This document shows positions 1-46,931 of a DNA stretch of 46,931 nt, in pieces (position 1 is the stretch's first letter; each line of letters opens with the position of its first letter). This DNA is from Candidatus Peregrinibacteria bacterium (GTDB lineage: Bacteria > Patescibacteriota > Gracilibacteria > UM-FILTER-43-11), in assembly GCA_016932505.1 (NCBI GenBank), contig JAFGCT010000003.1, positions 1-46,931 on the forward strand, written 5' to 3'. The notes under the pieces were generated by a model. That model ran no database searches, had not been told where the DNA came from, and saw only the letters and a list, made by a program, of their open reading frames with translations. The position numbers and the translations under genes were made by a program.

Positions 1-1244
1 ATAAGCAAGTAAACACCAAATGAACGCATGGTGTATTTTTGGAGGAATTTAATTAGGAAAGCGATTGCCATAAATGAGAATATGAACGATGCTATGAAGC
101 CATATAGTGTGAATTTTGTTTCTGGTACAATTACACCTTGGTCAATCGATATAAGTGCATAAACGTTTGCAGCGATTATTGCAATTCCTCCAAGCATAAA
201 TGAAAATTTAGCGGCAGCTTCACGTTTCAATCCTAGGATTACACCTGTTGCTATTGTAGAACCGGATCGAGAGACACCAGGTATAAGTGCTAGTGCTTGG
301 GCACAACCTATGAGTACTGATTTTTTTAATCCCACGGTTTCTTTGTCATTCTTTTTACCTTTCCATGCGGCATAAAAATAAAGGACTGCGAGAATAATAA
401 ACATTATAGCAATTGATGTTGTGTTACGAAGCGGACCAGTTACATAGCTACCAAACGCTAATCCTGCGAAGATTGCCGGTATTGTGCCGAGTACTAATTT
501 AAATGCGAGACTATTTTTATTAAAAGTCCATTTAGTTAACATCTTCCAGATTTCCTTTAGTACGCCAATCCAGTCTTTCCAAAAATATAAAAGAATTGCC
601 AATAGAGAGCCTCCATGAAGGAAGATATCGAACATAGCGAGCTGTTCAGGTTCTATTGGTAGGTGTAAGAACTGTTCCATTAAAACCAGATGTCCTGAGC
701 TGGAAATTGGAAGGAATTCGGTGATTCCTTGTAAGGCACCAAGAATTAATGCGCTCATGTCTGTTGTGGCGTAAAACTTTGTTTCAAAAAGGAATTTTCC
801 CGCGTAAGCACTAAATATATAGCGGGGGATTCGACCTATAATAATGGCTGGGATAAATTTCCTCAGAGGCATTTCAAATATACCTGCAGTCCACGTAATT
901 ATTTTGAAGGGTATTGGAGTAAGCCCTGCAACTATAACGCCCCATACGCCCCATTTTTTAATAAATTTTTCTTCTTTATCAAGATTTCTTTGTCCGAATA
1001 ACCATTTAACTACTGGGTGTCCAAGATATTTACCTAAGAAGTATCCTATAAGCGAGCCAAATACTGCAGAAATGGATACTATCCATAGTATTTTGGAAAA
1101 CGAAAGTCCAAGTCCTGTGCCAGTTGTTATGAATATATCTGCAGGAACGGGAAAAATAAATTGCTCTGCTGTTGTCAGGACAAAAATCCCACCATAGCCG
1201 TAGTTCATTATTATTCCTTTTGCAAATTCAATTAATGTGTCCAT
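1..1244 (-). CDS. uppP: DedA-family / undecaprenyl-diphosphatase (UppP) fusion, 3' end cut by window edge
   Basis: One open minus-strand frame runs from ATG at 1244 off the left edge (414 codons visible, no stop). Residues 1-162 form a DedA/VTT-type (YqaA-like) membrane domain with TPIPFKIITWTAGIFEMP and GRIPRYIFSAYAG. An internal Met at residue 163 (position 758) starts a nearly full-length UppP domain with its two signature motifs: QGITEFLPISSSGHL (catalytic-type Glu about residue 176) and IPGVSRSGST (Arg about residue 326). The two parts are in the same frame: 1244 and 758 differ by 162 codons, and I read through the junction codon by codon without a stop. UppP dephosphorylates undecaprenyl diphosphate at the outer face of the membrane. 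DedA members have been reported as undecaprenyl-phosphate translocases. About 10-15 UppP residues should lie beyond the edge. No Shine-Dalgarno is visible. An internal start at 758 could also yield UppP alone. Confidence 0.9.
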   Translation of the reverse strand, partial: MDTLIEFAKGIIMNYGYGGIFVLTTAEQFIFPVPADIFITTGTGLGLSFSKILWIVSISAVFGSLIGYFLGKYLGHPVVKWLFGQRNLDKEEKFIKKWGVWGVIVAGLTPIPFKIITWTAGIFEMPLRKFIPAIIIGRIPRYIFSAYAGKFLFETKFYATTDMSALILGALQGITEFLPISSSGHLVLMEQFLHLPIEPEQLAMFDIFLHGGSLLAILLYFWKDWIGVLKEIWKMLTKWTFNKNSLAFKLVLGTIPAIFAGLAFGSYVTGPLRNTTSIAIMFIILAVLYFYAAWKGKKNDKETVGLKKSVLIGCAQALALIPGVSRSGSTIATGVILGLKREAAAKFSFMLGGIAIIAANVYALISIDQGVIVPETKFTLYGFIASFIFSFMAIAFLIKFLQKYTMRSFGVYLL

Positions 1245-1254
1245 AAACTATTTA

Positions 1255-1350
1255 GTTATGCGTGATGTGTTTTGCGTATTGCGTTCTGTGTTTTGCGATT
1301 TTTTACTCTACGCACGTCGGATAAAGCTCATCGCATATTGCACAACGTTC
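1255..1350. repeat. Intergenic word array (TTTTGCG / CGCA words)
   Basis: The gap between the fusion gene and the CorC-like gene carries several copies of a TTTTGCG/TTGCGT word. Reverse-complement forms (CGCATATTGCAC) appear toward the right end. Similar CGCA-rich words recur near 21.95 kb and 35.5-36.0 kb. Confidence 0.6.
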
Positions 1351-1363
1351 ATTGATAATAAAT

Positions 1364-2611
1364 TTAATTATTTCCGTTCATTTTAGTAATAACCACTTTC
1401 TCAATTTTCTTTTTACTCATAACGGTTACACGAATTTCAAATCCCTCTTGTTGAATAATTTCGCCTTCATTAGGGAAGCCCTGAAGTTTTTCGAGTATCA
1501 GAAGGCTGATTGTTTGATGTTCTGGATAATTGAATTTAGTCTTTAATTCAGTGTTTAATTCTTCAATAGTTGCATCACCATCTACTTCCCATTCGTTTTT
1601 ACCAATTTTTTTAACCGAGCTTTCTTCGCGGTCTTTTTCATCTGCAATATCACCGACAATTTCCTCTAATATATCTTCAAGGGTAACAAGTCCGACAATT
1701 TTACCATGTTCGTCAACAACCAATGCAATATGATGTCTGCGTTTTTTGAATTCTAGAAAAAGCTTATTGATTGATTTTGTTTTAGGGACAATTATTACTT
1801 TTTGATAATGAAGGTCTTCAAGTGTTTTATATTCACCTGGATTATTCATTAAGCGTACAACATCATGTACAGTTACAATTCCAATCACATTATCTGAATT
1901 CCCTTTAAATACAGGGATTCTTGAATGCGTATGTTCAACAAAAAAGTGTGCAGCGTTTTGAATAGTGGTATCAGCTGAAATCATTTCGATATCTTTTGCG
2001 ATTGTCATTACTTCTTCAACATTTGTATCAGTAAATTCCAGTACGTTTTCTATAAATTCCTGTTCGTGCTCTTCAATAACACCTTCTTTTGTGCCAATAT
2101 CAACCATAGCAAGAAGCTCTTCTTCACTCATTGTACTCATTGGATTCTGAGCATTGAAAATTCGCATTAGGCTGTGAATAAATTTATTTAGTAGCCATAC
2201 AATTGGATAAAGTAAATACGTAAACCATAAAAGGGGATTAGCCATTATTCTCGAAAATCCTTCTGCGTGTTTTTGTGCAAATGTTTTTGGTGTGATTTCT
2301 CCAAATACTAAAATTATAAAAGTTAGAACACCTGTTACAATTCCTATGGCATTGTCTCCAAATTCTGATAGTCCCCAAACAGTAGCAACTACAGTTGCTA
2401 AAATGTTTACAAGGTTATTACCTATAAGGATTGTAATAAGAAGCCTTTCAGGTTTGCTTTTTAACTTAAAAACGGCCTTTGATCCAAAGCGTTTATCGTT
2501 TTTTAAAGTTTTTACCTTTGCAGGTGTTAGCGAGGTTAAGGCAATTTCTGCTCCGGAGAATGCTCCTGAAAGAATAATAAGAATTAATAGGAGCACTAAG
2601 CTACTTTCCAC
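1364..2611 (-). CDS. CorC/HlyC (CNNM/MpfA-like) CBS-domain membrane protein
   Basis: 415 aa, the usual size for the DUF21-CBS-CBS-CorC family. Residues 1-185 are hydrophobic with several membrane segments (DUF21/CNNM), beginning with SGAFSGAEIALTSLTPAKV. A CBS pair follows at about 205-325 (SRIPVFKGNSDNVIGIVTVHDV and HIALVVDEHGKIVGLVTLED). A CorC/HlyC transporter-associated domain ends the protein, about 345-410. Family members act in Mg2+ efflux or magnesium/cobalt homeostasis at the cytoplasmic membrane; the substrate cannot be read from sequence. The gene lies 119 bp from the DedA-UppP gene, separated by a word array, so co-transcription is uncertain. It is divergent from argS. Confidence 0.9.
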   Translation of the reverse strand: MESSLVLLLILIILSGAFSGAEIALTSLTPAKVKTLKNDKRFGSKAVFKLKSKPERLLITILIGNNLVNILATVVATVWGLSEFGDNAIGIVTGVLTFIILVFGEITPKTFAQKHAEGFSRIMANPLLWFTYLLYPIVWLLNKFIHSLMRIFNAQNPMSTMSEEELLAMVDIGTKEGVIEEHEQEFIENVLEFTDTNVEEVMTIAKDIEMISADTTIQNAAHFFVEHTHSRIPVFKGNSDNVIGIVTVHDVVRLMNNPGEYKTLEDLHYQKVIIVPKTKSINKLFLEFKKRRHHIALVVDEHGKIVGLVTLEDILEEIVGDIADEKDREESSVKKIGKNEWEVDGDATIEELNTELKTKFNYPEHQTISLLILEKLQGFPNEGEIIQQEGFEIRVTVMSKKKIEKVVITKMNGNN

Positions 2612-2735
2612 TTTGTTGTTTGTTTAATTATAAAGTACTAGTAATTGTATCAGACTGCTTATTATTTACAAGTTGTTTTAGTGCCAATACAAAGTTGAAA
2701 TACTAAGTATTATCAAACTAAATATTCTTGATTGA

Positions 2736-2762
2736 TTTTCAAGTTTTCAAGCTTTCAAGTTT
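2736..2762. repeat. TTTCAAG word array in front of argS
   Basis: Three near-identical TTTCAAG/CTTTCAAG words at 9-10 bp spacing lie just before a possible -10 (TATAGT, 2763-2768) of argS. With that -10 the argS leader would be under 10 nt, so transcription could be nearly leaderless. Confidence 0.45.
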
Positions 2763-2781
2763 ATAGTATCGTATTTACATT

Positions 2782-4506
2782 ATGAAACATAATTTACTTA
2801 AAATTAGGGATATAATATTCCAGTCCGCTAGGGATGCTGATTTTGAAATAAACATTGAAGATGTTCGCATCGACAAGACAAAAACTATAGAGCATGGGCA
2901 CTTTGCATGTAATATCGCAATGCTTCTTGCCGGTAAGGTTGGTGGAAATCCCAGAGAAGTTGCTGAAAGAATTATTTCCAAAATAGATTCCGATGTTATC
3001 GAAAAAACTGAGGTTGCAGGACCGGGTTTTATTAATATTTGGGTTGAACAAAAATTTTATACAACTGAATGCCAGTTTGTAACTCAAGATATTACAAAAT
3101 ATTTAGAGGAATCATTCGAGGATATTAAGAAGGGGACAATGGTGATAGACACATCTCATCCCAATGTAGCAAAGCCAATGGGGGTTCATCACTTGCTTTC
3201 CACAGTTATCGGAGATTCCATTAAAAAGATATATAAACGTCTAGGTTATAAGGTTGTTAATGATAATTATCTGGGTGATTGGGGAACTCAATTCGGGAAA
3301 CTAATTTATGCAATTCGCACTTGGGGTGATATGAATGTGATTGAGAAAAACCCAATCCCTGAGCTTTTAAAACTTTACGTTAAATTTCATGATGAATCCG
3401 AAAAAGACTCAAAATTAGATGACTTTGGTCGTGCTGAATTTAAAAAACTGGAAGATGGAGATAAGGAAAATAAGGAATTGTGGAAATTTATTGTTAAAAA
3501 GAGTCTGGATGAATTTGAAAAAATATATAGTCGGCTTAATATAAAATTTGACGTTATTAATGGTGAAAGTTTCTATGAAGATAAAATGGGAGAGATTCTT
3601 GATTATGGAAGAAAAGAGGGGATTATTGTGGATGGTGAAGGTGGTTCTTGGATAATAATGCCTGATGAGCCAGAAGATGTGCCTGTACTTGTCCGTAAAT
3701 CCGATGGGGCAACGCTTTATGCAACTCGTGATCTTGCAAGAATCAAATATTGGGAAAAGACGTGGCATCCGGATTTGATGGTAAATGTTGTTGATGTTGC
3801 TCAGGAGTTTTATTTCAACCAATTATTTTTTGCAGAATCAAAACTTAAGCTTACAAATGCAAAAAATGTACATGTATCATTCGGTCGTATGCAATTTAAA
3901 GACGCTAAAATGAGTACCAGAAAAGGTAATATTATATTACTTGAGGAGGTTTTAAATGAATCGGAAGAGCGAGCTTTTGAGCTTGCAAAGGGTAAAGGCT
4001 TGGATTTAACGGGAGATGAAGCCAAAGAGCTTGCCCGAATTATGGGAATCGGTGCTATTAAATACAATATTCTTTCTCAGAGCCGAACAACAAACATAAT
4101 CTTTGACTGGGATAAAGTCCTTTCTTTTGAAGGAAACAGTGCACCTTATTTAATGTACACAATAACACGTGCGAAATCAGTAATGAGGAAATCAGATTTA
4201 GATGAAATAGATGCTGCTGATTATAAATTCTCAGAGCTCTCGGATTCAGAAATTAGTGTTATTATTCAACTTATGACATACCCTAATGTTGTAAATCATT
4301 CTGCTGAGGAGTTTAAACCAAATCATATTGCAAATTATTTATATGAACTCGCTCAGTGCTTTAATTCTTTTTATAACAGTAACCCTATTATAAAAGCTGA
4401 ATCTGAAGATGTTAGAAAATCTCGCTTATTACTTGTTGCGTCTGTTATTAAAGTGATGGAGGATGGACTTGCATTATTAGGAATTGAAATTCCTGAAAAA
4501 ATGTAA
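2782..4506 (+). CDS. argS: Arginyl-tRNA synthetase
   Basis: 574 aa, full length for class Ia ArgRS. An N-terminal Arg-tRNA-synthetase additional domain covers about residues 1-100. The HIGH-type signature is HPNVAKPMGVHHL (about 126-138), and the KMSK-type loop is KMSTRKGN (about 376-383). The C-terminal part from about 460 is the helical DALR anticodon-binding domain, ending in VIKVMEDGLALLGIEIPEKM. It charges tRNA-Arg in the cytoplasm. The start is the first Met after a possible -10 (TATAGT) with no Shine-Dalgarno. The gene is followed directly by tRNA-Phe, 51 bp after the stop. It is divergent from the CorC-like gene. Confidence 0.97.
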   Translation: MKHNLLKIRDIIFQSARDADFEINIEDVRIDKTKTIEHGHFACNIAMLLAGKVGGNPREVAERIISKIDSDVIEKTEVAGPGFINIWVEQKFYTTECQFVTQDITKYLEESFEDIKKGTMVIDTSHPNVAKPMGVHHLLSTVIGDSIKKIYKRLGYKVVNDNYLGDWGTQFGKLIYAIRTWGDMNVIEKNPIPELLKLYVKFHDESEKDSKLDDFGRAEFKKLEDGDKENKELWKFIVKKSLDEFEKIYSRLNIKFDVINGESFYEDKMGEILDYGRKEGIIVDGEGGSWIIMPDEPEDVPVLVRKSDGATLYATRDLARIKYWEKTWHPDLMVNVVDVAQEFYFNQLFFAESKLKLTNAKNVHVSFGRMQFKDAKMSTRKGNIILLEEVLNESEERAFELAKGKGLDLTGDEAKELARIMGIGAIKYNILSQSRTTNIIFDWDKVLSFEGNSAPYLMYTITRAKSVMRKSDLDEIDAADYKFSELSDSEISVIIQLMTYPNVVNHSAEEFKPNHIANYLYELAQCFNSFYNSNPIIKAESEDVRKSRLLLVASVIKVMEDGLALLGIEIPEKM

Positions 4507-4557
4507 TTTGCCTTGCAGGTATTATATTTTTACTTTAAAATTTCTCCGTTGATAAAT

Positions 4558-4632
4558 GGCCCGGTAGCTCAGTGGTAGAGCGAAAGACTGAAAATCTTTG
4601 CGTCGGTAGTTCAATTCTGCCTCGGGCCACCA
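4558..4632 (+). tRNA. tRNA-Phe (anticodon GAA)
   Basis: A complete cloverleaf can be folded by hand. The acceptor GGCCCGG pairs with TCGGGCC (one G-T), the D arm is GCTC/GAGC, the anticodon stem AAAGA/TCTTT encloses loop CTGAAAA (GAA at 34-36), and the T stem GGTAG/CTGCC encloses TTCAATT. The CCA end is encoded. A terminator follows 5 bp later, so it may be co-transcribed with argS. Confidence 0.96.
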
Positions 4633-4637
4633 CTTTT

Positions 4638-4662
4638 AAATCCGCTTATAGCGGGTTTTTTT
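4638..4662 (+). terminator. Rho-independent terminator after tRNA-Phe
   Basis: Stem CCGCT/AGCGG with loop TAT, extended by A-T pairs on the outside and followed by a run of seven T (4656-4662). Confidence 0.85.
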
Positions 4663-4714
4663 GTTGACTATAACCTATTTTTCCTCTTAAATAGATACCT
4701 TATAACTTTTTGAG

Positions 4715-5509
4715 ATGCCTACAGAGTTGTTAAAATTTGATACACACATTCACACGAACGCTTCTCCTTGCAGTAGTAATAAACCTGAGCGAGTTGTAGA
4801 TAAGGCTGTACAAGCTGGTTTGGGTGAGATTGTAATAAAAGACCATGATAGGATTAGCGGTGTTTTAAAAGCATTTGAATACAATAAGCCAGATCAGACA
4901 GGTCTTATAATTAACCCTGGACTAGAAGTAACAACAGACTGTGGAGAAATAGGAATTGATTTTGCTAACTTTGAAGAATTAGAGCGGATTTTGGAATTAA
5001 AAGAAGATGGTATTACAAGCTTCAGAAGACTTATCGAATTGTGCATGGAAATTCAATATGAAGATGATTCGACATTACTAAAAGATCTTCATCACCCATA
5101 TGATTTTGCAAATCCTAAGAGAGGATTTAATTTTGACAAAGCTCAGGTTGAAATGGGCCTCTCGAATATAAAAGAGGTAATGGATTTATTTGATTTTACT
5201 GAAATTAATTGTTCCAGTACTAATATTAGAGAAGTTCAATTTGCAGTTAAATTAGCTACCCAATATATGATTCCCATTGTACGTTCAACTGACTCTCATT
5301 TTATTCCTCAAATTGGCAGATATTATTCAACAACACTTAAATCAAGTGCAAGAAATGCTATTATTAGCGGAGATTTAGATAATTATCCTGCCAATACACC
5401 AAGACCAATGCAATTTGTAAGGTCAGTAAATTACTCACGAGCGAGATATTATCGACTCAGAAGCTGGTTGCTAAAAAAATATCGGAAATCATTTGGGGAT
5501 TTTAAGTAA
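4715..5509 (+). CDS. PHP-domain metal-dependent phosphoesterase
   Basis: 264 aa. The metal-binding motifs of the PHP superfamily occur in order: DTHIHT (residues 9-14), KDHDRISG (about 42-49, with Lys where Thr is common), GLEVT (about 69), LHHPYD (about 126) and RSTDSHF (about 190). Members hydrolyse phosphoesters such as histidinol phosphate or nucleotide 3',5'-bisphosphates using a trinuclear metal site; the substrate here is unknown. There are no histidine-biosynthesis neighbours. A -10-like TATAAC lies about 9 bp before the ATG, which would make the transcript leaderless or nearly so. It is convergent with the next gene, 9 bp apart. Confidence 0.88.
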   Translation: MPTELLKFDTHIHTNASPCSSNKPERVVDKAVQAGLGEIVIKDHDRISGVLKAFEYNKPDQTGLIINPGLEVTTDCGEIGIDFANFEELERILELKEDGITSFRRLIELCMEIQYEDDSTLLKDLHHPYDFANPKRGFNFDKAQVEMGLSNIKEVMDLFDFTEINCSSTNIREVQFAVKLATQYMIPIVRSTDSHFIPQIGRYYSTTLKSSARNAIISGDLDNYPANTPRPMQFVRSVNYSRARYYRLRSWLLKKYRKSFGDFK

Positions 5510-5518
5510 ATGGGTTTT

Positions 5519-5917
5519 TTAATCAAACCATTTTTCATATGAGCTTTTACAGCTGAAGAATGAATTCTTTTTACAGTTATGTTTTATTATTGATGGACCT
5601 ATAAGAATACTGATACCAAAAATGATTATCAAAATAGGAACAATAGGTATCTCAAATCCAATAAAATCATCAAGTCCTGCGATTAAGGCAATAATACCTA
5701 AAATTACAGTAAATGAGCTTATGTGAATATCTAATGAGCTTCTTACAATATTTAAACCCAAAAGTATAACACCTGTTCCAAGTAGCCATGCATCTTTTGG
5801 AAATGTACCTTCAGGATAAAGCCAAAAGAAACCTATCATTATTAAGAATAAAGCCCAGGCTATGGATTCCAGACGGGCATTTAACATAAATTTTTTAATT
5901 TTGTTTGATAAATTCAT
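5519..5917 (-). CDS. Small membrane protein, four predicted membrane segments
   Basis: 132 aa. Four hydrophobic stretches (about residues 17-34, 43-58, 67-83 and 88-107) are flanked by a basic N-terminus and a polar, Cys/Lys/Ser-rich C-terminal tail (HNCKKNSFFSCKSS). The pattern resembles LiaI/LiaF-type or DUF5668-like small membrane domains, but I do not recognise the family with confidence. It is probably in the cytoplasmic membrane. It lies 108 bp from another four-segment membrane protein on the same strand. No function is proposed. Confidence 0.7.
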   Translation of the reverse strand: MNLSNKIKKFMLNARLESIAWALFLIMIGFFWLYPEGTFPKDAWLLGTGVILLGLNIVRSSLDIHISSFTVILGIIALIAGLDDFIGFEIPIVPILIIIFGISILIGPSIIKHNCKKNSFFSCKSSYEKWFD

Positions 5918-6025
5918 AGATAATTTTTATAAATTGTTAATGCTATTTTACATTATTTTCTTAAACAACAGAAAATCGCCATCAGTATTATAAAGCTGAC
6001 GATTTTCAGTTGTTTATTATTTCTA

Positions 6026-6409
6026 TTAGAGTCCCATTCCCAGATAACCGAAAACGAGACCAAGTATAATTGCGCAAAAACCTAAAACTGAGAAGTTCCA
6101 TTTTTTCATCATACTCTTAGTAATTGCTCGCATTGCCTTAGGAAAAGCAAGAAGGGTTACACCTTTTATAAGCCCCATCCATCCAAACAAAGTAATTACT
6201 ACTGTCCAGTCCTGCGACCAGATATTGTGATATGAGACAATAAGAAAACCTGCAATAAGAGCCATGATTCCTCCTAAATAAATTGTGGCTGGACTTGCCA
6301 TCATATCATCAATAAGCTTTTTGTAATATTTGCCATTCATAATCATACCAGCACCTATTGCAAGGTATACCAAGGCAAGTATTTTAGCTATAAACATTGA
6401 AACTTCCAT
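6026..6409 (-). CDS. Small membrane protein, four predicted membrane segments
   Basis: 127 aa. Hydrophobic segments lie at about residues 6-24, 42-60, 69-88 and 104-124. A basic cytosolic loop (FPKAMRAITKSMMKKWN) precedes the last one. The sequence looks like a small integral-membrane protein of the kind annotated DUF2065 or similar, but the match is not firm. Same strand and similar size as the preceding membrane protein, so the two may form a pair. The 136 bp between it and the Ogg-type glycosylase show no clear signal apart from a T-rich run. Confidence 0.7.
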   Translation of the reverse strand: MEVSMFIAKILALVYLAIGAGMIMNGKYYKKLIDDMMASPATIYLGGIMALIAGFLIVSYHNIWSQDWTVVITLFGWMGLIKGVTLLAFPKAMRAITKSMMKKWNFSVLGFCAIILGLVFGYLGMGL

Positions 6410-6545
6410 ATTATTATTTTAATTAGAAAATAAAGTTTCAATAAAAAAACATGACATATATTATTTGTCCGCTTTTGTTCGTACATTTTTCATATGATGT
6501 TGTTTTGTTTTTTTATTTTCGAGGTTATTGTATCAAACAAATAGA

Positions 6546-7142
6546 TTATTTCAAAACTTTTCCTGTTTCTATGTACCAAAGGTAAAAATCAAGTTCAGCT
6601 AAAGTCAGTCCAACTTTGTTTCCCATTTTTTTTAGAATTTTTTCAATCTCTAAATACTTCTTTTTATTTATAGTTTTTGGTTTTTTGATAATATCGTTAG
6701 CTACCAGTATATCAATTATGTGAAAGTCGATAATCGCATAATTATCTTCACCAACATTACGAAGGAAATGACTGGCTTCTTTATGTCCAAGTCCCTTAAT
6801 ATTCTCAACCAACCAGTCTCTATCCAGTTTTAGTGATTTAACATGCTTTCTTGCTTCTGCAATATATTTCGCTCTTGCATTTGGGAACCTATGCCCAAGT
6901 CTTTTTAGCTCGCTTGCAAGTTCTTCATGAGTCAGGGTGATAAAACCTTTTCCTATATCATTTTGTATTTTTATAGCTCTTGCAGCATCAAAATTCGCTG
7001 TCATTAAACAGAAACACAATTCTATAAAAAGCTCATCTCTGTCTTTTTTCCCGATTTTTTTGAAATCAGAAATCCTTTGGTCAATGAGCTGTTTAATATC
7101 AGAATTTTTTAGACTCTTAATTGAACTTATTAATTCCTTCAT
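6546..7142 (-). CDS. ogg: 8-oxoguanine DNA glycosylase/AP lyase, Ogg2 type
   Basis: 198 aa, close to the size of the compact archaeal-type Ogg2 enzymes. The helix-hairpin-helix/GPD core reads NIKGLGHKEASHFLRNVG, with the catalytic-type Lys at 121, followed by AIIDFHI with the catalytic-type Asp at 139. The C-terminus ends in FYLWYIETGKVLK. The family excises 8-oxoguanine and nicks the abasic site. It is the last gene of the minus-strand oxidative-stress operon and starts 3 bp after the nitroreductase stop, which fits repair of oxidised DNA. Ogg2 is best known from archaea and scattered bacteria, so transfer is possible. Confidence 0.88.
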   Translation of the reverse strand: MKELISSIKSLKNSDIKQLIDQRISDFKKIGKKDRDELFIELCFCLMTANFDAARAIKIQNDIGKGFITLTHEELASELKRLGHRFPNARAKYIAEARKHVKSLKLDRDWLVENIKGLGHKEASHFLRNVGEDNYAIIDFHIIDILVANDIIKKPKTINKKKYLEIEKILKKMGNKVGLTLAELDFYLWYIETGKVLK

Positions 7143-7145
7143 TTT

Positions 7146-7715
7146 TTATTTCCATATTAATGAGTCAAAGCTTTTTCGCGATCTTGGTGATTTCTCTCTT
7201 TCTTTAAGATTATCTTCCAAATCATCTGAATTACCTGCATAACCTATTGCTATTACGGATATTGGTTCAAATTTATCGTTAATATCAAATAGTTTTTTTA
7301 TCTTATCTATATCAAATCCGCCCATTTGATGAGATACAAGATCCATTTCTGTGGCTTGAAGTACAAGTGACATTGTGGCCATTCCTGTGTCGTGAGAATA
7401 ATGACGATTGGGTTCATTGTTAAGTTCAAAAAACTTTTTAGCAATTGAAATTATTAACAGAGGAGCATGGATTGCCCAAGCATTTCCTTTAGAAAGGCAT
7501 TTTGATATTTTGTTGTGATTTTCTTCACCCTTAATTCCAATTATATATTGCCATGGCTGTTCATTATAAGAACTTGGTGCCCATCGTGCCGCCTCAAGTA
7601 ATGAGTTAATTTTTTCAATTTCTACAGGCTTATCAGAAAAAGCTAACGGACTCCATCTGTTTTGAATAACTGATAGAATAGGAAAGTTTACTGATGCAGG
7701 TTTGCTATTAATCAT
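7146..7715 (-). CDS. Nitroreductase-family FMN oxidoreductase
   Basis: 189 aa, typical length. The N-terminal RWSPLAFSDKPV and LLEAARWAPSSYNEQPW are the FMN-binding signature of nitroreductases. GMATMSLVLQATEMDLVSHQMGGFD follows in the middle, and the C-terminal VIAIGYAG is the usual glycine-rich end. These enzymes use NAD(P)H to reduce nitro compounds, quinones or flavins; the substrate is unknown. It sits between the ferritin-like gene (14 bp gap) and ogg (3 bp gap) in the oxidative-stress operon. Confidence 0.9.
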   Translation of the reverse strand: MINSKPASVNFPILSVIQNRWSPLAFSDKPVEIEKINSLLEAARWAPSSYNEQPWQYIIGIKGEENHNKISKCLSKGNAWAIHAPLLIISIAKKFFELNNEPNRHYSHDTGMATMSLVLQATEMDLVSHQMGGFDIDKIKKLFDINDKFEPISVIAIGYAGNSDDLEDNLKEREKSPRSRKSFDSLIWK

Positions 7716-7729
7716 CTTGAAGATATTAA

Positions 7730-8146
7730 TTACATGCCAAGTGCAGCCTGAAGGTCTCTTGCGTGTTCTTCTTCCATAATTAGAATATCCTCAAGGGCTC
7801 TTTTTAGACCGTATTCTCCAAGTTCATTTGCTTGTGCCACTCTTTCTTTATATCTTTTTACAGCATCAAGTTCTCCCTCTAAATCCTGCTTAAGCATTTC
7901 AGGGGTATCATCCGATACATACCTTTTATCAACTTCTATTGTTGGGTCTCCTCCCAGTGATGCAATTTGTTCTGCAAGTATTACAGCGTGACCTATTTCT
8001 TCATTTGCATGTACAATAAGTTCTTTTTGAATAGATTGATATTGAGCACCTGTTACTTTTGCTGCGTGTTGAATATACTGAACAGCTGCTGCATATTCTT
8101 TTGTAAGATCTTTGTTTAATAGATCAATCATTTCTTCTTTAGTCAT
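7730..8146 (-). CDS. Ferritin-like di-iron protein
   Basis: 138 aa from the chosen Met at 8146 (MTKEEMIDLLNKDL). An upstream Met at 8227 is in frame but would overlap the superoxide dismutase gene by 52 bp and add 27 residues unlike the family, so I reject it. The di-iron ligand pattern of a four-helix ferritin/bacterioferritin-like domain is present: Glu in KEYAAAVQYIQHA, EEIGH, the Glu in LEGELDAVKRYKE, and EEEHARD. It probably oxidises or stores iron and so limits Fenton chemistry. It lies in the PerR-like operon between sod and the nitroreductase. Confidence 0.85.
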   Translation of the reverse strand: MTKEEMIDLLNKDLTKEYAAAVQYIQHAAKVTGAQYQSIQKELIVHANEEIGHAVILAEQIASLGGDPTIEVDKRYVSDDTPEMLKQDLEGELDAVKRYKERVAQANELGEYGLKRALEDILIMEEEHARDLQAALGM

Positions 8147-8175
8147 TGTTTTTTTATTAAAAATTAAATATTTGT

Positions 8176-8775
8176 TTACGCATTGAATAATTTTTCTGCG
8201 TAATTCCAGTTTACCACGTTCCACCATGCTTTTACATAGTCAGGTCTTACATTTTTATATTTAAGATAATAAGCGTGTTCCCAAGTATCAATTCCTATTA
8301 AAGGGGTTAATCCTTGGCTAATCGGACTATCCTGATTTGGTGTTGAGATTATTGATATATCACCATTCGCATCTTTTACAAGCCAAGTCCAACCGCTTCC
8401 AAAATGAGTTGAGGCCTCATTTGTGAATTTTTCTTTAAAATTCTCAAACCCATCAAATACTTCATCAATAGAATCTTTAAGTTTTCCATTTGGTTGAGTT
8501 TGCTCAGGTGTCATCATTTCCCAAAAAATATTATGATGGTAATAGCCTCCGCCATTATTCTGCACAGCTTTGTGTATATCCTTTGGGATAGAATCTAGGT
8601 CAGAAAGAAGTTCTTCAATTGTCTTGCCATCAAGTTCCGGATGACCATCAAGGGCAGTATTTAGCTTTGTCATATAAGCGTTGTGATGTTTATCATGATG
8701 AATCATCATGGTTTCTTTATCTATATGAGGCTCAAGAGCATCATAGGCGTATGGTAGTGGTTTTAGTTCAAACAT
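8176..8775 (-). CDS. sodA: Superoxide dismutase, Fe/Mn family
   Basis: 199 aa, full length. Family landmarks are the N-terminal LPYAYDALEPHID, then MMIHHDKHHNAYMTKLN (first His ligand), GGGYYHHNIFWEMM (second His), and IDTWEHAYYLKYKNVRPDYV (Asp and His ligands). It converts superoxide to hydrogen peroxide and oxygen in the cytoplasm. Metal preference (Mn or Fe) cannot be fixed by eye, so the symbol is generic. Its peroxide product can be removed by the peroxiredoxin encoded 40 bp upstream. Confidence 0.95.
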   Translation of the reverse strand: MFELKPLPYAYDALEPHIDKETMMIHHDKHHNAYMTKLNTALDGHPELDGKTIEELLSDLDSIPKDIHKAVQNNGGGYYHHNIFWEMMTPEQTQPNGKLKDSIDEVFDGFENFKEKFTNEASTHFGSGWTWLVKDANGDISIISTPNQDSPISQGLTPLIGIDTWEHAYYLKYKNVRPDYVKAWWNVVNWNYAEKLFNA

Positions 8776-8815
8776 TTTTTTAATTATTAAGAAGTAAGTT
8801 TTAAGTTCTAAGTCG

Positions 8816-9379
8816 TTATTTGCCTAGAGTTTTATCACCTTTTTTCCACCCGACAGGACAAAGATCGCCAGTTTGGAATGCTTGGACTAATCTTAACAGT
8901 TCATCTATGTTTCTGCCAATCGTAACATCATTTACGATGTAGCTTTTTAATATTCCGTCTGGGTCGATAATAAAAGCTCCTCTAAGACTTATGCCCTTTT
9001 CTTCAATTAATACATTATATTCCCAGCTTATTTTTTTTGTCATATCGCTAAGAAGAGGATAATTAAATTCGCCGATTTCTTTAAGCCATGCTTCGTGACT
9101 GTAAACGCTGTCCACACTTATACCCAGTACCTGAGCATTATTTTCCTCAAATTCCTTATGTCTTTTGCTGAGTTCTATCAGTTCAGTAGGACATACAAAA
9201 GTAAAATCAAGAGGATAGAAAAATAAAACCACCCACTTGCCCTTATAATCGGAAAGTGAATATTTACTTTTATTTCCCTTGAAATACCCCTCTGCAATAA
9301 AATCTGGAGCGGGTTTGCCTATTTGAAGTTTCTGATAGCAGTCATCTTCACAGCAATTTGAATCGCAACAATTATTCAT
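8816..9379 (-). CDS. 2-Cys peroxiredoxin (AhpC/Prx1 type) with Cys-rich N-terminus
   Basis: 187 aa. Peroxidatic Cys63 lies in DFTFVCPTE and resolving Cys174 in DLCPVGWKKG, the typical 2-Cys arrangement. The thioredoxin-fold core runs through VVLFFYPLDFTFVCPTE and LSDMTKKISWEYNVL. It reduces hydrogen peroxide and organic peroxides. Unusually, the first 14 residues hold five Cys (MNNCCDSNCCEDDC), ahead of the usual start of the fold. That segment could bind metal or carry a thiol relay; this is inference. It is the second gene of the operon, 27 bp after the regulator. Confidence 0.94.
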   Translation of the reverse strand: MNNCCDSNCCEDDCYQKLQIGKPAPDFIAEGYFKGNKSKYSLSDYKGKWVVLFFYPLDFTFVCPTELIELSKRHKEFEENNAQVLGISVDSVYSHEAWLKEIGEFNYPLLSDMTKKISWEYNVLIEEKGISLRGAFIIDPDGILKSYIVNDVTIGRNIDELLRLVQAFQTGDLCPVGWKKGDKTLGK

Positions 9380-9406
9380 AATATTTTGTGTTAAATAAAT
9401 AAATTT

Positions 9407-9799
9407 TTAAGAACATTTTTTACATAATCCGTGAATTTCCAACCAACCATAATCAATAACGAACTCTGATTCATTTAGTTGATTTGATTTAATAGAAATA
9501 TCTTTTATATCGAAAATATCAATTACATGTCCGCATTTTTTGCATATCAAATGGCAATGGTTAGATGTATTCCCGTCATATCTTGCTTCTTTACCTTTTG
9601 AATGTAGCTTGATAATCATTTTATCTTCAGCCATTGAGGAAAGATTTCTGTAAACGGTTGCAAGACCTATTGTTGGTAATCTCTTTTTTACCATTTTATA
9701 AATTTCACTCGCTGTTGGATGTGAGCAGACTTTACGTAATTCTTCCATAATTACTATCTTTTGTTTTGTGAGTCTTTGATTGTATTTTTCCGGTGTCAT
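9407..9799 (-). CDS. perR: Fur-family regulator, probably PerR-like
   Basis: 130 aa. An N-terminal winged helix (TKQKIVIMEELRKVCSHPTASEIYKMV, LPTIGLATVYRNL) leads to a dimerisation domain with the metal segment SNHCHLICKKCGHVID. Structural zinc cysteines lie in two CxxC pairs, 86/89 and 126/129. It should repress the five antioxidant and repair genes downstream. PerR rather than Fur is inferred from that operon; the regulatory-metal residues do not decide it by eye. A Fur-type inverted repeat lies 7 bp upstream of its own ATG, implying autoregulation. Confidence 0.9.
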   Translation of the reverse strand: MTPEKYNQRLTKQKIVIMEELRKVCSHPTASEIYKMVKKRLPTIGLATVYRNLSSMAEDKMIIKLHSKGKEARYDGNTSNHCHLICKKCGHVIDIFDIKDISIKSNQLNESEFVIDYGWLEIHGLCKKCS

Positions 9800-9805
9800 A
9801 TTTAC

Positions 9806-9854
9806 TGATAATGATTCTCAATAAGATTATAATCTTTAAAAAAATGAATGCAAT
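9806..9854 (-). promoter_or_regulatory. perR operon promoter with Fur/PerR operator
   Basis: On the minus strand, -10 TATAAT (9826-9831) has a weak -35 TTGCAT (9848-9853) at 16 bp spacing. Directly downstream, 9806-9820 reads on the plus strand as TGATAATGATTCTCA. This matches the 7-1-7 Fur-family box TGATAATnATTATCA at all but one half-site position. The box covers the predicted transcription start. The -10 is itself palindromic (GATTATAATC) and could also serve the divergent lipoprotein gene. Confidence 0.75.
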
Positions 9855-9901
9855 AGTTTTTTTATTTAGTGGTAAAATTTAGGTAATCTAATTGAAAAAA
9901 T

Positions 9902-10405
9902 ATGAAGAAAATATTAATTATACTAACAATTTTATTATTTTCAGGGTGTAGCTTATTGCAGTTACCTGATTCAACACAGCCAGATGAACCTTTAATAGGC
10001 GGTGATAAAGATAAAGGAGGATGTTTAATCGGAGCGGGTTACCAATGGTGTGAGGTTAATCAAAAATGCCAAAGGCTATGGGAAGAGCCTTGTCTTGAAA
10101 ATAAGGATTTTGATTCAAATCTAATTAAAGATGCTTTTTCAAAAAAATATCCTGAGTGGGATCTGAGTACATGGAAAGTTAATGTTGAAAGGCAGTTTGA
10201 TAAGTTTGCTACAGGTGGAGTTTCTCCTATGGAAGAAGATATTGGAGGTGGTTACTTTTTCGCAGTCAATACAGATGACGGTTGGGTTATTGCAGCTGAT
10301 GGTAATGGGGTAATTGAATGTCAGCAAATAGAGCCCTATGATTTCCCTTCAGATTTAATAGGAGAGTGCTGGGATACTGTGAATAACATTGTAGTGGAAA
10401 GGTAA
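9902..10405 (+). CDS. Predicted lipoprotein of unknown function
   Basis: 167 aa. A signal peptide (MKKILIILTILLFSGC) ends in a lipobox, with Cys16 as the lipidation site. The mature part has a short Cys-rich module, GAGYQWCEVNQKCQRLWEEPC-like (20-residue scale, about residues 43-63), then a mixed domain ending in a Cys pair (about 140 and 152). I do not recognise the family. It is probably anchored on the outer face of the membrane. Divergent from the perR operon and possibly sharing its promoter region. It is convergent with folA, with stops 2 bp apart. Confidence 0.75.
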   Translation: MKKILIILTILLFSGCSLLQLPDSTQPDEPLIGGDKDKGGCLIGAGYQWCEVNQKCQRLWEEPCLENKDFDSNLIKDAFSKKYPEWDLSTWKVNVERQFDKFATGGVSPMEEDIGGGYFFAVNTDDGWVIAADGNGVIECQQIEPYDFPSDLIGECWDTVNNIVVER

Positions 10406-10407
10406 AA

Positions 10408-10929
10408 TTACTTACCTTTTTTGTATAACAGAAATTGATATCTAAGCCCGTTTTCTTCAGTTTCTTTTATAAGGTTAGGTTTAAATGAAGGCGGAATTTT
10501 AGGAAAGAAGGCATCACATTTAAATTCTTTTTGAATTCTTGTTAAATATATTCCTGTAAGGTCACGTCTTTTTGCAAACTGTTCGTAAACCTTTGCGCCA
10601 CCGACAATAAAAATTGTCTCAACTCTTTCATCAGCTTCTTCGAGTGCTTTTTCAATTGAATGTGCTACTGTTGCTCCTTCAGCTTTATAATTTTTATCAA
10701 AAGCAAGAACTACATTTTTTCTTCCAGATAGTGGCCTATGTTCTTCCGGTAGAGATTCCCAGGTAGTACTACCCATAACCACCATGTTTAGCTTATTGGC
10801 GTTATCAGTTTTAATTGTTTTTTTCTTGAAAAATTTCATATCGCCTTTTAAATCCCATGGGATTTTGCCTTTAAAACCGATTCCATTTTTTTGGTCAGCT
10901 GCTGCGATTAAATATATTTTATGATTCAT
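10408..10929 (-). CDS. folA: Dihydrofolate reductase
   Basis: 173 aa. The N-terminal YLIAAADQKNGIGFKGKIPW contains the conserved Ile-Gly and Pro-Trp of DHFR, followed by an acidic residue in WDLKGDMKFF. VVMGSTTWESLP is the NADPH-binding stretch and TIFIVGGAKVYEQF the second cofactor motif. It reduces dihydrofolate to tetrahydrofolate, replacing the folate oxidised by thymidylate synthase, which is encoded just upstream on the same strand. The 110 bp between the two genes is filled by a word array. Confidence 0.95.
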   Translation of the reverse strand: MNHKIYLIAAADQKNGIGFKGKIPWDLKGDMKFFKKKTIKTDNANKLNMVVMGSTTWESLPEEHRPLSGRKNVVLAFDKNYKAEGATVAHSIEKALEEADERVETIFIVGGAKVYEQFAKRRDLTGIYLTRIQKEFKCDAFFPKIPPSFKPNLIKETEENGLRYQFLLYKKGK

Positions 10930-10940
10930 TTTTTTAGGTG

Positions 10941-11039
10941 AGATTATTGGGATTATAGGGATTATAGGGATTATTGGGATTATTGGGAGTGTTATTACTT
11001 AATCATCCTAATAATCGCAATAATCTCAATCGTCCCGAA
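10941..11039. repeat. GGGATTATT/A tandem words with inverted right half
   Basis: About five 9-nt copies of GGGATTATA or GGGATTATT (10941-10990) face reverse-complement forms on the right (AATAATCGCAATAATCTCAA, about 11010-11030). The folA-thyA gap consists almost entirely of this array. Confidence 0.8.
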
Positions 11040-11852
11040 TTAAACGGCTACTGGAAATTTAATATAATCATCGTGTTCATAATTTTTTAGTTCGAAGTCT
11101 TCAAATTGTAAATCCCAAAAAGGTTTATCAGCAATTTCGAGCACTGGAAGTTTGTGAGGAGTTCTTTTTAATTGTTCTTTAAGTCCATCAACATGATTTG
11201 AGTATATATGAACATCACCTAGCGTGTGAACAAAAACTCCCGGAGTAAGACCTACTTCCTTAGCAAACATCATTAATAATGCGCTATAGCTTGCAATATT
11301 ATACGGAACACCAAGTGCAACATCCGCACTTCTTTGGTAGAGTTGTAAGTCTAATCTATCACCCATAACATTCAATTGAAAGAATGTATGACATGGCATA
11401 AGTGCCATTTTAGGAAGATCTGCAACATTCCATGTACTTACAAGTATTCGACGAGAGTCTGGACTATTTTTTAATAAATCAATAGCTTGCTGAATCTGGT
11501 TAACTTCGGTTACTTTACAGGTTCCGTCTTCCATTTTTTCATGTGCCTCCCACTTAACCCATTGTTTTCCATAAATAGGTCCTAAATCACCATTCTCATC
11601 TGCCCAAGCATTCCATATAGGTGTATATTCTTTTAATCCTTCGTTAATATTTGTTGAACCTTTTAAAAACCAAAGAAGCTCTCTTAATATCGCATCGAAT
11701 CTTACTTTTTTTGTGGTGACCATTGGAAATCCTTCTCTTAAATCGTATTTTCTTTGAGCGCCGAACATAGAAATAGTACCTGTGCCTGTACGGTCAGTTT
11801 TAGTAAGTCCGTTATCGAAGATTTCTTGTACGAGTGAAAGATATTGTTTCAT
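11040..11852 (-). CDS. thyA: Thymidylate synthase (ThyA)
   Basis: 270 aa, full length. [14 protein letters not shown] is the N-terminal signature. The catalytic Cys154 lies in [30 protein letters not shown] and [14 protein letters not shown] form the substrate and folate site, and the C-terminus ends in FPVAV. It methylates dUMP to dTMP with methylenetetrahydrofolate, producing dihydrofolate for FolA. The ATG is preceded by a -10-like TATAGT in the divergent promoter region shared with the epimerase gene. Confidence 0.97.
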
Positions 11853-11874
11853 TTTTGAATTTTATGACGTAATT

Positions 11875-11961
11875 ACTATACTTGAAAAATTGAAAATGTG
11901 AAAATATGAAAATTATTTATTTAGTGATTTATTTTCACATTTCCACATTTCAATATATAAT
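11875..11961. promoter_or_regulatory. Divergent thyA / nnrE promoters made from an inverted word repeat
   Basis: Left half, read on the minus strand: TTCACA followed by TATAGT (plus-strand 11875-11880) for thyA. Right half on the plus strand: TTCACA (11934-11939), 16 bp, TATAAT (11956-11961) for the epimerase gene. The surrounding TTTTCACATTTTCAATTT words are inverted copies of each other. The right-hand -10 lies 7 bp before the ATG at 11969, so that transcript should be leaderless. Confidence 0.6.
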
Positions 11962-11968
11962 GGTTACC

Positions 11969-12688
11969 ATGATGAAGGCACTTACATCATTGGAAATGCA
12001 GGAGTTTGAAAAATATGCCTGTGATAACTTTAAAATAACTGTAGAAGATATGATTCAAAATGCCGGAAAGGCAGTTTTTGACTTTGTTATGGAACAGATA
12101 AAACCTAGTTGCGTACTTGTTGTAGCAGGGAAAGGGCATAATGGAGGTGATGCACTCGTAGCTGCAAGACTTCTTTATAAGGCAGGTGCAGTGGTTACTA
12201 TCATGATGCCTTATTCTGATAGCGAATTATCTGAATATACCTTAGCTCAACTTGAAAAAGTGAGAAAGATTCGTATACCGATTATTTTTAAAACTGATGA
12301 GATTGATTTAAGAAAAAGAGATATGCAAAGCGCTGCAAGTGATGGGGGATTTGATTTAATAATTGATGGGCTTTTTGGTTTTTCTCTTAAGGGCAATCCT
12401 AAAAGTCCTGCAGATGAAATAATAAACTGGATGAATTTCTCTGGTATTCCAATTTTGTCTGTTGATGTTCCATCTGGCTTGGATTCAGGAACAGGGCAGG
12501 TAATGGAACCTACAATTAAGGCATTTTATACCGTAACACTTGGAATGCCGAAAATCGGACTTGATAAACACAGAGAGTTTGTGGGCAATTTATATCTTGG
12601 TAACGTTGGAATTCCGCAGAGAACCTATCAGAAATTGGATATTCATACCCCTATTTTTTTAGGAAAGAGTTATGTTACCTTAGATTGA
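11969..12688 (+). CDS. nnrE: NAD(P)H-hydrate epimerase (YjeF N-terminal domain)
   Basis: 239 aa from the chosen ATG at 11969. In-frame Mets also exist at 11906, 11960 and 11972. The longer forms would translate promoter repeat sequence, and the homologous part begins at MKALTSLEMQEFE. VVAGKGHNGGDALVAARLL is the phosphate/nucleotide loop, LIIDGLFGFSLKG carries the conserved Asp, and LSVDVPSGLDSGTG the C-terminal signature. It epimerises damaged R-NAD(P)HX so that the dehydratase can repair it. The dehydratase domain (NnrD), often fused, is absent here. Confidence 0.88.
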   Translation: MMKALTSLEMQEFEKYACDNFKITVEDMIQNAGKAVFDFVMEQIKPSCVLVVAGKGHNGGDALVAARLLYKAGAVVTIMMPYSDSELSEYTLAQLEKVRKIRIPIIFKTDEIDLRKRDMQSAASDGGFDLIIDGLFGFSLKGNPKSPADEIINWMNFSGIPILSVDVPSGLDSGTGQVMEPTIKAFYTVTLGMPKIGLDKHREFVGNLYLGNVGIPQRTYQKLDIHTPIFLGKSYVTLD

Positions 12689-12695
12689 TTTTTTT

Positions 12696-12810
12696 ATTAC
12701 AAGGATTACAAAGCTTCGCATTACAAAAATTACAAAGATTAATTGCGAAGCACTTATAATTCTTGTAATCTTTGTAATGTCACGAAGTGACCTTGTAATC
12801 CTTAAGTCAT
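12696..12810. repeat. ATTACAAAG / CTTTGTAAT inverted word array before pgk
   Basis: Copies of GATTACAAAG and ATTACAAAAATTACAAAG (12697-12740) face CTTGTAATCTTTGTAAT and CTTGTAATCC (about 12760-12800). Short GAAGC/GTGACC hairpins are interspersed. A -10-like CATAAT (12808-12813) follows just before the pgk ATG. Confidence 0.75.
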
Positions 12811-12817
12811 AATAAAC

Positions 12818-13987
12818 ATGAATCTTAGAACCCTCCAGGACATTCCGGAATTTGCCGGCAAGAAAGCGTTTGTCAGAGTGGATTTTAATGTGCCACTTGA
12901 TGAAATCGGGAACGTTCGTGATGATAAACGTATTCGTCATGCTATTCCAACTATCAATTATTTGCTTGATAAAGGTGTCTCTCAAATAATCCTCGCAAGC
13001 CATCTTGGTCGCCCTAAAACAAATGAACCTGGACTTATGACAAATAAGGTTGCTGAAAAATTGAGTGAGCTTATAGGTCAGGATGTATCTAAAATTGATG
13101 ATTGGGGAGAAAATGGAGTACCGGATTCAAAGATAGTGATGCTTGAAAATATTCGTTTTAATAAAGCGGAAAAAAGTAAGGATGAGATAGAAAGAGATGA
13201 ATTCGGTAAACATCTGGCTTCACTTGCCGATTTTTATGTTAACGAGGCTTTTTCTAATTCACATCGTTCGCATGCAAGTATGACCTCTATACCTAAATTT
13301 ATTCCCGGTTATGCGGGCTTAGGCGTTGAAAAAGAGGTAAATGCGATAGCAGGTGCAATCGAATCACCTGAAAAACCGCTAGTTGCAATTATCGCTGGTT
13401 TAAAGGCAGATAAAATTGTTGCTATTCATAATCTTTTGCCTATTGCGGATAAAATACTTGTTGGTGGTGCTATCGCTTTTAATTTACTTAAAGCAAAAGG
13501 GCTAAATATTGGTGCAAGTAAATCTGATGATGAGGGTATGGCTGAAAGAGCTGATATGGTGAAGGAGGTAAGTGATAGTGATAACGTGGAATTGCCAATC
13601 GATGCTGTTGTTGCAGATGATTTCAGAGAAACTGCAAATAATAAAATTGTCGATGTGGATGCGATTGAAGATGGCTGGATGGCTCTTGATATCGGACCGA
13701 AAACAATTGAAAGATACGCTCAATTTATTGTGACTGCTAAAACTATTTTATGGTTTGGTCCAATTGGTGTATTTGAAATGGAACCTTTTGCTAATGGAAC
13801 AAAAGAAATTGGAAAAACTATCGCCTGCTCAGATGCTGTTTCTATAATTGGAGGTGGGGATAGCGCCAGTGCTGTTAAATCTCTTGGTATTGAAGACCAG
13901 ATGACACTTGTTTCTACGGGTGGTGGGGCTTCTTTGGAAATGATTGAAGGTAAGCAATTGCCCGCTTTAAAAATATTGGAAAAATAA
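12818..13987 (+). CDS. pgk: Phosphoglycerate kinase
   Basis: 389 aa, full length. FVRVDFNVPLD is the N-terminal substrate signature, IILASHLGRPK the 3-phosphoglycerate site, and FSNSHRSHASM the basic patch. IAGLKADKI is the nucleotide-binding Lys region (family form GGxK), GPIGVFE the hinge, and IGGGDSASAV with STGGGASLEMI the C-terminal ATP loop. It makes ATP from 1,3-bisphosphoglycerate in glycolysis. There are no other glycolytic genes in the window. No Shine-Dalgarno; with CATAAT five bases before the ATG the transcript is probably leaderless. Confidence 0.97.
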   Translation: MNLRTLQDIPEFAGKKAFVRVDFNVPLDEIGNVRDDKRIRHAIPTINYLLDKGVSQIILASHLGRPKTNEPGLMTNKVAEKLSELIGQDVSKIDDWGENGVPDSKIVMLENIRFNKAEKSKDEIERDEFGKHLASLADFYVNEAFSNSHRSHASMTSIPKFIPGYAGLGVEKEVNAIAGAIESPEKPLVAIIAGLKADKIVAIHNLLPIADKILVGGAIAFNLLKAKGLNIGASKSDDEGMAERADMVKEVSDSDNVELPIDAVVADDFRETANNKIVDVDAIEDGWMALDIGPKTIERYAQFIVTAKTILWFGPIGVFEMEPFANGTKEIGKTIACSDAVSIIGGGDSASAVKSLGIEDQMTLVSTGGGASLEMIEGKQLPALKILEK

Positions 13988-13994
13988 TTTATAT

Positions 13995-14070
13995 GACGTG
14001 ACTCGTGACTCGTGACTTGTGAATTCCACGAATCACGAAGCACAAATCACGAATCACGAACCACGAATTC
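13995..14070. repeat. TCGTGACT / AATCACGA inverted word array
   Basis: Direct words GTGACTCGTGACTCGTGACT on the left face AATCACGAA words on the right (at least five copies). Together they fill the pgk to baseplate-J-like gap up to the ATG. A long imperfect stem can form. Confidence 0.8.
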
Positions 14071-15774
14071 ATGAAAAAAGTAATCTACATTGAAATCGAC
14101 GAAGAGATAACCTCGATCTATGATCGGGTAAAGCGTGTAAAACAAAATGAGGTTTTTTTAGTGGTTCCAAGAAAGGCGATTTTATTTCAGAGCGTGGTGA
14201 ATTTAAAAATACTAAAAAGTAAAATTGAAAGCGTAGGCAAAAAATTAATCATAATTACATCAGATAGAATGGGCCGACACTTGGCCGAGCAGATAGGTCT
14301 TACTGTTTATAATAAAATTGAAGTTGAAGAGTTAAGAGCTCCAAGTGAGGATAATCCAAAGATGAGAATCGAACCTATTCAGGCACGAAGAAATGAGGTA
14401 ATAAAAGACCTTCCACGTAGATCCAAAGAAAAGAAAATTACAATAGGGGAGCTTATTAAGGATTTCAGAGAAAAAACAAAGAGGAATAAGAATTCATCTG
14501 GAGATTCATCAAATTCATTTAATTTTGTTCGTCCAAATAGCAAATTGCTTGTTTTGATACTTGTAATTAGCATTGGATTATTTGGGCTTATAAGCTATAT
14601 CGCTTTTCCTGGTGCTACTATTTATATACGTCCTAAATTTGATAACATTAGCCATTCGGTAAATATTACCCTTGCGGATAAAAGGCAGAATCAGAATCTT
14701 CTTAGTCAGAATAAACCGCACGTTATAGCGAGTGAAAAAATTACGACCGTTACAAAACAGACAAAAGTATTTAATACAACAAGCAAAAGGTTTAAGGGCG
14801 AAAATGCAAAAGGGAGTATTAGAATAGTGAATACTACATCTGACGAATGGACATTAAAGAAAGACACGCGTTTTCAAACAGAAGATGGAATTGTTTTTAG
14901 AATTCAAGATGGTGTTATTGTGCCACCTTCTTCCACTGACGAAGGAGGTAATACGGTATTTGGTGAATATAATGTTGCAGTTGTTGCCGATCCTTTTGAT
15001 ATTTATGGAAATCCAGTTGGTGAACTTGGTAACATTGGCGCGGCTAAGTTAATAATTCCCGGTCTTTCAAAGTATAATCAAAGACTAATATGGGGTGAAA
15101 GTAGTGAACCTATGACGGGTGGTATTTCTGATTTTGAATTAGTTGTAATGGATGAAGATATCGAGGCTGCAAAAAAGCAGATTGAGGATAATCTAATTCT
15201 TATGGCTAGGGATGATTTAAGAAATCACATTGATGAGATGAATAGGCTTAATCAAACAAATCTCGTATTACTTGATGACAGACGTTATCTAAAAACCGAA
15301 TTACAGGATCTTCGTATTTCAGATGATTTGGAGGGGGGTCAGAAGGATAAATTTGAAGTTTTTGCTCAAATTAAGGCTGAAGGTATAGCATATGACTTTG
15401 ACCAGCTCTATTCTCTCCTTAAAAAAGAAATTAAAACTCGTACACATCCAGATATGCGAATAAAAGAGGGTTCGATTAATTCTGATACTATAATTTATGA
15501 TGTTATTGATGAAGATGAAGATACTGGGCAAATAAAAATTACAGCTACAATTCAAGGTATAGAAGAATATGTTGTTGAGCCCGATGAGGAGGCAGGAATG
15601 AGATTTTCTGAAAAATTAATTGAGGCAATTTTAGGTATGCCTGTTCCTGAGGCTGAAAATTATATTAATAATCTTTCAGAGGTAGATGCGGTTCAGATAA
15701 AAACTTGGCCGATATGGATATCTACTATTCCACATATACCGGATAATATTGATATTAAAGAGATGAGTGACTAA
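14071..15774 (+). CDS. Baseplate-J-like membrane-anchored protein
   Basis: 567 aa. Residues 1-95 form an alpha/beta domain (KVIYIEIDEEITSIYDRVK, LVVPRKAILFQSVVNLKIL, KLIIITSDRMGRHLAEQIG). Residues 100-160 are basic and charged. One membrane helix follows at about 163-185 (LLVLILVISIGLFGLISYIA), and a long beta-rich outer part completes the protein. The stretch KGSIRIVNTTSDEWTLKKDT followed by RFQTEDGIVFRI resembles the baseplate J/gp47-like domain seen in many Patescibacteria envelope proteins. The role in the cell is unknown. It is convergent with the TraC-like gene, 15 bp apart. Confidence 0.72.
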   Translation: MKKVIYIEIDEEITSIYDRVKRVKQNEVFLVVPRKAILFQSVVNLKILKSKIESVGKKLIIITSDRMGRHLAEQIGLTVYNKIEVEELRAPSEDNPKMRIEPIQARRNEVIKDLPRRSKEKKITIGELIKDFREKTKRNKNSSGDSSNSFNFVRPNSKLLVLILVISIGLFGLISYIAFPGATIYIRPKFDNISHSVNITLADKRQNQNLLSQNKPHVIASEKITTVTKQTKVFNTTSKRFKGENAKGSIRIVNTTSDEWTLKKDTRFQTEDGIVFRIQDGVIVPPSSTDEGGNTVFGEYNVAVVADPFDIYGNPVGELGNIGAAKLIIPGLSKYNQRLIWGESSEPMTGGISDFELVVMDEDIEAAKKQIEDNLILMARDDLRNHIDEMNRLNQTNLVLLDDRRYLKTELQDLRISDDLEGGQKDKFEVFAQIKAEGIAYDFDQLYSLLKKEIKTRTHPDMRIKEGSINSDTIIYDVIDEDEDTGQIKITATIQGIEEYVVEPDEEAGMRFSEKLIEAILGMPVPEAENYINNLSEVDAVQIKTWPIWISTIPHIPDNIDIKEMSD

Positions 15775-15789
15775 ATATTATTTCTTGAA

Positions 15790-16509
15790 TTATAAATTAT
15801 CTACATCTATTTGACTCAGGTCATAAATTTTTTCGTTGCGTGAAGTTCCGGGGTTATAAATTCCATAGAAAAGTTCAACTAGCTGAGGAGTTGTTAGCTG
15901 AGCCACTCTAAGATTACATCCTTCCAGTCCTGCTTTAACTGCATTCACACGTTGTGTAAGATTTTTGTTTAATTCCTCAAATTCTTTATGACGTCTTTTA
16001 ATACTATCAATGCTATCAGCTGCTGATATTCTTTCCATAAACTTAGCAAAAATATTTTTGTCTTGTGATCTATATGGATCGTGAGGAACTACAACATAAA
16101 ACTTTTTCTCCATAATATCCGCATACTCAACAAGTTTCTGAATATATTCACAATACTCAATTGTTTGGTCTTTAAGGAGGCTATTTTGATTTTTCTCACC
16201 TAGCGCTCTAACAGTTTCAATATATTTATCTACATCTAATTTTCTTGATTGCACTAATATCTGAACTGGGAAATCAATAGAATTAAGGAAATTTTGATAG
16301 GAGTAGATTATTGCATTCTGTTCATCTTCCGATTTAAGATTGAAGTTGACACTATTAGTTTGAATAACGGCTCTTAATCCACCATTTTTAAGAATAACTA
16401 CATTATCTTTAATCTCAGCAATATTCATGTATATCTGAGTACTATTCGCTGGTGAACCTTTTTTTTGTTTTACGGTTTTATCCGTTGATATTTGTGTTGC
16501 TTCTGGCAT
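15790..16509 (-). CDS. TraC/VirB4 N-terminal-domain-like protein without ATPase domain
   Basis: 239 aa. An N-terminal linker rich in Lys and Thr is followed by YMNIAEIKDNVVILKNGGLR and AVIQTNSVNFNLKSEDEQNA. This resembles the N-terminal domain of VirB4/TraC conjugation ATPases. No Walker A or B motif is present and the frame ends cleanly, so this is the stand-alone N-terminal form, not a truncated ATPase fragment. It starts 4 bp after the PrgI-like stop on the same strand and is probably co-translated. It likely belongs to a type IV secretion or DNA-uptake apparatus; the ATPase would be elsewhere. Confidence 0.7.
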   Translation of the reverse strand: MPEATQISTDKTVKQKKGSPANSTQIYMNIAEIKDNVVILKNGGLRAVIQTNSVNFNLKSEDEQNAIIYSYQNFLNSIDFPVQILVQSRKLDVDKYIETVRALGEKNQNSLLKDQTIEYCEYIQKLVEYADIMEKKFYVVVPHDPYRSQDKNIFAKFMERISAADSIDSIKRRHKEFEELNKNLTQRVNAVKAGLEGCNLRVAQLTTPQLVELFYGIYNPGTSRNEKIYDLSQIDVDNL

Positions 16510-16513
16510 GTTA

Positions 16514-17638
16514 TTATAGGGTTAGATCTATATCTCCTTTTTGTAATTCCTCTAGGTGAATTTCACCACTGAATGGTGCTTCTTGTTCCTGTTGAATATT
16601 TTTTGGAGTTGTATTGTTTTCAGGTTGATTAGCCGGTTTAGGTGGAACTGCTTCACGCGTTGTTGGCTGTGTAGTTTGTGTCTTAGGTAAGAGCTGAACG
16701 GGTTTTTTACTATTTGTATTGTTTATCTGCGTTTCCTGTCTTACAGGTTGTGCAGTTTTAGGCTTTTTCTTCCGCCTTCGTTTTTTCTTTTTTATTGGTT
16801 CTAGTTCCTTTTTTTTATCTGCGCAAATATGTCCGCTTTTCATTCTTTCTCCGCATTTCGGGCAAGTGTCCGGTATTCGGGGTTTTTCTGCGTTTGATTT
16901 TACCGTTTGTTCGAATGCGATTTTTCTCTTTTTATCGCTACCTTCCAATGCTTTTGGTGAATCTAATCCGGCAATTTCTTCTTGTTGTCTTTTTAATAAA
17001 CTAATTTGTTCTTTTACTTCTTTTAATGCCTGTAGCTCCGGTTTTGGAAGTTTAGAAAGTAAATCGAGCTTTCGTTTATAGCCTTCTTTATCTTTAGCTG
17101 TTCTTACCCACATATTTTCACCTTTACCCTTTTTATTACCAAAGAAAGCTTCAACCATTAGGTTGTCGTCTTGGGTTTCATCAATATCTTCATGTTGTAT
17201 AGTCTGTACACCTTCAAATCCTCCGGAATCAAGAATTCTGGTTAAATCATTTAAGTTAACATTTTTTCTAGTTTTTTCTGTTACCTTTTTTGAATCATCT
17301 GCTTTTTGAATACCGTTTAAATCCGGATTAACAAGAGCCGAAATGCCACGATGATTCCATATTCGTCTTTTTGGCTTAATAGCAAATTCCAATGCTAAAA
17401 GTAAATATTGAGTGAAGGATAGATTATTGATTTTTATTAAAGCTATTGCTAGGGCAAGTAATCCGGGTATAGCAATTACAATATATTCCAGCGTGCTTAA
17501 TTCATATAACTTTGATGCAATTGCGAAAAGCACATAACTGATTCCACCACCCACAGCAACAATAATCAGCTGTTTTAAGCTGAATGGTCCAACAATTTTG
17601 TCTTCAATACCTATGTTTTGTGGAATTTTATATTGCAC
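16514..17638 (-). CDS. PrgI-family protein with long charged C-terminal extension
   Basis: 374 aa. Residues 1-100 match PrgI (VirB3-like): YKIPQNIGIEDKIVGPFSLKQL, then two membrane helices (about 25-45 and 52-68), then FAIKPKRRIWNHRG. PrgI proteins are usually little over 100 aa, so about 270 residues are extra. The extension holds a CPKCGERMKSGHIC zinc-ribbon-like motif, a very basic KKKKRRRKKKPK run, and a Pro/Gln/Thr-rich tail ending in an acidic stretch. The membrane part probably anchors the TraC-like partner encoded directly downstream. The ATG is at 17638, with no Shine-Dalgarno. Confidence 0.82.
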   Translation of the reverse strand: MQYKIPQNIGIEDKIVGPFSLKQLIIVAVGGGISYVLFAIASKLYELSTLEYIVIAIPGLLALAIALIKINNLSFTQYLLLALEFAIKPKRRIWNHRGISALVNPDLNGIQKADDSKKVTEKTRKNVNLNDLTRILDSGGFEGVQTIQHEDIDETQDDNLMVEAFFGNKKGKGENMWVRTAKDKEGYKRKLDLLSKLPKPELQALKEVKEQISLLKRQQEEIAGLDSPKALEGSDKKRKIAFEQTVKSNAEKPRIPDTCPKCGERMKSGHICADKKKELEPIKKKKRRRKKKPKTAQPVRQETQINNTNSKKPVQLLPKTQTTQPTTREAVPPKPANQPENNTTPKNIQQEQEAPFSGEIHLEELQKGDIDLTL

Positions 17639-17769
17639 TTTTTGATATTTGATATTAGATGTTTGAAATCAGAAGTGTCTCCAATTTCATATTTATCTAT
17701 ATATTATATCAAATTTTCGGCTAAAAAACAAGCGTTTTGGTCTTATTTATGCCTTAAGCTGAAATTATC

Positions 17770-18753
17770 TTAAAATCCCATTTCATCGTCTCTTCTCTTT
17801 TTTAGCGCTTGCCTGAAAACATCATCTACAACGGATCTGCCGTTAGCGATTATCTGACTGGTATTTGGCATACCTTTTCTGGCTTCAGCAATCATTCCAG
17901 TCGTGTATTCCTTGCCTACAATGCCATTAATAGCGTTTGATACACCCATCATTCCTAGTCCTTCGTTTAAAACTGTGCAAAGTTCGTAGTAAATATCTGT
18001 TAGCTTTCGTTTTCTTACGGGGAATTGGAATCCATCTCTTAATTCACGTAGTGTTTCTTCCACACTAGCTCCATCCGCTTTCATAGCAGCATTGGTTTCT
18101 TTCATATCCTGAATGTCCCATAGTTCAGCTTCACAGTACCTTAAAATTGCCATAAGATCAGCTATAACTACATCTATACTTCTTTTTGTCAGTACTCTTG
18201 TTTCTCTAACATGCAACCTTATGTGCTTTGCTGCTTTTTGTAATAATATTTGAAGTTCTTTAATTTTCTTGCTTTCAGATGCTTGATCTCCAATTCTTAA
18301 GTCGTAACGATCAGGTCCAATAGTTGGTAATTCTGGTACTTTACTTCCGATTTCTGGTAATAGCTGTAGCTCAGGTATTCCTCCAATTTGCAGTATTGAT
18401 GCACCGCTAATACTTCTAAACTTTCTAATATTTTTATCATTATATTTTGGATTCCCATCATTATCCCATTCAACATTTAATGTTAGTGTTCTAAGCGCTT
18501 TTTTAAGCAAAATTTCAATTTTTTCAATTACTAATTCGGATGAAAGAACGTCAACTGGCATACTTTCACTTAATAATAACTCTCTAATTTTTCCTTCATT
18601 CACTTTTCTGAGTAGCTTTATCCAGTCTCTAGGTGCTACAGAGCTCATTTCAATATCAAATTGATTATCTCTAGCCTGCTCTGCGGCAGTTTGAAAGTAC
18701 TCTTCACGTTTTATATGTGAATATTGTTTGTGGGGGATTATGTCGGATGGCAA
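17770..18753 (-). CDS. Unknown soluble protein
   Basis: 327 aa, not recognised. No signal peptide or membrane segment. The protein looks mostly helical and charged, with a Pro-rich middle (PELQLLPEIGSKVPELPTIG, about 125-145). Two long helices follow around 160-215, and a basic C-terminus (RQALKKRRDDEMGF) ends it. A Gly/Met-rich stretch GLGMMGVSNAINGIVG sits near 270. It lies upstream of the PrgI-TraC pair on the same strand with a 131 bp gap containing TTTGATATT words, so it may or may not be co-expressed with them. Confidence 0.7.
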   Translation of the reverse strand: MPSDIIPHKQYSHIKREEYFQTAAEQARDNQFDIEMSSVAPRDWIKLLRKVNEGKIRELLLSESMPVDVLSSELVIEKIEILLKKALRTLTLNVEWDNDGNPKYNDKNIRKFRSISGASILQIGGIPELQLLPEIGSKVPELPTIGPDRYDLRIGDQASESKKIKELQILLQKAAKHIRLHVRETRVLTKRSIDVVIADLMAILRYCEAELWDIQDMKETNAAMKADGASVEETLRELRDGFQFPVRKRKLTDIYYELCTVLNEGLGMMGVSNAINGIVGKEYTTGMIAEARKGMPNTSQIIANGRSVVDDVFRQALKKRRDDEMGF

Positions 18754-18855
18754 TTTATTATTTGGTTATTTTGATTATTATGATGTAAATATTCTAACAT
18801 TTAATTGTGAAATGTCAAGATTACTATTTACAAATATAAAAATATCAGTTATTAT

Positions 18856-19242
18856 ATGAATGAAGAAACTCCGAATAATATTAATTTTCATCTCATGGGA
18901 ACACCAGAAGAACATATAGGCAGTATATTACCTGTAGGTGAAGGACCAGAAAATCTTATGACTCGAGAAGAGTTAGCTCTTTATAACGTACTTAGTGGTA
19001 ATGGAAGAGTTTCTTATGAAATGGCTCTTAATACCGCAAGAAGTTTAGATTTAGCTGAAGAAGGTGAGCCACTTAGAACTCTTGCCCTAGCAGTTAAGAA
19101 TAGAATCAATGCGGAGGAATCAAATCAAGATGCATCTCAATTTGCAGGGTTAAGAAAACTAACACGAGAGAGAAGAGATGCGACATTAAATAGAATGAGG
19201 CAGATATCAGGTTCACCCTCTGAAACTCCAACTCTAATGTAG
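18856..19242 (+). CDS. Small unknown protein
   Basis: 128 aa, not recognised. Acidic N-terminal half, then a helical basic segment (GLRKLTRERRDATLNRMRQ) and a polar tail. No signal peptide, membrane segment or metal motif. A -10-like TATAAA (18835-18840) precedes the ATG by 15 bp. It stands alone, divergent from the 327-aa unknown gene. It is convergent with the SLH gene, 4 bp apart. Confidence 0.6.
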   Translation: MNEETPNNINFHLMGTPEEHIGSILPVGEGPENLMTREELALYNVLSGNGRVSYEMALNTARSLDLAEEGEPLRTLALAVKNRINAEESNQDASQFAGLRKLTRERRDATLNRMRQISGSPSETPTLM

Positions 19243-19246
19243 TTAA

Positions 19247-21274
19247 TTATTTACTATCTATTTCCTCTTTAAACTCGATAGTTTTAATTGCCATTTTTGC
19301 CATTTCCGCTCTTGTTATGTTAGATGCTGGATCGAATGCGAAGTTAACAATGACTCCGCTTTTTAAACGTCTTCCATCCACTAATCCTTTTTCAATGGCA
19401 TAATGAACAGCAGGGTAATACCATTGGTCTGTTTCTAGGTCCCTGAAGTTGTCTGTACGTTTGCCAACATCTTCAACATCAAATCCAAAGGCGTTCATTA
19501 ATATTTTAATTGCTTCCACTTTTATAATTGGTTGGTCTGGCTTAAAAGTTCCGTCTGGGTAACCATGTATAAGACCTATCTCTTTGGCTCTCTTAATATA
19601 TGCAGAATACCACGCATAAATCGGGACATCTTCGAATGGAGCTTTTTTGACTTCTTGATTTAAATCAATTTCTTCACCGATGGACTTAAGGGCAATTTTG
19701 ATAAATTCTGCTCTAGTTAAATAGTCATCAGGGGCAAATATTCCTTGATCTCGACCTTTAACAATATCCATTCTATAGAGTTCTTCAATATAATTATGTG
19801 CCCAGTGATTCACTACATCTGTGAATACTGTTTTATTGTAATTACGTCCTTCCTGCGCAACGAAGAACGAATCGTTTTTATCGGATATTATTGTTACTGT
19901 TCTTTGATTTTCATTTACAGTAACTAGCGATTTGGTATATTCGGTAAATTTTTCAGTCTTTGGGTCATAGCTGAAAACAACAACTGGAACACCTTCATCA
20001 AAACGGTCAGAAAAAGGAATTGTAATTTTGTATGCTGGTGAAAAAGTTAAATCTTCATCCATTTCACTTTGAAACTTAAATATCCATTTAAATGTGTATC
20101 CGAAGTGAATTGGAAAATCTTTTGAATAAAGATTTACAGGGGGGAGAATGTATCCAGCAAATGCCCTTCCATCTTTGCGTGAAATTTTTGTATCTCGTTC
20201 AAATTCAATTACTGTTCCTCTTACAAGATCTTTAAAAATAATAGGGCGGGGGATTATACCTTTATGTTCCGATGTAATATAAAGTGCGGGTTTTGTACTT
20301 ATGGTCATAGGTGTTTCTGAACCAAATAGAGGTGCTGTTGCTGCATTTGCTTTGAAATCATCGGCTGCATTCTGATCTACAACACATACATTTTCTATTA
20401 GTTTATACCCATAATTACACTCCTGAATTTGGCAGGTGGGATAAGGTGAAACTTTAATTGAATTTAATTTTTCAGCACATTCGAATTTGTATTCCTGACT
20501 CATAATTGCAGTTGAATTGCCTTTTTCATCAACACCAAAATATTGAAGGATGCCGTTTTTATCGATAGTAATAGATGTGCTGAATAATGGGCTTGTTGTA
20601 GAGGGGCGACTTCCATCTATTGTGTAATATATTTTTGCACCTAAGTCGATGTTTTCATCGCTTCCGGTATATTCATCAATGTAGGGGGTCAGAATAATCG
20701 ATTGAGGGTAATTATATGTTCCTGCTGCGGGTTTTGGTACTATTGTAGGTGCAGTATGATCTAAGTAGTCTCCTGTAGTAAATGAGCGAACATATAATTC
20801 TGACATTCTATTCCCAACTAAATCCTTAATATTGTTAATTATTAAAGAATGTTTTTCATTTCCAACAAGATCATCATCAATGCTTACAGTTAGAGTCTTG
20901 CCATCTTCATGAAGGTCAAAATCTATGGGAAATTCAGTTAAAAACTGTTTGAATTGAATATTGGTCTTGTTAATAGATTTAGGATCAACTTTTTCGGAAA
21001 AAGTAACAGTGATTTCGTCCGTTATAGTTTGAATATTTTCTGCATTTTCTGCAATTGATACTTCTGTTACTTCAGGTGGAGTCATATCTTCAATCATGCA
21101 GTACGCACTGCATCCGTCACGGTTTATAAAGTTATAATCGTCGCATTCTTCACCCAAATCTTCGTTTAATATACCGTCTCCGCAATAGCTATCTGCACCC
21201 ATTCCGATTGGAATGAATGAAAATGTGGAAATCAAAATTATTAATAGGATTTTTGATATGTGTTTTTTCATCAT
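19247..21274 (-). CDS. Surface protein with DUF4215 Cys repeat, Ig-like, chitobiase-C-type and three SLH domains
   Basis: 675 aa. Residues 1-27 are a signal peptide. A DUF4215-type cysteine module follows (CGDGILNEDLGEECDD, DGCSAYC; about 31-64). Next are a Big_5/SbsA-like Ig domain (about 67-170, ITVTFSEKVDPKS), a chitobiase C-terminal-like beta domain (about 178-262, KIYYTIDGSRPSTTSPLF), a further Cys-bearing linker, a beta region, and three S-layer homology repeats at about 485-665 (VVNHWAHNYIEELYRMDIV, DVPIYAWYSAYIKRAKEIGL, WYYPAVHYAIEKGLVDG). SLH domains tether proteins to cell-wall polymers. It is encoded 32 bp after efp on the same strand. Confidence 0.9.
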   Translation of the reverse strand: MMKKHISKILLIILISTFSFIPIGMGADSYCGDGILNEDLGEECDDYNFINRDGCSAYCMIEDMTPPEVTEVSIAENAENIQTITDEITVTFSEKVDPKSINKTNIQFKQFLTEFPIDFDLHEDGKTLTVSIDDDLVGNEKHSLIINNIKDLVGNRMSELYVRSFTTGDYLDHTAPTIVPKPAAGTYNYPQSIILTPYIDEYTGSDENIDLGAKIYYTIDGSRPSTTSPLFSTSITIDKNGILQYFGVDEKGNSTAIMSQEYKFECAEKLNSIKVSPYPTCQIQECNYGYKLIENVCVVDQNAADDFKANAATAPLFGSETPMTISTKPALYITSEHKGIIPRPIIFKDLVRGTVIEFERDTKISRKDGRAFAGYILPPVNLYSKDFPIHFGYTFKWIFKFQSEMDEDLTFSPAYKITIPFSDRFDEGVPVVVFSYDPKTEKFTEYTKSLVTVNENQRTVTIISDKNDSFFVAQEGRNYNKTVFTDVVNHWAHNYIEELYRMDIVKGRDQGIFAPDDYLTRAEFIKIALKSIGEEIDLNQEVKKAPFEDVPIYAWYSAYIKRAKEIGLIHGYPDGTFKPDQPIIKVEAIKILMNAFGFDVEDVGKRTDNFRDLETDQWYYPAVHYAIEKGLVDGRRLKSGVIVNFAFDPASNITRAEMAKMAIKTIEFKEEIDSK

Positions 21275-21306
21275 TGAAAAATAAAATTTGAAATTTAAAA
21301 TTAAAT

Positions 21307-21864
21307 TTAGGCACGTCCGTCATATGCACCTGTATCTGTATTTATTACAACTTTATCGCCTTCTTTTACAAAAAGTGGAACGTTAATTACCGCACCTGTT
21401 TCTACCGTTGCTATTTTGGTTCCACCTGTAGCTGTATCACCCTTTACACCTGGGGTTGTTTCGGTTATAAGCAGGGTTACTTTTATCGGAGCTTGAACTC
21501 CAATAGGTTTTCCTTCATAAAATGTGACATGTACTTCTTCATCGTCTTTAAGAAACTTAAGAGCATCTTCAATATCTTCAATCTGCAAATCAAATTGCTC
21601 AAAATTTTCATTATCCATAAAGTGAGCTTCCTGATCATCTTTATATAAGTACTGACACTTTTTTCTTTCAATTTCTGCAAATTCAAAAGATTCGCCAGCT
21701 AAAAAGGTTTTATCCAGAGTATTTCCGGTAATCAAGTTTTTTAATTTTGTTCTCATTACAGGTTTTCCTGCGTCCTTTCTCATAAACTGGTTATAGACAA
21801 TTAAAAAAGGATCTCCTTTTAATTTTACGATTGAGCCTACCTTTAAGTCTGTTAGATTTCCCAT
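21307..21864 (-). CDS. efp: Elongation factor P, variant tip loop
   Basis: 185 aa with all three EF-P beta domains. KPVMRTKLKNLITGNTLDKTF, ERKKCQYLYKDD and the C-terminal VINVPLFVKEGDKVVINTDTGAY are clear. EF-P relieves ribosome stalling at proline runs. The tip loop is odd. Without gaps, the segment NQFMRKDAGKPVMR aligns with E. coli SEFVKPGKGQAFAR, placing Ala32 where E. coli has the modified Lys34; the flanking Pro is also lost. The nearest Lys is two positions later. Usual Lys modification is therefore doubtful. Upstream gene of a possible efp-SLH operon. Confidence 0.94.
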   Translation of the reverse strand: MGNLTDLKVGSIVKLKGDPFLIVYNQFMRKDAGKPVMRTKLKNLITGNTLDKTFLAGESFEFAEIERKKCQYLYKDDQEAHFMDNENFEQFDLQIEDIEDALKFLKDDEEVHVTFYEGKPIGVQAPIKVTLLITETTPGVKGDTATGGTKIATVETGAVINVPLFVKEGDKVVINTDTGAYDGRA

Positions 21865-21918
21865 ATATTTGGATTAATTATATTTTTTGTATCGATTGAT
21901 ATTGTAGCATAATTTTGA

Positions 21919-21992
21919 CGTGCAATGTATGAAGTTTGAAGTGCGAAGTGCGACGTACCAGGTATGAACATAGCATATCGCACATCGCACAT
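21919..21992. repeat. GAAGTGCGA / ATCGCACA inverted word array
   Basis: GAAGTTTGAAGTGCGAAGTG words on the left face ATATCGCACATCGCACAT on the right, filling the efp to inositol-phosphatase gap. These are the same CGCA-type words as at 1.3 kb and 35.5-36.0 kb. Confidence 0.7.
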
Positions 21993-22772
21993 TTATTTGT
22001 TTATTATATCAATTATCTCTTCGTGAATTTTAGTTCCATTGCTTAATAAAATACTACTGTCACCACATTCCCATTCCTTGCCGTTAAAATCCGTTACTTT
22101 GCCTCCTGCTTCACGGATAAGTATTGAGCCTGCTGCCATGTCCCATACAGGCAGACCGTCCAGAAAATAAGCATCACACAAGCCTTCTGCTATTAATCCC
22201 ATTTCTGCACCTGCTGATCTTAATCTATCTGCGTCATAAGCTTTTAGCTTAAGCTCTACAGCACTTTTTTCCGTTTTTCGGATTAATTGTTCATCGGCTT
22301 TATGGCAGTAGAGGACTGATGATTTAATTAGCTCAGTTTCTTTTGATACTTTTATCTGTTTTTCATTTAAAAATGCGCCTCCACCTTTAACTGCAGAATA
22401 CATTTTATCTATTGACGGTATATAAATTACCGACATCACAGGTTCTTTATTTTGCAGTAGGCAAAGAGTTGTGGCATAAAAGGGGACTTGAATTGTGTAA
22501 TTCCGTGTACCATCTAATGGGTCTATTACCCATACAAATTCATTATCGGGATTATTTGAAGTTCCTTCCTCACCGATTATTCCATGTTTGGGGAAAGTTT
22601 TCTTAATTTCATCTGTATACATTTTTTCAATCTGTTTGTCTATATAGGTCACAACATCATGAATTCCTTTGTTCTCAACATCCGATTCATTTAGTTTCCC
22701 AAAATTATCGGTAAGTACTTTACCACCTTTTTTGGCTAGTGATTGAGCTAGCTGCAGGTAATTTTCATACAT
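21993..22772 (-). CDS. suhB: Inositol monophosphatase family protein
   Basis: 259 aa, full length. Metal-site motifs appear in order: HGIIGEEGTS (Glu), WVIDPLDGTRNY (DPLDGT signature) and PVWDMAAGSILIREAGG (C-terminal Asp). The family hydrolyses sugar or inositol phosphates with Mg2+; some members (SuhB) also act in rRNA antitermination and others as 3'-phosphoadenosine phosphatases. The substrate is not decidable, so the symbol is only a family label. It lies 28 bp downstream of the anchored unknown gene on the same strand. Confidence 0.9.
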   Translation of the reverse strand: MYENYLQLAQSLAKKGGKVLTDNFGKLNESDVENKGIHDVVTYIDKQIEKMYTDEIKKTFPKHGIIGEEGTSNNPDNEFVWVIDPLDGTRNYTIQVPFYATTLCLLQNKEPVMSVIYIPSIDKMYSAVKGGGAFLNEKQIKVSKETELIKSSVLYCHKADEQLIRKTEKSAVELKLKAYDADRLRSAGAEMGLIAEGLCDAYFLDGLPVWDMAAGSILIREAGGKVTDFNGKEWECGDSSILLSNGTKIHEEIIDIINK

Positions 22773-22800
22773 ATTTATTTTTTGCTTAATTCTATTTTAT

Positions 22801-23565
22801 TTAAAATTTATAGTCGGGCATTAAATCAACTTTTTGTATCCAAGAGGCATCTCCTGATTTATTTGAATTTACATTTATGAATAAAACTATATTGCTACCT
22901 GAGGCCTCCGTTGCATATTGAAAATATCCACCACGAGATGATTTTGCATATTTTGAGCAGTTTTCACGAAGATATTTATCATCAAATGATGTTTCATTCC
23001 AAGTGCATTCCAATGAATTATTACTGCAAAATTCTCGGTAATCATCTAATGTATTTAGGTTTGGATTGTTTTCTTTTATTGCATTTAATAATTCATCTTC
23101 TGTGGGTATATAAGGCTCCTTTGTTTCAATTCTAAAAGAACCATCCTGAAACCAATCAATTTTACAAATATCAGGATTACCACCCTCATTTTCCATAAGT
23201 TCCATTATAAAATCATCTACTCTTTGCCCATCCTCTTTTTTTAAAACTTCTATAACGCCAGGTTGAGTTTCTGCAGTAAATTTATTATCTTCAAATTTTA
23301 ATGTTTCTAGCATACCCCTGAATGACATATTTAATTCTGGAGAATAAAATAGCCTATTATTAATAATGTATCCCCCTGGATATAATTCTCTTACTTCGCT
23401 ATTTTTCTCACCTTCCTTATTTGTTTGATTAGCAATTTCATCGGAGATGAAATTGCTATTTGTATTTTGAGATTCTTTTTGATTTTGCCATAAATAAACA
23501 CTACCACCGCTAATAAGTGCTGTTATTACAATTATGATGATAATTTTTAACGAATTGCACTTCAT
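22801..23565 (-). CDS. Membrane-anchored protein of unknown function
   Basis: 254 aa, not recognised. A basic start plus one hydrophobic segment (IIIIIVITALISGGSVYLW, about 8-26) acts as a signal anchor, so residues 30-254 are probably outside. The outer part is acidic and contains four or five Cys (DICKIDWF, FCSNNSLECTW, LRENCSKY), which could form disulfides. The stretch ELLNAIKENNPNLNTLDDYREF looks helical. It is the first gene of a pair with the inositol-phosphatase gene (28 bp). Confidence 0.65.
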   Translation of the reverse strand: MKCNSLKIIIIIVITALISGGSVYLWQNQKESQNTNSNFISDEIANQTNKEGEKNSEVRELYPGGYIINNRLFYSPELNMSFRGMLETLKFEDNKFTAETQPGVIEVLKKEDGQRVDDFIMELMENEGGNPDICKIDWFQDGSFRIETKEPYIPTEDELLNAIKENNPNLNTLDDYREFCSNNSLECTWNETSFDDKYLRENCSKYAKSSRGGYFQYATEASGSNIVLFINVNSNKSGDASWIQKVDLMPDYKF

Positions 23566-23651
23566 GATACTTATTAATAATTAGTTGTAATCATAAAATA
23601 GTATATCAAAAAAATCTAACGGATGTCAGATGATTTAATTACACAGTAAAA

Positions 23652-24185
23652 CTATATTTCTTTAAAGATTAGATTCTCAGTATCTTTTTCAATGGTTCTT
23701 GGTTCCCAGTTTTTACCATGCATATTAATTTTTATTCCAAGAGGTTTATCTGAATTTATTAATGATGAAACTGATGCCCCTAAATTCATTAAGCCATCAC
23801 TACCAATAAGATTCATTGGATACATGGCACCGGTTAAGATAATACTTACATCATTTAAAATATTTTCTGGTAAATTATCCATTAGATATATCGCAGTTTC
23901 AGGCATTGTATATGTACCGTGAGTAATTAGAAAATGTTTCGTAGTGCTATATGCTTTTTCAATTTCATTTTGCAGATTTTTTAAATCTTGTTCATTTATA
24001 TCACGACTATCTTTATTGCATATTTCAACAGATGAATATTCTGCAGTCATTTTTAATGAGTCGCATAAATATTTTTCTATATGAATTGCATCAGAAAAAA
24101 ATGCAGCTAAATCTGCAATTTGTGGATATTCAGGAGCACACCCTGTAATTGTTCCACCTGTTGAAAGATGAAGTATCTTTATCAT
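23652..24185 (-). CDS. One-domain asparaginase-like protein
   Basis: 177 aa, matching only the N-terminal domain of type I/II L-asparaginases (full enzymes are about 330 aa). HLSTGGTITG carries the nucleophile-type Thr. FLITHGTYTMPETAIYL is the second active-site motif but has Tyr where asparaginases have Asp (THGTDTM). IILTGAMYPMNLIGSDGLMN matches the third. The frame ends cleanly, so this is a compact form and not a broken gene. With the Asp replaced, hydrolysis of asparagine cannot be assumed. Single gene with its own gaps on both sides. Confidence 0.75.
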   Translation of the reverse strand: MIKILHLSTGGTITGCAPEYPQIADLAAFFSDAIHIEKYLCDSLKMTAEYSSVEICNKDSRDINEQDLKNLQNEIEKAYSTTKHFLITHGTYTMPETAIYLMDNLPENILNDVSIILTGAMYPMNLIGSDGLMNLGASVSSLINSDKPLGIKINMHGKNWEPRTIEKDTENLIFKEI

Positions 24186-24320
24186 TGTTTAATTATTTAT
24201 TCTTACTAGATTACTATTTACTATATCAAAATAAATGAATAAGACAAATAACTTGAAGTATTTAAAATCATCTTGAATATCGTTGCTCTCTCGTATATCT
24301 TTAATACGTTGAAAAATCAA

Positions 24321-24396
24321 GGGCCAGTAGCTCAGTGGTTAGAGCAGTCGGCTCATAACCGATTGGTCGTAGGTTCAATTCCTACCTGGCCCACCA
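24321..24396 (+). tRNA. tRNA with CAU anticodon (elongator Met or Ile2)
   Basis: A full cloverleaf: acceptor GGGCCAG/CTGGCCC is perfect, the D arm is GCTC/GAGC, anticodon stem GTCGG/CCGAT holds loop CTCATAA (CAT at 34-36), T arm GTAGG/CCTAC encloses TTCAATT, and CCA is encoded. The 1-72 pair is G-C and the anticodon stem lacks three G-C pairs, so it is not the initiator. Met-elongator versus lysidine-modified Ile2 cannot be decided by eye; the body resembles E. coli ileX. Confidence 0.95.
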
Positions 24397-24405
24397 CAAA
24401 ACAAT

Positions 24406-24443
24406 CCGATTGGTCGTCCCGCTTAGCGGGACCTGGCCCACCA
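24406..24443 (+). repeat. Copy of the tRNA 3' half with the T-arm centre replaced by a palindrome
   Basis: Nine bases after the tRNA, a 38-nt segment repeats tRNA positions 24359-24396. The first 12 nt (CCGATTGGTCGT) and last 13 nt (ACCTGGCCCACCA) are identical. The middle 13 nt are replaced by CCCGCTTAGCGGG, also 13 nt, giving a perfect 7-bp hairpin GTCCCGC-TTA-GCGGGAC. It cannot be a tRNA. Confidence 0.9.
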
Positions 24444-24471
24444 AAAACATTGAATTACGTTTGATGTCTAT

Positions 24472-24593
24472 TTGACGTATTTTACTTTTTGTCCTATATT
24501 ATTTCTGCATTTTGACTTTTATCTCATTAATGGGGTAATCGTTTGTTATTTGTCATCATTGGCTGGAAAGCCTTTTAAAAAGGAGATGGGAAA
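24472..24593 (+). promoter_or_regulatory. Promoter and hairpin/Shine-Dalgarno leader of the 188-aa gene
   Basis: -35 TTGACG (24472-24477), 17 bp, -10 TATATT (24495-24500). The leader ends in TTGGC and a hairpin GGCT-GGAA-AGCC (24561-24572), then TTTTAAAAAGGAGA with AGGAG at 24581-24585, 8 nt before the ATG. The same leader design precedes the lipoprotein gene at 29535; almost no other gene here has a Shine-Dalgarno. Confidence 0.8.
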
Positions 24594-25160
24594 ATGAAAG
24601 TAATAATAATAATTCTATTTTTGTCGAGTATTACATACTTGATATTTGTTAAAGGTACAGAGTCTAATTTGAAGTCAAAAGCTGATAAAACTGAACAGAT
24701 TTGTCTGGATATGGAAAAAAAGAGTGGAGTGAAAAAGTATGGCAAGTATCCACTTAGTACTCCAGGAGAATGGCACGTTTCATATAAGCTTAAAATCATG
24801 CGTCTTGATAAGCCAAAGCCAGAAATAAACAAGTGGAAGTGGAATTGTGGTCGTGGAACTAAATTGGTTGATCGATTTTATTTTGATTCAATTATAGATA
24901 AAACCCCCATAGATGGAACTAAAACTATTCTGGAGGAAGCAAAGAACTGCATTGGCTATATTTGCGAGAGGGATGATGGGCGATATATTTTTTCTTCTGC
25001 GAGTTGCGATGGATTTTTTAAACTTGCTGCCAACAGAGAAGAATGGTTACTGTGGTCAAACCCGTCGTATTGCGTTTGTCCAAAATATGTTTTTGATACA
25101 ATTGACTATAATCCCAGCAACCAATGTAATTTAATAAGGGGCTTTCCGCTCAAGGAATAA
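24594..25160 (+). CDS. Secreted or anchored Cys-containing protein of unknown function
   Basis: 188 aa, not recognised. The N-terminus MKVIIIILFLSSITYLIFVKG is a signal peptide or anchor. The outer part has seven Cys in total, clustered late (KNCIGYICERDDG, SASCDGFF, SYCVCPKY, SNQCNLI), suggesting disulfides. Unlike its neighbours it has a strong AGGAG site, its own promoter and its own terminator, so 24472-25237 looks like a self-contained unit. It sits just after the tRNA and its odd 3' copy, a classic place for inserted DNA; no integrase is present. Confidence 0.7.
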   Translation: MKVIIIILFLSSITYLIFVKGTESNLKSKADKTEQICLDMEKKSGVKKYGKYPLSTPGEWHVSYKLKIMRLDKPKPEINKWKWNCGRGTKLVDRFYFDSIIDKTPIDGTKTILEEAKNCIGYICERDDGRYIFSSASCDGFFKLAANREEWLLWSNPSYCVCPKYVFDTIDYNPSNQCNLIRGFPLKE

Positions 25161-25184
25161 TTTTTCCGTTGATGATTATGTGTT

Positions 25185-25237
25185 CCCGCCACTACCTACC
25201 GACTTTTTCTTATAAGTCATGAGTGGCGGGGTTTTTT
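25185..25237 (+). terminator. Rho-independent terminator with nested hairpin
   Basis: Outer stem CCCGCCACT (25185-25193) pairs with AGTGGCGGG (25222-25230) and is followed by GTTTTTT. An inner stem GACTT/AAGTC sits inside the loop. Confidence 0.88.
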
Positions 25238-25255
25238 AATTTGGATTGCTTAGTA

Positions 25256-25284
25256 TTGTTATATACCTATATATATGGTATAAT
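25256..25284 (+). promoter_or_regulatory. Extended -10 promoter
   Basis: -35 TTGTTA (25256-25261), 17 bp, TATAAT (25279-25284) preceded by TGG (extended -10). The start of transcription is expected about 16 bp before the ATG of the next gene, which has no Shine-Dalgarno. Confidence 0.85.
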
Positions 25285-25306
25285 ATTAAGATAATATTCA
25301 ATATTT

Positions 25307-26203
25307 ATGACTTTAAGATCATCATCAGAAAAATTAGGTAAAGATTTAGTACCATCTTTAGATTCACTAAAGGCTGATGTTGGACCTAAAAAAGGTGGTG
25401 ATAAATTTGTTGAGTTAGTTGAAAACAAATGGGGGCCGGTTGCGGGTTTGGGTGCGGCAGCTTTAATGGATTATTTTGGTTTTGGTAAGCCGGATGCTGA
25501 GAAAGAAAAAGAATCATCTGAAAATACTAATGAAAATAAATCCAAGAGTGCATTGGCAAAATTAAAAAGTAGTGTATCGAAAAGGGAAGTTAAAAAAGTT
25601 GAAAATAAGAAACCGGAAAAGTCAGAGATTGATGCTAAGTTAGAACTTAAATCGAAAAAGATGACTGATGCAGAAATCAGATTACTTACAGAAAAGATTG
25701 AATCATTAAATCCGGCTCAGAGGGTAATGTTTGCAATAATGCTAGCCAGAGAAAAATTTCACACGGGAGCTAAGCATTGTGGCGATTGGGTTGATAGGAT
25801 TATGAAAAGCGTAGGATGTTCTGCTACAAATACTATTTATCATAATTTGAATTATCCGGGGCTAGACTGTGGAAGTGTAAGAGCTCAACCTTCTGACATA
25901 GCTCAGATAACTCCTGGTGACCATTTATATTACAATAATAAAAACACTGCTTCTCAACATGGGAATCACAGTGCTATATTTTTAAAATGGATAAATGAAG
26001 AAGAGCAAATAGCTCAGGTTGTAAGCTATACAGCTAAGAGTAATCGAATAAGTGTTCACAAGGCAAATTTTAAAAAGCAAGGCATCACTCATATCGCAAA
26101 GCCTGTGATTAAAAACCCCGTTAGGCTCGCAGAACTAGAATACCAATTAAAAGACCAACCTGCTCATATTGCTGGAAAAGCGGAAATTGATTTAGTTGCT
26201 TAA
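25307..26203 (+). CDS. Protein with C-terminal Cys/His amidase-like (NlpC/P60- or CHAP-like) domain
   Basis: 298 aa. Residues 1-55 include a hydrophobic Gly/Ala stretch (GPVAGLGAAALMDYFGFG). Residues 60-120 are Lys/Glu-rich and probably disordered. A helix-rich region (TEKIESLNPAQRVMFAIMLAREKF) follows. Residues 155-270 look like a papain-fold amidase: KHCGDWVDRIMK places a Cys at the head of a helix, and ITPGDHLYYNNKN with HGNHSAIFLKW supplies the His in a beta strand. Such domains cut peptidoglycan stem peptides or similar amides. No signal peptide is visible, so export or a cytosolic substrate remains open. Convergent with rplI, 3 bp apart. Confidence 0.65.
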   Translation: MTLRSSSEKLGKDLVPSLDSLKADVGPKKGGDKFVELVENKWGPVAGLGAAALMDYFGFGKPDAEKEKESSENTNENKSKSALAKLKSSVSKREVKKVENKKPEKSEIDAKLELKSKKMTDAEIRLLTEKIESLNPAQRVMFAIMLAREKFHTGAKHCGDWVDRIMKSVGCSATNTIYHNLNYPGLDCGSVRAQPSDIAQITPGDHLYYNNKNTASQHGNHSAIFLKWINEEEQIAQVVSYTAKSNRISVHKANFKKQGITHIAKPVIKNPVRLAELEYQLKDQPAHIAGKAEIDLVA

Positions 26204-26206
26204 GAA

Positions 26207-26653
26207 TTATTCCTCTTCTTTAATAGTAACCTTAATATTTACCTTAACACCTTCTGCAAGTTCAAGGGTTACTTTGTGGTCACCAACAGTTTTAATATGT
26301 TCTTTAAGCTTTATCATATCTTTCTCAATCTCAATTTTCTGCTCCTTTTTTAAGGCTTCAACAATATCTTTATCACCAATTGAACCATAAAGTTTTTTAC
26401 CTTTGCTTTTCATTGTGAAAGAAAGAACTACGTCTTTAAGCTTTTCAGCTGTTTCTTTTGCATTAGCAACGATTTCTTCAAGTTTTTTCAATCTGTCAGA
26501 CTGAATTTTATCAGCTTTTTTAAGTAGAGCCGGTGTAGCTGGTACTGCCAATAACTGGGGAAATAGAAAATTTCGAGCGTAACCGCTTTTAACTGTAACG
26601 GCTTCCCATTCGTTTCCAAGGTTTGGTACTCGTTTTTTTAGAATTACTTTCAT
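26207..26653 (-). CDS. rplI: Ribosomal protein bL9
   Basis: 148 aa. MKVILKKRVPNLGNEWEAVTVKSGYARNFLFP is the bL9 N-terminal rRNA-binding domain, followed by the long connecting helix and a C-terminal domain with SKGKKLYGSIGDKDIVEALKKE. It is a 50S subunit protein. It is the last gene of the secG - solute-binding protein - rplI series on the minus strand, separated from the binding-protein gene by an 85 bp gap with TTGAAGATTGAA words. No Shine-Dalgarno. Confidence 0.96.
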   Translation of the reverse strand: MKVILKKRVPNLGNEWEAVTVKSGYARNFLFPQLLAVPATPALLKKADKIQSDRLKKLEEIVANAKETAEKLKDVVLSFTMKSKGKKLYGSIGDKDIVEALKKEQKIEIEKDMIKLKEHIKTVGDHKVTLELAEGVKVNIKVTIKEEE

Positions 26654-26673
26654 TTTGTTATGTATTACTTATT

Positions 26674-26738
26674 AAATATTGAAGATTGAATGTTATTTGT
26701 ATAATTTTCAATCTTGAATTTTTAATCTTTAATCAAGA
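26674..26738. repeat. TTGAAGATTGAA / TTCAATCTTGAA inverted word array
   Basis: ATTGAAGATTGAATG on the left faces TTTTCAATCTTGAATTTTTAATCTTTAATC on the right (read as short words). The same word is tandem at 34.1 kb. Confidence 0.65.
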
Positions 26739-28925
26739 TTAGAATTGTTTTGTTATCCATGCAAGGAATGTAAGCGGGTTTACTCCATCTTTTAATTTCC
26801 TATCCACTTTAGCATACCAGTTTTCAACTTCTGCGAATCTGTCGCTAGTTGTGGCCAGGTTATCAAATGATGCATTTTGGACTTTGCTGGATAATGCGTA
26901 ATAGTAAGTTGGGCTATATAGGAATACAGCCGGTGCCTCTTGGCTTATGATAGATTGTATATCACTAAGGGTGTCCTTGCGTTTTTCTTCATCGCTTTCA
27001 TAACGTGCTTTTTCAAGCAGGCTATCAACAACAAAGTTTTTGAATTGTGAAAGATTTAATCCACCCTCTTTTGCCTGACTACTATGCCAGTAAGGATAAG
27101 CGTCGAGATTATACCCTAAGTTCTGACCAAAAATCAATAAGTCATATTCTCTTTTATTTACTCTATCTTGGAACTCTGAATTTTCAAGTATCTCTATATT
27201 GATTTCAACGCCAATTTTTTTCCATTGTTTTTGTATTATCTCAGCTACTTTTCCGTATGTTTCCGGTGTTTTACTTGTAATTAAATTTAAAGATAATTTT
27301 TCACCTTTTTTATTTACTCTTGTAGGTAAATCCGGAGCGGCGGCATTTTCTTCTGCTAATTTTTCCTTCTCTTGTTCGGTAAATGTTTCTTTTGTTCCGT
27401 ATGTAATAGTAATTGCATCAATTTCTTTTTTCTTTTCATCAAAATCGACTGCATATACTCTGAAGATGTTTTTTCCTGGAACAAGATTCTCAAATTCTAC
27501 ACTTGCCATATAACTCCATCCCGGATCTCCAGGTGTATATTTTTTTAATTCGTAATCGTCTACAAATACAGCCTTTGTATCCTTAGGCGCAGTTCCGGTA
27601 ATTGTTACTTTATCTTGTGTAGTCTGCCAATCCTTTCCCTCATTTGGACTATTGATAAATGTAACTTCGGATGTATCGTTTGGGTCTTTTTCCGGTTCGG
27701 GTACATCGGTGGACGCTTCTGTGGACGCGAGATCTCGTGTCCCTATATCGTCGGTTTCTTCATCGTCGGCTTCTTCATCTTCGGTTTCTACATCGTCGGT
27801 TTCTTCATCAGTCATTTCTTCTTCAGGGTCGGGGATTTTCCATTGTGTGTCGAATAATGCACCGTTTGCTTTGCTTACACTGAATTGATTCATCCAATTT
27901 TCCTGATCAATTTCTAGCAGGGGAGTATCTATTGTTTTGCGTTGTTCGATTTCTTTGATCAATTCGTTTTTATCTGTACCTAATTGTAGTGCAAGCCTTA
28001 CCATGCTTGCCTTTAATTTATCCGATTCACTATTAATAAATATTGCTACGTACTGAGGAAGTTCGTATCTTTCAAGTGTAAGCCCCTTTGAAAGTACTTT
28101 GTCAGTAAATTCAACGGGAACATTTCTTATTCCATCTAGATCGCTTGCCTTTTTAATCAAATCATTAAAGCTTGGAAATAATTTGATTATTAAATTTTCT
28201 ATATGAGGAGGTTCACCGTAATATTCGTCGAAGGCTTCAAGGCTAATTTCAATATGGTCATCAAAAATATTCTGAGCTATAAATTTGTATCTTCCTGAGC
28301 CAATTGGCATGTAATTAAATGGTGCAGATTCAAGGTATTCTACTGGTTCGTTTTCTAATAAATGTTTAGGAAGAATTCCCGCCATTGTTTTAACCAAAAA
28401 GAACGAATCGGGATTTTCTAGTAGAAACTGAACAGTACGTTCATCAATTTTTACAACTTTAATGCCACTATAGTCATTGTAATTCAGAATTGCGCCTTTA
28501 AATACAGGGTCTTTTATTACTGAATTAAAAGTAAAAAGAACATCATCTGCAGTTAACGGCTCTCCATCATGCCATTTAATATTCTCTTTTAATACAAATG
28601 TGTATTCCTTTCCATTAGATGAGATTTTGAAGTTTGCAAGATCACCAATAATATCTCTTGTTTTTGGGTCGTATTTTGTAAGTCCTGAAAAAACCAGCTG
28701 AGTTATATCGTGTGATATTGTTCCCTGATTAACAAAAAGAGGGTTAATCGCCCCTACCTTTCCAACTGCACCTTCTGCATAAATACCGCCATTAACAGGA
28801 GAAACGCTTGAATGTTCGTAATAAAATGCTTTCCCAATCCTGAACCCCGAAAATAAAACAATAATTGCCAGGAAAACCACAGCAATTGTTTCATATTTTC
28901 CTAATTTTTTTAGCGGGTTGGACAT
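26739..28925 (-). CDS. Membrane-anchored SBP_bac_5 family protein with inserted acidic linker and Ig-like domain
   Basis: 728 aa; family members are about 500-600. The N-terminal hydrophobic anchor is at about 13-30, with no lipobox. The SBP_bac_5 (OppA/DppA-like) fold starts with NPLFVNQGTISHDITQLVFS and EYTFVLKENIKWHDGEPLTA. At about residue 365 it is interrupted by an Asp/Glu/Thr-rich segment to about 410, then an Ig-like or Big-type domain to about 508 (VTITGTAPKDTKAVFVDDYEL, then VPGKNIFRVYAVD). The fold resumes near 525 and ends with SPTYYYALSSKVQNASFDNL. It likely binds peptides or similar solutes outside the cell. No ABC permease or ATPase gene is adjacent. Confidence 0.88.
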   Translation of the reverse strand: MSNPLKKLGKYETIAVVFLAIIVLFSGFRIGKAFYYEHSSVSPVNGGIYAEGAVGKVGAINPLFVNQGTISHDITQLVFSGLTKYDPKTRDIIGDLANFKISSNGKEYTFVLKENIKWHDGEPLTADDVLFTFNSVIKDPVFKGAILNYNDYSGIKVVKIDERTVQFLLENPDSFFLVKTMAGILPKHLLENEPVEYLESAPFNYMPIGSGRYKFIAQNIFDDHIEISLEAFDEYYGEPPHIENLIIKLFPSFNDLIKKASDLDGIRNVPVEFTDKVLSKGLTLERYELPQYVAIFINSESDKLKASMVRLALQLGTDKNELIKEIEQRKTIDTPLLEIDQENWMNQFSVSKANGALFDTQWKIPDPEEEMTDEETDDVETEDEEADDEETDDIGTRDLASTEASTDVPEPEKDPNDTSEVTFINSPNEGKDWQTTQDKVTITGTAPKDTKAVFVDDYELKKYTPGDPGWSYMASVEFENLVPGKNIFRVYAVDFDEKKKEIDAITITYGTKETFTEQEKEKLAEENAAAPDLPTRVNKKGEKLSLNLITSKTPETYGKVAEIIQKQWKKIGVEINIEILENSEFQDRVNKREYDLLIFGQNLGYNLDAYPYWHSSQAKEGGLNLSQFKNFVVDSLLEKARYESDEEKRKDTLSDIQSIISQEAPAVFLYSPTYYYALSSKVQNASFDNLATTSDRFAEVENWYAKVDRKLKDGVNPLTFLAWITKQF

Positions 28926-28978
28926 ATTAAATAAACACAGGACTAAGGACTAAGAACTATTTCTCGTCCCGTGTGTTA

Positions 28979-29197
28979 TTAAATGATTACAATTAGCAGT
29001 GCATTTAAAATAAATAACGTTGCTAATACAATTGTTGTTATATATATGAATTTTTCTGGGCCTCTTTTTGTTGTTTGAAAACCTTCACTGCCTCCCCCCA
29101 TCATTGCGCTAAGACCTCCGTCTTTGTTTTGCATTAGAATAAAGATTGAAAGAAGAATTGATATAACGACCTGAACTATTAGTATAATTTTATCCAT
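28979..29197 (-). CDS. secG: Protein translocase subunit SecG
   Basis: 72 aa, typical length. Two membrane helices (about 3-22 and 50-71) are separated by the conserved cytoplasmic loop MQNKDGGLSAMMGGGSEGF, which continues QTTKRGPEKF. SecG supports the SecYEG channel. It is the first gene of the secG - binding protein - rplI series. The 53 bp gap to the next gene contains GGACTAAGGACTAAG words. Confidence 0.94.
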   Translation of the reverse strand: MDKIILIVQVVISILLSIFILMQNKDGGLSAMMGGGSEGFQTTKRGPEKFIYITTIVLATLFILNALLIVII

Positions 29198-29257
29198 AAT
29201 ATTAATTTGTTAGCAGAGGGATTTTAGCACATAGGGGTTTTATGTTCAATACAAATA

Positions 29258-29320
29258 AAATTATCATTTATCAATTATCATTTATCAATTATCATTTATC
29301 AATTATCATTTAACATTTTT
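29258..29320. repeat. TTATCAATTATCAT tandem word array
   Basis: Four near-exact 14-nt units of TTATCAATTATCAT (read continuously from 29264) end in TAACATTTTTCAA. The same word with AACATTT variants recurs at 38.52-38.57 kb and 45.77-45.81 kb. This is the first part of the 337-bp gene-free gap; the rest holds the promoter, structured RNA and leader described next. Confidence 0.85.
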
Positions 29321-29335
29321 CAATTTTAATTCGAG

Positions 29336-29344
29336 TGGTATAAT
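29336..29344 (+). promoter_or_regulatory. Extended -10 element before the structured RNA
   Basis: TGGTATAAT at 29336-29344 has the TGn extension. The -35 region is A/T-rich without a good match. Transcription should begin near 29351. Confidence 0.6.
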
Positions 29345-29350
29345 TCACAC

Positions 29351-29476
29351 TCTTTTTACTGCTCATTAAAAACATAGCTTTTATATCGGGACATCACTTT
29401 TTTATTCGCCGAGCGAATAACAATTAAGTCCGCTGTGACGGATAGAAAGGAGGATTCCCCCGATATAAAGTTTTTT
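29351..29476 (+). ncRNA. Candidate structured RNA or leader closed by an 11-bp stem with T-run
   Basis: TTTATATCGGG (29380-29390) pairs perfectly with CCCGATATAAA (29459-29469), and TTTTTT follows (29471-29476). Inside are a 7-bp hairpin TTATTCG/CGAATAA (29402-29420), a short hairpin TCCG/CGGA (29429-29442), and a purine-rich AAAGGAGG (29446-29453). Promoter, multibranched fold and T-run fit a small RNA or a terminating (attenuator/riboswitch-like) leader of the following lipoprotein gene. I match no known class. A 19-codon reading frame starts at 29479 and its stop overlaps the next gene's ATG (ATGA), but it lacks a ribosome site. Confidence 0.5.
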
Positions 29477-29534
29477 GTATGAAATTTTCACAAAATATTT
29501 GGCATAGAAGGCCAGTTTTCAAAGGAGACAATAG

Positions 29535-30842
29535 ATGAAAACGATGAGAATTTTGTTTGTAACGGTTATTTTTCTGACTATGGGCGTTTTGAATGGTTGT
29601 TCACTCGGTGAGGAAGTGCTTATGAATAATGCAATCAAAGGACTTGAAAAAGAGGATCCTTTGGATAGAGAGAAAGCGATTCTGGATCTTGATTATTTTT
29701 TAAATTCCGAGGAGCTTTCCTTAGAAGTAAAAAGGAAAATGGTTGGACCATTGCTTGCATATTTAAAGAAAGAGAAGAATGGTCATAACCTATACATGAC
29801 ACTTAATTTGCTTGAATCTTTCGTAAGAAAAGATTTTCCTGTTAAGGTTAGATCAGATATTGCCAAAACGGTTTTATCTATGACAGGGGATGATAGACTT
29901 ACTGTACGCGAAAAAGTTTCAAGCGTTTTAAACGAGTTGTCTGATTCAAAAATGCCTACTCAGCAGAAGATTAAAATGATAGAACCTGCCTTGAAATTCT
30001 ATAGTTTAGGTGTCCCATATTCTTCAGGAATTTTATCTGGTCTTGTTCGTTCTGATATTCCATTTGATAAAAAAATGAAGATTGCAACTGCCGTTTTAAA
30101 GACATATGGCTTCAACAACGAGGGAGAGCTTGTGCTTTTGAATATGGTAGATGAAAAAATTCCTGCAGATATGAAAGTCGAAATAGCAAGAAGCACAATT
30201 ACGTGTTTATTGATTAAAAAAGGCGGTAATAATATTGCCGGCAGATTGGCCATTCAGGATATTCCGGTTGAAATGAAAGAGGAAATGTTCAATTTGTTAA
30301 TTCCTTTTTTAGATTCGGAGGATGTTGATACTCGCAGAACTGCGCTATCGTCTTTTGGATCCTTTGCACTTTCTAATATCAGCAATGCCAGTAAGGAAAA
30401 GGTTGTACCTACTTTAATAAAGATTATGGTAGCTGATAAGGAATGGCGGATTCAGGCAGAGGCCGCTGATGCACTTGGATTTTTTGCTGAATCGGATATT
30501 TCACCGGAAGTTAAGATAACTATGATTGAGCCAGCTAAAGGTGTGCTTAATCAAATGAAGCAACTTTATAAAGACGATTCATCCGAGTATGTTATGAGGG
30601 TCCATCTTGAGGGGATGGCTGGTGCTCTTTTGGGTAGTATTGCCGAGTCACCAGGCGTTCCCCTTGAGTTAAAAGCTACCTTTGTAGAGCCGCTGGTTCA
30701 GGTTGCGCATTGTTATAATGACGATATAAGCGCGATTGGAGTAAAAAATTTAGGCGTGCTTTTGAAACTTGATATTCCAAAAGCTTCGAAGGAGAAAATT
30801 CGCAAAGAAATTAAAAGAGTTGAGGAAATAAAGAAACATTAG
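29535..30842 (+). CDS. Lipoprotein with HEAT-like helical repeats
   Basis: 435 aa. The signal peptide ends in a lipobox (MGVLNGC, Cys about 22). The mature protein is a run of roughly 35-45-residue helical units with recurring Ile/Met-Pro-x-x-x-Lys turns: KMPTQQKIKMIEPALKF, DIPFDKKMKIATAVLK, KIPADMKVEIARSTI, DIPVEMKEEMFNLLIPFL, DISPEVKITMIEPA. This is a HEAT/ARM-like solenoid, probably a binding scaffold on the outer face of the membrane. AAAGGAG lies 7 nt before the ATG, after a TGGC/GCCA hairpin, matching the leader of the 24594 gene. Its own promoter region and terminator-like hairpin make it a self-contained unit. Confidence 0.82.
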   Translation: MKTMRILFVTVIFLTMGVLNGCSLGEEVLMNNAIKGLEKEDPLDREKAILDLDYFLNSEELSLEVKRKMVGPLLAYLKKEKNGHNLYMTLNLLESFVRKDFPVKVRSDIAKTVLSMTGDDRLTVREKVSSVLNELSDSKMPTQQKIKMIEPALKFYSLGVPYSSGILSGLVRSDIPFDKKMKIATAVLKTYGFNNEGELVLLNMVDEKIPADMKVEIARSTITCLLIKKGGNNIAGRLAIQDIPVEMKEEMFNLLIPFLDSEDVDTRRTALSSFGSFALSNISNASKEKVVPTLIKIMVADKEWRIQAEAADALGFFAESDISPEVKITMIEPAKGVLNQMKQLYKDDSSEYVMRVHLEGMAGALLGSIAESPGVPLELKATFVEPLVQVAHCYNDDISAIGVKNLGVLLKLDIPKASKEKIRKEIKRVEEIKKH

Positions 30843-30854
30843 AAAGGGGAATCC

Positions 30855-30923
30855 AAACAGACCGGTTCGTTATATACTTAATGCTTAAAGCTTAGTTATA
30901 ACTTAAACCGAATCGGTCTGTTT
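30855..30923 (+). terminator. Long hairpin after the HEAT-like gene
   Basis: A 15-bp stem pairs AAACAGACCGGTTCG (30855-30869) with CGAATCGGTCTGTTT (30909-30923), with one G-T pair. The 39-nt loop can itself fold (GCTTAAAGC). The T-run after it is broken (TGTTTGTTG), so terminator function is likely but not certain. Confidence 0.65.
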
Positions 30924-30941
30924 GTTGTATTTAAGAAAATA

Positions 30942-30969
30942 TTGACAAAAAGTGGAAAAAATGTATAAT
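30942..30969 (+). promoter_or_regulatory. Strong sigma-70-type promoter
   Basis: Consensus -35 TTGACA (30942-30947), 16 bp, consensus -10 TATAAT (30964-30969). It is 28 bp before the histidine kinase ATG, so a short leader of about 20 nt is expected. Confidence 0.92.
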
Positions 30970-30997
30970 AACAAGCCTTATATTAATCATTATTTAA

Positions 30998-32407
30998 ATG
31001 AACCCAAGAGATATAGATTTAAGTGGAACGGAAATTGATGAATCAAAAGAAGTAGATGTTTTTGAAAATAGTGATTTTCGACGAATCGTGGGTGCATTAT
31101 TGGGAATAAAAAGAAGTGAAGATAATATTGATGTTCGTTTGCAAATGGCTGAGTTATCTAATATATCAGTTTCTTCGGAAGTAGCTCAGGGAATAATTAA
31201 AACTGCAGATGATATTTTGGATATTATTACCAATGTTTCATCTCATAATTCAAAACCTGAAGAAGTTGTATCTATGTATAAGGTTGTTACCTCTGAATTA
31301 GATGGTGATGAAAAATCTTTTTTTATTAAGGAATTCAACGAGAGACTTCTTAAAAGAATGCTTGAGCTCTTTTCACATACGCCTACACCTGATGAAATTA
31401 AATCATCAAATGACCCACAGGCTTTAATTGATGAATATCGCAAATTTTTTACTCCTTTTTCAAGTTATTTTCATATTATCCTAAATCTTCCGCTGGATAG
31501 TACGTCTCAGGAATTTATAGCTAATATGAGGCATGATTTTGGTAATTTATTATGTGATATTCCCTATTTATATGAAATGTATGCAAAGAAGGATGAATAT
31601 AGGCCATTCGTGGATGGGGGATATAATGATGCTTTAGTTATGAGGGATATTCTGGCTGCTAATTTTTCCATTATTACACAAGATTTTCCTTTAAAGAAAT
31701 TTAAACCTGCTGAATGCTTTTTACGTTCAGCTATTCAAATGAAAGCGCGCTATTCAATGAATGTATCTAAAAGGTCTGATGAAAATTTTGTTCCTATGGA
31801 AGAACTTAATAGTGAGGGGACTGTTCTTGTAGATATTGATGATGGTATGGAAATTGTTGGTAATGAGTATGCATTAAGCTTAGTTGCATATAATTTATTA
31901 AAAAACTCGATTAGACCTGCTGAAAAACAAAAAAGGAAAGTAAATGCTTCTATACAAATTAAGGAGGTCTCAGATGGGGTTGTTTCTATTGTTGTAATGG
32001 ATACTGGTATCGGAGTTTCTTATGACGAGCTCAGAGATCATTTTACAACTTCCGCACAGATGAAACTTGAAAGTGGAAATCCACTTACTTTATGTGAAAA
32101 GCTTTTATTGGATGATCAATGGAGAACAAGAGTTACGCCACATCTTTTACATGAACAGCTTCTTAGAAGAGGAGAGAGCCTTTCTTCAGGTGGTACAGGT
32201 ATTGGTCTTGATATTGTTAGGCAGATTGCCGAGGCTCATCAAGGTGATGTACGTGTTTATGACCATTCTAAATATGGTGCCGGTGTGGAAATTCTTTTGC
32301 CCAATATTGAATCCGATGACCCAGAAAGGAGAAAAAGGGTGGTGGAAGATTATATTAAAGATAGTTTGGTAAAAGGAATACCAAGCCGTAAAGATTTAGC
32401 TGCTTAA
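30998..32407 (+). CDS. Soluble sensor-type histidine kinase
   Basis: 469 aa with no membrane segment. Residues 1-165 form an acidic helical N-terminal region of unknown sensing role. A candidate phospho-acceptor box, NMRHDFGNLL, has His179. The HATPase_c domain spans about 285-450: N-box AYNLLKNSIRP (Asn303), G1 VVMDTGIGV (Asp335), and G2 SSGGTGIGLDIVRQI, followed by GAGVEILLPN. It should bind ATP and phosphorylate His179, but no response regulator is adjacent. It has a near-consensus promoter and is followed 17 bp later by comF. Confidence 0.88.
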   Translation: MNPRDIDLSGTEIDESKEVDVFENSDFRRIVGALLGIKRSEDNIDVRLQMAELSNISVSSEVAQGIIKTADDILDIITNVSSHNSKPEEVVSMYKVVTSELDGDEKSFFIKEFNERLLKRMLELFSHTPTPDEIKSSNDPQALIDEYRKFFTPFSSYFHIILNLPLDSTSQEFIANMRHDFGNLLCDIPYLYEMYAKKDEYRPFVDGGYNDALVMRDILAANFSIITQDFPLKKFKPAECFLRSAIQMKARYSMNVSKRSDENFVPMEELNSEGTVLVDIDDGMEIVGNEYALSLVAYNLLKNSIRPAEKQKRKVNASIQIKEVSDGVVSIVVMDTGIGVSYDELRDHFTTSAQMKLESGNPLTLCEKLLLDDQWRTRVTPHLLHEQLLRRGESLSSGGTGIGLDIVRQIAEAHQGDVRVYDHSKYGAGVEILLPNIESDDPERRKRVVEDYIKDSLVKGIPSRKDLAA

Positions 32408-32424
32408 TAATAAATTAAATTGGA

Positions 32425-33108
32425 ATGAGAATAGTTGATTTTATACTCAATATCTTGTTCCCTCCCCGTTGTTCCTACTGTAATTCAGAGGGGGATTTTT
32501 TGTGCACGAAGTGCATTTCAAGATTATCTATTACAAGATTACAAAATTATCCCCGATACTATCGACGTGATAAAGAGTTTGAGTATTTGGACGGTGTAAT
32601 ATATGGAGTTGATTATGCGGAAAATCCTCAAATCAAATCCGCAATTCAGCAGTTTAAATACAGATTTACAGAAAGTCTGGCGGAGGTTTTTGGCGGGCTT
32701 ATGGCTAAGAAACTTTCGGAGCTAAATATGAATGAAGGGAAAATAAATGTTTTGATTCCTGTCCCGCTTCATAAAAAACGACTTAATTACCGCGGGTTTA
32801 ATCAGGCGGAGTTACTTGCTGAGTCGACTGCAAATATTTCTAAAAAAACGATTGTTCTAAATGCTCTTTATAGAACAAGGCATACTGATCAACAGGCAAA
32901 ATTATCAAAAAGAGAGCGACAAACAAATTTGAAAAACGCATTTATTGTGAATAAAAAATTTGTTCAAGCAGATAATAAAAAGTCAGTTTTCTTTGTAGTT
33001 GATGACGTTTGCACTACGGGCTCCACTTTGGAAAATTGTGCGAAAACTTTGAAAGAAGCTGGGGTGGAGAAGGTTTATGGGCTGGTGGTGGCAAGGGCAT
33101 TTAAATAA
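32425..33108 (+). CDS. comF: ComF-family phosphoribosyltransferase-like protein
   Basis: 227 aa. An N-terminal double-zinc-ribbon motif, PPRCSYCNSEGDFLCTKC, is followed by a type I phosphoribosyltransferase fold: VPLHKKRLNYRGFNQAELLA, RTRHTDQQAKLSKRERQTNL, and the PRPP loop FVVDDVCTTGSTLENC. ComF proteins act in DNA uptake for transformation, probably with single-stranded DNA handling. The last 29 bp of the gene before the final codons are duplicated 987 bp downstream, behind the glycosyltransferase-like gene. It probably shares the promoter at 30942 with the kinase gene. Confidence 0.93.
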   Translation: MRIVDFILNILFPPRCSYCNSEGDFLCTKCISRLSITRLQNYPRYYRRDKEFEYLDGVIYGVDYAENPQIKSAIQQFKYRFTESLAEVFGGLMAKKLSELNMNEGKINVLIPVPLHKKRLNYRGFNQAELLAESTANISKKTIVLNALYRTRHTDQQAKLSKRERQTNLKNAFIVNKKFVQADNKKSVFFVVDDVCTTGSTLENCAKTLKEAGVEKVYGLVVARAFK

Positions 33109-33173
33109 TATTTTCCATTTCACATTTCTCATTTATGATTTATGATTTTTATGTTTAAACTTTAGAAAAAAGA

Positions 33174-34046
33174 ATGAAAAAAATCCTAATGCTTATGCCG
33201 TATTTCGGAAAATGGCCCGAATGGATAAATTTATATATTGAGTCATGCAAATATAATCCTACAATTGATTGGATTTTTTTTACTGATTGTGGTGAGCCTG
33301 ATAATAAAGCTGAGAATGTAAAATATGTCAGTATGTCCCTTGATGAGATCAGCAGACTTATTTCTATAAAGACAGGTGTAAGAATATCCCTGGATAATGC
33401 TTATAAATTGTGTGATTTTAAGGAATTGTACGGTATGATATTTGAAGATTACACTAAAGGTTATGATTATTTCGGGTTTGGCGATATTGATGTTATCTAT
33501 GGTAATATCCGTAAGTTCGTTACTGATGATATTATGGAATACGATGCGATTTCCTTTAATAAGAATCATGTATCAGGTCATTTTTTTCTTATGAAAAATA
33601 TACCTAAAATGATCAATATCTGTTTTATTCTTCCTAATATTAAACCTCTTTCTCTTTGGCGGTGGCTGACTTTTAAGCGAAACTTAAGAAAAAGTGAATA
33701 TATCTCATTAGATGAAAGCTATTTAAATCACTGTCTTTTGGAAAATCATAATATCTCTTGTCATTTTTCTGAAAGTTATAACACTCCTCTTTCTCCTCAT
33801 GTAAAATGGGTGGACGGAACTTTTTTATTCCCGAAAGAATGGTATTTTAAAAACGGAAAGCTAACAAATGATAAGGATAAAGACAGGGAATTCCTTTATT
33901 TTCATTTTATGCACTGGAAAGGCGGACGCTGGGCACGTAAGTACGGTAATGCCCAATGGGAAAAATTGGATAAACTCATCAATTTTGATTTTAAAGACGC
34001 TGAAAACGGTTTTAAGATAAATGAGAAAGGTTTTTTTATGATATAG
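33174..34046 (+). CDS. DUF6625-like putative glycosyltransferase
   Basis: 290 aa. KKILMLMPYFGKWPEWINLYIESC starts a Rossmann-like N-terminus. GYDYFGFGDIDVIYGNIRKF contains a DxD-like acidic motif typical of GT-A metal sites, and FYFHFMHWKGGRW-like residues (LYFHFMHWKGGRWARKYG) lie near the C-terminus. The pattern fits DUF6625 proteins that modify cell-surface polysaccharides. No signal peptide. The gene sits exactly between the comF 3' end and a second copy of that end, so it looks inserted. No other glycan genes are adjacent. Confidence 0.75.
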   Translation: MKKILMLMPYFGKWPEWINLYIESCKYNPTIDWIFFTDCGEPDNKAENVKYVSMSLDEISRLISIKTGVRISLDNAYKLCDFKELYGMIFEDYTKGYDYFGFGDIDVIYGNIRKFVTDDIMEYDAISFNKNHVSGHFFLMKNIPKMINICFILPNIKPLSLWRWLTFKRNLRKSEYISLDESYLNHCLLENHNISCHFSESYNTPLSPHVKWVDGTFLFPKEWYFKNGKLTNDKDKDREFLYFHFMHWKGGRWARKYGNAQWEKLDKLINFDFKDAENGFKINEKGFFMI

Positions 34047-34056
34047 AGATGCAATT

Positions 34057-34098
34057 AAGGTTTATGGGCTGGTGGTGGCAAGGGCTTTAAAGAATTGA
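34057..34098 (+). pseudogene. Displaced 3' end of comF
   Basis: Positions 34057-34085 are identical to 33070-33098 at the end of comF (29 of 29 bp). The similarity continues after a 1-bp difference through TTTAAA. The segment reads in frame as KVYGLVVARALKN followed by TGA. That is a plausible ComF C-terminus slightly different from the live one (KVYGLVVARAFK). It has no start and no upstream coding, so it is a remnant. Confidence 0.85.
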
Positions 34099-34165
34099 AA
34101 ATTGAAGATTGAAAATTGAAGATTAATCTTGTAATCTTGTAATATCTAATCTTGTAATATTCAAT
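34096..34165. repeat. TTGAAAATTGAAGA and CTTGTAATATCTAAT word array
   Basis: Tandem TTGAAAATTGAAGA words (about 34096-34122) pass into inverted-type ATCTTGTAATCTTGTAATAT words up to the purQ start. Both words recur elsewhere (26.68 kb; 12.7 kb). Confidence 0.75.
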
Positions 34166-34166
34166 T

Positions 34167-35468
34167 ATGATAAAGTTTGCCGTTATTTCCTTCCCAGGTA
34201 CAAATTGTGAGGCGGAGTCCGTTCGCGCATTTAAACGCAACGGAATGGATGCTGAGATGGTTTTATGGAATGATCCCGGAATGCTAGATGGTTCCCGCTT
34301 AAACGAATTTGATGGTTATTTAATAGCAGGAGGATTTAGTTATGAAGACAGAGGTCGTAGTGGAATCGTGGCGGCTCAGGATCCAATTACCGAAGTTCTT
34401 AAAAAAGAAGCTGATAGTGGTAAGGTTATTATTGGAATATGTAATGGGGCTCAGATACTTGTGGAAACAGGATTAATTCCAGGTTTTGATAATAAGGGGC
34501 TTGCTATTGCGCTTGCTTGGAATGAAATGAAGAAAGACGGTGAAATTGTGGGAACAGGTTTTTATAATATTTGGTCTCATTTAAAAAATGTCGCACCAAA
34601 AGCTAGATGTGCTTTTAATTCTTTTAATGCAGATACTTATATTCCAATAGCACATGGAGAAGGGCGTTTTATGGTGGATGACGAAGTGTTGCAGAAATTA
34701 GAGGACAACAATCAAATAGTATTTAAATATGCAAATGCTGATGGTCAGATAGCTACTGAGTTTCCAGATCTTCCAAACGGAGCTACTGCGAGTATTGCAG
34801 CACTTTGTAACCCTAAGGGTAATGTAATGGCAATAATGCCTCATCCAGAGCGAGACCCCAAGGGGAATGGTAATTTGATTTTTGAATCAATTAAAAAATG
34901 GATTGAAGAGAAAAAGTCAGTTGATTTTAAACCGCTAGGGGATTATGAATGCAAAGAGGATATCAGGGAGCCTAAAAATGTTGATATTCAAGTTTTTGTC
35001 AGACTTATAATTACCGATAATTCCGAGCGTACAATTGAAGAGGCTTTAATTCGAAAAGGTTTTAGTTTACACCTGGATAGATTTGAATACTTTGGTATTA
35101 CTTTAAATGAAGGTGGGGATTTAAATGAATCGATTGATAAAATCATGAAATCAGGTGAACTTGCTAACTTCAACAAACATCTGGTTTTTATACGAACGAA
35201 AGACGGGACTTTTTCTTATGATTTAAATAATGGGCTTGTTCCTAAGGATGTAAATCTTGATAATTACGTAATTGCTTCTGACCAAAAGGATTTTGTTGGT
35301 ATGGCAAAGCTTTCCTCAATTAATCATCACGCTGGCGGTGCAATTAAAGATATACATTCAGGAATTTTGTGGAATTTTTCAAAGGTAGAAGGGGATACTG
35401 TTGAAAGGGTGATTAAATCTAAGGTCCTTTATAATCCACATTCTATGTATCTTTTGCGTAGTGCGTGA
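34167..35468 (+). CDS. purQ: Phosphoribosylformylglycinamidine synthase glutaminase (PurQ) with about 170-residue C-terminal extension
   Basis: 433 aa; PurQ is usually 220-270. Residues 1-265 are a class I glutaminase: FPGTNCEAESVRAF, YLIAGGFSYEDRGRSG, nucleophile Cys92 in GICNGAQILVE, and His226/Glu228 in MPHPERD. It supplies ammonia from glutamine to FGAM synthase in purine synthesis. Residues 265-433 are an extra domain (VDIQVFVRLIITDNSERTIEE, LDRFEYFGITL) of mixed alpha/beta type that I cannot assign; a PurS-like role is only a guess. No purL or purS is in the window. Confidence 0.85.
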   Translation: MIKFAVISFPGTNCEAESVRAFKRNGMDAEMVLWNDPGMLDGSRLNEFDGYLIAGGFSYEDRGRSGIVAAQDPITEVLKKEADSGKVIIGICNGAQILVETGLIPGFDNKGLAIALAWNEMKKDGEIVGTGFYNIWSHLKNVAPKARCAFNSFNADTYIPIAHGEGRFMVDDEVLQKLEDNNQIVFKYANADGQIATEFPDLPNGATASIAALCNPKGNVMAIMPHPERDPKGNGNLIFESIKKWIEEKKSVDFKPLGDYECKEDIREPKNVDIQVFVRLIITDNSERTIEEALIRKGFSLHLDRFEYFGITLNEGGDLNESIDKIMKSGELANFNKHLVFIRTKDGTFSYDLNNGLVPKDVNLDNYVIASDQKDFVGMAKLSSINHHAGGAIKDIHSGILWNFSKVEGDTVERVIKSKVLYNPHSMYLLRSA

Positions 35469-35500
35469 AGCGCTGTGCGATTTGCGCTTGATGAATAATT
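35459..35500. repeat. Left CGCA word array flanking the four-helix-bundle gene
   Basis: GTGCGTGAAGCGCTGTGCG and ATTTGCGCTTGATG lie at the purQ stop. The words are the reverse complement of those right of the next gene (35944-35985). Confidence 0.65.
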
Positions 35501-35581
35501 TTCTTTACATTGCAGAAAATATTAAATAAAATTGAAATCTCGATTTAGTATTTTGATGAATATTTTGTAATTTAATGAATT

Positions 35582-35944
35582 ATGATGAATGAATTTGAAA
35601 GATTAGAAGTATGGCAAAGGTCCCACCAATTAACTTTGATGACTTATAAAGCAACCAAGCTTTTTCCAAATGAAGAAAGGTTTGGTCTTGTTAGTCAGTT
35701 ATGTAGAGCAGTAATATCTGTTGAAAATAATATTGCCGAAGGTTCTGGTCGCAGAACTAAAAAAGATTTTATTCACTTCTTATATAATTCTCTTGGATCC
35801 TTATTTGAGGTCTATTCTATGATAAGGGTATGTAATGATTTGAATTATATCTCGAATGAACAAGTTAATGATTTCAATAAAACAATTCTTTCAGTTAAAA
35901 TGATGTTAAAGAAATTTATTTCAGCTCTTAGTTCAAAAGTATAA
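35582..35944 (+). CDS. Four-helix-bundle (23S rRNA intervening-sequence protein) family
   Basis: 120 aa. ERLEVWQRSHQLTLMTYKATK opens the protein, followed by RFGLVSQLCRAVISVENNIA and EGSGRRTKKDFIHFLYNSLGS. This is the hallmark pattern of the IVP/four-helix-bundle family (TIGR02436-type) related to Avd of diversity-generating retroelements. Its cellular role is unclear; it was first found inside 23S rRNA insertions. Two adjacent start codons (35582 and 35585) exist; the second gives MNEFERLEVW. It lies between two related CGCA word arrays in opposite orientation, as if inserted into a single array. Confidence 0.9.
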   Translation: MMNEFERLEVWQRSHQLTLMTYKATKLFPNEERFGLVSQLCRAVISVENNIAEGSGRRTKKDFIHFLYNSLGSLFEVYSMIRVCNDLNYISNEQVNDFNKTILSVKMMLKKFISALSSKV

Positions 35945-35985
35945 TTGCGCAAAGCGCATATCGCAAAGCGCACATCGTAAATCGT
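35944..35985. repeat. Right CGCA word array flanking the four-helix-bundle gene
   Basis: GCGCAAAGCGCATATCGCAA followed by AGCGCACATCGTAAATCG fills the gap up to the next ATG. Confidence 0.7.
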
Positions 35986-35986
35986 T

Positions 35987-36439
35987 ATGAATCACAAAGT
36001 ATACGTTCTCGCCCACAACATTCGCTCAATGCACAACATTGGCTCTATTTTTCGTACTTCCGATGGTGCGGGTGTTTCTAAAATCTATTTAACCGGTTAT
36101 TCGGCTTGTCCGCCTCGTAAGGAAATAACTAAAACGGCGATTGGGGCAGAGGAATTTATTCCATGGGAGTTTTATAAAAATCCGATAGACGTTGTAAAAA
36201 AGCTTAAGAAAGAAAAGGTTCATATCTATGCACTGGAAAGAACCGAAGGAGGGGAGTCGATATTCCACTTTAAGCCAAAATACCCTTGCTGTTTAATCGT
36301 TGGTAACGAAATTGAGGGTGTTCCTCCTGAGTTATTGGATTTATGTGATGCAAAGTTGGAAATACCTATGCGTGGCATAAAAGAGTCACTAAACGTTTCT
36401 GTTGCTTTTGGAATCGGTATTTATGCGATGACGAAATGA
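35987..36439 (+). CDS. SpoU/TrmH-family RNA 2'-O-methyltransferase
   Basis: 150 aa, the short TrmL-like size. Motif 1 is RSMHNIGSIFRTSDGAGV, motif 2 is CLIVGNEIEGVP, and motif 3 is IPMRGIKESLNVSVAFGI, which together form the SAM-binding trefoil knot. It methylates ribose 2'-OH in tRNA or rRNA; the target is unknown. Its stop codon lies inside a CGAAATGACGAG repeat that also occurs in the nested palindrome at 39.6 kb, so the repeat has supplied the last codons. Confidence 0.93.
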   Translation: MNHKVYVLAHNIRSMHNIGSIFRTSDGAGVSKIYLTGYSACPPRKEITKTAIGAEEFIPWEFYKNPIDVVKKLKKEKVHIYALERTEGGESIFHFKPKYPCCLIVGNEIEGVPPELLDLCDAKLEIPMRGIKESLNVSVAFGIGIYAMTK

Positions 36440-36463
36440 CGAGCGGAGAAATCTACCCCCTTT
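36428..36463. repeat. Partial copy of the AAATGACGA / GAGAAATCT repeat
   Basis: GACGAAATGACGAGCGGAGA followed by AATCTAC overlaps the 3' end of the methyltransferase gene. It matches one arm of the nested palindrome at 39579-39725. Confidence 0.75.
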
Positions 36464-36468
36464 TTTTT

Positions 36469-36834
36469 CTATTCAGATTCAGTTAACCACCTTTGCATAT
36501 CAGGATGTGACCCCATTGCCGCTAAGAACTTTTTTGTGCTATCTGCGTCATTCAATGTTGCCAAAGGCCAGTCTTCTTCAATCTTAATTCCGTTAAATCC
36601 ACCTAAAGTAGCAACGCTTTTCATTCTAGTTACGGCAATCTGTGTTTCGCCTTTAAGCGAATTTAATGGTACTCCTAATCTAACTTCGAATTTTGGTTCA
36701 GAGTCATTATATTGAAACCTTTTTACTCTAACTGGCCAACCACCAAAGACTTTTATATTTGTATCAGTATGTGTACCTTCGAATTTTGAAGTAATTGTTG
36801 GTAGAGTTTCAATAAAAGTATCTAATCCTTCCAT
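36469..36834 (-). CDS. Small unknown protein
   Basis: 121 aa, not recognised. Mixed alpha/beta composition with no signal peptide, membrane segment or Cys. GGWPVRVKRFQYNDSEPKFE and EVRLGVPLNSLKGETQIAVT look like strands; the C-terminus (FLAAMGSHPDMQRWLTESE) looks helical. It may be soluble and single-domain. Single gene on the minus strand, 81 bp from the Na/Pi cotransporter gene. Confidence 0.55.
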   Translation of the reverse strand: MEGLDTFIETLPTITSKFEGTHTDTNIKVFGGWPVRVKRFQYNDSEPKFEVRLGVPLNSLKGETQIAVTRMKSVATLGGFNGIKIEEDWPLATLNDADSTKKFLAAMGSHPDMQRWLTESE

Positions 36835-36915
36835 ATTAAAAATACGTTAAAAATTAAAAACTAGGTTTCATTATCCTACTCGCAAATTTACAGTCAACGA
36901 ATTCAAATTGACACA

Positions 36916-38511
36916 TCACTTCAGTCTTGCATATTTTTGAGCAAGGCTGATTATTTCTTTAATTCTAATCGTCGCATTCTCAATTTGTGATGTAGCTTCC
37001 ACAAAAATACTTCCGCCTTTGGCCTTTCTGCCTTTCAACCTTTTTATATGTTCATTGTAACTTTTTGTAATTGCCGGCGGTACTCCTGCAAGTCTGCGGT
37101 TTAGTTTTTCGGTATTTTCAATATTATAAGGGAATCCTTTTTGTAGTTCGAAAAAAGGTTTATCGGTCTTTTCTACGATATTTTTTATACTAGAAAGAGC
37201 ATCGTCGGAAAGAGAAAGAGAAGAAATAGACATCGACCTCCTTAGTCCGCTTAAGCTTTTGCAAGTATCTGCCAGTTGTTCAACCATATTAGAAATTCTT
37301 ACAAGAAGTACGGTTTTTTTTGCTTCGCTCTCCGTAAGGTTCATTGTTGAAAGCTGTAAGATTGCTCCTTCGATTTTTTCATCCAGTAAATTTGCTAATA
37401 CTTCATATTTTTCAATGGTGTTTTTGCTTTTATCCGAAGGGCTGATAATGAATTCAGAGGATTTTATATATAATTTGTAAGCGATATGAAGAAAATGTGT
37501 GAGCTCCTTTTCAATAATTGAAAACATCTTCTTTTTTGTTTTTGGTAGCCCGTTTTCAATATATTTTGCTGAGATTAGTATTTCTTCTTCATCGGTTTTG
37601 ATGATTTTTTCAATTAGTTTTTTAAAAGGAGTAAGTAACCCTAAGAATATTATTGCCGCAAGTACATTAAAAATAGTATGCGCGTTAGCAAGCTGTTGTG
37701 CCGATGAGCCACCAAGCGATGATACAAAACTACTGAATTCAGGAAGGAAAGGCCAAATAATTACTACTCCGAGTATATTGAATATCATATGTGCCAGTGC
37801 CGTTCTTTTTGCGAATCTACTCAGATTAAGCGAGATATAAATAGTTTTTATTGTGGTACCTATATTTGTTCCGAGCAAAACCGGTAAGCCTTGTTCTAAT
37901 GTCATAAAACCACTTGCAGCTAAAATTACAACTATACCTGTGGCGATACTGCTGGATTGTGCAATAGCTGTAAAAAGGAATCCAACCAAAAGGGCTATAT
38001 ATGGATTTGATAACTCTGCAAATGCTTTATGTATGCCTGGATGTTGGCTAAGTGGGCCAATCGCTTCGGAAATTAAAAATAATCCGTAAAACAAAAGTCC
38101 GAAGTAAAAAATTCCTCTCCCTATATATTTTAATTGTCGGCCAAAAAAGCTTAAAATAAATCCTGTAATTAGGAAGATAGGTGCGAAGGATGTAATTTTA
38201 AATGCTACCAATTGGGCGGTAATTGTTGTTCCTACATTTGCACCTACAATTATTCCAAGACTGTTTGCAAATGAAATAGCACCGGCGCTTACAAGGCTTA
38301 TTGTTATAACCGTAGTAACACTACTGGATTGAATTACTGAAGTGACCAGCATTCCGGAAATAGCAGAAATAAAGCGGTTTCTTGTAGCGTATCTTAAAAA
38401 TTTTCGAAAACCTTCACCTGCGAATTTCATTATCTGGCTACTGAAATTTTCAATACCATGTATGAATATTACTAATCCTACGAGGAAACCTATTAAAATA
38501 GTCCAGTTCAT
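36916..38511 (-). CDS. Na+/phosphate cotransporter family (NptA/PNaS) with PhoU-like tail
   Basis: 531 aa. About eight or nine membrane segments cover residues 1-310. The two inverted Na_Pi_cotrans repeats carry the QSSS motifs: VTSVIQSSSVTTVITISLV with GIIVGANVGTTITAQLVAF, and AIAQSSSIATGIVVIL with LLGTNIGTTIKTI. Residues 330-531 are a cytosolic helical PhoU-like domain (HFLHIAYKLYIKSSEFI; AKKTVLLVRISNMVEQLADTC). It likely imports or exports phosphate with sodium at the cytoplasmic membrane. No pho regulators are nearby. Confidence 0.92.
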   Translation of the reverse strand: MNWTILIGFLVGLVIFIHGIENFSSQIMKFAGEGFRKFLRYATRNRFISAISGMLVTSVIQSSSVTTVITISLVSAGAISFANSLGIIVGANVGTTITAQLVAFKITSFAPIFLITGFILSFFGRQLKYIGRGIFYFGLLFYGLFLISEAIGPLSQHPGIHKAFAELSNPYIALLVGFLFTAIAQSSSIATGIVVILAASGFMTLEQGLPVLLGTNIGTTIKTIYISLNLSRFAKRTALAHMIFNILGVVIIWPFLPEFSSFVSSLGGSSAQQLANAHTIFNVLAAIIFLGLLTPFKKLIEKIIKTDEEEILISAKYIENGLPKTKKKMFSIIEKELTHFLHIAYKLYIKSSEFIISPSDKSKNTIEKYEVLANLLDEKIEGAILQLSTMNLTESEAKKTVLLVRISNMVEQLADTCKSLSGLRRSMSISSLSLSDDALSSIKNIVEKTDKPFFELQKGFPYNIENTEKLNRRLAGVPPAITKSYNEHIKRLKGRKAKGGSIFVEATSQIENATIRIKEIISLAQKYARLK

Positions 38512-38518
38512 AATTATT

Positions 38519-38574
38519 TATTTAACATTTATCAATTATCATTTAACATTTATCAATTATCATTTAACATTTAT
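38519..38574. repeat. TTTATCAATTATCATTTAACA word array
   Basis: Two and a half copies of a 22-nt unit (AACATTTATCAATTATCATT-type) lie between the cotransporter and the lipoprotein gene. It overlaps the lipoprotein stop, so the array encodes the last residues (INVK). Confidence 0.85.
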
Positions 38575-39240
38575 TGTATTAGCGATATCGTCAAATGCCT
38601 TAAGTGCGTCTTGAGCGGTTTGTGAGTCCTTTTTATTTACAATATTTTCCCAGAACATATTTTGATTATCAAAATTCCATATCTTTTGCTCGCCACAATT
38701 TGCTTCATCAGTTGTAAAATAAACAGGGGATTCCTCTATTAGTTTTTCAATAGGAGTAGAAAGAGTTATTACAATTTGATTACCTGCGTTGAAGAAATAA
38801 AGTTTCTTTTCAAATCTCACATCGCAAACTTCAAAACGTCCAAGTACAACAAATTCCTGCGCATTTACACTTCCCAGTTTTCGTACTTCTTTTGATGCTT
38901 CAAAAGGGAAATCAACATCTGTTCCATATTCACCATTTGCTAGTTCTTTCATATTAATTTCCGCCGTTTCCTTATCAAAGCCCATTGTGCCCTCTAATAT
39001 ATCAATCGGAGAACTTTCTACTGTCAGTAAAAAATCACTTCCTTCCTCCATAGAAACATTAAGTGGATATTTAAATTCTAATCCCGCGTCTTCGTCTTCA
39101 TATACCATCCATAAATCACTTTCATCTAAAATTGCTTTTGCTCTACCGCTTGCATTGAATTCATCCTCGGACATGTCTCCGCAACTAACCATTAAAAAGG
39201 AAAAGATAAAAGCAAAAGTAAAAAGCAGTATTTTTTTCAT
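38560..39240 (-). CDS. Predicted lipoprotein of unknown function
   Basis: 226 aa. The signal peptide MKKILLFTFAFIFSFLMVSC ends in a lipobox (Cys20). The mature part starts with an acidic linker, then a domain with LWMVYEDEDAGLEFKYP, which resembles the start of PsbP/DUF1795-like domains; the match is weak. A Cys pair (EVCDVRFEK, EANCGEQK) may form a disulfide. The C-terminal codons are made of intergenic repeat sequence. It is 21 bp downstream of the chorismate mutase gene on the same strand, so possibly co-transcribed with it. Confidence 0.72.
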   Translation of the reverse strand: MKKILLFTFAFIFSFLMVSCGDMSEDEFNASGRAKAILDESDLWMVYEDEDAGLEFKYPLNVSMEEGSDFLLTVESSPIDILEGTMGFDKETAEINMKELANGEYGTDVDFPFEASKEVRKLGSVNAQEFVVLGRFEVCDVRFEKKLYFFNAGNQIVITLSTPIEKLIEESPVYFTTDEANCGEQKIWNFDNQNMFWENIVNKKDSQTAQDALKAFDDIANTINVK

Positions 39241-39261
39241 TATTATTTTTGTTAATTAGTA

Positions 39262-39516
39262 TTAGCTTCGTTGAATCCTTCGGCTTTCCCTAAAAATCCT
39301 GCTGAACAGCTTTTTGATAAATGAAGTATTTAAGCCGAGCTTTTTAGCTTTTTTTAAATACATATCCATTATTTCGCCTTCCCTTTTTCTAACTCTTATA
39401 GGTAGTCCTTCCGCTTTTTTCATTTTTCCAATCTTAATAGCCAGCTTCATTCTTTTACTTAGAAGACTGATTATTTCCTTATCGATTTTGTTGATTTCGT
39501 TTCTTACTTTTTGCAT
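39262..39516 (-). CDS. aroQ: Chorismate mutase, AroQ type (CM_2)
   Basis: 84 aa, a stand-alone domain of the usual size. The helical pattern RNEINKIDKEIISLLSKRMKL is followed by AIKIGKMKKAEGLPIRVRKRE. It carries the conserved Arg near the N-terminus, the Arg and Lys in SKRMKLAIKIGKMK, and the Arg-Glu pair in RVRKREGEI. It converts chorismate to prephenate for Phe/Tyr synthesis. No other shikimate genes are in the window, so its supply of chorismate is unclear. Confidence 0.85.
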   Translation of the reverse strand: MQKVRNEINKIDKEIISLLSKRMKLAIKIGKMKKAEGLPIRVRKREGEIMDMYLKKAKKLGLNTSFIKKLFSRIFRESRRIQRS

Positions 39517-39578
39517 GTTTTTATTTTGTTGGGCATATTATAACTTTTTTTGACGGCGATTGAAAATTTAATTTTAAT

Positions 39579-39725
39579 GAGGGATTTCTCCACGTGCTCC
39601 GCTTGGTCGAAATGACGATTGCCTATTTATTGGGAGGGCGGATTTTTCCATAAGGAAAAATCCGCCCTCCTCTAAGTGATTAGTCGTCATTTCGAGTGTA
39701 GTGTAACGTAGCCGAGAAATCTCTC
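39579..39725. repeat. Nested palindromic element
   Basis: The outer arms are imperfect inverted repeats of about 35-40 bp (39579-39618: GGGATTTCTCC to GAAATGACGA; 39693-39725: TCGTCATTTCGA to GAGAAATCTC). Inside is a perfect 17-bp hairpin, GGAGGGCGGATTTTTCC (39633-39649) with its complement (39654-39670) and loop ATAA. A partial arm copy ends the methyltransferase gene at 36.43 kb. It has no coding potential and resembles dispersed REP/MITE-type palindromes. Confidence 0.9.
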
Positions 39726-39809
39726 AATAAAAAATCTTCAATAATATTCAATTTGCCCAAAACCAATAATTATGCTAAAGTTTTTGTCGAACTTAATTAC
39801 AAAATAAAC

Positions 39810-40466
39810 ATGGACGATACAACAGACCCAAATGTAACTAATCCACAAGACCAAGGCTCTACGCCAACTGGCGGACAACCTATGGGTGATCAAGGTGCTC
39901 AACCAACTGGTGACCAAGGTGCTCAACCAACTGGTGACCAATCTACACAACCTGTACAGCCTGCAGGCGGACAACCTACGGGAGACCAAGGTGCTCAACC
40001 TGCTGGTGCTCAGCCAGCTGGTGGTGCTCCACAGAAGGATTTAAGTGGAATAATGGAAGAGAATGTTGATATTTCAGGTCTAGTGGCTAATGCAGGTAAT
40101 CAGCAAGCAGTAACAGACTTTATTGCATCAGTTAAAATTCCTGAACATCCAAATACTAAATTTGACGAGAAGGTTTTTGTTGAACTTCTAGCAGGTTCAA
40201 TATCCTTAACAATGACAGAGAAGAAAAGGATTATTCAGGCTATTCCACAGCTTTCTCAGTTCCAGATAGATGAATTAATGAAGATATTTGATGAGGAGAA
40301 AGGTAAGTTTGCAGAATTAGAGAAGAAACACGCTGAGCAGGTTCGTCAGCTGGAAGAACAGCACAAAAATTCTATGGTAGATGATACTGCAAAGCAGGAA
40401 GAAGAGGCTGCTAAGGCGAAGGAGCAGGAAGAGGCAGAGAATTTGAAGAAGTCTTTGGGGCTTTAA
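39810..40466 (+). CDS. Gly/Pro/Gln-rich repeat protein with coiled-coil C-terminus
   Basis: 218 aa from the ATG at 39810. An upstream Met at 39753 would translate the promoter region and is less likely. Residues 1-75 are low complexity, built on GDQGAQPTGDQGAQPTGDQ and similar Gly/Gln/Pro units. Residues 80-155 look like a helical domain (VDISGLVANAGNQQAVTDF, SISLTMTEKKRIIQAIP). Residues 165-218 are a highly charged coiled coil (EKKHAEQVRQLEEQHKN, EEEAAKAKEQEEAENLKK). No signal peptide or anchor. The family is not recognised; the repeat region may be disordered. Confidence 0.7.
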   Translation: MDDTTDPNVTNPQDQGSTPTGGQPMGDQGAQPTGDQGAQPTGDQSTQPVQPAGGQPTGDQGAQPAGAQPAGGAPQKDLSGIMEENVDISGLVANAGNQQAVTDFIASVKIPEHPNTKFDEKVFVELLAGSISLTMTEKKRIIQAIPQLSQFQIDELMKIFDEEKGKFAELEKKHAEQVRQLEEQHKNSMVDDTAKQEEEAAKAKEQEEAENLKKSLGL

Positions 40467-40495
40467 TCGATTAACGTTGTACGATTAACGATTTA
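40467..40495. repeat. CGATTAACG word array
   Basis: CGATTAACG, GTTGTACGATTAACG and CGATTTAAG follow the stop of the Gly/Pro/Gln-rich gene. The rest of the gap to 40688 holds a near-palindrome CTAAATGTACACGTATATTT (40589-40610) and a hairpin TTCCGAT/ATCGGAA (40611-40646). Confidence 0.65.
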
Positions 40496-40688
40496 AGAGT
40501 GTTTTTTTGTTGTGTCTAGAAGGGGATTTGACTTTTCGGGTGAAGAGAGGAAAATTGGGATGATTTTATTAACTCGTTTCTGGCATGTCTAAATGTACAC
40601 GTATATTTAGTTCCGATAATACAACCAAATCAGAGGATAATCGGAAAACAGTGCCGTTATAGAATAATACAAAAAAATAGGCTAAAAT

Positions 40689-41519
40689 ATGAGCATGAGA
40701 AAATTTCTATTTTCAAGAATACATTACACAGGTTTGTTTGGTGGCAACTGGAGTGAAAAAATCTTCAGCGATTTACAAGAAATTGAGAATAGTGAAGGAT
40801 TTGTTTTCGCCAATGGGTACGAATGGAGTTTTTCAGGTATTCAAAAACAAGAAATTGAAAATAATGATTACATTATTGGAAAACTAATAAAAATAAATCC
40901 TGAGGAAGAAAGAATTACAATTGATGAACAGACAAAGGAGGAAAAGCCATATACCACAGAAAATGTAAAAGAAAAGGAATCTTTTTTTATGATTGATATC
41001 AATGCACATTTTATCAGCTTTGAAATATCAAAAATTCTTACAAAAAAACAATTCACTGAAGCATTTTTTAAAGCTTTTGAAAAAGCAGAAAAACCTTATG
41101 AGATTGAATTTGATTTTACATATGATGAAGAAATTTTAGTTGAAAGACTAAAAAAACTAAAAAAAGCAAACTCAGCGCATTTTAAATTAAAAACTACAAA
41201 TCCACATGCATATGAAGAATTCAAAGAAATTGATGAGTTGTTTCAGAAATCAGGTATAGATGCTTCTAATCTTCATTTTCAACCAAAGAAAGGTGAAACT
41301 CTGAATATTACAGATCAACAATCAATCATAAGACAAGCCATATCGATGTCTTCAGCTGGTTATGGTGGTGGTACTGTATATGGAGAAGATATTTCCGGAA
41401 AGCCATTTACAGTTCAAACTGGCGAAAACATAATTGATAAAATTGAAGTATCTGAGAGTAAAAAAGATGATGAAATTAAGAAGACAATTATAATTAAATT
41501 CAATAAAAAGAAAAAATGA
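40689..41519 (+). CDS. Unknown soluble protein, first gene of a two-gene unit
   Basis: 276 aa, not recognised. No membrane segment or signal peptide. The N-terminal part is beta-rich (KFLFSRIHYTGLFGGNWSEK; GFVFANGYEWSFSGIQ). A middle domain contains FFMIDINAHFISFEISKIL, a helix pair (KKQFTEAFFKAFEKAEKPY) and an acidic-basic stretch. The C-terminus ends with beta strands (KKTIIIKFNKKKK). It overlaps the next gene by ATGA, so translational coupling is likely. Lys- and A/T-rich codons. A soluble partner plus a four-helix membrane partner resembles some anti-phage systems in layout only. Confidence 0.7.
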   Translation: MSMRKFLFSRIHYTGLFGGNWSEKIFSDLQEIENSEGFVFANGYEWSFSGIQKQEIENNDYIIGKLIKINPEEERITIDEQTKEEKPYTTENVKEKESFFMIDINAHFISFEISKILTKKQFTEAFFKAFEKAEKPYEIEFDFTYDEEILVERLKKLKKANSAHFKLKTTNPHAYEEFKEIDELFQKSGIDASNLHFQPKKGETLNITDQQSIIRQAISMSSAGYGGGTVYGEDISGKPFTVQTGENIIDKIEVSESKKDDEIKKTIIIKFNKKKK

Positions 41520-41983
41520 TAAACTCATTTTTTAAAAATCTATGGGAATTTGGTATTTCAAGAATTTTACGTTCATGGGATTTTATTTTATCAGTTATCT
41601 TTTGTGTAATCACCTATGTATTGAAAAATTATCACAATGTTAGCATTTTAGTTGATTATAAATTAATGCTCACAATTCTAATTGGACTATTTGCCTTTGT
41701 GTTTGCAGCATTAGCAATTGTTATCTCACTTTCCGATGAATATTTTTTGAAACTTTTAAAACAAAAAAAGGTACTACATAAATTATTTTTCCACTATTGG
41801 TATGCATGTGTAATTTACTTGGTATCAACAATCCTAATTTACACACTACATATTTTTAAGATTAAAAATAATTTTAGCCTAATTGCCTTATTCCTTTTTA
41901 TATATTCGTTATTACTCACAATTGAGCTTGTTAAGACAACAATCTCATTCGGTTATTATAGAGAAGCAGCAATAAAAGATTAA
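41516..41983 (+). CDS. Four-helix membrane protein, second gene of the two-gene unit
   Basis: 155 aa. Four hydrophobic segments lie at about 20-38, 47-70, 92-112 and 118-135. The N-terminal FFKNLWEFGISRILRSWDF is amphipathic, and a short basic loop (LKLLKQKKVLHKLFFHYW) lies between helices 2 and 3. The family is not recognised. The start overlaps the stop of the upstream soluble-protein gene by four bases. It is the likely membrane partner of that protein. The attC-like site follows 17 bp after the stop. Confidence 0.72.
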   Translation: MINSFFKNLWEFGISRILRSWDFILSVIFCVITYVLKNYHNVSILVDYKLMLTILIGLFAFVFAALAIVISLSDEYFLKLLKQKKVLHKLFFHYWYACVIYLVSTILIYTLHIFKIKNNFSLIALFLFIYSLLLTIELVKTTISFGYYREAAIKD

Positions 41984-42000
41984 TGAGAAAGCTGTATATC

Positions 42001-42136
42001 CACTAACAGCAGTTTATAGGGCTCGCTCCCTATTGAAACTAGACTGGATCTTCGCTCGCCCAATATTTGCACTGGTGAGTGCCTTGCGGCACAATTGTAC
42101 CAGCACAACTCTTCGCATATACCTCAAACGTTAGAG
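42001..42136 (+). other. attC-like (integron cassette recombination) site candidate
   Basis: A 136-bp segment has complementary ends: CACTAAC (42001-42007, R''-like) and GTTAGAG (42130-42136, R'-like), pairing at 6 of 7 positions. The right end reads CTCAAACGTTAGAGG, very like the R' end of classical attC sites (CTCAAGCGTTAGATG in aadA7). Internal inverted repeats are ATAGGG/CCCTAT (42016-42033) and CTGGT...GTGCC-TTGC-GGCAC...ACCAG (42072-42102). The L-box pairing is poor by eye. No integrase is in the window. Confidence 0.45.
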
Positions 42137-42259
42137 GGAATAACAATAATTTTTTTACTATTTAGATGGAAATAATTTAGACTAACCATGATAAAGATAA
42201 CTTGACATATATGGACTAACCTAGTATCATATATTCCAAGATTAATTTCGTATATTGAT

Positions 42260-42907
42260 ATGTTACACTTTCCAAGATCCTTACAACACGTCGCAACACA
42301 TTTTTTTTCCAAGTCTCCTTCTAAGTTGGCTGCAAATAATTTTGGCGATTTCTTAAAAAACAGAACACAATTCCAAGCTTTATTAAGTGAGGCGAAAAAT
42401 TCAAGATCGCTTAGTCAGCCCAGTCTAGAAACATTAAATACAACAGGTAATGTCTTTCGATGGAGTAATAATCATGAAGTTTTTGGGGTGCAATCTCCAT
42501 TTTTATTGGAAAAAAGGGAAATTGATTTGGATGTTAATGACCTTACTGATATCGATGAAATCAGAGTTCGCTATAACAATATAATCCCCAATGGAAATTG
42601 GGAGAAGTCACCTGATGGAATTTGGAGTTTAAGCGTTAGGGATATTGCATTAGATGTAAGAGAAGCGGTTACTCAAATTGCCAATGAGTACGGAGTTCAT
42701 TATCATGTATCTATTTTTGCTTCTGGCGGAGGTGCAAATTTTGTAGATGAATTACCTCCCGTAGCGCATCCAGATAGCTTTTCTCCATTAGGAAAAACAG
42801 GATATACAGGCGATGTGAAAATTAGTTTTGCTAAAGATGTTGAAAGTTTTGGAAAATGTTGGTCACTAGCTGAAGCTAGAAAAAGAGCAAAAGAGAGAAT
42901 GACTTAA
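42260..42907 (+). CDS. Unknown protein
   Basis: 215 aa, not recognised. The first 40 residues are basic and Ser-rich (HFPRSLQHVATHFFSKSPSK). The rest is a mixed soluble domain with VRYNNIIPNGNWEKSPDGIW and a Gly-rich turn SIFASGGGANFVDELPPV, and a basic helical C-terminus (SLAEARKRAKERMT). No membrane segment. It stands between the attC-like site and clpC with no close neighbour, so it may be a second cassette. The 191 bp after it hold only weak inverted repeats. Confidence 0.6.
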   Translation: MLHFPRSLQHVATHFFSKSPSKLAANNFGDFLKNRTQFQALLSEAKNSRSLSQPSLETLNTTGNVFRWSNNHEVFGVQSPFLLEKREIDLDVNDLTDIDEIRVRYNNIIPNGNWEKSPDGIWSLSVRDIALDVREAVTQIANEYGVHYHVSIFASGGGANFVDELPPVAHPDSFSPLGKTGYTGDVKISFAKDVESFGKCWSLAEARKRAKERMT

Positions 42908-43098
42908 AATAATCTTCGGACAAATGGCCAATTTAATATTTCATACCGCTAGTAGCGTATAAAAGGTTCAGTTTTCGCTGTCTTGGTCGGTTTTAGCAAA
43001 TGCTTATCGCCTAAATTAGCCAATAGTCGCCTTATGGCATATTACCAATCAGTAAATATCGTTTAGCCTTACATTATCTATATTTAAGTGAAGTCATA

Positions 43099-45762
43099 CT
43101 ATCCCTTCACCTTAACCCTCTTCCCACTCTCAGCTTTTTTAGCAATCTTCACATTAATCCCTTTAAAAGTGAATTTCTTGTTTTCGACGTCGATTTTAAT
43201 ATGAGAGCCTTCTTTAAATACGCCATCTAAGATGTGTTCCGCAAGTGGGTCTTCTATAAGGTCCTGGATTTTTCTGCGAACAGGACGTGCGCCGTATTCC
43301 GGGTTATAACTGAGTTCAGCAAGAAGAGTGATTGCGTTTGGAGTGGCTTCAATAGAAAACTTCTTTTCTTTAAGTCTATCGTCAAGTTCAGCTATCTGAA
43401 GTTTAACAATATCCTGAATGCTTTCGTTATTAAGCGGTTTAAACACAATTGTTTTATCAATACGATTTAGGAATTCAGGGCGGAAGTGATCTTTAAGTTC
43501 TTTAAGGACTTGTTCCTTTTTTTGTTCAAAGTCTTCTTCTGCGGCTTTAAGTTTATCGCTAGAAAGGTTGAAACCTATTTTAGCGGCTTCTTTGGTTAGC
43601 TGTTTTGCACCAAGATTACTTGTCATAATTACAATGGTGTTTCTAAAGTCGACTTTTTTACCTTTTGCATCAGTTAAATAACCGTCTTCTAATACTTGTA
43701 ATAGAATGTTGAAGAATTCTGGGTGAGCTTTTTCAATTTCATCGAAAAGCACAACGGAATATGGTTTTCTGCGAACTAATTCAGTTAACTGACCACCTTC
43801 TTCGTAGCCTACGTAACCGGCGGAAGCACCGACAAGACGGGAAACATTGTGTTTCTCCATAAATTCACTCATGTCGATTTTTATAAGCGCGTCCGGGTTG
43901 TTGTAAACCTCTTTGGCGATTGTTTTAACCAGTTCTGTTTTACCTACACCTGTTGGCCCAAGGAAGATAAAAGAACCGATTGGGCGGTTAGGGGAGGCTA
44001 TGCCTACTCTTGACCTTCTGATTGATTTGGAGACTTCGTGTACGGCTTCTTTTTGACCGATTATGAATTTCTGAAGAACGTCTTCTAGATGGGCAAGCTT
44101 TTTACCTTCATCTTTTACAATTTTGGTAATAGGAATACCTGTCATTTTACCGATGATTTTTGCAATATCATTTTCATCGATTTTATCCTGCTTAATATTT
44201 TTCTGACTTGCGATTTTAATGTCATCAATTTCTTTTAGCATTTGCTCCTTTTTTTCTTTGAATGATGAAGCTTTTTCGTAGTCTTGATTCATCACACATT
44301 TTTCAATCTGTTTTTCAATTTTGCTCATTTCTTCCTTTTTTGCCTGAATTTCCGGTGAAGTTCCCTTGGAACGTGAGCCTTTTAAGGCTGCTGCTTCGTC
44401 TATTAAATCGATTGCTTTATCCGGTAGGTATCTTTCTGTTAAATATCTTTTAGAAAGCAAAACAGCTGATTCAATAGCTTCATCGGAAATTTTAAGATTG
44501 TGGAACTTTTCGTAAGTCGACCTTAGTCCTTTTAGAATTGTAATACAGTCTTTATTTGATGGTTCTTCTGCAAGTATTGATTGGAAACGTCTTTCAAGCG
44601 CTTTGTCTTTTTCAATGTTCTTGCGGTATTCGTCGGTTGTAGTTGCACCTATAATCTGTAAATGCCCGCGAGAAAGAGCAGGTTTTAATAGGTTTGCGGC
44701 GTCCATACTTCCTTCTGCAGAACCTGTACCTGTTAGTGTGTGGATTTCATCTATAAATAGAATGATTTCGTTTTCAACTTTTGTTGCTTCGTCGATTATA
44801 TTCTTCATTCTTTCCTCAAATTCACCTCTGTATTTTGTTCCTGCAATTACATCGCTAAGTGAAAGTGAAAGGATTTTTTTGCTGACAAGACTATCAGGTA
44901 CTTTTTCTTCTACTATTGCTTGCGCAAGGCCTTCTACAATAGCGGTTTTACCTACACCGGATTCACCGATTATTACAGGATTGTTTTTTGTCTTACGATT
45001 AAGAATATGTATCATTCTTTCAATCTCTTCGTCTCTTCCTATAATAGGATCGAGTTCACCTTTCCTATATTTTTCGTTTAAATTTGTTGTGAAGTAATCA
45101 AGAGCCGGAGTTTTACTTTTTTTACCAGCCTTTTGTCCTTTTAAAGGTGTCATACCCGGCATTCCCGGTATTCCAGGAGGCATACCTGTTGGGTCTTTAT
45201 GCTGAAAAGCGTCTCCGTAATCTGCTTGCTGACCAGGTGAAAATATAACGCCTTGTAAACCTTGCAGGAATTTATCTAATGATGTGTTTATTTGCTGAGT
45301 GTCTTTATTTCTGGCATTAGCCATTTGCTCAAACATTTCTTCAATTTGAGTTTGAAAATCTGATGGATTAACTTCCATGTTTTCCAGAATAACGGTAGCG
45401 GCGCACTTTCCCTGAGAAACCATTGAATACAGCAAATGTTCTGTTCCTATAAAAGGATGATTGTATTTATGTGCCACTTTTACCGATTGTTCGATAATAG
45501 AAGTTAAATATGAAGAAAGACCGTGCTGAACATTTTTTGCTTCCGGTTCCTGATTAGAAGCTGAATTCAGAATCATTCTTACGTTTTCTAGCGATACACC
45601 TGCACCAGTAAGAATTGAAAAAGCTAATGAGCGAGGATTGCTGAGTAAACCGATAAGTAGGTGCTCACTGCCAATGTATGGCAAACCGTGCTTGCGTGAT
45701 TCTTCTTCGGCAATACTTAGTGCTTGTTTCGCGTTTGGAGTAAATCTTTCGAATGGACTCAT
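43099..45762 (-). CDS. clpC: ClpC-type AAA+ unfoldase
   Basis: 887 aa, somewhat longer than the usual 810-850. Two Clp N repeats cover about 1-145. A long linker with Gly/Pro/Met (GMPPGIPGMPGMTP) spans about 150-220. D1 has Walker A GESGVGKT (266-273) and Walker B ILFIDEIH. A UVR-like coiled segment follows (KQIEKCVMNQDYEKASSFKE). D2 has Walker A GPTGVGKT (about 600) and VLFDEIEKAHPE. The KIGFNLSSDK loop matches the ClpP-docking [LIV]-G-F motif, so it should feed ClpP. The promoter is clear; no CIRCE or CtsR site was seen. Confidence 0.95.
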   Translation of the reverse strand: MSPFERFTPNAKQALSIAEEESRKHGLPYIGSEHLLIGLLSNPRSLAFSILTGAGVSLENVRMILNSASNQEPEAKNVQHGLSSYLTSIIEQSVKVAHKYNHPFIGTEHLLYSMVSQGKCAATVILENMEVNPSDFQTQIEEMFEQMANARNKDTQQINTSLDKFLQGLQGVIFSPGQQADYGDAFQHKDPTGMPPGIPGMPGMTPLKGQKAGKKSKTPALDYFTTNLNEKYRKGELDPIIGRDEEIERMIHILNRKTKNNPVIIGESGVGKTAIVEGLAQAIVEEKVPDSLVSKKILSLSLSDVIAGTKYRGEFEERMKNIIDEATKVENEIILFIDEIHTLTGTGSAEGSMDAANLLKPALSRGHLQIIGATTTDEYRKNIEKDKALERRFQSILAEEPSNKDCITILKGLRSTYEKFHNLKISDEAIESAVLLSKRYLTERYLPDKAIDLIDEAAALKGSRSKGTSPEIQAKKEEMSKIEKQIEKCVMNQDYEKASSFKEKKEQMLKEIDDIKIASQKNIKQDKIDENDIAKIIGKMTGIPITKIVKDEGKKLAHLEDVLQKFIIGQKEAVHEVSKSIRRSRVGIASPNRPIGSFIFLGPTGVGKTELVKTIAKEVYNNPDALIKIDMSEFMEKHNVSRLVGASAGYVGYEEGGQLTELVRRKPYSVVLFDEIEKAHPEFFNILLQVLEDGYLTDAKGKKVDFRNTIVIMTSNLGAKQLTKEAAKIGFNLSSDKLKAAEEDFEQKKEQVLKELKDHFRPEFLNRIDKTIVFKPLNNESIQDIVKLQIAELDDRLKEKKFSIEATPNAITLLAELSYNPEYGARPVRRKIQDLIEDPLAEHILDGVFKEGSHIKIDVENKKFTFKGINVKIAKKAESGKRVKVKG

Positions 45763-45765
45763 AAT

Positions 45766-45812
45766 TTTTTATATTTAATATTTATTATTTATCACTTAAC
45801 ATTTATCATTTC
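45766..45812. repeat. TTATCACTTAACATTTATCAT word array in the clpC leader
   Basis: Words of the TTATCA/AACATTT family fill the space between the predicted clpC transcription start and its ATG. The 5' untranslated region is therefore mostly array sequence. Confidence 0.65.
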
Positions 45813-45818
45813 TAACTT

Positions 45819-45847
45819 ATTATAGCGCAAAATTGAGGTTTTGTTAA
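45819..45847 (-). promoter_or_regulatory. clpC promoter
   Basis: Minus strand: -35 TTAACA (45842-45847), 17 bp, -10 TATAAT (45819-45824), one mismatch from consensus in total. The leader should be about 50 nt. Confidence 0.85.
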
Positions 45848-45852
45848 GGGGT

Positions 45853-46791
45853 TCAGCCTAATTTCGAGTTGATAAAATCGGGATTTCCGTTGATGAAGTC
45901 ATTAATGCTTTGTATTTTTTTGCCTTCAATTTGTACGTGAGAAGGTAGTATTACCCCGTTTTTACCTGCTATTGCCACATCATTTTTATACATAAATACG
46001 GTTCCCGGGCTTTCTTCAATTTCGTCTAATTTAAGCCTTGCTTCAATGATTTTTAGATTTTTTCCGTTAAAAAATGTGTATGTGCCCGGCCAACCAACAA
46101 GCGAACGGATTCTTGCTTCAATTTTTTCAACTTCTTCATTCCAATCAATTAATCCGTCTGATTTTATAATTTTGTGGCAATAAGTAGCCTTAGACTCATC
46201 TTGCGGAGTCGGTTTGGCACCCTCCTTAAGAACCGAGTAGAGTGCGTCAGGTATTCTATGGGCAGAAAGGTGTGCAAGTTTACTTTCCAGCGTAATAGCG
46301 TTGTCATCGTCTTCAATTTGTATCTCAAACTGGCTATATACGTCTCCCGCATCCATTTTTGCACTCATTTCCATTAAACTTATTCCTGTTTTATTTTCTC
46401 TATTCCCTATGGCACATTGAATAGGGGATGCGCCCCTGTATTTTGGTAACAAGGAAGCATGAACATTTAAACATCCTTTTTTTGGCGCATTTAATACCTC
46501 TTCTTTAAATATCTGACCATAGGCAATAACCAGCATAATATCACATTCCTTAGACTTAATAATTTCAGCTGAATCAGGTGAATTAATATTTTCAGGTTGG
46601 AATATATCCAAGCTTAACTCCATTGCCGTTTTTTTTGCAGGTGGGGCTGTAAGCTCCATTTTTCTACCTGCCGGTTTGTCTTGCTGTGTAATAACAAGGC
46701 ATACGTCAAATCTCTCATCTTCAGCAAGCGAGTGAAGAAGGGGAGTTGAAATTTCCGGTGTTCCCGCGAATATTATTTTAATCTTTTCCAT
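45853..46791 (-). CDS. fmt: Methionyl-tRNA formyltransferase
   Basis: 312 aa, full length. IKIIFAGTPEISTPLLHSL is the N-terminal Rossmann start. VIAYGQIFKEEVLNAPKKG and LNVHASLLPKYRGASPIQ carry the Asn-His catalytic pair and SLLP motif, and GISLMEMSAKMDAGDV follows. The C-terminal domain (RIRSLVGWPGTYTFFNGK) binds tRNA. It formylates Met-tRNAi for initiation. A minus-strand TATAAT (46822-46827) lies about 30 bp upstream. It is upstream of clpC on the same strand, but the clpC promoter lies between them. Confidence 0.97.
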   Translation of the reverse strand: MEKIKIIFAGTPEISTPLLHSLAEDERFDVCLVITQQDKPAGRKMELTAPPAKKTAMELSLDIFQPENINSPDSAEIIKSKECDIMLVIAYGQIFKEEVLNAPKKGCLNVHASLLPKYRGASPIQCAIGNRENKTGISLMEMSAKMDAGDVYSQFEIQIEDDDNAITLESKLAHLSAHRIPDALYSVLKEGAKPTPQDESKATYCHKIIKSDGLIDWNEEVEKIEARIRSLVGWPGTYTFFNGKNLKIIEARLKLDEIEESPGTVFMYKNDVAIAGKNGVILPSHVQIEGKKIQSINDFINGNPDFINSKLG

Positions 46792-46838
46792 AATCTTTTC
46801 CGTGAAGTTTTATTTGAATTGATTATACTACTTTTTTT

Positions 46839-46931
46839 GAAATACTAAATACTAAACAATATCTAATATCTAAATTCTAAATACTAAACAATATCTAATA
46901 TCTAAATTCTAAATACTAAACAATATCTAAT
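46839..46931. repeat. 32-bp tandem repeat running off the window end
   Basis: Units start with TACTAAACAAT at 46850, 46882 and 46914, an exact 32-bp period with about 2.6 copies, containing the words ATATCTAA and AATTCTAAA. The array continues to the last base. Confidence 0.92.

Follow-up and report, generated by a model that had tools for sequence, protein, structure and literature searches.

DedA-PAP2, DUF368-PAP2, and DUF368-BacA fusions have been published (PMC9876793, PMC10127716). VTT-domain paralogs elsewhere act alone as flippases (PMC9876793, PMC10127716), and those of COG0586 depend on an acidic pair located within the first re-entrant helix and on two arginines in the second (PMC10127716). 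The COG1238 (YqaA) branch, for which almost no positive residues were reported in that region and whose substrate is unknown, was judged unlikely to flip undecaprenyl phosphate, with other lipids being proposed as cargo (PMC10127716). In the solved structures of the phosphatase UppP (BacA), both termini lie in the periplasm and the fold shows an inverted repeat like that of transporters; it has been suggested that the enzyme itself flips the undecaprenyl phosphate it makes (PMC5852022, PMC5861054). The fusion described below bears on which DedA proteins flip this lipid and on how flipping is coupled to dephosphorylation.

Here, we analysed a stretch of 46,931 nucleotides from a Candidatus Peregrinibacteria bacterium (contig JAFGCT010000003.1; hereafter referred to as the window). 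A sequence-only reading had placed at its left edge a DedA-family domain fused in frame to UppP.

The fused gene and its conservation across the order

The minus-strand frame that starts with the ATG at position 1244 runs to the window edge through 414 codons with zero stops (Table 1). Pfam identified both domains, bearing out the single frame that had been described as DedA/VTT followed by UppP with its motifs: VTT_dom (PF09335) had an E-value of 2e-17 and 64-68 bits, above the curated cut-off of 33.9, and BacA/UppP (PF02673) at residues 165-413 had an E-value of 2e-72 and 244.6 bits against a cut-off of 33.4. Because the window begins at the first base of its contig, UppP is cut by about 12 C-terminal residues, and the end that the sequence-only reading had suggested seeking to the left of position 1 lies beyond the contig. 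Complete relatives of the fusion are 424-428 amino acids long. The equivalog model TIGR00753 gave 202.8-205.3 bits against a cut-off of 217.5 for this query, whose C-terminus is cut by the contig end. In an alignment of 16 fusion sequences, Q172, E176, S182, H185, S325, and R326 were invariant (16 out of 16). Strong homology in fold, motifs, and catalytic residues marks the UppP half as a putative undecaprenyl-diphosphatase. We found no second UppP in the window's genome, and Pfam detected no PF04018 (DUF368/PopT) domain in the fusion protein. The neighbouring CNNM/CBS/CorC_HlyC gene adjoins the fusion gene in the nearest relative as well (G007, locus L003), in the same order. Elsewhere in the window, positions 19247-21274 encode a probable surface protein of 675 residues, in which S-layer homology, Big_5, and chitobiase C-terminal domains were recognised.

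Table 1. Coordinates of the fusion gene, its parts, and its upstream neighbour in the window, and of the reverse-order fusions at other loci
Feature	Coordinates	Strand	Remarks
VTT-UppP fusion gene	3..1244	-	414 of ~426 codons; contig edge cuts 3' end
N-terminal VTT domain and linker	757..1244	-	Residues 1-162; Pfam VTT_dom at 34-150; YqaA-like; E27/D36 acidic pair, K114, R138
Short linker	756..782	-	About residues 155-163, FETKFYATTDM region; predicted periplasmic
UppP/BacA domain	3..755	-	Residues 164-414; QxxxE at 172-176, SSSGH (S182, H185), PGVSRSG (S325, R326)
CNNM/CBS/CorC_HlyC membrane protein gene	1364..2611	-	Upstream of fusion gene, co-oriented; context only
Reverse UppP-VTT fusions	L063:1173-2933; L064:479-1897; L065:2040-3656; L066:2085-3623; L068:2485-3789		

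The order of the window's genome is represented by 18 genomes in 12 genera of one family. The same two domains occurred in one frame without a stop in 17 of them (11 of the 12 genera); the frame is thus continuous across the junction, as had been claimed, and the same domain order recurs in related genomes, where it was to be sought. The 18th genome, 89% complete, gave zero matches. Across the 17 fusion genomes, identity of the relatives to the window protein ranged from 72% down to 51%, and the two halves were similarly constrained (mean identity, 54% and 60%). Two fusion contigs are public Patescibacteria MAG records (JAJDCF010000015.1 and JAHJFD010000002.1), and no fusions turned up on plasmids. 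The position of the gene at a contig end could point to a frameshift or an assembly error, but the same frame in 17 independent assemblies rules this out with near certainty.

Two separate proteins might also be made from the joined frame, either if translation starts internally at Met163 (position 758) or if the linker is cleaved. Indeed, Met163 corresponds to the position at which UppP usually begins and was kept in 13 of 16 sequences. However, three genomes with a frame that is still open have Thr, Ala, or Leu in its place, no Shine-Dalgarno-like stretch precedes it, and the linker itself, (T/S)KFYA(T/S)T, is mostly conserved among relatives. We therefore disfavour the internal start and regard the production of two proteins as very improbable. 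The conserved linker, together with the replacement of Met163, indicates that the junction serves as protein.

Separate gene pairs and a fusion in the opposite order

Our survey sample comprised 353 genomes of the class and 380 sampled from the phylum, all within the phylum. Among the best ~150 matches listed, single-row full-length matches were found only in the window's family. UppP was free-standing in most surveyed genomes, and outside this family, apart from the reverse-order fusions described below, VTT and UppP were separate genes, sometimes adjacent or overlapping. Separate genes in related genomes had been named as a finding that would speak against the fusion; they do occur, but only outside the order, where they locate its origin and do not refute it. 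In G018 and G031, the VTT stop and the UppP start overlap as ATGA (L072:2368-2371 and L073:1788-1791, respectively), which points to translational coupling. A VTT gene lies just upstream of UppP in G027 and G183. A VTT gene was present inside the 1.5-kb flanks of 4 out of 36 UppP loci chosen by UppP similarity alone, directly upstream in three of these cases. In the VTT tree, the fused domains formed one clade (support 99/96), which joined the VTTs next to UppP in G027, G018, and G031 and one non-neighbour VTT of G025 in a larger group (84/97). Taking these overlapping and adjacent genes together with the tree, we infer that the VTT-UppP fusion probably arose in an ancestor of the order from two overlapping genes that merged into a single frame.

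Several other arrangements came to light in this survey. G027 carries a consecutive trio (L071:532-2651) consisting of a YqaA-like VTT, UppP, and a second DedA with COG0586 motifs. Three candidate fusions among long UppP frames were rejected: L067 (G183) has separate VTT and UppP genes with a stop between them, L069 (G194) is a UppP whose frame reads through upstream, and L070 (G255) has a different C-terminal stretch. In the last of these (L070:2097-3407), UppP is followed by about 190 in-frame residues that are not VTT-like and have no Pfam match. In-frame TGA codons were observed within VTT matches of G026, G030, G039, G046, and G056 (families f10 and f14), which suggests that some members of the class have recoded TGA; none was seen in the window's family.

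A single frame with UppP first and VTT second was found in G187, G213, G228, G209, and G251, which represent five genera of family f5 in the same class. Pfam confirmed both domains in four of the five, and the VTT part in G251 was recognised with a local profile and through a full-length match. In the tree, the VTT domains of these reverse fusions were placed among COG0586 proteins, and they have an arginine of the second re-entrant helix of COG0586. An AU test on a common clade rejected one shared origin of both fusion orders (p-AU 5.5e-6). The VTT subfamilies differ as well, and VTT has thus become joined to UppP on at least two occasions, in opposite orders. Two such independent fusions, from different VTT branches, are stronger evidence of joint function than one fusion, and they speak strongly, on genomic grounds, for the two steps of carrier recycling belonging together.

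The VTT half and its proposed role in carrier-lipid recycling

The acidic pair at the tip of the first re-entrant helix was complete in the aligned fusions, with E27 in 16 out of 16 and D or E at position 36 in 16 out of 16. The two UptA/COG0586 arginines of the second re-entrant helix were absent, with Gly and Phe in their place, so that the earlier caution about a YqaA-like domain was well placed. K114 stands next to the second arginine position in 13 of 16 sequences, and R138, in the next helix, was invariant. The NCBIfam UptA equivalog models scored 31-36 bits, far under their cut-offs of 250-300. YqaA-family proteins were the nearest reference sequences to the fused VTT in the tree, in which it grouped with Xanthomonas, Azospirillum, and haloarchaeal members at 94/76, while E. 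coli YqaA fell apart from them. The motifs ExxxFPxPxD and TPIPxK are common to the fused VTT and the Xanthomonas and Azospirillum proteins (L121:523-1137 and L122:520-1098); E. coli YqaA itself has no TPIPxK. The published lack of positive residues thus fails for this subset of COG1238.

The loop between the first membrane helix and the second re-entrant helix of the VTT half averages 5.3 K/R and the linker 1.6; this charge bias indicates that the VTT half ends outside, as the N-terminus of UppP requires. The corresponding loop of the reverse fusions contains 4-9 K/R and the UppP-VTT junction 0-3, and a basic tail follows an extra C-terminal helix in four out of five; the VTT half of the window-type fusion does not have this helix. 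Both fusion orders fit the known UppP topology with its periplasmic termini. An AlphaFold model of the fusion had a mean pLDDT of 84.5 and a pTM of 0.64, too low to trust the relative placement of the halves. Its UppP half matched solved BacA (TMt 0.79-0.82), and no solved structure resembling the VTT half was found by sequence or fold.

PAP2 and DUF368 were absent from the window's own draft genome. Of the 15 family members tested for each domain, 13 had no PAP2 and 13 had no DUF368; three further members also had no DUF368. The fusion was the only VTT protein detected in G004, G009, G010, G016, and G017 (5 out of 17), none of which had DUF368; these drafts are 86-95% complete. Single absences in drafts are weak evidence, but the pattern repeats across genomes. 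MurJ is present in the window's genome, which should therefore use the carrier lipid, and was found in four of the five genomes with the fusion as their only VTT protein, but not in G016. Besides the fusion, the window's genome encodes one clear VTT protein, which is COG0398-like. Two weak PF09335 matches, on contigs C13 and C14, were not convincing as DedA proteins, and the one on C13 looks by eye like an ArsP-type permease. In G003 (contig C9; L165:1-1971), a frame exceeding 650 residues also has a COG0398-like VTT domain at its C-terminal end.

We think it fairly probable that the fusion is an inner-membrane protein that carries out the last two steps of carrier-lipid recycling. The UppP half would hydrolyse undecaprenyl pyrophosphate to undecaprenyl phosphate at the outer face, and the VTT half would most likely then return this product to the cytoplasmic leaflet, a step in which the E27/D36 pair may form the proton-linked site, while K114/R138, close to the second re-entrant loop, may contact the phosphate. 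Joining would hold product and transporter together and supply both at equal dose. Several results support such a role: the single-frame fusion is kept in 17 genomes even at the lowest identity; an independent reverse fusion exists, as do adjacent or ATGA-overlapping genes in sister families; the window's genome has MurJ without PAP2 or DUF368, and five genomes have no other VTT; and the UppP active site is invariant in a half that resembles BacA, behind a linker placed outside by its charge bias. It is weakened by the missing UptA arginines, by UptA scores below cut-off, by the published judgement on COG1238, by the proposal that UppP flips its own product, and by the incompleteness of the drafts on which the status of only VTT rests. 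The sequence-only proposal that one polypeptide may make undecaprenyl phosphate and flip it back is plausible, and the functional link behind it is well supported.

The VTT half may instead have another role. It might move or scramble another lipid, either a phospholipid or an uncharged one, with the fusion merely tying its expression to that of UppP; a YqaA-like branch without the UptA arginines, and the other-lipid cargo proposed for COG1238 (PMC10127716), would agree with this. However, two independent fusions in opposite orders, built from different VTT subfamilies, are hard to attribute to co-expression alone, and five genomes would retain no other VTT or DUF368 for flipping, so that we judge this explanation unlikely. 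Still less probable, in our estimation, is that the VTT half is no transporter and aids the folding, dimerisation, or substrate gathering of UppP, with UppP or another protein doing the flipping. The inverted repeat of UppP and the flipping suggested for it (PMC5852022, PMC5861054) speak for such a helper, as does the lack of the extra C-terminal helix in the VTT half; the conserved E27/D36 pair and invariant R138, as a working site would show, and the VTT paralogs that flip alone elsewhere (PMC9876793, PMC10127716) speak against it.

Within the recycling role, we tentatively propose that the YqaA-type VTT is a genuine carrier-lipid flippase that uses another basic site (K114/R138), and that it works in this order only as part of UppP, one polypeptide providing the sole recycling route. 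The two independent fusions put forward a YqaA-type domain as a candidate flippase, contrary to current opinion. The fusion would then be the likely sole route of carrier recycling in a set of reduced-genome bacteria, and a single protein of 426 residues would offer a compact system for assaying both steps in one preparation.

Comparison with described systems

The VTT-UppP pair is not named in the main texts of PMC9876793 or PMC10127716, and we found no description of an order-wide, twice-made VTT-UppP fusion in the literature searched (mostly non-subscription, main texts). Compared with UppP/BacA (PF02673; PDB 5OON and 6CB2), the fusion has the same fold, the QxxxE, SSSGH, and PGxSR motifs, and all catalytic residues; E. 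coli UppP is free-standing, whereas the fusion bears an N-terminal VTT domain. Its likeness to the UptA/COG0586 flippases lies in a VTT domain above the Pfam cut-off and the acidic pair at the first re-entrant tip, and it differs from them in having neither the two second-helix arginines nor the extra C-terminal helix and in far lower UptA scores. YqaA/COG1238 is nearest to the fused VTT in the tree, and its Xanthomonas and Azospirillum members have both motifs in common with it; unlike the fusion, COG1238 proteins are reported to be 99% single-domain (PMC10127716), and the TPIPxK motif is missing from E. coli YqaA, which stands apart in the tree.

With the published fusions, the locus shares the concept of an undecaprenyl pyrophosphate phosphatase and a carrier-lipid translocase-family domain in one frame, the translocase role being a predicted one here. 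The Rosetta-stone link drawn by the sequence-only reading is accordingly well supported as a functional link but not new, since DedA-PAP2 and DUF368-BacA preceded it (PMC9876793, PMC10127716). The published cases join other pairs; here UppP and VTT are joined, in two opposite orders. The fusion concept is thus known, and the VTT-UppP pair in two orders is a new variant of it.
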